Part shown: piece by piece, positions 1 to 34,954 of the stretch
Layout: each line of letters begins with the position of its first letter
How positions within the stretch are numbered: position 1 is the first letter of the stretch
Source: Leptolyngbyaceae cyanobacterium MAG.088
Lineage (GTDB): Bacteria > Cyanobacteriota > Cyanobacteriia > Phormidesmidales > Phormidesmidaceae
Length of the DNA: 34,954 nt
NCBI GenBank assembly: GCA_019634055.1
Contig: JAHQVZ010000189.1
Location: 1 to 34,954 of the forward strand
Reading direction: 5' to 3'
Translations under genes and position numbers: made by a program
Notes under the pieces: generated by a model
Databases searched by the model: none
Told to the model about the DNA's origin: nothing
The model's input: only the letters and a program-made list of their open reading frames with translations

Positions 1-70
1 ACGTTAGGAAGTGGGTCAGTGCTCTTGAGGTGGGCTGGATAGTTGTTGTTAGATCTCTGGTTGCTAACTA

Positions 71-982
71 ATGTTTAATCGCTTCTTTCGCCGTAAACCT
101 CAGTCTATTGAGCAACAAGCCGTTGATTATGCTGTTCTATTTAATCAGTTAATGGATGGGCTAGCGGCAGGCTGGTCAGCTCAACAACTGAAAGGGTGTT
201 TAGCTGGTCGGGAAAATGACGCAGCATTTCTTCAATGGTTATATCGCTATGATCAGAAGGTATTACAGCAGACTCCAGAGCAATCGGTGATTGAACGGTT
301 AGTGCAATGGGGGGCTATTGATTGTGGTGCGGTGGGACGGTTTGTAAAAGAAATAGGCGAGCGAGCGCTCCAACAGCAGGCTCTTCAAGTTGAAAATCCC
401 TCAGTATCCGTGCTATCAGAAGACTCTTTGTTGCAGCAAGGCCATCAAGCCTATCAGCAAGGAAAGTTTGCAGACGCTATTGTTCGCTATGACCAGGTCT
501 TGGCAATTAACCCCAATCATCACGTTGCCTTAAATAATAAGGGGGCCTCTCTAGCTGGTATTGGTCGCTTTAAGGAGGCGATCGCAATCTATGATCAGGC
601 TATAGCTCTCAAACCTGACTCTTTCCAGGTGATTTACCGCCGAGGAAATGCTTTGCGAAACACCGGTCGGTTTGAGGAGGCGGTTGTGGCCTATGATGCG
701 GCCCTAACGTTAAAACCCGACTCTCAAGAAGCACTGAATAATAAAGGCACTGCCCTGGCGGCCTTGCAACGGTTTGAAGATGCGATCTCAGCCTATGACG
801 GTGCTTTATCCATCAATCCTAAGAAATATACATGTCTGAATAATAAAGGCATGATGCTCCAGCAGCTCGGGCGATTAGCAGATGCCATTGTGGCCTATGA
901 CGCAGCATTGGCCATTAACCCCAAATATTCTAGAGCCCGACAAAACAAGGCCCATGCTCTACAGTCTCTACGAGCAAGATAG
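71..982 (+). CDS. TPR-repeat protein with uncharacterised N-terminal region
   Basis: The 303-residue protein has about five full tetratricopeptide repeats from residue 118 onward, each with the pattern 'ALNNKG..L..LGRFEDAI.AYD.AL.INP', plus a partial sixth at the C terminus. TPRs form a helical scaffold that binds other proteins, so a partner-binding role is inferred; no enzyme motif is visible. Residues 1-110 are not TPR; they are rich in Gln and charged residues and I do not recognise the fold. There is no signal peptide, so the protein is probably cytoplasmic. The gene converges with the cation transporter gene 52 bp downstream. The ATG follows an in-frame region with no clear Shine-Dalgarno sequence, so the start is likely rather than certain. 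Confidence 0.85.
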   Translation: MFNRFFRRKPQSIEQQAVDYAVLFNQLMDGLAAGWSAQQLKGCLAGRENDAAFLQWLYRYDQKVLQQTPEQSVIERLVQWGAIDCGAVGRFVKEIGERALQQQALQVENPSVSVLSEDSLLQQGHQAYQQGKFADAIVRYDQVLAINPNHHVALNNKGASLAGIGRFKEAIAIYDQAIALKPDSFQVIYRRGNALRNTGRFEEAVVAYDAALTLKPDSQEALNNKGTALAALQRFEDAISAYDGALSINPKKYTCLNNKGMMLQQLGRLADAIVAYDAALAINPKYSRARQNKAHALQSLRAR

Positions 983-1034
983 TCTATTTCGACGAGTAGT
1001 TTTGTATCCCAATTTTTTGCCACTGTACCAGTAT

Positions 1035-2369
1035 CTATCCCACTAATAAGTCTTCTTCTGGATAGTGAATAGTGCTGGGTTTAGGGTCGCCTAGTAGAGC
1101 GGACATGAGTAATAAAATCCCCACTCGGCCAATGTACATGGTGACAATAATCACGCACTGACCCAGCATCGATAGGTCTGCTGTGATGCCTGTGGATAGC
1201 CCCACGGTGGCAAAGGCGGAGACGGTTTCAAACAGCAGATCGATAAACTCGATGCCTGGATCTGTTAGCGATAGCAAAATAGTTACCATCACCACGGTCA
1301 TAACGGATGCAACTACAACGCCAACGGCCTTGAGCACGCGTTTATCAGGAATTTCTCGCTGATACGCTAGGACCTCATCTTCTCCTTTGAGGACGGTGCG
1401 GGTACAGTTGAGCAAAATTCTGACGGTGGTCGTTTTAATGCCACCACCGGTACTGCCAGGGCTTGCGCCAATAAACATCAGCGCGATCGCAATAAATAAC
1501 GAACTGGTTTGCATGGCCCCAATATCAATGGAATTAAACCCGGCGGTACGCATAATGACTGACTGAAACCCTGCCTCTAGCAGCTTCATATTGAACGGTT
1601 CAGGTCCCAGGGTGGCCGGATTGAAAAATTCAACCGCGAAAAATGCGAATGTGCCCAGAGCAAGCAGGATCAGCGAGGTGCTAGTGACTACCTTAAAGTG
1701 CAGCGAAAAGACCTGATGCTTGCGTTTGCGTCGGATGCGATCGCGAATCCAAATAAATAGCTCCATAATCACCTGGTAGCCAATACCACCAATAATGACC
1801 AGGGCTGCAATCACACCATTAATCCAGGGGGACCGAGCATACTGCACGAGGCTATCGGCAAATAGGCTAAAGCCCGCATTATTAAAAGCACTGATGCTGT
1901 GAAAAAGCGATAACCATAGGCTGCGTCCTGCACTATAGTCCTCAGCAAAGCGAGGCATCAGGCAAAACGCACCGCTCAGCTCGAAAATCATTGTCATCGC
2001 AATGATGGACTTAATCAGTGAAGCCGCAGACGATAATTCGGTTGTATCTAGCGATTGTTGAATAGCGAGCCGATCTTTGAGGCCTAATCGTCGTCCTAGT
2101 AGCAGCAGTAGCAATGTGGTAGCTGTCATATACCCCAAGCCACCCAGCTGAATCAGTAGCAAAATAATGCCCTGACCCAAGGGTGAAAAATAGGAACCCG
2201 TATCTACGACAATCAGTCCCGTAACACAAACTGCTGATGTTGCCGTAAACAGAGCCACAATTGGGTTGTTCCATTCACCACTAGCGGTTGCAAACGGGAG
2301 CAGTAGTAGTAGTGTGCCAACGGCGATTACCGTTAAAAAGCCAACACACACAGTCCTCGAAACGGTCAT
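1035..2369 (-). CDS. ktrB: KtrB/TrkH-family potassium (or sodium/potassium) transporter membrane subunit
   Basis: This 444-residue, very hydrophobic protein has the four-fold pore layout of the TrkH/KtrB/HKT superfamily. Four filter-like segments are visible: 'SAVCVTGL', 'SAFNNAGFS', 'MRTAGFNS' and 'FATVGLSTG', each carrying the expected filter Gly. The glycine-rich gating loop 'GASPGSTGGGIKTTT' lies between the third and fourth units. The family moves K+ across the inner membrane and normally needs a cytoplasmic RCK subunit (KtrA/TrkA), which is not in this window. The length fits KtrB better than the longer E. coli TrkH. A perfect 8-bp inverted repeat lies about 112 bp upstream of the ATG. 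Ion selectivity cannot be settled by eye. Confidence 0.92.
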   Translation of the reverse strand: MTVSRTVCVGFLTVIAVGTLLLLLPFATASGEWNNPIVALFTATSAVCVTGLIVVDTGSYFSPLGQGIILLLIQLGGLGYMTATTLLLLLLGRRLGLKDRLAIQQSLDTTELSSAASLIKSIIAMTMIFELSGAFCLMPRFAEDYSAGRSLWLSLFHSISAFNNAGFSLFADSLVQYARSPWINGVIAALVIIGGIGYQVIMELFIWIRDRIRRKRKHQVFSLHFKVVTSTSLILLALGTFAFFAVEFFNPATLGPEPFNMKLLEAGFQSVIMRTAGFNSIDIGAMQTSSLFIAIALMFIGASPGSTGGGIKTTTVRILLNCTRTVLKGEDEVLAYQREIPDKRVLKAVGVVVASVMTVVMVTILLSLTDPGIEFIDLLFETVSAFATVGLSTGITADLSMLGQCVIIVTMYIGRVGILLLMSALLGDPKPSTIHYPEEDLLVG

Positions 2370-2480
2370 TGGTTAATTTACTCGTATAGTCCCTCATTTA
2401 GGATGGGTGCATACTGCTTTCAGATTAATCAGTGGATTGGCCTAATCTATCTGCCATACGTCCTCATCAGTCAATTTTAT

Positions 2481-2502
2481 GACGTTGTTGAAAGACAACG
2501 TC
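2481..2502. repeat. Perfect 8-bp inverted repeat upstream of the ktrB-like gene
   Basis: GACGTTGT and ACAACGTC flank a 6-nt spacer (TGAAAG). The site lies upstream of the cation transporter start and beyond the terminator of the SLH gene. It has no poly-U run on either side. It could be an operator or a leader hairpin; the sequence cannot decide. Confidence 0.4.
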
Positions 2503-2537
2503 TATGATTTTCGCGCTGGGGGGTAATAAAGATGCGA

Positions 2538-2572
2538 AAAGAGGACTATTCTCATTGAGAATAGTCCTCTTT
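2538..2572 (-). terminator. Strong intrinsic terminator of the SLH-domain gene
   Basis: A perfect 16-bp stem (AAAGAGGACTATTCTC paired with GAGAATAGTCCTCTTT) closes on a 3-nt loop, ATT. Read on the minus strand it lies about 50 nt after the stop codon of the SLH gene and ends in a run of four U. On the plus strand it also ends in UUU, so it could stop transcription both ways, insulating the region. Confidence 0.85.
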
Positions 2573-2624
2573 GGAGTGCCAATGTGCTACGTCCAACGAT
2601 TGGGGCTATAGGCCAAGATATTCA

Positions 2625-3875
2625 TTAGTTTGGACAATCTACCAAACGAACGACCGCTGTGGCCGCATAGTTTCGTAGAGCGTCACTATTGGGTACAAAA
2701 GCAGTCCCAGATTCATTGACAGGTGATGCAATGCCACAGTAAGCCGAAAGACTAGAAATGACATCGGCTGCCCAGTGACCCTGAGTATCGGAAAAACTAA
2801 AAGACTGCTGGGTAGGTGTCAAGGCTGTGCCCTGTCCTAGAACCCGCTTACGATACTCAGCAGCTCGACGAACGACTGCCATCATTTCAGCTCGCGTAAC
2901 TTCTTGTGCGGGGCGGAAATCACCTTCAGGGTAACCGCTGACGATACCGCTTTGGTTAGCGAACTGAATCTTTGCAGCACTCCAGCGCTCTCTACCCACA
3001 TCTGTAAAGGGAGCTGCGGTCACTGTACTCGGCAGGGCGATGGAAATATTATCCTGAGCATCTAAAGCCTCAATCACCATCGATACTAGCTGTTCGCGAG
3101 TGAGAGCATTACGAGGACGGAATGTGCCATCCTCGAAGCCAGCAATAAAACCGATTTCTACAGCACGACTAATCTGGGTCGCATAAACGTCATTATTGAC
3201 ATCTCGAAACTCAGTGGTATTTGTCGGTGGCTCGGTGGGCGTCGGATCGGTGACCACCGGTGGATTGTCCAGTGTAGGCCCGCCACTTTGTTCGACCAAC
3301 GCAGCGAGATCAGCATCGTGAGTGAGATATAAATGACCCAGGGTGCGGCCATCTAAGGTACGCCGCGTTAAACGCCAACCTGGGTTAAGGAAAATTTTAG
3401 TAAACCCATTACTTGCCTGCCCAAAGGTACGGCCTAAAGTCATTGGGGGGGCTGAGCGATAAGGATTGGTAGGGAAGGTGCTGGGTCTACCGATGAGCAG
3501 ATATTCCCCTTCTTCTTCCTTAATTTCTAGGTTGAAACGACTACCCGCATCACCATCGCCAGCTCGAATAGAATAGCCATTGCTATCGGTGGCACGTCCA
3601 CAGATGCCAGAAAAGTCAAAATTTAACAACAGAGGCTCAATTTGCACGGGGTCTGAGCCTGATTCACTCCAACACAGCTGGGCATCGCTCTTTTGCTCGA
3701 TGATCATAAACTGAGGACGCCCTAATAAACCACCACCCGGTGCCGCCACTAGGACAAAGTCTTCCTGGGTGACTTCAACGTTGTCAAATGCTTGGGCCTC
3801 TACGCGGGTAGTTGCACCAAAAAATGTAAGTGTTGCTGCCGTAGCAGCTGCCATAGCTAAGCGTAGTCGTTTCAT
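2625..3875 (-). CDS. Secreted DUF3747 / SLH-domain protein
   Basis: The 416-residue protein begins with a clear signal peptide: basic start 'MKRLR', an alanine-rich hydrophobic stretch, and a likely cleavage after 'VEAQA'. Residues about 28-170 match what I recall of DUF3747, a cyanobacterial family with motifs such as 'AAPGG..LLGRPQFMIIEQ'. A Pro/Thr-rich linker ('PTPTEPPTNTT') follows. Then come three SLH modules: 'FRDVNNDVYA...GFEDGTFRP', 'FTDVGRERWSA...GYPEGDFRP' and a weaker 'FSDTQGHWA'. SLH modules attach proteins to cell-wall polymers, and in cyanobacteria they are also found in outer-membrane porins; no beta-barrel follows here. The protein is therefore probably anchored at the periplasmic wall. 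The function of DUF3747 is unknown. Confidence 0.88.
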   Translation of the reverse strand: MKRLRLAMAAATAATLTFFGATTRVEAQAFDNVEVTQEDFVLVAAPGGGLLGRPQFMIIEQKSDAQLCWSESGSDPVQIEPLLLNFDFSGICGRATDSNGYSIRAGDGDAGSRFNLEIKEEEGEYLLIGRPSTFPTNPYRSAPPMTLGRTFGQASNGFTKIFLNPGWRLTRRTLDGRTLGHLYLTHDADLAALVEQSGGPTLDNPPVVTDPTPTEPPTNTTEFRDVNNDVYATQISRAVEIGFIAGFEDGTFRPRNALTREQLVSMVIEALDAQDNISIALPSTVTAAPFTDVGRERWSAAKIQFANQSGIVSGYPEGDFRPAQEVTRAEMMAVVRRAAEYRKRVLGQGTALTPTQQSFSFSDTQGHWAADVISSLSAYCGIASPVNESGTAFVPNSDALRNYAATAVVRLVDCPN

Positions 3876-4249
3876 TGTTTGCGTGTTAATTGGAACTATG
3901 AAGCAGGACTTAATGTGAATATTGCCCAGTAGGGAACTGGATGGTGACGTTACAGTAATTTTTCTTGATGGAAATGTGAAGCTTTAAAGAATCCAGGTTC
4001 TGGACATTTTTAACCCTACGAACTAACTAACCACTCAATGCCGTTCTTTTGGCTTTTTTTAGGGTTATTGCCAGAGGACTTGCGGCCATCGTGCTGAATT
4101 TGACACGATAGAGGTATAGCAATGTCATATGTGTAAGGACATTGCTTGTCACAGTGGCTTGAGGGTTGAACGCCTTCAAGGGATATGCATTGTCCTCACC
4201 AATGTGACCAACGTATAGTTGGAATTCCCCCTTTAAGAGGATGTAGTTC
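3876..4249. other. Intergenic region between divergent SLH and pentapeptide genes
   Basis: This 374-bp gap must hold the promoters of both divergent genes. A short ORF on the minus strand (4027-4251) overlaps the pentapeptide gene start and shows no recognisable family, so I left it out. A 5-bp inverted repeat, CCAAC-GTATA-GTTGG, lies at 4208-4222, about 28 nt before the plus-strand ATG, and a good Shine-Dalgarno sequence (AAGAGG) lies at 4235-4240. I see no RNA gene. Confidence 0.5.
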
Positions 4250-4879
4250 ATGGTTCAAGGAATACCCCAGTGGTTACGGCAGTGCGTTTGCGTTCCGGTC
4301 GCTTTGCCGGTTGTCACAGTCTGTAGCCTAATGCTGGTACATATACCTGCGGTCCAGGCTGTGAATGAAGACGACCTCAAACGCTTGATTGAGACGAAGG
4401 ACTGTCCAGGTTGTGATCTTGAAGGTGCTGATTTGCGTCGGTTAGATCTGTCTGGTGCCAATTTAGAAGGTGCCAACCTCAGGGAGGCCAATTTTTTCTA
4501 TTCAATTTTGGATGGGGCTAACTTGTCCGGTGCTGATTTGCGGTCGACAAATTTGTCATACACCACTGCGTTGACGCTGACCGTTGACATCAATGGTGAG
4601 ATTTTTGACTTGCCAGCCCGCTTTAATGGTGCTGATTTGTCTAGCTCATTAATGCACTATGCTGATTTTTCTGGTGCTGAGATGGTGACGGCTAATTTTC
4701 AAGAAGCTTATATCGATCAGACCGATTTTGTGGGCACCCAACTGCAAGATTCAAATTTTACGGTGACGTATGTTCACACTATTGATCTGACCGATGCTAA
4801 TCTCTGTGGCTCCACTTATTGGGCAGGCAACGACTACAGGCGAGCATGTAATGTACCCGTCACTGACTTGGGAGAGTAA
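4250..4879 (+). CDS. Secreted pentapeptide-repeat protein
   Basis: The 209-residue protein has a hydrophobic N-terminal segment and a plausible signal-peptidase site after 'PAVQA'. From about residue 57 it carries pentapeptide repeats of the form A(D/N)LxG ('GADLRRLDLSGANLEGANL'). These fold as a right-handed quadrilateral beta-helix. A break of about 20 residues ('TLTVDINGEIFDLPARF') separates two repeat blocks. The N-terminal motif 'LIETKDCPGCDLEGADL' is one I associate with many cyanobacterial exported or lumenal pentapeptide proteins. Location in periplasm or thylakoid lumen is inferred. The start is supported by AAGAGG 9 nt before the ATG. Biochemical function is unknown. Confidence 0.88.
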   Translation: MVQGIPQWLRQCVCVPVALPVVTVCSLMLVHIPAVQAVNEDDLKRLIETKDCPGCDLEGADLRRLDLSGANLEGANLREANFFYSILDGANLSGADLRSTNLSYTTALTLTVDINGEIFDLPARFNGADLSSSLMHYADFSGAEMVTANFQEAYIDQTDFVGTQLQDSNFTVTYVHTIDLTDANLCGSTYWAGNDYRRACNVPVTDLGE

Positions 4880-4899
4880 AAAGCTAGTAGACTCTTGAC

Positions 4900-5178
4900 T
4901 CAGTTAGGTTTAACTTGCTTCAGCATCTCTACTAAAACATGGTGAGCATCTTTTGCATCAGCCAAGGGACGCTCAAAACTGATACGTACAGGTGTAGTTT
5001 GACCCTCTACGGTGGCGTCTAGGTCCATGCCTGTAGTGTCAATGGCTTTCATGATGGCTGCTGTGGCTGCTGTGGCATTGCCAAATTTCTGGGCATAGAG
5101 CAGTACAGCATCGGCATGATCGTCATTCATGTGTTTACAAATGCGATCGCTAACAGGGGGCGTGATTGTATCAGCCAT
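4900..5178 (-). CDS. DUF2470 domain protein
   Basis: The 92-residue protein is essentially one DUF2470 domain. Its start, 'ICKHMNDDHADAVLLYAQKFG', is the hallmark of this family, which forms the C-terminal domain of HugZ-type heme-utilisation proteins and also occurs alone in cyanobacteria. In plants and cyanobacteria a related fold is linked to heme or tetrapyrrole handling, so binding of heme is possible but not shown. No signal peptide is visible. An AGGAC element lies a few bases before the ATG. It converges with the pentapeptide gene 20 bp away. Confidence 0.85.
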   Translation of the reverse strand: MADTITPPVSDRICKHMNDDHADAVLLYAQKFGNATAATAAIMKAIDTTGMDLDATVEGQTTPVRISFERPLADAKDAHHVLVEMLKQVKPN

Positions 5179-5297
5179 AGAATTGTCCTAGAAAATTTCG
5201 TACACTACTGTTCTAAATCATAGGTTCTCTTTGAGATGATTGTGCCATGGCAGCTATTCATACTGTGATTGTAGGCAAGTTTCTTGTGGTCAGTTAG

Positions 5298-5723
5298 TTG
5301 AGCGTATCTTCCCAACCACCACCTGGTGAGCATCCCTGGTCAACGGGGTATATTTTTCAAAGTCCGGGAGCGCACTTGACCTATCGCGTTATTGGTCCCT
5401 GTTGCCGACTGTTTGATCGTGAGCAATTACCTTGGCCCTGTTGCCGGTTGCAGTGGCACGGTAAAGAACCCAGCTGGCGGCGAATAGGTCGACGATTTAT
5501 CGTCGATTTGGCCACTAGGCGTCATCCTTCCTACTGTGTTGAAATTATTGGCCAGGGATATCGCGCGCAACCGATTATCGTGACCCTATATATGATTAAT
5601 TTTTCCAGAGAAATGCAAGATTGGTGGCATACCAAACGCCGCCACTTAGACACAAGAGCGATACCCTCCACGACTGATATAACAGGTTCAAGAGCGGCTT
5701 CGCTTGAACAGACGGCTCCATAA
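5298..5723 (+). CDS. Unrecognised 141-residue protein, possibly co-transcribed with a ferredoxin-like gene
   Basis: I do not recognise this family. The sequence has two similar Cys-Cys segments ('GPCCRLF' and 'WPCCRLQW'), many Trp, Arg and His residues, and a central part ('IGRRFIVDLATRRHPSYCVEIIGQGY') that looks like a folded beta-rich domain. There is no signal peptide or membrane segment. The only available start is a TTG directly after an in-frame TAG; an ATG at 5247 lies in the same frame before that TAG. No good ribosome-binding site precedes the TTG. The stop lies 23 bp before the ferredoxin-like ATG on the same strand, suggesting one transcript. A 7-bp inverted repeat (GTTCAAG/CTTGAAC) falls inside its last codons. 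Confidence 0.5.
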   Translation: MSVSSQPPPGEHPWSTGYIFQSPGAHLTYRVIGPCCRLFDREQLPWPCCRLQWHGKEPSWRRIGRRFIVDLATRRHPSYCVEIIGQGYRAQPIIVTLYMINFSREMQDWWHTKRRHLDTRAIPSTTDITGSRAASLEQTAP

Positions 5724-5746
5724 ATCTTGCGATAGGATGATTGTCA

Positions 5747-6022
5747 ATGTCTTTAGCAATTCAGATTGACGATCATTGTATGAGTGTTGAGGTCTGTTTT
5801 CTCCCCGATAACGTCACTGTTATCGCAACCCCAGGAGAGCCTATTTTGCAAGTTGCTGAACGGGCAGGTGTGAACATCCCAACAGGATGTTTGATGGGGT
5901 CATGTCACGCTTGTGAAGTCGATATTGAGGGCCAAGAAGAACCGATTTGCGCTTGCATCTCGGCGGTTCCGGCAACAACATCTCCTTACGTTATCAATCT
6001 CTATGTCGATCCGACCTGGTAA
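5747..6022 (+). CDS. Small [2Fe-2S] ferredoxin-like protein
   Basis: The product is about 91 residues with a beta-grasp ferredoxin pattern. The cluster-binding loop reads 'GCLMGSCHACEVDIEG', giving Cys-x4-Cys-x2-Cys, with a further 'CAC' eleven residues later. That fourth-ligand spacing is much shorter than the roughly 29 residues of plant-type photosynthetic ferredoxins, so this is a different small subfamily, and which late Cys binds iron is unclear. An electron-transfer role is inferred. I chose ATG 5747 instead of the upstream TTG at 5741 because the AGGA at 5734-5737 is properly spaced from the ATG. The gene lies just after the unrecognised 141-residue gene. Confidence 0.75.
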   Translation: MSLAIQIDDHCMSVEVCFLPDNVTVIATPGEPILQVAERAGVNIPTGCLMGSCHACEVDIEGQEEPICACISAVPATTSPYVINLYVDPTW

Positions 6023-6128
6023 TTGATACTCGAAGGTGCATCAGTGGGCAGCGCTAACCTTGCAAAACTAAACTTGTTGCTGTTTTTTTAACCTTGCCCA
6101 TGGTAAAAAATCAGCTTGATATGTTTAG

Positions 6129-7346
6129 TTACTCAGCTGCGGGGGCTGTAGGCGTTGGTTCTTCTAAGAAAATGGCTTCGTAAGGAACGACACCGATGGT
6201 CTCGCTACCTAAACACTGAGCTGCTGCTTTAGACAAATCTAGGGAACGTTCGCCGATATAGGGACCCCGGTCATTAATACGCACAACGACTGTCCGATTA
6301 TTCTTCAAATTACGGACCTGTAAAATCGTATTAAAGGGCAACGTTTTGTGGGCAGCAGTCAACAGGTTTTGGTCAAATATTTCTCCATTGGCTGTTAGTC
6401 GACCATGGAAATAAGGACCATACCAGGAAGCAGTGCCGTTAAGCTGTTGTCCAGACGGCTGAAGCTCCTTGAGCATGACCTGAATAGTTCCAGCATCCAA
6501 GGGGTCTGCCCCCATTTTTTGCCGTAACTGGTCGCTCCAGACAATGGCTGTCCATTGCTTACCCAGGGTCGTCGATTGCTCGTCTGTACCAGCAGACTCT
6601 TCATCAGGTTGCTGATGCAAGACATGCAGACTCACATCATTATTTAAGCGAATAGCTGGTTGGTCCCCCTCTAATACGGGAGTAATTTCATCGGGCTTGA
6701 CTGTCTCATTGCCCAGTAAAGCTTGGAGGGAGCCAAGCACAGACTCAATTCCAGCCAACGTGTCCAGTTCACCGATCAGGTCACCTTGGCGAAAAACCTG
6801 CAAGGTTGTCACTTCATCAGTAGCCTCGTACGGCACATCAACACATTGTCGCCAGGCTTCCCTTGGCAAGCCTGGAAGCGGTTTACTGGCGCGCTCTGTT
6901 TTACCTGGGAGGGTAGTAGTAGATATCGTTTTCTGACGTTCTGTATTTTCTGCGGAAGTTGCAATGACTAGGGATGAAGCCGATGTCTCTGCTGTAGGTT
7001 CATCAGGTGTGGCCACCTTACCCAAGTTCACTAATGGAGCTGGAGAGGAAATATCTTCCAAAGATTGCTCCAAGATCTTCTCCAGAGATTGGGTGATGTC
7101 TGCTAAATTAAGCGGCTTTAAAAGCTGAAATGGACCGTTGGGCAATAATGTCTCAGTTTGATTAGCATTAGCGGTAATATTCTCAACCACATCCAGCGAC
7201 GATGGACCTGCCTGCGCTTTTCGAGGCAAAGCATTCAGTAAAGATGAGGCAGACGTATGCAGGATTGTTTGATTAGCTTGCCTTAAACCACTAACCAGTG
7301 TGGGTGCTGAAGATACGGTTACTTCATGAACCGGTAAATCAAACAT
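6129..7346 (-). CDS. rlpA: RlpA-family protein (double-psi beta-barrel, septal ring lytic transglycosylase-like)
   Basis: The last 100 residues (from about 304 of 405) form an RlpA domain: '[20 protein letters not shown]', then '[13 protein letters not shown]...V..RINDRGPY', then 'LDLSKAAA'. The Asp in 'INDRGP' matches the catalytic position of RlpA transglycosylases, which cut glycan strands lacking stem peptides. Residues 1-300 are low in recognisable structure and rich in Ser, Thr, Glu and Gln. Oddly, the start '[15 protein letters not shown]' is not a signal peptide, although RlpA works outside the cytoplasm. No earlier start exists in frame before the stop nine codons upstream. A frameshifted leader or unusual export are possible. 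Confidence 0.85.
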
Positions 7347-7747
7347 AAAAGAGTTTACAGATGAACACTTTAATTAACAAACCAGCTCCAAGCCCAAAAG
7401 TGAAACCGTGATTCCCTCAGTTGTTTTTGGTGGTGGCTGCCAGTGAATCAGAAATAACGTCGGCCTCTGGCCCAGGCATTGTATCCAAAGTTACAATTAG
7501 TTAAGTATACATTCTGTTCTAAAACATTAAGTATTGTTGTCATCAACTCATTGATTTAGGTGAGCGCACTGATAGTGCAGTCATAATGCTTAACCCCTTT
7601 TTCTATAAGGCATTGCCATCACTGCATTCACTAATGCTGAGCAGTTGACAATAAGTAAATTTAATCCTTTCAGGAAAATAAAATAATTGATAGTCATACT
7701 GCATGATGTCTAGGACAGGTTAATTCCTAAGGTTGCCCGGCATCACT
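7347..7747. other. Intergenic region between divergent rlpA-like and M28 peptidase genes
   Basis: This 401-bp AT-rich gap holds the promoters of two divergent genes. I see no ORF of convincing coding character, no tRNA-like element and no strong hairpin. A 20-codon minus-strand frame (beginning MPGPEADV) lies upstream of the rlpA-like gene but has no supporting evidence. Confidence 0.4.
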
Positions 7748-8602
7748 ATGGTTAATGACGATGTCAAAACAAGTTTAGTTGCTCATCTAAAAGAATTGAT
7801 ACGTCAACGAGACCCATACCTAGCAAAACAAGGCCATAGTTACGTTCGTTACTACATGCATCGTCAATTGGCGCAGTGGGGCAGCGCTAAGGCTATGGAG
7901 TTTACTCATCAAGGTCATGAGTATTACAACCTTTGTTTAGAGTTGCCGGGGCAAAGGTCTCTTGCACCTGTGATTATTGGTGCGCACTACGATACCGTGC
8001 CTGGAACTCCTGGTGCCGATGATAATGCGACGGGGTTAGCTGTTTTGCTAGAGTTGGCTCGACAATTTTCTGAGCAGCCACCAAGACGACCTGTGCATTT
8101 AGTGGCCTTTGACTTGGAAGAATATGGCTTAGTTGGTAGTCGTGCCTATGTGAGTACATTGCAAGGGCAGTCGATTCATCTGATGTTGTCTTTAGAGATG
8201 CTGGGATACTGTGCCAGGGGGATGTTGGGTGCTGGACAACCTAGTCAGAGGTATCCCATCGAGGCCATGAAGCATGTCTACCCAAAAACGGGTGATTTTA
8301 TTGCGCTGATTGGTAATTGGCAGACGATTCCCACCTTATGGCGTTTTAAGCGAGCGTTTAAGTTGGCTGGTGTTGACTGTGAGTGGTTGCCTATGATTCA
8401 GCAAGGTCGGGCATTGCCAGATACTCGTCGGAGTGATCATGCGCCGTTTTGGGATGCTGGGTATAACGCCATCATGGTGACTGATACAGCTAACTTGCGT
8501 AACCCTCATTACCATGGGCGTACTGATACATTCGACACGTTAGATTTAGACTTTTTGACCCAGGTTTATATGGGGTTAGTTCAGGGCATAACCCAGCTAT
8601 AG
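7748..8602 (+). CDS. M28-family zinc metallopeptidase
   Basis: The product is 284 residues. The M28 aminopeptidase pattern is complete. From the ATG the metal ligands are His80 ('GAHYDT'), Asp91 ('GADDNATG'), the general base Glu124 with Glu125 ('FDLEEYG'), Glu150 ('LSLEMLGY') and a C-terminal His in 'HYHGRTDT'. The fourth ligand is Glu, where the Aeromonas enzyme has Asp; the 'SLEMLGY' form is, as I recall, common in bacterial members. The family removes N-terminal residues from peptides. No signal peptide is visible, so the enzyme is probably cytoplasmic. The ORF opens at a TTG at 7733, but I prefer ATG 7748. Its last codons overlap the convergent nuclease gene by 6 nt. Confidence 0.87.
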   Translation: MVNDDVKTSLVAHLKELIRQRDPYLAKQGHSYVRYYMHRQLAQWGSAKAMEFTHQGHEYYNLCLELPGQRSLAPVIIGAHYDTVPGTPGADDNATGLAVLLELARQFSEQPPRRPVHLVAFDLEEYGLVGSRAYVSTLQGQSIHLMLSLEMLGYCARGMLGAGQPSQRYPIEAMKHVYPKTGDFIALIGNWQTIPTLWRFKRAFKLAGVDCEWLPMIQQGRALPDTRRSDHAPFWDAGYNAIMVTDTANLRNPHYHGRTDTFDTLDLDFLTQVYMGLVQGITQL

Positions 8603-9889
8603 CAGCCTTAGTTGTTGATTGGATTCTTCAGGGATAGCAGTGTTGTCTAAGGCCAGGGCGGTGTCGGCGGTGAGGGTGTCTCCATGGAGCAGTGTTTGGG
8701 CCGCCAACATGATGTCGTCAGCCAGTTCGGTCAAATCGTCTCGATGGGCTAAATAGGTGGCTAGGGCATTGACCGGATCACGAGCATTGTCAGAGGTTAA
8801 TTCAGGTAAGCGAGGCCTTGTTAATTGACTCACCAGTTCTGAGTGAATCGTGTATGTGTGGGCCTTAGATAAGGCTTGATTTAGAGCTACATGATCAATC
8901 TGCTCGATCTGGGCTGGGCGCAGTTTATACACTAAACGCACGACTGCATCGGTAATATCGGTTTTGGTTAGAGCTTGTTCTAGGTCTTGCTGAGGGGTAT
9001 CTGATTTTGAGATATTGACTGTGATGGTTTGAAATGCGCGAACGGGTAAGGGGCAAAATTCTACGGATGCATGGCCGGGTTCAATTGCCGCTAAGACGAA
9101 CCCTTTTTCTTCTTTTTCTTCGCTGAAGTCTACCCGTTCAATGCTGCCAGGATAGACAATGGGTGGTTCTTGGCAGAGTATTTGGTGTTTGTGTACATGG
9201 CCCAGGGCCACATAGTCAAAACAGGGTCGGGCCAGCAGGGCCATCGGCACAGTAAAGCCTTTGCCGACGGCTAAAAATTTTTCGGCCCCATACCGAGCAG
9301 TATCTGTCATCAGATGAGCCAGAAGGATCTTGGGCAGATCAGGATTTAGCCGCCGAATTTCGCCTTCTAAGGCTACCCGTAGTCGATCGAGCATGATTTC
9401 GTTTACCTCGCCCAAGGATAAGCCCTCTGTTTCAGGGCGAGTCAGGAGGGTGGAATGGGTTAACCAGGGCAGAGTGATGACTTGAGTAGGGCCAGCTTGG
9501 GTGTTAATCGTATGGGTGGTTAAACGATCGCCGACAATAATACCGGGCACGCCCAGGGTGCGATATATGCATAGGCTGGCACCGCCCATGCCTTGGGCAT
9601 GTTGATCGTGATTGCCCACTAACAGTACCGTGGGGATATGGGCTTCGACTAAACGCTGAAACTGTTGGGCAAAGGCTTGCTGTACAACGGGTGGCGGTGT
9701 TGCATCCGGGAAAGCATCGCCGCCAAATAAGACTAGGTCTACTGGTTCACTGAGGGCTCGGTCAATGCAGCGACTAAGGGTGGTGACAAAATCTTCTAAA
9801 CGAGTGTTGAGTCCTGTTTCGGGGTTGATATGTCCATGGCTAAAGCCACTGCCCATGTGGATGTCTGAGAGATGGAGAACCTTAACCAT
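8597..9889 (-). CDS. sbcD: SbcD-like DNA repair exonuclease (metallophosphoesterase)
   Basis: The 430-residue protein carries the Mre11/SbcD metallophosphoesterase motifs in order: 'LHLSDIHMG', 'LVLFGGDAF', 'VGNHDQH', 'LLAHLM' and 'GHVHKHQ'. These bind two Mn ions and cut DNA ends and hairpins. SbcD normally pairs with the SMC-like ATPase SbcC; no sbcC is in this window. The C-terminal region from about residue 290 matches the expected capping and SbcC-binding part only loosely. The gene is third in a minus-strand run after the lectin-lysozyme fusion and the decarboxylase, with a 78-bp gap before it, so co-transcription is possible but a functional link is not evident. Confidence 0.88.
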   Translation of the reverse strand: MVKVLHLSDIHMGSGFSHGHINPETGLNTRLEDFVTTLSRCIDRALSEPVDLVLFGGDAFPDATPPPVVQQAFAQQFQRLVEAHIPTVLLVGNHDQHAQGMGGASLCIYRTLGVPGIIVGDRLTTHTINTQAGPTQVITLPWLTHSTLLTRPETEGLSLGEVNEIMLDRLRVALEGEIRRLNPDLPKILLAHLMTDTARYGAEKFLAVGKGFTVPMALLARPCFDYVALGHVHKHQILCQEPPIVYPGSIERVDFSEEKEEKGFVLAAIEPGHASVEFCPLPVRAFQTITVNISKSDTPQQDLEQALTKTDITDAVVRLVYKLRPAQIEQIDHVALNQALSKAHTYTIHSELVSQLTRPRLPELTSDNARDPVNALATYLAHRDDLTELADDIMLAAQTLLHGDTLTADTALALDNTAIPEESNQQLRLL

Positions 9890-9967
9890 GGTGTTCTTTG
9901 TCCAGGACTTGCGATCGCGCTCTAACGTATCAATTCGCTATCAGTATCTTTGTCCTAGTCATGAACG

Positions 9968-11413
9968 TCAAGGGGTATGGGTGCTGTAGTAGTTGTCTAT
10001 GTGGCTAAACAACTGGTGAATATGGTCTTTGGTTGTAAATGGATTAAGCAACACAGCCTTTAACCATCGCTGCCCACGATAGATAGGCAATGATAAAAAC
10101 GTAGTGCCTTGGTGTAGTAGCCACTGTTGCAATTCATGATTCCAGTGGTCTAGCTGGTCTGCCGACAAGCCCGAGAATTCAGCCCGAAAACACACTAGAT
10201 TCATCTGGGGTTCATTAGCCAGTATGAGAAAAGGCCGAGCTTTAACAGCCGTGGTAAACGTATGAGTCAGGGCATAGTTGTGATCAATGATGGCACTGTA
10301 ACCTTTGCGACCAATATGCTGTAGCGATAGCCATAACTTAAGAATGTCGGGATGGCGGGTGCCTTGCACGGTGAGTTCGCCTAAATTTGGCCAGTTATCG
10401 TGATCATGCATGTACGGGGCCATGACTCGAAACTGTTGCTGGAGCTGATCAAACTTGCGAAACATGACCATGGCGCAGGTCTTGGCCACATAGAGCCATT
10501 TTTGCGGATTAAACGTCACGGAGTCAGCTTGTTCGATGCCTGTTAACAGCGATTGATAGCGGTCTGACAACATCAGTGCTCCACCGTAGGCGGCATCCAC
10601 ATGGAACCACAGTTGATTGCTCTGGGCGATACGAGCCATTTCGGCAATGGGGTCAATGCTTCCAGTAACGGTAGTGCCAGCGGTCGCAACAATGGCAAAA
10701 GGATGCTGACCATCGGCGTTGGCTTGGTCTAACTTGGTTTTCAGATCGGTGATATCAATTTGAGAATTCTGGTTTGTGGCCACGGGAATAGCGGCTTTGG
10801 TGCCTAAGCCCATGATCATTGCAGCTTTTTGAAATGAGGTATGGGCCACTTCTGAGACAAAGAAAACAGGTTTTTGCCCTGACGTAATGCCATGGTCTAA
10901 GGCGTTAAATGCCTGATTACGGGCCACGATTAAAGCCTGTAAGTTAGCCAGACTACCGCCACTGACTAAAATACCTTGGGCTTTGGGTCCAAGGCCAAAC
11001 AGTTGAGCGATGTGCTTTAAAACCAGAGTTTCTAAGCGTGAGAAAACCGGCGACATTTCCACACTCAGCATATTGTTGTTGAGGGCGGCCACCAGCAGGT
11101 CTGCTATCACTGATACGGTGGTTGGAATGGAATCCATGTGGCCTATGTAGCCTGGATGGGCGGCATTCATACCATGGTTAAGGTGGGCTTTGATTTCTGC
11201 CAGCAAGGGAGCAATCTCGACGGCATGATCAGGTAATTTGGCCCAGCCATAGTCAGCTGATATCAAAGGCTCAGGCAGTGGAGAGCGATCCGTTGCCTGA
11301 GTCATGCTGTCAACCAGTAGGTCAATAACCTGATTTAAAAGAGTTGCGATCTCATCTCGATTCTCACCATCGGGGTGAATAAATGCCGTTGTCGGCAAAG
11401 CCGAAAAATCCAC
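9968..11413 (-). CDS. Group II pyridoxal-phosphate decarboxylase
   Basis: The 481-residue enzyme belongs to the aspartate aminotransferase fold, group II decarboxylases (glutamate, aromatic amino acid, diaminobutyrate decarboxylases). Visible motifs are 'SGGSLANLQAL' for phosphate binding, 'VATAGTTVTGSIDP', 'WFHVDAAYGGA' with the Asp that pairs with the pyridine nitrogen, and 'FNPQKWLYV' with the Schiff-base Lys. The substrate cannot be read from the sequence; an amine product is expected. The only start in frame is GTG at 11413, since an upstream stop follows with no ATG between. The gene begins 36 bp after the lectin-lysozyme-peptidase gene on the same strand, so they probably share a transcript. 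Confidence 0.88.
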   Translation of the reverse strand: MDFSALPTTAFIHPDGENRDEIATLLNQVIDLLVDSMTQATDRSPLPEPLISADYGWAKLPDHAVEIAPLLAEIKAHLNHGMNAAHPGYIGHMDSIPTTVSVIADLLVAALNNNMLSVEMSPVFSRLETLVLKHIAQLFGLGPKAQGILVSGGSLANLQALIVARNQAFNALDHGITSGQKPVFFVSEVAHTSFQKAAMIMGLGTKAAIPVATNQNSQIDITDLKTKLDQANADGQHPFAIVATAGTTVTGSIDPIAEMARIAQSNQLWFHVDAAYGGALMLSDRYQSLLTGIEQADSVTFNPQKWLYVAKTCAMVMFRKFDQLQQQFRVMAPYMHDHDNWPNLGELTVQGTRHPDILKLWLSLQHIGRKGYSAIIDHNYALTHTFTTAVKARPFLILANEPQMNLVCFRAEFSGLSADQLDHWNHELQQWLLHQGTTFLSLPIYRGQRWLKAVLLNPFTTKDHIHQLFSHIDNYYSTHTP

Positions 11414-11449
11414 CGTATTTGTTGCTATGAAAGTGCTTTACCAGGGTAA

Positions 11450-13024
11450 TCAATAAACCCACCGGACGCGTGGTTTTCCAGGGCGCATGCCTAGATGTAC
11501 AAAACCTCGTTGGGCACCGTAGCCAATGCTATGGGGAAACGTTTGGTCGCACCAGTATTCCACCTCATAGATACTGACATCTTTGATATAAAAATCAACA
11601 GCTCCCGTATCTGGCACATCATACAGATGTTCTGAAAGACGAGCCCCCCCAACCCGTTTATTCACCGTAGGGGGACGATAGCCAGAGGTAATAACCAGAG
11701 GGTTGCTGCCGAAATAATCACGACATTTTTCAAGAAATAGGCAGATTTCGTAGGCAGTTTTGCACTGAAAGCTATGTTGAAAGCGTCGCTCCTCATCGTA
11801 AAGAGCGAATTCTCCATAGGTAATGTGGGGGGTGATCAATGTATCGAAAGGCATATTCGGTGAGAGGCTGGCTCCGACGGGTTGAGTGCCAATAACGCCA
11901 AAGATGCGATCCAGATTTTCCTCAGGTTTGCGATCGTCTGCTTCGTTGCGATCATCCTCCCAATTAGGAGTAGACCCAGTGGGCTTTTTGCAGAACAGGG
12001 ATGCCTCAGCCAGACGGCGGCGACGTAACCCTGCTTCTACAGAAGTGCCTGGATTTCTATACTTAACAAATTGGGCTTCGATCCAGCGATGGTCATTCCA
12101 CTGGTCAGGAAAGTCGCACACTCGAGTAATAGACTCAAAGTTATAGCCACGATAAAACGCTGACCCCAAGTTGTAAGCAAAGCTATACAGAGCGCCGCGC
12201 TGGTTACTATGCATTAGACTCCACGTAGGAATTTTCTCTAAGGCCAGACGACATGATTTATCGACATGATCAATCAAGTATTCTTCTGCTTGTGGTTGGG
12301 TGATGATGTCGCCCTGTTTCACGGGGACGCCGTCAGGATAACGAGTCGTGCCATAGCCAATGGTGGGCAGTGACCACCCCTGCAGCGGATCGGCATAAGC
12401 TTTGGCACGGCCATCGGGTAAGACCTCAGCATAGCCCTCAAATTCTTTGATTAACTCAATGCCAGAACGAGGAATTTTACCCAGTAAAGAGTCTGATGGC
12501 CGTTCGGGTTTAGATCTGGGGGGATTGGATGGGGGAGGCTGAATAATTTGTCTACTGACGGGCACTGCAATCACCCCCAGCTGATCGAGCCAACGCCCAC
12601 TTTGGCCATAAAAGCCAATGACTTGATGATTGGGCGGGACTGCTAAATCTGTGATGCGGCCAGTCTGTTTGCCAAAAAGAATGCTGCGACCTTGGCTTGT
12701 GACTAGCTCGATGGAGCCAATGTAGCGTTTGCCCGTCAAAACAACGTTAGCGATATATTCATCCCTATCTAAAACAAATGATTGCAGTGTGGAACCGTCG
12801 CCGCCATGGGGCGGTAGGTCAGCGCTCACCCAGCGCATTTGTACTTGGTCAACATAACGCCCGACCCTGACAAGTACTTCCACTGGTTTTGCTTGGAGGG
12901 CAACCACCTGATCACTAGCCTGGGGCGGCCAATTAATATCTGAAAAGGATTTACCGCCGCCGCCACCGACTGATAAGCTACGCCAGAGTTTTCCGCCTGA
13001 GATATTTGTGGATTCCATAAGCAT
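11450..13024 (-). CDS. Jacalin-like lectin / GH24 lysozyme / M15-type peptidase fusion protein
   Basis: Three domains lie in one 524-residue chain. Residues about 15-155 look like a jacalin-type lectin: 'GGGGGKSFSD', 'GRYVDQVQMRW', 'GGDGSTLQSF.L...EYI', 'GFYGQSGRWLDQLG'. A Pro-rich linker (163-178) follows. Residues about 185-345 are a T4-type GH24 lysozyme, with Glu196 in 'EFEG', Asp212 in 'AYADP' and Thr221 in 'PTIGYGT' at the catalytic positions. A second linker is acidic. Residues about 395-524 resemble peptidase M15A: 'ITSGYRPPTVNKRVGGARLSEH', Asp477 in 'GAVDF' and His510 in 'FVHLG' as zinc ligands. The combination predicts a sugar-guided hydrolase that cuts both glycan and peptide parts of peptidoglycan. 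There is no signal peptide. A second in-frame ATG two codons on is an alternative start. Confidence 0.85.
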   Translation of the reverse strand: MLMESTNISGGKLWRSLSVGGGGGKSFSDINWPPQASDQVVALQAKPVEVLVRVGRYVDQVQMRWVSADLPPHGGDGSTLQSFVLDRDEYIANVVLTGKRYIGSIELVTSQGRSILFGKQTGRITDLAVPPNHQVIGFYGQSGRWLDQLGVIAVPVSRQIIQPPPSNPPRSKPERPSDSLLGKIPRSGIELIKEFEGYAEVLPDGRAKAYADPLQGWSLPTIGYGTTRYPDGVPVKQGDIITQPQAEEYLIDHVDKSCRLALEKIPTWSLMHSNQRGALYSFAYNLGSAFYRGYNFESITRVCDFPDQWNDHRWIEAQFVKYRNPGTSVEAGLRRRRLAEASLFCKKPTGSTPNWEDDRNEADDRKPEENLDRIFGVIGTQPVGASLSPNMPFDTLITPHITYGEFALYDEERRFQHSFQCKTAYEICLFLEKCRDYFGSNPLVITSGYRPPTVNKRVGGARLSEHLYDVPDTGAVDFYIKDVSIYEVEYWCDQTFPHSIGYGAQRGFVHLGMRPGKPRVRWVY

Positions 13025-13102
13025 ATGCCGAGTCTAGTTATGTGCGTTGTTCCAGACTTTGGGGCGTCTGGGGTATGACTAAATTGATAGGCTGTTGCTA
13101 TG

Positions 13103-13122
13103 CATCAAGCTGGCACTTGATG
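13103..13122. repeat. 7-bp inverted repeat between cysH and the lysozyme fusion
   Basis: CATCAAG and CTTGATG flank a 6-nt loop. The site lies 27 nt past the cysH stop codon on the minus strand. It is followed by no U run, so it is a poor intrinsic terminator; it could mark the 3' end of cysH mRNA or a site before the fusion gene. Confidence 0.3.
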
Positions 13123-13148
13123 ATTTCGGAATGCACACATGTTGATTT

Positions 13149-13892
13149 TTAGGTATGAATACCGCATTCGGTTTTAATGCTGCCGCGCCATCGCCCAGCA
13201 CGTTCATCTTCTCCAGCATTGACCTTGGAGGTTAAAGGCTGATCGCCAATGCTGGTGTAACCCTGGTCATATAGAGGGTTATATAAAACATCATGGGCAA
13301 AGATATAGCGCCAAAGATCTTTATGGGTCCAATGGGCAAGAGGGTTAATCTTGAGTCGCCCATGGGCGTCAAGTTCCAGAATTTGCATATTTTGACGGGT
13401 GACCGACTGATCACGCCGACGTCCGGTAATCCATCCCTGGACCGATAGGTTATTCAATGCTTGTTCCATGGGTTGCACCTTAGTCAACTTATGGAATAGG
13501 GCCACATCTCGCTCCCATAATTTATCGCCGTACTGGTTTGTAAAGTCCTCACGCGTAGGGGCAGTGCGATAGATGTGAAGGTCAAGGGTATAAATCTCTT
13601 TTGCCTTTTGAGCAGTTGCTAGCGTCTCTGGAAAGAGATGGAGCGTATCTAAAAAGATGACAGGAAGGTTTGCTTGAAGCTCGTGGTAAAGCATGTGAGT
13701 GACGACCAACATGCTAAAGGAGGTCATTTGGACCAAATTGGGAACTGTGGCAACGGCCCATGCCAAGATTTCTTGGGGAGTGGCCGATGCAAACCGACGA
13801 TTCAGTTCGATGAGATCTAACTGACTGGGGACAAAGGCAACGGGGTCAACCAGCTGCTTGTTAAGCGAATGCGCTTCTATGCAAGAAACCAT
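13149..13892 (-). CDS. cysH: Phosphoadenylyl-sulfate (PAPS) reductase
   Basis: CysH reduces PAPS to sulfite in sulfate assimilation, using electrons from thioredoxin or glutaredoxin. The 247-residue protein ends in the signature 'ERAGRWRGSIKTECGIHT', which contains the catalytic Cys. Upstream are 'VIFLDTLHLFPET' and 'ITGRRRDQS', both typical. The Cys pairs that bind [4Fe-4S] in APS reductases are absent, so the substrate should be PAPS. The usual 'SSFGxQ' PP-loop region reads 'MTSFSMLVV' here, a deviation in the nucleotide-binding loop. The gene diverges from a glutaredoxin-like gene across 232 bp. Confidence 0.93.
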   Translation of the reverse strand: MVSCIEAHSLNKQLVDPVAFVPSQLDLIELNRRFASATPQEILAWAVATVPNLVQMTSFSMLVVTHMLYHELQANLPVIFLDTLHLFPETLATAQKAKEIYTLDLHIYRTAPTREDFTNQYGDKLWERDVALFHKLTKVQPMEQALNNLSVQGWITGRRRDQSVTRQNMQILELDAHGRLKINPLAHWTHKDLWRYIFAHDVLYNPLYDQGYTSIGDQPLTSKVNAGEDERAGRWRGSIKTECGIHT

Positions 13893-14124
13893 TTCTGTAG
13901 ATGGGTTTTCAGCCCGTAAACGATCACTTGAGATATATTATCGCAATAATCTCTCATAACCCACCGGGGAACTGTAGATTAATCCGAACTTGACCACAAC
14001 ATCTAATTTGGTCCTGGGACTTGATTTGAGTGAGAATACTTTTCTGAGCTATGGACAAAACGCATCTGCGAACGTTAAGTGCAATCCTCAAATCTTGCCC
14101 ACATAGCATAGGACAATAACAGGT

Positions 14125-14421
14125 ATGAAAAAGCTTATTTTTTACACGAAACCAGGGTGCCACCTTTGTGAAGGCTTGGCAGAAAAGTTAGCTCAGTTGG
14201 GCCATCTGCCTATTGATATTGAGTCCCGTGATATTACCCAGAATCCTGCCTGGTTTACGGAGTATCAGTATGAAATCCCGGTACTGTGCCGTATAGTCAG
14301 CCATCCTGAAACGACTGAATTGGAAAAGGAACAGCCGTTGCCTCGTCTTTCACCACGGTCACCGTTGAGACAATTAGAGCGAATGCTACAGACATATTTG
14401 GGACCCTTTGAGGCAGAATAA
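14125..14421 (+). CDS. Glutaredoxin-family thiol-disulfide protein
   Basis: The 98-residue protein opens 'KKLIFYTKPGCHLCEGL', a thioredoxin-fold beta strand followed by a Cys-x2-Cys redox centre. 'YEIPVLC' supplies the cis-Pro that faces the active site. The 'CHLC' centre differs from the 'CPYC' of classical glutaredoxins and matches the glutaredoxin-like DUF836 group. A thiol-disulfide exchange role is therefore likely, though its partner is unknown. It diverges from cysH, whose enzyme needs a thiol reductant, and murE follows 39 bp downstream on the same strand, so it may be the first gene of a grx-murE transcript. Confidence 0.82.
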   Translation: MKKLIFYTKPGCHLCEGLAEKLAQLGHLPIDIESRDITQNPAWFTEYQYEIPVLCRIVSHPETTELEKEQPLPRLSPRSPLRQLERMLQTYLGPFEAE

Positions 14422-14460
14422 CGGCATTCTGCTATTGAGAAACGCTTTGGAGATGTCGGT

Positions 14461-15969
14461 ATGACTCTACGTGAGTTGCTAGCACAATTACCTGCGGGGT
14501 TAGTGCCCACTATTGAGCATCCGGGTTTGGATCAAACAGTGTCCGGGCTCTGTACCAATTCGAAAAACTGCCAGCCTGGCGATGTGTTTATTGGCATGCC
14601 AGGGACTCGGGTGGATGGCGGTGAATTTTGGCCAAGTGCGATGGAGAAGGGTGCGATCGCAGCCATCATTTCCCACAATGCCTTACAAAAACAACCTGCC
14701 ACCGAGTCATCCAGTCTGTTAATTCCTAGTCAAGATATCCCCACCCTGTGCGGTGAGATTGCGGCGGCGTTTTACCACTACCCTGGTAAAACCCTAAAGC
14801 TTGTAGGTGTGACGGGCACGAACGGTAAAACAACCACGACCCATGTGATTGAGCATTTTCTCAATGCGGCCGAGATGCCCACGGGGTTACTCGGTACTCT
14901 TTATACGCGTTGGCCTGGTCATCAAGAGACTGCAGTACATACAACGCCATTTCCGGTAGATTTACAGCGAGAGTTGGCCAAAGTGATGGGGGCTGGGTGT
15001 CAGCACGCCATTATGGAAGTCAGCTCCCATGCCCTGGCACAAAAACGTGTTTGGGCGTGTCCGTTTGAGGTGGCTGTCTTTACCAATCTCACCCAAGATC
15101 ATCTCGATTATCACAAAGACTTTGAAGACTATTTTGAAGCCAAGGCCCTGCTATTTAGCCCTGACTATCTTATCGGTCGTGCCATTATTAATAGTCGAGA
15201 TCCCTATGGGCAAAAACTGATCGGTCGGCTAAAGGCTGACCAGGTGTGGACCTATCATATTGACGATACGGCTGCTGATTTACACACCACCGATCTGGAC
15301 TATAGTGCAGCGGGGGTAAATGGCAAGCTAGTGACTCCTCTGGGTAATGCGGCGTTTACCTCGCCATTGGTGGGTCGCTTTAATTTAGAAAATTTATTAG
15401 CAGCAGCAGGGGCTGCACTGCATTTAGGGGTCTCTCTCGACGCTTTGATTGCTGCGTTAGCTGCATTTGGTGGCGTTCCTGGGCGAATGGAACGGGTCCA
15501 GATCGGTCCAACTCAGGATATTGGTGTCATTGTGGACTATGCCCATACGCCTGACAGTTTAGAAAATGCTCTGCGGGCAGCGCGTCCCTTTATTACTGGT
15601 CAATTGATTTGTGTGTTTGGCTGTGGTGGCGATCGAGATCGCACCAAGCGTCCTCAAATGGGACGGATTGCCCACGCACTGGCCGACCGCATTGTCGTCA
15701 CCTCTGATAACCCGCGTACGGAAGACCCCCAGCAAATTTTGGCCGATGTGGTGGCTGGCATTGAGGCGACGTTAGGTGAGGATGAGGTGATTTGCGATCG
15801 CGCTGCTGCAATTCAACAAGCAATCCTCTCTGCTCAACCGGGTGATGGGGTCCTTATTGCTGGTAAAGGTCACGAAGATTATCAGATCTTGGGTACCGAA
15901 AAAATTCATTTTGATGATCGTGAGCAGTCTCGGTTGGCGTTGAATATACGCCTAACTCCATTGGTCTAA
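14461..15969 (+). CDS. murE: UDP-N-acetylmuramoyl-L-alanyl-D-glutamate--2,6-diaminopimelate ligase
   Basis: MurE adds the third stem-peptide residue during peptidoglycan precursor synthesis in the cytoplasm. The 502-residue protein has all three Mur-ligase domains: an N-terminal UDP-binding part ('LCTNSKNCQPGDVFIGMPG'), the ATP-binding centre 'GVTGTNGKTTTTH', 'EVSSHAL', 'FTNLTQDHLDYH', and the C-terminal 'IVVTSDNPRTEDP'. The 'DNPR' motif is the known marker for meso-diaminopimelate as the substrate, as opposed to lysine. Length and domain order are normal. It lies 39 bp after the glutaredoxin-like gene. A 7-bp inverted repeat follows the stop codon. Confidence 0.97.
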   Translation: MTLRELLAQLPAGLVPTIEHPGLDQTVSGLCTNSKNCQPGDVFIGMPGTRVDGGEFWPSAMEKGAIAAIISHNALQKQPATESSSLLIPSQDIPTLCGEIAAAFYHYPGKTLKLVGVTGTNGKTTTTHVIEHFLNAAEMPTGLLGTLYTRWPGHQETAVHTTPFPVDLQRELAKVMGAGCQHAIMEVSSHALAQKRVWACPFEVAVFTNLTQDHLDYHKDFEDYFEAKALLFSPDYLIGRAIINSRDPYGQKLIGRLKADQVWTYHIDDTAADLHTTDLDYSAAGVNGKLVTPLGNAAFTSPLVGRFNLENLLAAAGAALHLGVSLDALIAALAAFGGVPGRMERVQIGPTQDIGVIVDYAHTPDSLENALRAARPFITGQLICVFGCGGDRDRTKRPQMGRIAHALADRIVVTSDNPRTEDPQQILADVVAGIEATLGEDEVICDRAAAIQQAILSAQPGDGVLIAGKGHEDYQILGTEKIHFDDREQSRLALNIRLTPLV

Positions 15970-15971
15970 AG

Positions 15972-15997
15972 GCGTTAGTCCAAAACCGTGCTAACGC
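15972..15997 (+). terminator. Weak hairpin after murE
   Basis: GCGTTAG and CTAACGC flank a 12-nt loop, starting 3 nt after the murE stop. It lacks a clear U tract ('TGAAAATTAAG' follows), so termination is only a possibility. Confidence 0.35.
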
Positions 15998-16100
15998 TGA
16001 AAATTAAGTGAAAATACTCATTTATCTGTTACTTAGCTTAACTACCCTAGGTAAATAGATACGTAATCTAATACGCCTTGGGTGTATTTAGGGAGACATT

Positions 16101-16856
16101 ATGGATGCTTTGACTGTCAGGACATCCGCATTAACAACGCCCCATTTGTCTAATGAGACAACACATTCGTCTGCAGTTGATCTTGAGTTTCTAAAAACGG
16201 CTACCCAAGAGCTTAACAATCCAATTACGACGATTAAAACAGCCTTGACGTTGCTCAGCTCACCCACCCTGAAATCGCAGCAGCGTGAGCGTTATTTGCA
16301 GATGATTGGTCAAGCGTGTGAGCGGCAAAGCCATCTGATTAATGATGTCTTTAAACTTTTAGAACTCCAAATTGCTCCCCAATCCATAGGTTTGGCTAAA
16401 GTACAACTTTGGAATCTGGTGCCTGGGGTGGTCAGTACGTATCAACCTTTGGCAACAGAGCACGATATTTTGTTGGCCTATACGGTGGCGAATCACTTGC
16501 CCCCTGTACTGGCGATTGACTCCCACCTCAAACAAGTACTAATTAGTTTGCTGAGCAATAGAATCCAGTGTGCAGAGTCACGGCGTAAAGCGGCATCGAG
16601 TCGTATTTGGGTGACGGCGAATCAGTGCAGCGATGACAAAGTTGCCTTGATAGTGCAAGATGACGGGCGTGGTATTGCACCTTCGGTGCTACCCCAGGTC
16701 TTTGATTCATTTAATCGCAATAACTCTGACGGATCTGGCCTGAGTCTGACACTGGTGCAGCAGCTATTAATCCAATGTGGTGCTTCTATCTCTGTTAGTA
16801 GTACCCCCGGTAAAGGGACTGCGTTTACTATCCTGCTAAAGGTGGCGGCTGATTAA
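16101..16856 (+). CDS. Histidine-kinase-like protein lacking the phosphoacceptor His
   Basis: This 251-residue protein has HisKA-like and HATPase_c-like parts but no sensor domain, membrane segment or receiver. The H-box reads 'TQELNNPITTIKTALTLL': Gln36 stands where the phosphorylated His of 'HELRTP' normally is. The ATP-binding half looks usable: 'LISLLSNRI' keeps the key Asn153 of the N-box, 'DDGRGIAP' is the G1 box and 'GSGLSLTLVQQ' the G2 box. It may therefore bind ATP without autophosphorylating, acting as a scaffold, partner kinase or phosphatase-like regulator; this is inference. The ATG is preceded by AGGGAG. No response regulator gene is nearby. Confidence 0.8.
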   Translation: MDALTVRTSALTTPHLSNETTHSSAVDLEFLKTATQELNNPITTIKTALTLLSSPTLKSQQRERYLQMIGQACERQSHLINDVFKLLELQIAPQSIGLAKVQLWNLVPGVVSTYQPLATEHDILLAYTVANHLPPVLAIDSHLKQVLISLLSNRIQCAESRRKAASSRIWVTANQCSDDKVALIVQDDGRGIAPSVLPQVFDSFNRNNSDGSGLSLTLVQQLLIQCGASISVSSTPGKGTAFTILLKVAAD

Positions 16857-16937
16857 CTCAACTGACAATCTGGGGTGGCGTTATGATAGACCCCGGATGG
16901 CAAGTATTAATCTGAAGCCACTTGCCTTTGGTTGATT

Positions 16938-17042
16938 GTGTTAGAGAGAGTTCGTATTCAAAATTTTCGCTGTCTTCGGGATGTCACTCTGGAGTTAGCG
17001 ATGAAATTCTTACAGGGTGGCGGCTCCTGGCCCCGTCATTAA
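16938..17042 (+). pseudogene. Relic of the N terminus of an AAA-family (RecF/OLD-like) ATPase
   Basis: From the GTG at 16938 the frame reads 'VLERVRIQNFRCLRDVTLEL', which is the characteristic opening strand pair of SMC/RecF/OLD-type AAA ATPases just before the Walker A motif. The next residues should lead to 'GPNGSGKS', but the reading instead becomes 'AMKFLQGGGSWPRH' and stops. No Walker A is found in any frame before xseB. A different frame just after it ('LIVLLVDSDDQPRAERDA') has protein-like character and may be the tail of the same or a neighbouring lost gene. The gene appears to have been truncated by internal deletion. Confidence 0.5.
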
Positions 17043-17143
17043 TTGTTCTGCTTGTGGACAGTGACGATCAGCCACGGGCAGAACGAGATGCGATCTTAAT
17101 TATCATTGGATGCTCAAAATTTTCAGACACAATAATGCTCAGG

Positions 17144-17371
17144 TTAGTCTGATTCGTCTGGCATCAAGGTCTCGATTAGAATTTGAGCCTGCTGCTGTTT
17201 TTCTTGTAAGAAGTTATCGCATTTTTTTAACTCGGTGACTGCTTTTTCAAACTGCTCAAAAATATCGGCTAATGGCAACTCACCGGTTTCTAAGTTAGTG
17301 ATAATGGCTTCTACCTGTTCAACAGAGGCTTCATAATTCCAGGTTTCAGCAGCTTTTTTAGCTCTGGGCAT
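17144..17371 (-). CDS. xseB: Exodeoxyribonuclease VII small subunit
   Basis: The 75-residue protein has the XseB pattern 'SVEQVEAIITNLETGELPLADIFEQFEKAVTELKKCDNFLQEKQQQAQIL', a helical hairpin that wraps the large subunit XseA. Exonuclease VII degrades single-stranded DNA in both directions in the cytoplasm. The small length is normal. The partner gene xseA lies 1.3 kb away on the same strand, separated by a WD40 gene on the opposite strand, so the two are not a simple operon here. Confidence 0.92.
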   Translation of the reverse strand: MPRAKKAAETWNYEASVEQVEAIITNLETGELPLADIFEQFEKAVTELKKCDNFLQEKQQQAQILIETLMPDESD

Positions 17372-17556
17372 AATGATTTAACTGGGCTGTCTATGGATAG
17401 TGTTGCTGACCCTATACCCTTTAGCAACTAAACATTGGCTTAGGCATAGGAATAAGTTTTTGTGGCTTAGCAGGATTTTGCTGTAGTGCAGTGGATGAAT
17501 AGTTTGCTGGATAGCAAAACTCACTGGCTGAAGCAGTTTATCTTGGTTAGTCTGTT

Positions 17557-18675
17557 ATGCCATTATCCAATTCTTGGTCTAAGTCTTTTGTAAAGCTCTG
17601 GGTATCTGCTGGGCTTAGTCTGGCGGCATTATTGCCGGTTGTGCCTGCAGTAGCTCAATCGGTGACTGTGCAATTAGCTCAGGCTTCTTCTTCGTTAACG
17701 CTTCTGGGCAATATTCAACATGGGCGCAATGTGAATGCGATCGCATTTAGTCCCAATGGTCAAATGCTGGCTAGTGCAGGGGGTGACGGTACGATTCGCG
17801 TCTGGGATGTTGACTTCGCGCTACAAGGTGACGATCAGCGTTGGATGCGTCGTTTGATTCAAATTCCTGGTGCTGACCGTTTTGTAACCTCTTTGGAATT
17901 TAGTCCGGACAATCGTTATTTAGTGACAGGTACCTACAACGGCGACGTCAGGGTTTGGGACCTCAATGCCTGTGAGCGAGACCGGCCTATATGCAATTCT
18001 CAGCTAGTGTTAGATCGAGACTATGTGGGTGTTGCTCCAAAAGTTAAATTTAGCCCCAGTGGTCGTTGGCTAGCGGCGAGTAACTACGATGGCACAGTCA
18101 CTCTGTGGGATTGGAATAGCCGTAGCATCATGACTGTCCTTGAAGCTGAAACAGGTTCTCACAGCGGGGAACGACTTGATGGTCGCTTTTCGTCGCTCAC
18201 ATTTAGTCCTGATGAGACATATTTAGCAGCAGGTAGCCATGATGATTTTATTACTCTCTGGAGTTTAGATGCTGCAGAAGAGTTTGAACGCATCGCCACC
18301 ATTGATACAGGTAATGGTGTTGATAGTGTTGCCTTTAGTCCAGATGGTCAATTCTTAGCCAGTGGTAATTTTCAAGGTGTAGAAGTACGCTCCATTAGCG
18401 CTAGAAGAGGGAAATTAACCATCGAAGAACAATCTGAGTTAGCCGTTGGTCAACGAGTGAATACCCTGACATTTTTACCGGATGGTCAATCCCTATTCAT
18501 TGGCGACAATGTTCAACAGGTAGGTCTATGGAGTATTGAGGAAGAAGCACCGCTGGTGACTATTTCTGCTAATGAGCAACATGTTCGTCCTGTCTTAAAT
18601 GTTGCTCTTTCACCTACTGGGAATTTATTGGCCAGTGCCAGTACTGATGGTGTGATTAAGTTCTGGCGTCCTTAA
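17557..18675 (+). CDS. Exported WD40-repeat (seven-bladed propeller) protein
   Basis: The 372-residue protein starts with a signal peptide (basic 'SWSKSFVKLW', a hydrophobic run 'AGLSLAALLPVVPAVA', likely cleavage near 'AVAQS'). Seven WD40 repeats follow, each with a core like 'VNAIAFSPNGQMLASAGGDGTIRVWD'; the last ends exactly at the C terminus in 'STDGVIKFWRP'. Seven repeats make one closed propeller. These proteins provide binding surfaces; no catalytic domain is attached. The location after export is periplasm or thylakoid lumen by inference. It sits on the plus strand between xseB and xseA, both on the minus strand, and converges with xseA 29 bp away. Confidence 0.9.
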   Translation: MPLSNSWSKSFVKLWVSAGLSLAALLPVVPAVAQSVTVQLAQASSSLTLLGNIQHGRNVNAIAFSPNGQMLASAGGDGTIRVWDVDFALQGDDQRWMRRLIQIPGADRFVTSLEFSPDNRYLVTGTYNGDVRVWDLNACERDRPICNSQLVLDRDYVGVAPKVKFSPSGRWLAASNYDGTVTLWDWNSRSIMTVLEAETGSHSGERLDGRFSSLTFSPDETYLAAGSHDDFITLWSLDAAEEFERIATIDTGNGVDSVAFSPDGQFLASGNFQGVEVRSISARRGKLTIEEQSELAVGQRVNTLTFLPDGQSLFIGDNVQQVGLWSIEEEAPLVTISANEQHVRPVLNVALSPTGNLLASASTDGVIKFWRP

Positions 18676-18704
18676 TCGCATTGAGAGCTAAAGCTCTGAG
18701 GTTA

Positions 18705-19928
18705 TTACTCCTCATTGATTTTCAATACTTGTGCATCCAGTTGTCCCTGACCAAGCTGCACAGAAATCTGATCGCCGGGGGCAAGCTCGCTAGTGTTTGT
18801 AACAACATTCCCTGATGACTCTCTAACCAAAGCATACCCTCGCCTTAAAACGGCAGCCGGATCTAAGGTAGAGAGTTTTTCCGTGAGTAATTGATGCTGA
18901 TGCTGGGCTGTTTTCAGGTGTTGTTGGAATGCTTGAAGCACCCGTTGAGTGCGCCATTGCTGTGCTTGTTGAGCTTGTTCTAAATAGCGATTGGGCTGCA
19001 GGCGCTGTAGACGTAGGGAAAGCTGCTGTAGCGCTTGCTTATGGTGATAAATTTGAGTGCCGGTGGCTTGGGCCAACTGCTGTAGGAGCTGTATTTGGGC
19101 ACCATACAAATCGCTGAGGGCCGGTACGATGTGTTCTGCTGCGGCAGTAGGTGTGTGGGCACAAACGTCAGCGACCAAGTCGGCTAGCGATTCATCCCGT
19201 TCGTGGCCGATGCCGGTAATCACTGGAATGGGGCATGTTGAGATCGCCCGCACCACCCGTTCATCATCAAAACACACCAGATCCTCAACGGCCCCGCCGC
19301 CCCGACCCAGCAGCAAGACATCTGCCCTGCTATCAGCACTTACCCGCTCAATTGCCTGGACGATAGATCTAGGAGCCTGTGCTCCTTGCACAATAGCCGG
19401 AGACAGCAAGACCTTTAACCCTGGATGTCTTTGATTAAGCGTTTGTTGAATATCTCCCCAAGCTGCAGCCTGGGGAGAGGTGACCACTGCTATACAGTCA
19501 GGTAAATCTGGTAGAGGACGTTTGCGTCCTTGATCAAAAAGGCCTTCACTGGCGAGACGATTGCGTAGTTGACGATAGCGTAATGCTTGCAGTCCCTCCC
19601 CAGCAGGAAGTACCTGCCATGTGGTTAGTTGATAACTACCGCGTTTTGGGTAAACCTTGAGCTGGCCCAGCACCACAACCTGTTCCCCCACCGTTGGCAT
19701 AACCGTCAGTTTTGGCACCTGACTTCGCCAGACTACGGCATTGAGTGTGGCTGAACCATCGGGTTCCTGTAACGAAAAAAAGCAGCCGCTGCCATGTTGG
19801 CGGGCGCTGGATACTTCTCCGATAATCCAAATATTACGGAGATTGTCATCTCCTTCCAGCAGCAATTGGATGTATTCGGTGACACCGGCTACACTGATTG
19901 CTTTGAAGTCTAGGGTCTCCGCTGCCAT
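18705..19928 (-). CDS. xseA: Exodeoxyribonuclease VII large subunit
   Basis: The 407-residue protein matches XseA: an N-terminal OB-fold ('IWIIGEVSS...GSGCFFSLQEPDGSATLNAVVWRS'), the central nuclease part ('VVTSPQAAAWGDIQQTLNQRHPG', 'LLLGRGGGAVEDLVCFDDERVVRAI', 'GIGHERDESLADLVAD', 'HTPTAAAEH') and a C-terminal coiled-coil stretch rich in Gln that binds several XseB copies. It degrades single-stranded DNA to oligonucleotides. A LexA-box-like site lies about 43 bp upstream of its ATG, shared with divergent recA. The xseB gene is displaced by a WD40 gene. Confidence 0.95.
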   Translation of the reverse strand: MAAETLDFKAISVAGVTEYIQLLLEGDDNLRNIWIIGEVSSARQHGSGCFFSLQEPDGSATLNAVVWRSQVPKLTVMPTVGEQVVVLGQLKVYPKRGSYQLTTWQVLPAGEGLQALRYRQLRNRLASEGLFDQGRKRPLPDLPDCIAVVTSPQAAAWGDIQQTLNQRHPGLKVLLSPAIVQGAQAPRSIVQAIERVSADSRADVLLLGRGGGAVEDLVCFDDERVVRAISTCPIPVITGIGHERDESLADLVADVCAHTPTAAAEHIVPALSDLYGAQIQLLQQLAQATGTQIYHHKQALQQLSLRLQRLQPNRYLEQAQQAQQWRTQRVLQAFQQHLKTAQHQHQLLTEKLSTLDPAAVLRRGYALVRESSGNVVTNTSELAPGDQISVQLGQGQLDAQVLKINEE

Positions 19929-19970
19929 AGATATTGTTAGACCATTTGAACAATTAAACAGTATTTTAAT

Positions 19971-19984
19971 AGTACATCTGTATG
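19971..19984 (+). promoter_or_regulatory. Putative LexA (SOS) box between xseA and recA
   Basis: AGTACATCTGTATG fits the cyanobacterial LexA consensus RGTACNNNDGTWCB at every defined position except the last C (T here). It overlaps the place where the -35 element of the candidate recA promoter would be, which is where a repressor would act. It also lies just upstream of xseA. Confidence 0.5.
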
Positions 19985-19993
19985 TTTTTGGGG

Positions 19994-19999
19994 TACAAT
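19994..19999 (+). promoter_or_regulatory. Candidate -10 element for recA
   Basis: TACAAT lies 17 bp downstream of a hexamer (AGTACA) within the LexA-like box, giving normal promoter spacing. It is 116 bp upstream of the recA ATG. A second candidate, TATAAT at 20070-20075, has no good -35 partner. Confidence 0.4.
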
Positions 20000-20115
20000 C
20001 CCAACGTTAGGCATGATGTACTTAGCGCTATGGGCTTATTTACTCAGATGTGTTCTAGCACTGTGAGCTTATAATTGCTGAACTCAGCCACATTTATCGC
20101 AAACCCTTAGGCAGC

Positions 20116-21201
20116 ATGGCAAAAACTTCCACCGAAAGCAACGAACGCAAAAAGGCGTTAGATATGGTGCTCAATCAAATTGAGCGCAACTTTGGTAAAG
20201 GTACCATCATGCGCCTCGGGGATGCTCAGCGCATGAAAGTTGAGACGATTCCTAGCGGAGCCATGACCTTAGATTTGGCTTTGGGAGGCGGGTTGCCTAA
20301 AGGACGCATCATTGAAATTTATGGTCCTGAAAGTTCAGGTAAAACGACGTTAGCGCTGCATGCGATCGCAGAAGCTCAGAAACAAGGGGGGGTGGCCGCC
20401 TTTGTCGATGCTGAACATGCTCTGGACCCGGTCTACGCTGGGGCCCTTGGTGTCAACATCGATGACTTACTGGTTTCCCAGCCTGATACAGGGGAAGCGG
20501 CTTTAGAAATTGTCGACCAGCTAGTCCGCTCCTCGGCGATTGATTTGGTGGTGATCGATTCTGTCGCAGCCCTGGTTCCCCGGGCTGAAATTGAAGGGGA
20601 AATGGGCGATTCTCATGTAGGTTTGCAGGCTCGTCTTATGAGTCAGGCCCTGCGCAAAATTACCGGTAACATTGGCAAATCTGGCTGTACGGTAATTTTT
20701 CTCAACCAGCTGCGTCTCAAGATTGGGGTCACCTATGGCAATCCAGAAACGACGACTGGAGGCAATGCCCTGAAGTTTTATGCGTCAGTGCGATTAGATA
20801 TTCGTCGTATTCAAACCCTGAAAAAAGGCAACGATCAGTTCGGTATTCGGGCCAAAGTAAAAGTGGCTAAAAACAAGATTGCCCCTCCTTTTAAAATTGC
20901 CGAGTTTGACATCATTTTTGGTGAAGGTATATCCAGCCTGGGGTGTATCGTTGATTTGGCAGAAGAAAATAACATTCTGACCCGTAAGGGAGCCTGGTAT
21001 AGCTACAAAGGCGATAACATTAGCCAGGGACGCGACAACGCTATTCGTTACTTAGTTGATAATCCAGACGTGACCACTGATGTTGAGCAACAGCTACGCC
21101 AGATCTTGCAGATTGGTAACGCTGTACCGTCTACCGAGAGCAAAGAAGAAGAGCCTATTGCTGAAACGCCTAAGAGTTCTTCGAAGAAAAGTAAATCATA
21201 A
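20116..21201 (+). CDS. recA: RecA recombinase
   Basis: RecA forms filaments on single-stranded DNA, drives homologous strand exchange and stimulates LexA self-cleavage. The 361-residue protein is complete: '[19 protein letters not shown]' is Walker A, '[10 protein letters not shown]' Walker B, '[14 protein letters not shown]' and '[37 protein letters not shown]' cover the DNA-binding loops and ATP sensor region. The C-terminal tail is acidic, then Ser/Lys-rich. No intein is present. It diverges from xseA, and the intergenic region contains a LexA-box-like site. It converges with the FHA gene 22 bp away. Confidence 0.98.
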
Positions 21202-21223
21202 TGGGTAGCCAACGCGTTTGAGG

Positions 21224-21796
21224 CTAGTGCAAGGTTCTGCCACCCTCTGGATTGTCTGTGGACGTATCGTCTGTATCGATTGGGTTGCTTTGAGTGTTGC
21301 AGTAGAAAAAGTGAAAGAGAGAGCTGCCAATACGAATCCGATCACCATCATTTAATGCGTATACTCTTTGTAGCTTTTTGCCATTAACGTAGGTGCCGTT
21401 TGTGCTTTCGAGATCGGAGATAATAAATCCCTGCTCTGAATTGAACTGTAATGCGGCGTGGCATCTAGATAAACGACGATCAGGTACCGCAAGATCTGAT
21501 TGACGAGGATCACGACCAAGGGTCCACAGCTTATCTGTCGAATAAAAGCTTTGTGATTTGCCAGTTGCTAGATTGCTGATGATATAGACTTGCTCATCAC
21601 AAACTATGCCTTGAATATAATTGGAAAGCTGTGCTGATGCTGAAGCATCAACTGCTAGCATGTCATCTAAAAAATCACGGTCATGTTCATATAGCTTAGA
21701 GAATGCTTGAAGTAAGCCCAGCTTAGACTCTGCTTCTGCTTCGTCGCCTGCAGAGAACATCATGCGATATTCAGCTAAGTTGTTGGGGTAAGCCAT
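21224..21796 (-). CDS. FHA-domain protein
   Basis: Residues about 88-165 of 190 form a forkhead-associated domain, which binds phosphothreonine peptides. All hallmark residues are present: 'LGRDP' (Gly94, Arg95), 'LSRCHA' (Ser110, His113) and 'LESTNGTYVNGK' (Asn133 and Asn138). The first 85 residues are acidic, helical and not recognised. The C-terminal tail is rich in Asp and Thr. It probably serves as an adaptor in Ser/Thr kinase signalling; no such kinase is in this window. An 18-bp palindrome (CTGGAAATCCATTTCCAG) lies about 65 bp upstream of the ATG. Confidence 0.88.
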   Translation of the reverse strand: MAYPNNLAEYRMMFSAGDEAEAESKLGLLQAFSKLYEHDRDFLDDMLAVDASASAQLSNYIQGIVCDEQVYIISNLATGKSQSFYSTDKLWTLGRDPRQSDLAVPDRRLSRCHAALQFNSEQGFIISDLESTNGTYVNGKKLQRVYALNDGDRIRIGSSLFHFFYCNTQSNPIDTDDTSTDNPEGGRTLH

Positions 21797-21860
21797 AGAA
21801 AGTTCAAATAGAACGTTTGAGGTGCGCTCGGTTGATTTAGTGGCGATGTGGATGCAAGAA

Positions 21861-21878
21861 CTGGAAATCCATTTCCAG
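21861..21878. repeat. 18-bp perfect palindrome upstream of the FHA gene
   Basis: CTGGAAATCCATTTCCAG is symmetric except for the central CC. At about 65-82 bp before the FHA ATG it could be a dimeric repressor site; no regulator is identified. Confidence 0.35.
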
Positions 21879-22080
21879 TATTCTTTAGCATTTATGTAAT
21901 GTGGGGCACACTATAGGATTTCTATCAAACTTTGAACTTGGCAGGAATTATTGTGAAACGATGATTAAGTTTCCGGATAATTAACGTCTGACATTGAGAG
22001 TGTATTTTCTCTTATCAGATGGTTTGAAAGATAAAAACTAGCCAAATTTTCCCATAATTTTTTTTATTTTTGCGAGTGCT

Positions 22081-22989
22081 TTAATCAGTTTTTGAAGGGC
22101 TAGCTAAAAACTGCATGAGTTCTCGATTAACACTATTGGGAGCCTCTTGCTGAATCCAATGGCCACAGTCAGGAATAGAACGTTTGATATATATTTCACC
22201 CGAGATTCCTTGAGGGCTAGTGTCTTTAACTTTTACTAGATTGTCATCTTCACCCCACATGACAAGGGTGGGTGATTTTAAAGGCGACATAGGTAAACGT
22301 GATGGGCTGAACCATCCATTCATCCAATCATTGAGACTAAAGCAATGACCAACATGCTGTAAGACAGCAGGTATAACACCCGGCTTTTGCAGTGCAGCCT
22401 GATATAAGTCAGTATTAGCTTGAGTAAAGGCACTTTTTCTAACAGCTTGTTGCTGAAAAAGATAAGTCAGTAATGAGGGTAAATTATCTTTTATCAACCA
22501 CTGGGGTAAACCTGGGGTTTGCAAGGCTAAGAGGTGCCAGTTACGCTGTAGCTGTTCCCAGCTATTAGAAAGACTATGGCTGAGTACGGTTTGCCAACGC
22601 TGAGATGCGCTCAGTATGGCTAACTTATCGACACTATTAGGAAAACGACTTGCCAGGTTCCATGCAATAGTGCCACCCCAATCATGGCCTACAACATGGG
22701 CTTTTTTATAGCCCAAGGTATGAATTAAGGCATGAATATCAGTACTTAACGTATCCAGGTCATAACCGTTACGAGGTTTATCAGAATCGTTATACCCTCG
22801 TAAGTCGGGGACGACTACCTTGAAGCTGCGAGATAGGTGTGGTAACTGATGACGCCAAGAATACCAAAACTCAAATAGCCCATGGAGCAAGATTAAGAGC
22901 TTGCCATGACCTTGAGTTACATAATGAAGCCTCACCGAATTCGCTTTAACGTATTTATGTTCCCAACTCAACGATGCGGCTCCAATCAA
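22081..22989 (-). CDS. Alpha/beta hydrolase, epoxide hydrolase / dehalogenase type
   Basis: The 302-residue protein has the alpha/beta hydrolase core with 'LLHGLFEFWYSWRHQLPHL' (the oxyanion-hole motif, where epoxide hydrolases usually have 'HGFPE.W..W'). The nucleophile is Asp103 in 'VVGHDWGGTIAW', an acid lies near 'MWGEDDNLV', and the catalytic His is 277 in 'DCGHWIQQEAP'. An Asp nucleophile separates this group from Ser esterases and fits soluble epoxide hydrolases or haloalkane dehalogenases. A cap region rich in Trp and Leu lies between. No signal peptide is present. The substrate is unknown. Confidence 0.85.
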   Translation of the reverse strand: MIGAASLSWEHKYVKANSVRLHYVTQGHGKLLILLHGLFEFWYSWRHQLPHLSRSFKVVVPDLRGYNDSDKPRNGYDLDTLSTDIHALIHTLGYKKAHVVGHDWGGTIAWNLASRFPNSVDKLAILSASQRWQTVLSHSLSNSWEQLQRNWHLLALQTPGLPQWLIKDNLPSLLTYLFQQQAVRKSAFTQANTDLYQAALQKPGVIPAVLQHVGHCFSLNDWMNGWFSPSRLPMSPLKSPTLVMWGEDDNLVKVKDTSPQGISGEIYIKRSIPDCGHWIQQEAPNSVNRELMQFLASPSKTD

Positions 22990-23078
22990 ATGACAAATGT
23001 GACAGTCTGCTAATTAAATACCTGCCACCCTCAACTATTGTGCACCACAGTTCCAAAAACTGACCTATTTACCAATAA

Positions 23079-23420
23079 CTATTTAGAACGATAGGCAACC
23101 TGATATTCAACAGGTTGAATGCGGTACTTGACTAAATTAGCTAACTCTTGAAGCTGATTAATTGCTTCAGCACCTTCCAGTTTCATTAGCTCACGATCAT
23201 CACGCATTTCTGTCCATGTGATCCCATAGTCTGAAACTAGGAAACGGATTAAATGGTCATTGCCTAAGCTGACCATAAACGAAGCACTATTAAGCTGATC
23301 ACCGCATGTGTAACAGGACGCTAGATATCCTTGATTTTCAAGAACAATTGCTAGTGCTTTTAGGTTTAGGACCAAATCTTTTACGAATTGGCGGTGCTGC
23401 TCTGCAAGTCGAACAAACAT
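23079..23420 (-). CDS. DUF1815 family protein
   Basis: The product is 113 residues from the preferred start. The sequence, with 'YLASCYTCGDQLNSASFMVSLG' and 'FLVSDYGITWTEMRDDRELMKLEG', matches my memory of DUF1815, a small cyanobacterial family of unknown function. It has a Cys-x2-Cys pair but no other metal-site pattern. The ORF track begins at a GTG at 23438, but a clear AAGGAG element lies 7 nt before the ATG at 23420, which also gives the usual family N terminus 'MFVRLAEQHRQFV'. No signal peptide or membrane segment is visible. It is probably cytoplasmic. Confidence 0.78.
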   Translation of the reverse strand: MFVRLAEQHRQFVKDLVLNLKALAIVLENQGYLASCYTCGDQLNSASFMVSLGNDHLIRFLVSDYGITWTEMRDDRELMKLEGAEAINQLQELANLVKYRIQPVEYQVAYRSK

Positions 23421-23906
23421 TGACGTTCTCCTTCCCACCGGTCACATTGTAATGTTGAATTTTAAATTTCGCTTAATTTTTTTTATAAACTGATTAGCTG
23501 TTCCTAACCTTCACTCTGAAGAGGGGTAATTCAGGGTAAAAATGTTTTGTCTTACATACATCTTCTTCTAAAAAGCGAAATCAGGTTGAAGATGCTTTGA
23601 GTAAACTATCTATGTCACATTTTTGGAATGTGTTAAGGCTTACTAATTCCCCCTCAAGTTACCCAACTCCACCACGAGGATGCTGCATGTATTAGAAACA
23701 CTCTTGATAACCAGAGAAAGTATAAGTAAAGCTATAGGTAATGATGTACATGTCGCCAAGTGCCAGGTATTATCTGCTTGGTTAGTAAATCATGACATTA
23801 GCCATACCATAGCTACCTTAAGCCTATCTGTCCATGAAAGAGGTCTTCTTTGTAACGGTTTTGCTAAAAATGTAAATCGATTAAAAAATTTAGTTGCTTG
23901 GGAAAT
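23421..23906. other. Intergenic region without a convincing gene
   Basis: This 486-bp AT-rich stretch contains the 5' part of a plus-strand ORF (23680-24102) whose 3' half is the antisense of the DUF2839 gene; I do not support it. A weak 6-bp hairpin (CACATT/AATGTG) lies at 23616-23632. No tRNA or known RNA was recognised. The DUF1815 promoter must lie at its left edge. Confidence 0.4.
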
Positions 23907-24122
23907 TTATTCAGCTAATGTCCACCACCCTAAAGCTGGGCCAATAAATCGTACGGTTAGCCACAGAATAATCATGAGGACAATGCCAGCCCAAGCGCCA
24001 CGAGTGCTCCAGGTCACAAAGTCTTGGGATTGCTTTTTTGTGATGGGCAGCCAAGGAACAATGCGTTCGGGCTGTCCGTACTCCTGTCCCAGTTTTGCCT
24101 GACGTCGCTTTGCCTCGCCCAT
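23907..24122 (-). CDS. DUF2839 family small membrane protein
   Basis: The 71-residue protein begins 'MGEAKRRQAKLGQEYG', then 'PWLPITKKQSQDF', and ends with one hydrophobic helix ('GAWAGIVLMIILWLTVRFIGPALGWW'). This arrangement matches DUF2839, a cyanobacterial family of single-span membrane proteins with no known function. The basic N terminus suggests it remains on the cytoplasmic side. The helicase-like gene ends upstream (minus strand start at 25739) with 51 bp between its start of translation stop and this ATG, so the two may be co-transcribed. Confidence 0.82.
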   Translation of the reverse strand: MGEAKRRQAKLGQEYGQPERIVPWLPITKKQSQDFVTWSTRGAWAGIVLMIILWLTVRFIGPALGWWTLAE

Positions 24123-24173
24123 GTTGTCCTTTGAAACGTTCTAACGTAGTGCTCTGATGCTGATCGAAATTGA

Positions 24174-25739
24174 TTATAGCGTTTGGTTTACCGGTGTTAG
24201 CCAGCTTGGATCAATATAGTTACTTTGAGCGATAGGATTTAGGGCTTTCAAAATGACTCGTCCGTAGCTACGGTGATTGACCCTGTTATCTAGCAGCGCT
24301 ACTTTACCTTGCTGAGCACTAATAGGTGCGATCGCAAGCTGTAGTGTTTGCAAAGCGGTTGGCAATAAAAACAAGCGAAACCAATCTTGCCGCCGTCGCT
24401 TGAAATACGCTACTTGTCCAGCCACTAAAGGATTTTCGAGCGATGGTATGGGTAGGGTAGTAATGATCAATAATCCCGGGGCGGGACAATGGAGACGATA
24501 GTCTTGCCAAAACTCCCAACCCGTGACCAAGATTCCATTTTCACTAATCTCAGGCCGTTCTACTTGTACTCGGGAGCCATACTCAGCAGCTAAAATTGAG
24601 CCGATTTGAGCTTTGAGTGGATTGTCTCCAACCATAATCACTGTTGGTTGAGTGCGAGTTTCCGATAGCTGCAACAGGTTCCGAATCTCCTGCAAAATCG
24701 CATTCGGAAACTGATTGCTATTGGGCATGGGCAATTGATCAGGGGCATATAGTTGAATGCCATCTTGGTGCCGATCGGGCGTAAATTTCAAGCAGGTTAG
24801 ATCGTTTAATCCCAACCGCTGACGATAACTTTCCGCCCGCCTTGCTTCGTCAATGGCGGCCCCAATCAATATAATTGGCTGGCGCTCCCAAATTGGCTGC
24901 AGTATTTCTGCCAAACTAATCGGGGCGCATTGGAGTGTAAGCTGACCGGATTGACGGTTGATCTGGAGCCAGGTCATGCCGTCATCTTGCTTGATTTGGT
25001 GACGGAATCTTTGCCAAGTGATGGGAAGTGCTTCTAGCCCCAGCGGTGTTTGTTCGAGGTGCTCATAGACCTCTATGAGCAGAGCGTATTCCTCGGCATC
25101 AGCAAGATAGCAGCTATAGGGGTTGTCTGGATGCTGAAAGGCTAGGTGGGTTAGTTTGACCCGTAAATCGCGAATGATTCTTTGCTCAGAGGGGTAGGCC
25201 AGCCCTAACTGATGCCAGTCGGTATCGTCGATGCTACAGGTCAGTTCCTTACGGGCCCAGTCAACGAGAGGATCAATGCCATCGATCAGAGTCACGATGT
25301 TGGGCGGAAAAGCAGGCGTTTGTACCTCATGTGATGACACTGTAGAGGCAGAACTGAGCTGAGCTGATAACCAAGCGCTCGGTGTGGTGATTAAAATTCC
25401 TTGAAAAGATTCTCCTGGCCAGCGATGGCCAATTTGAATAGATTTGACCGTTGGTAATGTCTGGAGCAGTGTGGGAATTTGATCTTGGACTAACTGTTGA
25501 TGAATGGCGTGGGGCACCACTAAGACAATAGGCCCAGGCCAGATGAGAGCGGGCATCAAATAACTCAGCCGATAGTGACCTCGATAAGCGGCCGTGCTAC
25601 CTGTCTGAAGCAGGGCACTCCGACCTAGTCGTAACGCTCTAGCAACGAGACGCGCCATGGTCAAATGATGGGGCCACTGGTTATGGCCCTGCTGGCGTAA
25701 AAACTCTCGAAGTAGCTGGTGAACCTCTGCCTCAAACAC
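24174..25739 (-). CDS. DinG/Rad3-like helicase-related protein with degenerate ATPase motifs
   Basis: The 521-residue protein resembles a cyanobacterial family that I recall as annotated 'ATP-dependent DNA helicase' of the DinG/Rad3 type. 'HHLTMARLVARALRLGRSALLQTG' precedes the expected Walker A position, but the sequence there is 'TGSTAAYRGHYRLSYL' with no GK(S/T). The Walker B/DEAH position reads 'VTLIDGIDPL'. The C-terminal half retains a helicase-like 'GRVILKALNP'. It probably does not hydrolyse ATP in the normal way, if at all. A structural or regulatory role with DNA is possible. It may be transcribed with the DUF2839 gene that follows 51 bp downstream. I am sure of the gene but only moderately of the family. 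Confidence 0.7.
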   Translation of the reverse strand: MFEAEVHQLLREFLRQQGHNQWPHHLTMARLVARALRLGRSALLQTGSTAAYRGHYRLSYLMPALIWPGPIVLVVPHAIHQQLVQDQIPTLLQTLPTVKSIQIGHRWPGESFQGILITTPSAWLSAQLSSASTVSSHEVQTPAFPPNIVTLIDGIDPLVDWARKELTCSIDDTDWHQLGLAYPSEQRIIRDLRVKLTHLAFQHPDNPYSCYLADAEEYALLIEVYEHLEQTPLGLEALPITWQRFRHQIKQDDGMTWLQINRQSGQLTLQCAPISLAEILQPIWERQPIILIGAAIDEARRAESYRQRLGLNDLTCLKFTPDRHQDGIQLYAPDQLPMPNSNQFPNAILQEIRNLLQLSETRTQPTVIMVGDNPLKAQIGSILAAEYGSRVQVERPEISENGILVTGWEFWQDYRLHCPAPGLLIITTLPIPSLENPLVAGQVAYFKRRRQDWFRLFLLPTALQTLQLAIAPISAQQGKVALLDNRVNHRSYGRVILKALNPIAQSNYIDPSWLTPVNQTL

Positions 25740-25917
25740 TTGTATGGTGATACTCGTTATGACTGAATTTTTGAGCTAGATCCCTAAGAAATGCCTAAGT
25801 TATGTATCTCATTGTGACATACTCCCTTGGAGGGGCAGGTTATCGACAACAGCCATATTGCAAGTTAGCGATAGTTGAAACCCTCTACCAACTTAGTCAT
25901 ACCCTTTGTCTTTTAAG

Positions 25918-26796
25918 ATGTCACGGTCTTCTGTTGAATCCCTCGCATCACTATCCAATCGCGTTATCGGGATCGTTGGTTTGGGTTTAATTGGTGGCTG
26001 CCTGGCAATCGACTTAAAGCGCTTAGGATATGCCGTTTATGGCGTTTCAAGGCGTTCAGAAACAGTCACGGCTGCCCTTGATCAAGGCATGGTGACTGAT
26101 GCCGGGTGCGATCTCGCGTTGATGGCTCAGGCGGATATCGTTTTTGTTTGTACGCCAATGGCTTTGATTGTGCCTACGGTCCAAGCATTAGCGGCATACT
26201 TGCCTCAATCAGCCATTGTGACGGATGTAGGATCTGTTAAAGGGGAAATTGTAAGTGCGGCCACGGCTATGTGGCCTAATTTTGTAGGTGGTCATCCCAT
26301 GGCGGGTAAAGCTGAATCGGGTCTAGGGGCAGCAGAGATTGGCTTATTTCATGAGCGGCCATATGTGATAACGCCGATTGGAACTACCAAACCTCATGCG
26401 GTGGATGCGGTGGCTGAGATTGCAACTCAACTGGGCTCCCGTCTATATAAATCGACACCTACAGCGCATGATCGTGCTGTAGCAGCTATTTCTCATTTGC
26501 CTGTCATGGTTAGCTCTTGCTTGCTTCATGCCTGTTTAAGTGAGTCTGATGCTGACGTTAAAACGTTGGCTCAGCATCTAGCCAGTAGCGGTTTCTGTGA
26601 TACTAGTCGCGTTGGTGGCGGTAATCCTGAACTAGGTACGATGATGGCCCAATTCAATCGTTCTGCATTATTGCAATCACTGCAGCAGTACCGCCATCAG
26701 CTAGATAGCGTGATTGAGCTGATCGAGGCAGAACAGTGGAATGCGTTAGAACAAAAGCTGAGTATTGCTCAACAAGAGCGACCGAAGTATCTCTGA
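25918..26796 (+). CDS. tyrA: Arogenate/prephenate dehydrogenase
   Basis: TyrA makes tyrosine from arogenate or 4-hydroxyphenylpyruvate from prephenate. The product is about 292 residues. The N-terminal Rossmann motif is 'IGIVGLGLIGGCLAIDLKRLGYAVYGVSRRSE'; Arg after the second strand suits NADP. 'TDVGSVKGEIV', 'FVGGHPMAGKAESG' and 'HDRAVAAISHLPVMVSS' are family motifs with the catalytic His. Cyanobacterial members I know of prefer arogenate and NADP, but preference here is inferred. The ORF opens at TTG 25906; ATG 25918 is my choice, with only weak ribosome-binding support for either. No ACT domain is present. Confidence 0.92.
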   Translation: MSRSSVESLASLSNRVIGIVGLGLIGGCLAIDLKRLGYAVYGVSRRSETVTAALDQGMVTDAGCDLALMAQADIVFVCTPMALIVPTVQALAAYLPQSAIVTDVGSVKGEIVSAATAMWPNFVGGHPMAGKAESGLGAAEIGLFHERPYVITPIGTTKPHAVDAVAEIATQLGSRLYKSTPTAHDRAVAAISHLPVMVSSCLLHACLSESDADVKTLAQHLASSGFCDTSRVGGGNPELGTMMAQFNRSALLQSLQQYRHQLDSVIELIEAEQWNALEQKLSIAQQERPKYL

Positions 26797-26848
26797 AGGC
26801 AATTCTGAGTTGATGCGCACAATGCTTTGCACATCAACTGCGGTGCTT

Positions 26849-28645
26849 TTAGGCGGATTGTTTACCTTCTGATTCAGCCATAATGACCGGCTCTTGATAC
26901 AAAATCGCCGTGAAGGTGACGGTGGAACCAAGGCCTTCGCCCATACTAATAAACTGAACTTTGCCTCCCATCGCTTCAATCAGGCGTTGGGAAATCGCCA
27001 ATCCTAATCCAGTGCCACCATACTGTCGGGTGCGTTCACCATCCACTTGACTAAAGGTTTGGAAAAGTCGATTTTGTTTTTCTAGTGAAACGCCAATACC
27101 CGTGTCTTCAACGCTAATTTTGATATGCCCAGGCCACACTCGACCTTGGAAACGCACACTTTGGGTTTTAACCTCGGCGCTGATGGTGACCCCCCCTTCA
27201 GGGGTAAATTTAATGGCATTACCAATCAGATTTAGTAAAACCTGTAAGACTCGTTGATAGTTGCCATACAGCTTAATCTCATCGAGTGTAGCGGGCATTT
27301 TCATATTGAAATAAAGGCCGCGCTGTTCTGCTTGGGGACGGGTGAAATTCTCGACATCAGAAAACAGCTCTTGCAAACTGATCGCCGTTAGATCGATTTC
27401 CATTTTGCCTGCTTCAATCTTGGCGATATCCAGGACATCGTTAATCAAATTGAGCAGATGTAGGGCTGATTTATGGGCTTCTTCAATAAATTCTTCTTGT
27501 TCTTCTGGATCGTCAGCCATGCCATCTAAAACCAGCCTGAGAAAGCCGATCATGCCATTCAGTGGCGTACGTAATTCGTGGGACGTATTCGCTAGAAATT
27601 CACTTTTCAGTCGCGAAGCTTCCTCGGCATAACGTCTAGCCTCTTCTAGCTCATCATTTTTGTCGGTTAACTTGGCATTGGCCTGTTGCAGATCGTCGGC
27701 CAGAGTGCGACTTGCCTCAAAGAGTTTAGCGTGAGCAATGGCAGTCCCGACTTGGTCGGTTAGTTCATTGACTAGTTCAATTTCGAGTGGATGCCAGGGA
27801 CGATCAGGTGGCATTTGCAGCAGTAAGACGCTGTTGGGTTCGTCTCGATAGCAGGTGGCTATGGTTAAAACAGTGTAAGGACCGGCATCATTATCTTCAC
27901 GCTCAAAGTCTGACAAGACAGGCTTGAGGGTATTAATAGTGCAACGAAAATCTGCCTTGTTGGCTAATTCAAATGTTTGGCCCAGGCAAGGGGCTAATTC
28001 AGGTTGCTGAAATTCAGCTACTACATTCAGGGTTTGCATAGCGACTGAGTAGTCACAGACCAGACAGCGATGCAAGTCTAAGAGGTTGCCTAAGCCATCT
28101 ACGGTTTGCTGCCAGATGGTTTTTAATTCAAGGGTTTTACGAATATTGGAGGCAATGTTAGTAAGCACTCCATGATAATTCGATATATTTGCGAGCAAAC
28201 CTGCCTGGGCATTATTGGACGGTGGCTCAGCGACGATGCCCATGGTGTTTAGCTGCTGAGGCATGTTGGCAGCATCAGTTACCGTCAGGATAGAGCCTTC
28301 GCCTTTGAGATATTTATGGTGAGGTTGGTTGGGTAACTCTTCTAGATTGAGAGTGAAGTCCATCCCGACGGGATGGGGACCACGACGTACAACACATTGG
28401 AATGTCTGAGGTTGCCCATCTGCTAACACCTGTTCAACTCGTTGCATGTAGGGGGTAGTTGCAACACGCCCAAACAGCTGACTGATAGATTCATGCAAAT
28501 AGTGCTGAGTTTCGTCTTGAATTGCATGGGGCCAATTGATAGAAACAATCAGACCATCAGGATCGTGAACAACTTGAAGGGAAGAATTGTTAATGGTGGC
28601 GGGAACAGCCATAGCCTCAGGGTCAACTATCAATTGCGATCGCAT
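26849..28645 (-). CDS. Soluble GAF-domain sensor histidine kinase
   Basis: The 598-residue protein has no membrane segment. Residues about 20-125 may be a PAS-like domain. Residues about 165-310 look like a GAF domain ('LELKTIWQQTVDGLGNLLDLHRCLVCDY...TDQVGTAIAHAKLFE'); a 'CDYS' Cys is present, but chromophore binding is not evident. A coiled coil (310-350) leads to HisKA with His356 in 'SHELRTPLNGMIGF'. HATPase_c has an N-box 'NLIGNAIKF', a G1 box 'DTGIG' and a G2 box 'GTGLGLA'. It lacks a receiver, so it must pass phosphate to a separate response regulator, which is not nearby. The signal is unknown. Confidence 0.92.
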   Translation of the reverse strand: MRSQLIVDPEAMAVPATINNSSLQVVHDPDGLIVSINWPHAIQDETQHYLHESISQLFGRVATTPYMQRVEQVLADGQPQTFQCVVRRGPHPVGMDFTLNLEELPNQPHHKYLKGEGSILTVTDAANMPQQLNTMGIVAEPPSNNAQAGLLANISNYHGVLTNIASNIRKTLELKTIWQQTVDGLGNLLDLHRCLVCDYSVAMQTLNVVAEFQQPELAPCLGQTFELANKADFRCTINTLKPVLSDFEREDNDAGPYTVLTIATCYRDEPNSVLLLQMPPDRPWHPLEIELVNELTDQVGTAIAHAKLFEASRTLADDLQQANAKLTDKNDELEEARRYAEEASRLKSEFLANTSHELRTPLNGMIGFLRLVLDGMADDPEEQEEFIEEAHKSALHLLNLINDVLDIAKIEAGKMEIDLTAISLQELFSDVENFTRPQAEQRGLYFNMKMPATLDEIKLYGNYQRVLQVLLNLIGNAIKFTPEGGVTISAEVKTQSVRFQGRVWPGHIKISVEDTGIGVSLEKQNRLFQTFSQVDGERTRQYGGTGLGLAISQRLIEAMGGKVQFISMGEGLGSTVTFTAILYQEPVIMAESEGKQSA

Positions 28646-29081
28646 AGTTTGTCAGGAATCTCTAGCCCTATACTTAACTGCTTACGAGTTTTCCCTGTCT
28701 AAATCAGAAACATATACATCGAGATTGTCCGTCATGCTTATAGCAGACCTTAAAATTCTCTGATTACAGGGTAATAGATGCTGAAAGTCGAAGGTTTACG
28801 TGACTAATTCAGCGTCGTTTGTTGGTAAGACGCCCCAATTACTTTCATCTTGTCACGAGATTCATCAATGGTCACCCCCTTAAAGGGACGTTTGATCAAC
28901 TATTTCTTGCTCAAAACATCAAATTTTCTCGTTTTGAGCAATGGCTGATATTGGCAGCTGATGCTTATTCTAAAAAATCCTATGGCATGGGTCAGTTGCC
29001 CTCAAGATGACCAAAGTATTAGAACAAGGCATTAAGATAAGCTCAGCGCTTCTTGCTCTCTAGTTTGAGTTTCTTTCTTCC
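28646..29081. other. Intergenic region between divergent histidine kinase and lepA
   Basis: This 436-bp gap contains promoters for both genes. A 63-codon plus-strand ORF (28819-29010) has no recognisable family. An 11-bp perfect inverted repeat is described separately. A weak lepA promoter candidate is 'TTAGAACAAGGCATTAAGAT' near 29020. I see no RNA gene with known structure. Confidence 0.45.
28907..28941 (+). repeat. 11-bp perfect inverted repeat in the lepA leader region
   Basis: TTGCTCAAAAC and GTTTTGAGCAA flank a 13-nt AT-rich loop. Without a U tract it is not an ordinary terminator. It lies 141 bp before the lepA ATG and could be a leader-RNA hairpin or an operator. Confidence 0.5.
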
Positions 29082-30887
29082 ATGACCGACGTACCCGTAT
29101 CTAGAATTCGCAATTTTTCGATTATTGCCCATATCGATCATGGAAAGTCTACCCTTGCTGATCGGTTGCTGCAGGAAACTAAAACCATCAGTGAGCGAGA
29201 CATGAAGGCTCAGGTTCTGGATACCATGGATATCGAGCGAGAGCGAGGCATCACCATTAAGCTTCAGGCCGCTCGCATGAACTATAAGGCCGAGGATGGT
29301 GAGCAATATGTCCTCAACTTGATCGATACCCCCGGTCATGTGGACTTTTCCTACGAGGTATCCCGAGCATTAGCTGCCTGTGAAGGGGCATTGTTGGTGG
29401 TGGATGCATCCCAGGGTGTAGAGGCGCAGACGTTGGCCAATGTGTACCTGGCTCTGGAAAATGACCTGGAAATAATCCCAGTTTTAAATAAAGTTGATTT
29501 GCCTGGAGCCGAGCCCGATCGGGTAAAGAAGGAAATTGAAGACATTGTGGGGCTCGACTGTAGTAATGCCATTTTGGCCTCCGCTAAAGAGGGGTTGGGC
29601 ATTACTGAAATTTTAGAATCTATCGTTGAGACGGTACCTGAGCCGGAAGACAATACGGAACAGCCGCTGCGAGCGCTCATTTTTGATAGTTACTACGATA
29701 GCTATCGCGGGGTGATTGTGTATTTCAGAGTGGTGGATGGCACATTGAGTCGTCGCGATCGCATCCGCTTGATGGCTTCGGGCAAAGAATACGAAATCGA
29801 CGAGCTGGGCGTACTTGCCCCCCATCAAATTGAAGTAGACGAACTCCACGCTGGCGAAGTGGGCTACATTTCTGCCTCGATCAAAGCCGTAGCCGATGCT
29901 CGGGTGGGTGACACCATTACCCTGGTCAAAAAGAAGGCCGAAGAACCGCTACCCGGTTACGTAGAAGCTAACCCCATGGTGTTCTGCGGACTTTTTCCCA
30001 CCGACTCAGACCGCTACGAAGACCTGCGCGAAGCCCTTCAAAAACTACGGTTAAATGACGCCGCTCTGCAGTATGAGCCAGAAACCTCCAGTGCCATGGG
30101 GTTTGGTTTTCGTTGTGGCTTTTTAGGTTTGCTGCATATGGAAATTGTGCAGGAGCGCCTGGAGCGTGAGTACAACCTGGACCTGATTACCACAGCTCCC
30201 TCGGTGGTGTATCGGGTGACCACCCTGGATGGCGAAATTCTCAATATTGATAATCCCTGCGAGTTACCCGATCCCCAGGAGCGCGAAAAAATTGAAGAAC
30301 CCTACGTCAAGGTCGAAATTTTTACCCCAGAGGAGTTTGTCGGCACGCTGATGGACCTGTGCCAGACCCGGCGCGGTGACTTTAAGGACATGAAGTACCT
30401 GACGGAAGGGCGCACTACGTTGGTGTATGAGCTGCCATTGGCGGAAGTGGTGACTGACTTTTTTGACCAGATGAAGTCGCGATCTCGTGGATACGCCAGT
30501 ATGGAATACCACCTGATCGACTATCGAGTAAATCATCTGGTGAAGCTGGATGTGATGATCAATGGCGATAAGGTCGATCCGCTGGCAGCTATTGTCCATC
30601 GTGACCAGGCCTATTACGTGGGTAAGGCCCTGGCAGAAAAGCTAAAAGAGCTAATTCCCAGACATCAGTTTAAGATTCCGATTCAGGCGGCGATCGGTAG
30701 TCGAATTATTGCCAGTGCTAGCATCCCCGCCCTGCGTAAAGATGTATTATCCAAGTGTTACGGCGGTGACATTTCCCGTAAGAAAAAGCTGTTGAAAAAG
30801 CAGGCGAAAGGTAAAAAACGCCTGAAGGCAATCGGTACGGTGGATGTGCCCCAAGAAGCGTTTATGGCTGTTTTAAAGTTGAATTAA
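29082..30887 (+). CDS. lepA: Elongation factor 4 (LepA) GTPase
   Basis: LepA is a ribosome-binding GTPase that aids translation, especially under stress. The 601-residue protein has an EF-G-like G domain: '[18 protein letters not shown]' (P-loop), '[14 protein letters not shown]' (switch I), '[12 protein letters not shown]' (switch II) and 'LNKVDLPGA'. Domain II and domains III and V follow. The C-terminal LepA-specific region ends '[43 protein letters not shown]', with its basic tRNA-facing stretch. Length is normal. A dispersed-repeat-like hairpin follows the stop codon at 30895. Confidence 0.97.
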
Positions 30888-30894
30888 TTGTCAG

Positions 30895-30922
30895 CCTGCC
30901 CTGAGCGAAGGCGAAGGGCAGG
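30895..30922. repeat. Dispersed-repeat-like hairpin after lepA
   Basis: CCTGCCCT and AGGGCAGG form an 8-bp stem around GAGCGAAGGCGA. The loop plus flanks resemble the 'CCCTTCGACTTCGCTCAGGG'-type intergenic repeats that I recall from several bacterial genomes. It lies 8 bp past the lepA stop and may also act as a 3' mRNA structure. No second copy is seen in this window. Confidence 0.5.
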
Positions 30923-31006
30923 ACCTTGTGGCTACCAATGATGTGTTTGGTCAGATTCATCAAATGCCACTGTTTCAAGGCGTGGTTTTACAAGTGCGAA
31001 CTTAGG

Positions 31007-31912
31007 CTAGAGATCGCGTAAATGGTCTACTTGTTCATCAGTCAGAGCTAAGAGCTCAGTTACCTGCTCTAAAGACATATCCGTTGCTAATAAATTTTTG
31101 GCAGCTTGCAATAGCTGGGCCTGAGATTTCTCTTTAGCCTGCCGTTCTTGCTCTTTAGCCTGTTTCTCTTGTTCTGTATCGGTCAAGCACCAGGTTCCAT
31201 GTTGATCGCACCACCTGAGCCAATGACCGGGTACACCGTCAAATTCCCCCTGCCAAATACCCAACCCTACATCTAAGTCTGTTAACCAGATAGCACAGTT
31301 TCCAGACTGTAGTGGATGTTCCTCATAGACGCCCCCCGTCAGCTGAAAATATCTCAGTTTCTGGCTATGACGACTGTAGACAATGTAATGGGGCACTCGC
31401 AGGAAGCGCTCATACATCTCTAGCTTCTCGGGAGGCTGATCATCGGGCCTGGGCTCCAACGTTGCATTCTCTGCAGTGGGTGGTTGGGAGGTGTAAAAGC
31501 GCCCTAGATCTCCCCGTTCTGTCCCCGTCGATAAAAATTCAACTACGACGTATGGGGAAGCCCCCTCCTGCCAGGTAACGTAGCTGCGCCGTAGGGTATT
31601 TCCTTCGTAGAGACGGGGGACTCCCACCACCAAAAACCAGTCAGGGCGTTTATGCCAAAGTGCATGATTAACGTCGTAATACACGTTCAAATCGGATGCG
31701 CTAAACCAATTTTCACGACTGTAGTGTGGCAAATATAGGGTTCTGCTTAGCAACTGGGGTTGCAGGTCGTGGAATTCATCGGGCAAACCGGGCTCCTCTG
31801 GATATTCGCTAGGCAGGTCATACATCGTTGGTAGGGTATGACGGGGCGAACGAGGGGGATCGACCTGTGGGAGAGTATTTCCTGGTTGAAACCTGAGCTT
31901 TGTATCGGACAT
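31007..31912 (-). CDS. Uma2-family (DUF820) putative PD-(D/E)xK endonuclease-like protein
   Basis: The 301-residue protein matches Uma2, a family expanded in cyanobacteria. A nuclease-like core is visible in 'RPDWFLVVGVPR' and 'PYVVVEFLSTGTERGDLG', with the conserved Asp and Glu of the PD-(D/E)xK fold, followed by 'KLEMYERFLRVPHYIVYSR'. A charged coil ('EQEKQAKEQERQAKEK') leads to a short C-terminal helical domain ('DMSLEQVTELLALTDEQVDHL') also seen in Rpn-type proteins. Nuclease activity has not been shown for most members. It converges with lepA 119 bp away and lies 42 bp downstream of polA, possibly sharing its transcript. Confidence 0.85.
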   Translation of the reverse strand: MSDTKLRFQPGNTLPQVDPPRSPRHTLPTMYDLPSEYPEEPGLPDEFHDLQPQLLSRTLYLPHYSRENWFSASDLNVYYDVNHALWHKRPDWFLVVGVPRLYEGNTLRRSYVTWQEGASPYVVVEFLSTGTERGDLGRFYTSQPPTAENATLEPRPDDQPPEKLEMYERFLRVPHYIVYSRHSQKLRYFQLTGGVYEEHPLQSGNCAIWLTDLDVGLGIWQGEFDGVPGHWLRWCDQHGTWCLTDTEQEKQAKEQERQAKEKSQAQLLQAAKNLLATDMSLEQVTELLALTDEQVDHLRDL

Positions 31913-31954
31913 AGGGCTACCAATGCTCTAAGCCAATTCTAAACTGCTTATTCT

Positions 31955-34837
31955 CTACTTGGCGTCCATCCAATTGTTACCGGCGTTAATTTCTACCTTT
32001 AAGGGAACTGACAGTTCCACGACAGACTCCATGGTTTGGGTGATTTTTTCTTCTAATTCCGGCCATTCATCGGGGGGAATCTCAAAAATCAGTTCGTCAT
32101 GGACCTGCAACAACAGTCTAGATTGATACCCCTTCAGCACTTCATGGAGCTGAAGCATGGCAATTTTGATAATGTCAGCACTGGAACCTTGGATGGGGGC
32201 ATTGGCTGCAGCTCTAAGCAGACCGGCATCATAGCCACCGGGGCGTAGATGGTCTAGATCGATTTCTTCAGGAGACTTACCTTTTAGTGGTTTCAAACTA
32301 TTGCTGGAAAAGTTGAAATACCGGCGTCGTCCCAGAATGGTTTCTACATAGCCATGGGCGATGGCTTCCCGCTGCATTTGCTGCAGATAGTCAAATACCC
32401 GCGCGTAGCGCTGGTTGAATTTATCGATAAAGGACTTGGCCTCGGTACGGCTGACGCCCATCTCGCGGGCAAAGCGCACGGCACCCATACCGTAGATCAC
32501 GCCGAAGTTGATGATTTTGCCCATGCGGCGTTCATCGGAAGTGATGTCTTCTTTATCTAGTAGCAATTGAGCCGTCAGACTGTGAACATCGTCGCCGTTG
32601 CGATAAGCATCTACCAGGACTGATTCACCGCTGAGATGGGTAAGAATTCTCAGCTCAATTTGAGAATAGTCGGCAGCGGCCAATAACCAGCCTTCTTGAG
32701 GTAAAAATGCCTGACGAATCTGGCGACTGAACGCTGTGCGTACCGGAATATTTTGCAGATTTGGATTAGAAGATGACAGACGACCTGTGGCGGTAACGGC
32801 CTGGTTGAAATCGGTATGTACCCGCCCTGTATCTGCTCGCACCAGTTTGGGCAGGGCATCGACATAGGTGGATTTCAGCTTAGACAGGGTGCGATGGGTG
32901 ACGATACAGTCCACTACGGGATGATCGCCCTGGAGTTTTTCGAGGGTGGCGGCGTCGGTGGAGTAGCCGGTTTTGGTTTTACGGGTTTTCTTTTTGTTCA
33001 GGCCCAGGGTTTCAAAGAGTAAGACGCTGAGCTGCTTGGGAGAGCTGAGGTTAAATTCTTCGCCGGCGTGGTCGTAGGCGCGGATTTGTAGTTCGTAGAG
33101 GTCGGCTTCCAGCTGTTCTGAGAATCCCTTGAGGTAGGCTTCGTCAATGCGGATGCCAGTAGCTTCCATGTCGGCAAGGACGGCTTCGAGGGGGACTTCG
33201 ATGTCGCGGAAGAGGGTGGCTATGGCATCTACCTGTTTTAACTCAGCTTGTAATAGGGGCACCAGCCGATAGGTGGTATGTACATCCTCACCGCAGTAGT
33301 GGGCCACCTCTTTAATGCCAATATCCCCAATGGTTTTACCTTTGGGCACCAGATCCTTATAGCTTTGCGCCGTCACATTTAAATAGCGCAGCGACATATC
33401 CGTTAGATTGTGGCTACCCTCTGGATCGATCACATAGCTAGCGAGCATGGTGTCGAACACCACCCCTGATAGTTCAATTCCCTGACGTTTAAAGACGGCG
33501 CGATCATATTTGGCATTTTGCAGCGACTTTGGATAGTCAGCATTTTCCAAAATTGGCTTGAGAGCGGCTAGTACATCTGCCAGTGATAGCTGGTCACCTT
33601 CAACGTGACCGACTGGAATATAGGCTAAGTCCTCGGAGCCCTCGCCCCAGCAGCAGCCGATGCCCACCAGGTCTGCATCTAGCGGATCAATGGCCGTGGT
33701 CTCCGTATCCCAGGCTACTGGCGTTTTAGTGTGTTTTTTTAGCTGAGTGACTAGTGCTTTCAACTGGTCAGTCGTGGTGATGATCTGGGGTTGAATATCT
33801 ACTGTCTCTACTTCGCTATCGGCATCGGTCTCTTCTGCAGAAAATAAGGCCGTATCATCCTCTTCAACCGGCGTAGCAGCTTTTGGTGTTGCGTTCGCCT
33901 CACCACCAAAGGCCTCTTGCAATTTATTCAAACGGTTAATGAAATGCTGAAACTCCAGATTTTTCAGCAGAGGGATAACCGTGCCTTCATCAAAGCCTTC
34001 TAGTTTGCAATCCGCCAGGTCTACATCTAGCTCAACATCTCTAACGATGGTGGCTAAAAATTTAGACTTGGCAGCAGCATCTTTGCCCGTTTCCAGCTTT
34101 TTCTTGACGGCCCCTTTCATCTCAGGAATGGCGGCATAGACACCGTCTAGATTGTGATGTTCACTCAGCAGTTTGACCGCCGTTTTCTTCCCAATTCCTC
34201 TTACCCCTGGAATATTGTCTGAGGTGTCACCACAGAGGGCTTTGTAATCGATCACCTGGTCAGGCTTAATGCCCAGCTTTTCCTCAACTTCCTGGATGCC
34301 ATATTCCCTAGCCAGGCCATTGGTACGGCCAAAGGTGCTGCCCAGGTGCAGCACCTTAATGTGCTCATTGTCATCAATCAGCTGGAATAAATCCTGGTCG
34401 CCGCTAAGGATTCTGACGGCATAGCCTTCCTGCTCGGCTTTGGTGGCCAGGGTGCCGATTACGTCATCGGCTTCAAAGCCGGGGGCTGTGAGGATGGGTA
34501 GTTGGAAACCTGCCAGTAGTTTTTTCAGGTTTTCGACATCCTCAATAAAGTCTTCGGGGGTTTCGGGACGTCCTTCTTTATAGCTTTCGGCGGCTTCGTG
34601 GCGAAATGTAGGCTGGGCCAGGTCAAAGGCAACGGCTGCATAGTCGGGCTTTTCCTTGACCATCATGTCGCTCATGGATTTAAGAAAGCCAAAGCAAACG
34701 CTGGTGGGAATACCTTTTGATGTGCGCAAGCCACCATCACGACTTTTTGCGTGAGCGTAGTAGGAGCGAAACGCCAGGGAGTGTCCGTCGATGATAAGCA
34801 GGGTGGGTCTGTCAGAACTCAAAACACATGTTGTCAA
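31955..34837 (-). CDS. polA: DNA polymerase I
   Basis: Pol I fills gaps and removes primers in replication and repair. The 960-residue protein has three domains. The 5' nuclease spans residues 1-300 ('IIDGHSLAFRSYYA', 'GFEADDVIGTLA', 'GDTSDNIPGVRGIGKKTA'). An acidic linker follows. The 3'-5' exonuclease is at about 350-540 and keeps 'DTETT' and 'YCGEDVHTTY', so proofreading is probably active. The family A polymerase has motif A 'AADYSQIELRILTHLS', motif B 'RRMGKIINFGVIYGMG' and motif C 'LLLQVHDELIF'. No ATG exists at the start; translation must begin at TTG 34837 or TTG 34822. No clear ribosome-binding site precedes either. Confidence 0.96.
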   Translation of the reverse strand: MTTCVLSSDRPTLLIIDGHSLAFRSYYAHAKSRDGGLRTSKGIPTSVCFGFLKSMSDMMVKEKPDYAAVAFDLAQPTFRHEAAESYKEGRPETPEDFIEDVENLKKLLAGFQLPILTAPGFEADDVIGTLATKAEQEGYAVRILSGDQDLFQLIDDNEHIKVLHLGSTFGRTNGLAREYGIQEVEEKLGIKPDQVIDYKALCGDTSDNIPGVRGIGKKTAVKLLSEHHNLDGVYAAIPEMKGAVKKKLETGKDAAAKSKFLATIVRDVELDVDLADCKLEGFDEGTVIPLLKNLEFQHFINRLNKLQEAFGGEANATPKAATPVEEDDTALFSAEETDADSEVETVDIQPQIITTTDQLKALVTQLKKHTKTPVAWDTETTAIDPLDADLVGIGCCWGEGSEDLAYIPVGHVEGDQLSLADVLAALKPILENADYPKSLQNAKYDRAVFKRQGIELSGVVFDTMLASYVIDPEGSHNLTDMSLRYLNVTAQSYKDLVPKGKTIGDIGIKEVAHYCGEDVHTTYRLVPLLQAELKQVDAIATLFRDIEVPLEAVLADMEATGIRIDEAYLKGFSEQLEADLYELQIRAYDHAGEEFNLSSPKQLSVLLFETLGLNKKKTRKTKTGYSTDAATLEKLQGDHPVVDCIVTHRTLSKLKSTYVDALPKLVRADTGRVHTDFNQAVTATGRLSSSNPNLQNIPVRTAFSRQIRQAFLPQEGWLLAAADYSQIELRILTHLSGESVLVDAYRNGDDVHSLTAQLLLDKEDITSDERRMGKIINFGVIYGMGAVRFAREMGVSRTEAKSFIDKFNQRYARVFDYLQQMQREAIAHGYVETILGRRRYFNFSSNSLKPLKGKSPEEIDLDHLRPGGYDAGLLRAAANAPIQGSSADIIKIAMLQLHEVLKGYQSRLLLQVHDELIFEIPPDEWPELEEKITQTMESVVELSVPLKVEINAGNNWMDAK

Positions 34838-34880
34838 AGCAGCTTTTTAATTATGGAGTAGTTTGGCAGGAGGGGCACAA

Positions 34881-34954
34881 ATGCTTCAAAGCTTCTCTAG
34901 AAAAGGCTTGAACAATGATTTTGTGAGTAGCGAAGATCTAAGATCTATGGAAGG
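34881..34954 (+). CDS. Start of an unidentified gene cut by the window edge
   Basis: A strong Shine-Dalgarno sequence, AGGAGG at 34868-34873, lies 7 nt before the ATG at 34881. The frame then stays open to the end of the window (24 codons, beginning 'MLQSFSRKGLNNDF'). It is divergent from polA and too short for the ORF track. No family is recognised from so few residues. Confidence 0.5.
   Translation, partial: MLQSFSRKGLNNDFVSSEDLRSME

Follow-up and report, generated by a model that had tools for sequence, protein, structure and literature searches.

Synechococcus phage S-CBS3 encodes a protein, gp23 (PHROG 28234), in which a GH24 muramidase domain is followed by a Peptidase_M15_3 domain. 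This protein and its relatives in IMG/VR are about 350–363 aa long and share with the cyanobacterial protein described here the domain order, the catalytic residues and the C-terminal ...RVRW-Y end. Unlike it, they are phage-encoded and have a short N-terminal region where the cyanobacterial protein carries a jacalin domain. The GH24 and M15 pair is thus already known as a common layout of cyanophage-type endolysins. In the fetched sample, 52 open reading frames on viral contigs have it, a count that should hold although the underlying domain cuts are off by a few residues. Two of these contigs (L042 and L043) were read in context; on L042 an integrase and tail-like genes are present. Griffithsin, banana lectin and artocarpin are the described counterparts of the N-terminal part. 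They have the β-prism family profile, the GG loop and the GxxxD loop in common with it, but they are plant or algal lectins, stand-alone or repeated, without wall hydrolases.

The gene under study lies in a window of 34,954 nucleotides from Leptolyngbyaceae cyanobacterium MAG.088, where it occupies positions 11450..13024 of the minus strand as an open reading frame of 524 aa. Translation probably begins at the third codon (M3, base 13018) rather than at M1, because a MES/MET start is common to the orthologues. The original prediction placed a jacalin-like lectin, a GH24 lysozyme and an M15 peptidase on this one chain, and Pfam agrees, with scores two to three times the curated cut-offs for all three domains. 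The Jacalin profile matches residues 19–152 with 60.5 bits (cut-off 22), Phage_lysozyme (GH24) residues 206–340 with 58.1 bits (cut-off 22.3) and Peptidase_M15_3 residues 401–511 with 68 bits (cut-off 23.2). Loop conservation also supports the lectin domain (12569..12970). Profiles, alignment and a structural model set the muramidase domain at residues 183–346 (11987..12478), and profiles and alignment set the peptidase domain at residues 391–524 (11453..11854), both on the minus strand like the rest of the gene. A Pro-rich linker, residues 157–182 (12479..12556), joins lectin and muramidase. PHROG 28234, an endolysin family, matches the C-terminal two thirds of the protein, hereafter the lysin, at 277 bits. 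The closest match of the GH24 and M15 half among annotated records is S-CBS3 gp23, with 46.6% identity over residues 188–524. The claim that the three-part combination is undescribed therefore has to be divided: it fails for the GH24 and M15 pair, and it stands for the jacalin fusion, which is unusual. No description of the three-part architecture was found in the open-access papers searched. What is new is the jacalin head together with the chromosomal setting and the genus-wide fixation.

The active-site residues of the lytic half are intact. Forty-eight homologues were aligned, 42 of which come from viral contigs. All of them have E196, R450, H466, D477 and H510, and 47 have T221; at position 212, 27 carry D and 20 carry C. 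The GH24 catalytic triad follows the rule E-D/C-T, with variation between D and C, and the lysin has it as E196, D212 and T221. The zinc ligands of M15_3, two His and one Asp, are present as H466, H510 and D477. All six catalytic residues named beforehand are therefore in place. AlphaFold models both domains at pLDDT of about 75–95. According to Foldseek, the GH24 model matches phage GH24 endolysins with E down to 4e-8, and the M15 model matches the zinc D,D-peptidase 1lbu weakly (E 0.02, prob 1.00). A profile search with the M15 domain likewise found only 1lbu, H466 being aligned with its SRH motif. The GH24 half is predicted to cut the MurNAc-GlcNAc bond and the M15 half a peptide bond, which may be of the D,D, L,D or L-Ala-D-Glu kind. 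Less favourable to the predicted activity, no general base was identified in the lysin M15 site, and its spacing from His to Asp is 11, which is longer than that in the S. albus D,D-peptidase, where it is 7.

Of the three predicted folds, GH24 and M15 are thus borne out by modelling, and the jacalin segment gave a low-confidence model only (pLDDT 46, TM of about 0.3, built by AF2 from 6 sequences), whose best Foldseek matches, of low quality, are jacalin-type lectins. The assignment of the jacalin fold rests on profile matches to griffithsin, banana lectin and Parkia lectin. A profile built from the lysin jacalin and three relatives from MACPF-jacalin proteins finds mannose-binding lectins with E down to 4e-18. 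Both the GG loop (G20 G21 x G23 G24) and the loop G143-x-x-x-D147 are invariant in 9 homologues. In artocarpin and Heltuba the mannose site consists of Gly, Asp, a third residue and Asp (PMC6359319). D147 is aligned with the conserved last Asp of mannose-binding jacalins, whereas the first site Asp (D138 in artocarpin, D136 in Heltuba) is replaced by Arg144. Owing to this replacement, the mannose specificity of the lysin lectin is uncertain.

The lysin is a conserved chromosomal gene. It is flanked upstream by a cysH-like PAPS reductase gene (13149..13892, minus strand) and downstream, across a gap of 36 bp, by a gene for a PLP-dependent decarboxylase (9968..11413, minus strand), and both flanks are conserved. 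The full-length lysin was found in all eight genomes of the window's genus (8/8, its own genome included) and in one genome of a sister genus (G445); full-length proteins with 71–77% identity are encoded on five further Leptolyngbya-type contigs. Wherever the context is visible within the genus, cysH stands on one side of the lysin and the PLP decarboxylase gene on the other, in a long syntenic block that includes murE, recA and xseA. In four species of a related genus (L251, L252, L253 and L255) the same flanks adjoin each other at 59–106 bp. This arrangement points to a single gene that was gained in the window's genus or else lost in the related one. The sister-genus lysin (L037) sits in different surroundings. 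In G437 (L254:514-1498) the cysH/PLP-decarboxylase junction holds another insert, an open reading frame of 314 aa on the opposite strand that encodes a hydrophobic, transporter-like protein.

The substitution pattern shows pN far under pS in the lysin orthologues. Median dN/dS over nine orthologues is 0.098 for jacalin, 0.047 for GH24, 0.046 for M15 and 0.46 for the first linker; because the synonymous sites are saturated the values are rough, and only the contrast between the fast-evolving linker (about 0.46) and the domains (0.05–0.10) is to be trusted. These substitutions fit purifying selection on all three domains, with a loose linker.

The two lytic domains seem to have different histories. 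In the GH24 tree the lysin is sister to single-GH24 proteins of the same bacterial family (support 100/94) and lies apart from the S-CBS3 type, so that gp23 falls on another branch. These single-GH24 proteins (L143–L145) are about 70% identical in GH24 and are chromosomal like the lysin, but they have another N-terminal region and lack M15 and jacalin. In the M15 tree, which is weakly resolved and has one very long branch, the lysin is placed among phage endolysin domains together with one bacterial protein. Since GH24 is nearest to bacterial proteins and M15 to phage endolysins, the lysin would be a domesticated mosaic and not one captured endolysin. Capture of a whole S-CBS3-type endolysin is unsupported, as GH24 groups with bacterial GH24 proteins. 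Relatives of the jacalin domain were absent from the viral contigs, phage records and plasmids searched. The window's own genome also encodes a second protein with GH24, PG_binding_1 and M15_3 (L140:4638-6740), which has 701 aa and starts directly with GH24.

Jacalin domains are rare in cyanobacteria, occurring in 11 of 386 genomes. Their partners in the scanned proteins are Lipase_3 (two cases), a Tle1-like phospholipase, GH18, an amine oxidase and Laminin_G with LTD, and three further jacalin proteins have no recognised partner domain. Among the large proteins, L235 combines jacalin, Laminin_G and the Tle1-like phospholipase, and L234 and L237 combine jacalin with Lipase_3. Within the cyanobacterial family to which the window belongs, the partner is MACPF (by Pfam in two proteins, by the same layout in the third). 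At three loci (L139:2993-8806, L137:1952-7693 and L138:4080-10169) a MACPF-jacalin gene with three transmembrane segments is directly followed by a wall-hydrolase gene whose product also starts with three. The second product has GH19 with M15 or weak VanY domains in G418 and G399, and PG_binding with a weak M23 match in G430. The jacalin domains of these MACPF proteins are 33–36% identical to that of the lysin, and the M15 domain of the adjacent G418 gene is 59% identical to the lysin M15. These systems differ from the lysin in being membrane-anchored, in having a pore-former in place of the muramidase and in carrying lectin and M15 on two proteins. The unit in G399 has genes for a caspase and a CHAT protein nearby. 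Two other proteins (L141:4437-6953 and L142:4290-6797) have a similar three-segment start and a GH24 domain 55% identical to that of the window; L142 also contains SH3-type domains, and its close neighbours include genes for a caspase-domain protein and a WD40 protein. The recurring combination of a lectin with a lytic domain suggests that the lectin may be the aiming part. A broader and rather tentative idea is that jacalin could serve cyanobacteria generally to aim their lytic effectors, be they pore-formers, phospholipases, lipases or wall hydrolases; the lysin would then be a soluble wall-hydrolase branch that one genus fixed on its chromosome for lysis directed at kin or competitors.

The protein was predicted to be non-secreted, and hydropathy indeed reveals neither a signal peptide nor a transmembrane segment. 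Holin, spanin and immunity genes were not identified beside it. Because it has no signal peptide, transmembrane segment or linked holin, we infer that the lysin is kept in the cytoplasm of living cells. It would reach its substrate only once the membrane is breached, by the cell's own death, phage lysis or predation. The lectin may then anchor it to mannose-like wall or sheath glycans, while GH24 would cut the MurNAc-GlcNAc strand and M15 the peptide. The likeliest benefit would be the digestion of dying or neighbouring walls, as in trichome breakage, necridium clearance or the killing of close competitors; the Gram-negative outer membrane, however, would block an attack from outside on intact neighbours. 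We assume, with about even chances of being right, that the lysin is a domesticated mosaic, namely a bifunctional peptidoglycan hydrolase that is targeted by its lectin, is kept cytoplasmic and acts after membrane breach on the walls of dying or neighbouring cells. Of the roles first proposed, that of a domesticated endolysin is the best. Domestication is supported by the full-length copies across the genus, the synteny, the adjoining flanks in the four species of the related genus and the low pN. A bacteriocin role is possible; no immunity-gene candidate for it was identified.

The main rival is self-lysis in cell death. The lysin might be an autolysin that is stored in the cytoplasm and serves controlled self-lysis or cell death during development. 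A membrane pore or holin encoded elsewhere would release it onto the cell's own wall, whose polysaccharide the lectin would bind. The missing signal peptide and the genus-wide conservation suit this, as do the membrane-anchored MACPF-jacalin genes that adjoin wall-hydrolase genes in the same cyanobacterial family and the caspase genes close to such lytic genes in G399 and G391. However, neither a holin nor a death regulator was identified beside the lysin, and the genome of the window, with its single jacalin, lacks the MACPF-jacalin pair. Self-lysis seems a plausible minority reading. Another reading takes the released protein as a defence against targets that bear mannose, such as eukaryotic grazers or fungi, whose bacterial partners or food the lytic half would attack. 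Although this jacalin class binds mannose-type glycans and other cyanobacteria fuse jacalin to membrane- and chitin-attacking domains, both catalytic domains belong to peptidoglycan-cutting families and eukaryotic surfaces have no peptidoglycan, which makes such a defence very improbable. There was no PADLOC match to a known anti-phage defence family.

The remaining explanations depend on what surrounds the gene. Thylakoid-anchored contractile injection systems of cyanobacteria have been linked to ghost cells, and two candidate effectors of Anabaena carry a DUF4157 domain (PMC8894136). The lysin was suggested at the outset as a cargo of a type VI or contractile injection apparatus, and the genome does have a Phage_sheath_1 gene and two tube-like genes, likely of a contractile injection system, on another contig (L273, G000 contig C263). 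By Pfam, however, the lysin has no DUF4157, VgrG or PAAR domain, it is unlinked to the apparatus, and housekeeping genes flank it in every syntenic genome; with neither linkage nor loading domain, we consider the cargo role unlikely. Least probable, to the point of being nearly negligible, is that the lysin is a functionless endolysin left by a decayed prophage. The GH24 and M15 half does have a phage endolysin as its closest annotated match. Yet all domains are under apparent purifying selection, the gene occupies the same site across the genus, the jacalin domain has no relative in the phage collections and the GH24 domain is not of the S-CBS3 type. The scanned window neighbours contain no phage genes, as originally predicted, and housekeeping neighbours stand in all syntenic genomes where a phage lysis cassette would have a holin. 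A prophage remnant is rejected on synteny, substitution pattern and neighbours.

Read as a domesticated hydrolase, the protein clearly illustrates how a lysin of phage type was apparently assembled and then kept among the core genes of a bacterium, its apparent address label being a plant-type lectin. If active, it would unite two wall-cutting activities in one sugar-targeted enzyme that is ready for use. To our knowledge, the lytic enzymes of trichome breakage and dead-cell clearance are poorly known, and an active lysin would provide a genetic handle on these processes in filamentous cyanobacteria.

The gap between cysH and the lysin contains an inverted repeat, ATCAAG-TGCCAG-CTTGAT, at about 13101–13123 of the window. 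The TCCG and TTGAT columns around this repeat turned out to be invariant in five orthologous gaps.

Follow-up and report, generated by a model that had tools for sequence, protein, structure and literature searches.

A murE-linked pseudo-histidine kinase of Cyanobacteriia and a paralogue with the reciprocal lesion: a candidate split HisKA kinase

The murE locus and its short Gln-type protein

The window, i.e., the whole stretch of 34,954 nucleotides analysed here (contig JAHQVZ010000189.1 of Leptolyngbyaceae cyanobacterium MAG.088), carries a gene for a short Gln-type pseudo-histidine kinase, designated Q-HK, directly behind murE (Table 1). Its translation contains FLKTATQELNNPITTIKTAL, and the start codon is backed by the M-D-A-(S/L) beginning conserved in sister species. 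Pfam places HisKA at aa 29-84 (E 3e-10) and HATPase_c at aa 141-248 (E 1.2e-20); no Pfam domains beyond these two were found in the protein. The AlphaFold model is well folded (pLDDT 84.7) and its structural matches include the HisKA kinases HK853, ZraS and WalK, as well as DivL (4q20, E 2e-16).

Table 1. Features of the Q-HK locus in the window and the H-HK gene of the same genome
Feature	Position	Strand	Remarks
murE (UDP-N-acetylmuramyl-tripeptide synthetase)	14461..15969	+	directly upstream of Q-HK, same strand
Q-HK, short Gln-type pseudo-histidine kinase	16101..16856	+	251 aa; HisKA + HATPase_c, no DICT; orthologue of DICT-HisKA-HATPase_c proteins
Gln36 codon CAA, phospho-His position	16206..16208	+	residue counts across 142 cores in the text
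N-box Asn153	16557..16559	+	invariant, 142/142 family cores
5-aa insertion 3' of the N box	16581..16595 (approximate)	+	window copy only; sister species lack it
G1 box Asp187-x-Gly189-x-Gly191	16659..16673	+	present in window Q-HK
G2 box GSGLS	16731..16745	+	last Gly replaced by Ser215; Gly in 141/142 relatives
Remnant of AAA_15/AAA_21 ATPase gene	16932-17042	+	a sister species has the intact gene here (L123:9815-10786)
75-aa ORF	17144-17371	-	resembles exodeoxyribonuclease VII small subunit
xseA	18705-19928	-	
H-HK of the window genome	G000:C161:5692-7170 (L268:769-2286)	+ in L268	separate contig from Q-HK; full-length

The first-pass annotation had put Gln36 at the phospho-His position, and the codon, a profile alignment and the family counts given below bear this out. 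In the profile alignment Gln36 stands opposite the genuine His of the paralogue H-HK described below (GQELRTPL vs AHEIRTPL), so the protein lacks the phospho-acceptor His of an active HisKA histidine kinase. No second H-box-like context was found around any other His of the window protein, and no conserved His column was found in the family alignment; therefore the real H-box is not located elsewhere in Q-HK, a possibility which the annotation itself had raised. Its statement that the ATP-site boxes are kept holds for N153 and for D187, G189 and G191 of the G1 box. It is only partly right for the G2 box, which is recognisable but reads GSGLSL, a GLSL variant confined to the window copy. Together with the insertion behind the N box, this substitution could weaken ATP binding by the window copy.

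Among orthologue loci with enough upstream sequence, murE adjoins Q-HK in 41 of 64. Since the short window gene lies directly behind murE like most orthologues, it is a true orthologue and not a stray paralogue. Many cyanobacteria have a glutaredoxin-like DUF836 gene immediately 5' of murE and Q-HK and in the same orientation (33 orthologue loci, e.g., L070:1984-2472 +). A promoter and terminator scan around Q-HK gave no excess over shuffled sequences. Downstream, the window retains a remnant (VRIQNFRCLRDVTLEL) of an ATPase gene. It is followed by an ORF whose likeness to the exodeoxyribonuclease VII small subunit was judged from the sequence without a profile search; this ORF shares its strand with xseA, and a WD40 gene lies between them.

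A fixed Gln, an invariant ATP site and the loss of DICT

A contig search with the window protein alone returned no relative, while an alignment query succeeded. Orthologues were present in 44 of 59 relatives. In the phylum sample (n=292), a single-copy, clearly separated Q-HK was present in 36 genomes (at least 226 bits, next best 181), and relatives from named genome records were all cyanobacterial. Members were selected by similarity to a Gln-containing profile. The possible bias toward Gln is discounted because a single column cannot yield a 45-bit gap, and because most orthologues tested carry DICT, a domain that played no part in the search.

At the phospho-site, the 142 distinct kinase cores of homologues in Cyanobacteriia have Gln in 126 cases, Arg in nine, Leu in four, Glu in two and His in just one; all seven sister species have Gln. 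The homologue alignment suggested by the annotation thus finds the Gln fixed, and its refuting condition, His in close homologues, fails. In the ATP site, the N-box Asn, the G1 Asp and the first G1 Gly are each found in 142/142 cores and the G2 Gly in 140-141/142, with motif counts of 148/148 for DxGx and 147/148 for LGL. The Glu following the phospho-site is kept in 134/142 cores and replaced in eight. Four residues past the His position Thr or Asn occurs in 110/142, and I, A, M, S, V, P or L elsewhere; the E/DxxT/N motif of the window copy is ExxN.

In a maximum-likelihood tree computed without the phospho-site column, the Q-HK family comes out as a single clade (support 99), every early branch of which has Gln; Arg and Glu are derived states. 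Gln is therefore ancestral: the acceptor His was lost once, early in Cyanobacteriia, and the ATP site was retained. The annotation's reading of the protein as a pseudokinase is supported, as the 142 cores and the tree describe an ancient pseudo-histidine kinase with a strictly conserved ATP site. A recent mutation or a sequencing error as the source of the Gln was rejected, as the residue is fixed family-wide. Glu, Arg or Leu occupies the phospho-site in several sublineages (L088, L142, L089-L097, L190, L204, L216, L225), and most of these replacements are one base change away from a Gln codon. The only member with His (L077:4272-5693 +; CAC from CAG) is nested among Gln relatives and represents a natural revertant.

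Q-HK orthologues are typically 430-600 aa long with an N-terminal DICT domain (PF10069), known from cyanobacterial signalling proteins. DICT is missing only from the eight species of the window genus (247-287 aa) and from G048, a distant genome (272 aa), and was lost separately in the two. The window protein thus shares the monophyletic core and the non-His acceptor site of the DICT-HisKA(Q)-HATPase_c family and lacks its N-terminal domain. The absence of a sensor, as annotated, is true of this protein and not of the family. Gene fission, with the DICT half living on as its own gene, was considered and rejected, since DICT proteins carry other partner domains. Of the two in the window genome, one is a DICT-GAF-HisKA kinase whose His is canonical and the other has another, non-kinase C-terminal part; in sister species, the DICT proteins (363-373 aa) continue into a GAF-like C-terminal part. 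The domain was lost and not split off.

The Q-HK reading frame is intact in all eight species of the window genus. Within the genus its dN/dS is about 0.05-0.13 (dS being saturated), compared with 0.05-0.07 for murE, so the short gene is maintained under purifying selection.

H-HK, a paralogue with the reverse lesion

Clustering of the ORFs neighbouring Q-HK revealed a convergent neighbour, H-HK, with HisKA as its only Pfam match. It keeps the complete acceptor box H-E-x-R-T-P: in 80 sequences His, Thr and Pro are each found in 80/80 and Glu in 78/80. Its CA region lacks the G1 (DxGx) and G2 (GxGL) boxes in every sequence (0/80 for both), and the N-box Asn is present in only 23/80. In the H-HK of the window genome Pfam finds HisKA and not HATPase_c. 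Weak HATPase_c matches persist in 22 of 34 copies (E up to 0.1, best 7e-7), so the presumed loss of ATP binding is read from the missing motifs. The HExxT motif, kept by H-HK, is used in both phosphotransfer to and dephosphorylation of response regulators.

H-HK aligns to Q-HK (hhalign E 8e-26) from the end of the DICT region through the linker and DHp to the CA region, and a single clade of the two families is not rejected (AU p 0.82). By these comparisons, Q-HK and H-HK look like ancient paralogues. The two genes lie within 6 kb of each other in 22 of 73 genomes from 10 families, always convergent and often less than 110 bp apart; being convergent, they are not co-transcribed, and their neighbourhood could partly reflect old synteny. 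In the window genome they are located on different contigs. All 73 genomes with Q-HK, including this one, have H-HK, which carries almost no weight for the pair because H-HK is near-universal. The mirror-tree comparison is also uninformative on co-evolution: given MurE, Q-HK and H-HK correlate with r 0.60, and the control of Q-HK against XseA was equally strong (0.63).

H-HK is single-copy in Cyanobacteriia and absent from two listed class genomes of the sample; even the smallest genomes of the class, including small picocyanobacteria-like ones, carry it. It is present and equally degenerate in many lineages without Q-HK, where a regained ATP site was looked for and not found. Since H-HK persists there with its ATP site still degenerate, the pairing is not obligate in these lineages, and H-HK must depend on a different kinase or serve a different role in them. 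At 264 aa, the G048 H-HK is the single short copy in the set of 80, so that N-terminal domains are lost from both Q-HK and H-HK in this genome (L284:734-1528 and L107:4992-5810, both on the minus strand). The H-HK gene of G048 and an apparent petA gene converge and overlap or almost touch.

A possible split kinase and its alternatives

As judged by reciprocal conservation in the sequences, acceptor and catalytic motifs are divided between two proteins. We propose, with a probability of about 40%, that a HisKA kinase is naturally split here, with Q-HK as its catalytic half, which would phosphorylate the His of H-HK in trans. The annotation had suggested that the pseudokinase may heterodimerise with a true kinase; the heterodimer has become our leading model, with a His-only paralogue as the likely partner in place of a complete kinase. 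More broadly, and tentatively, the mirror-lesion paralogues may constitute a natural split HisKA kinase made of a near-universal acceptor subunit and a patchy murE-linked catalytic subunit, the latter reduced to bare DHp-CA in the window genus.

In the proposed scheme Q-HK goes back to a DICT-HisKA-HATPase_c kinase in which the His to Gln exchange took place at the point indicated by the tree. Q-HK has kept its ATP pocket intact ever since, and H-HK its acceptor box, with G1 and G2 gone. The two proteins would pair as a heterodimer by way of their homologous DHp helices. Q-HK would then bind ATP in its CA domain and use it to phosphorylate the H-HK His in trans, and the phosphoryl group would move from H-HK to some response regulator. 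In the window genus, where Q-HK has no DICT input, signals would have to be sensed by the N-terminal domain of H-HK.

The reciprocal conservation of the acceptor in H-HK and the ATP site in Q-HK argues for such a pair, as do their paralogy and the convergent neighbourhood; the presence of H-HK in every Q-HK genome agrees with it but, H-HK being near-universal, adds almost nothing. The independent truncation in G048, which affected both proteins, points weakly the same way. The R/L/E substitutions and the loss of Glu in 8/142 cores agree with a subunit that makes no use of its own acceptor box. The closest experimental precedent is CheA3/CheA4 of Rhodobacter sphaeroides, where the phospho-acceptor His and the ATP-binding kinase domain are likewise on two proteins, and the domains of EnvZ can be split in vitro (PMC3591291); by analogy, both speak for the proposal. 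CheA3 and CheA4 differ in belonging to the CheA class (P1-P5) and to a chemotaxis cluster and in having domains deleted, not point-degenerate, whereas Q-HK and H-HK both have the full HisKA and CA fold with reciprocal lesions, and the transfer between them is predicted from sequence. In Corynebacterium, the ChrS(CA-fs) pseudokinase also heterodimerises with a paralogous kinase, HrrS, but it arose through a laboratory-evolved frameshift in the CA domain, and its His is kept but unused (PMC9491836).

Several observations argue against a split kinase. H-HK is degenerate also in lineages without Q-HK, where Q-HK cannot be the only kinase. The genes are on separate contigs in the window genome, are convergent and not co-transcribed where adjacent, and the mirror-tree control failed. 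Some H-HK copies retain weak HATPase_c matches, and the window Q-HK has changes in G2 and near the N box.

A possible, though doubtful, alternative is that Q-HK works like DivL of Caulobacter, as an allosteric pseudokinase neither donating nor receiving phosphate, which, depending on whether ATP or a response regulator is bound, would shift the conformation of another kinase or enzyme, perhaps one tied to cell-wall synthesis through murE. Both are cytoplasmic regulators with the HisKA fold and a fixed non-His phospho-site, DivL is among the structural matches of Q-HK, it functions without kinase or phosphatase activity (PMC4211667; PDB 4q20), and the linkage to murE would fit. DivL, an alphaproteobacterial protein, has Tyr in place of Gln and PAS sensors in place of DICT (or of no sensor, as in the window protein). 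It is also a weak ATP binder (57 uM, TNP-ATP) with an occluded site (PMC4211667), in contrast to the invariant ATP-site residues of Q-HK, and this alternative leaves the reciprocal paralogue next door unexplained. It is unlikely that Q-HK is a phosphatase-only sensor, in which kinase activity has gone with the His and E-x-x-T/N serves to remove phosphate from a response regulator, ATP or ADP being the cofactor. This is a known HisKA phosphatase motif (cited in PMC3591291), the window copy has it and the Glu is mostly kept, but the variation at both positions suggests a constraint below that expected of an active site, while H-HK keeps the motif in 78-80/80.

About as improbable is a phosphotransferase hub of the Spo0B/ChpT/PhyT type made by H-HK and fed by receivers of hybrid kinases, with Q-HK a pseudokinase outside its pathway, sharing ancestry and old synteny with H-HK and no pathway in common. 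The persistence of H-HK without Q-HK would suit this, and so would its degenerate CA domain, since PhyT/PhyP, ChpT and Spo0B also combine a DHp bearing an active His with a degenerate ATPase domain (PMC5898713). H-HK differs from them in its N-terminal DICT-related domain and its reciprocally defective paralogue, and its phosphotransfer role is putative; that convergent adjacency is kept in 10 families and that both proteins lost their N-terminal domains in G048 suggests, weakly, a common role with Q-HK. Finally, Q-HK of the window genus could be a decaying remnant drifting to a pseudogene after sensor loss. The loss of DICT, the N-box insertion, the Gly to Ser change in G2 and the decayed AAA gene next door would all agree with this, but the gene is intact in eight species, its product is modelled as well folded and purifying selection largely refutes decay, leaving it very improbable.

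In the open-access literature searched, we found no description of the Q-HK or H-HK family. Experimental knowledge of split kinases comes mainly from chemotaxis (CheA3/CheA4), and ultrasensitive or bistable switching has been proposed as a property that they confer. If the split-kinase proposal is true, Q-HK and H-HK would offer a natural counterpart to them in the commonest kinase class, built from full-length HisKA paralogues whose reciprocal lesions are deeply conserved. In database counts 3.66% of HisKA proteins are without HATPase, and these were flagged as possible split kinases (PMC3591291); Q-HK/H-HK would be a concrete candidate. The L077 revertant, where His was restored naturally, makes a useful test case, and the near-universal acceptor-only H-HK merits attention irrespective of the role of Q-HK. 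The split-kinase proposal, if true, would also provide a function for two conserved cyanobacterial genes so far matched by profiles only as generic sensor-kinase domains.
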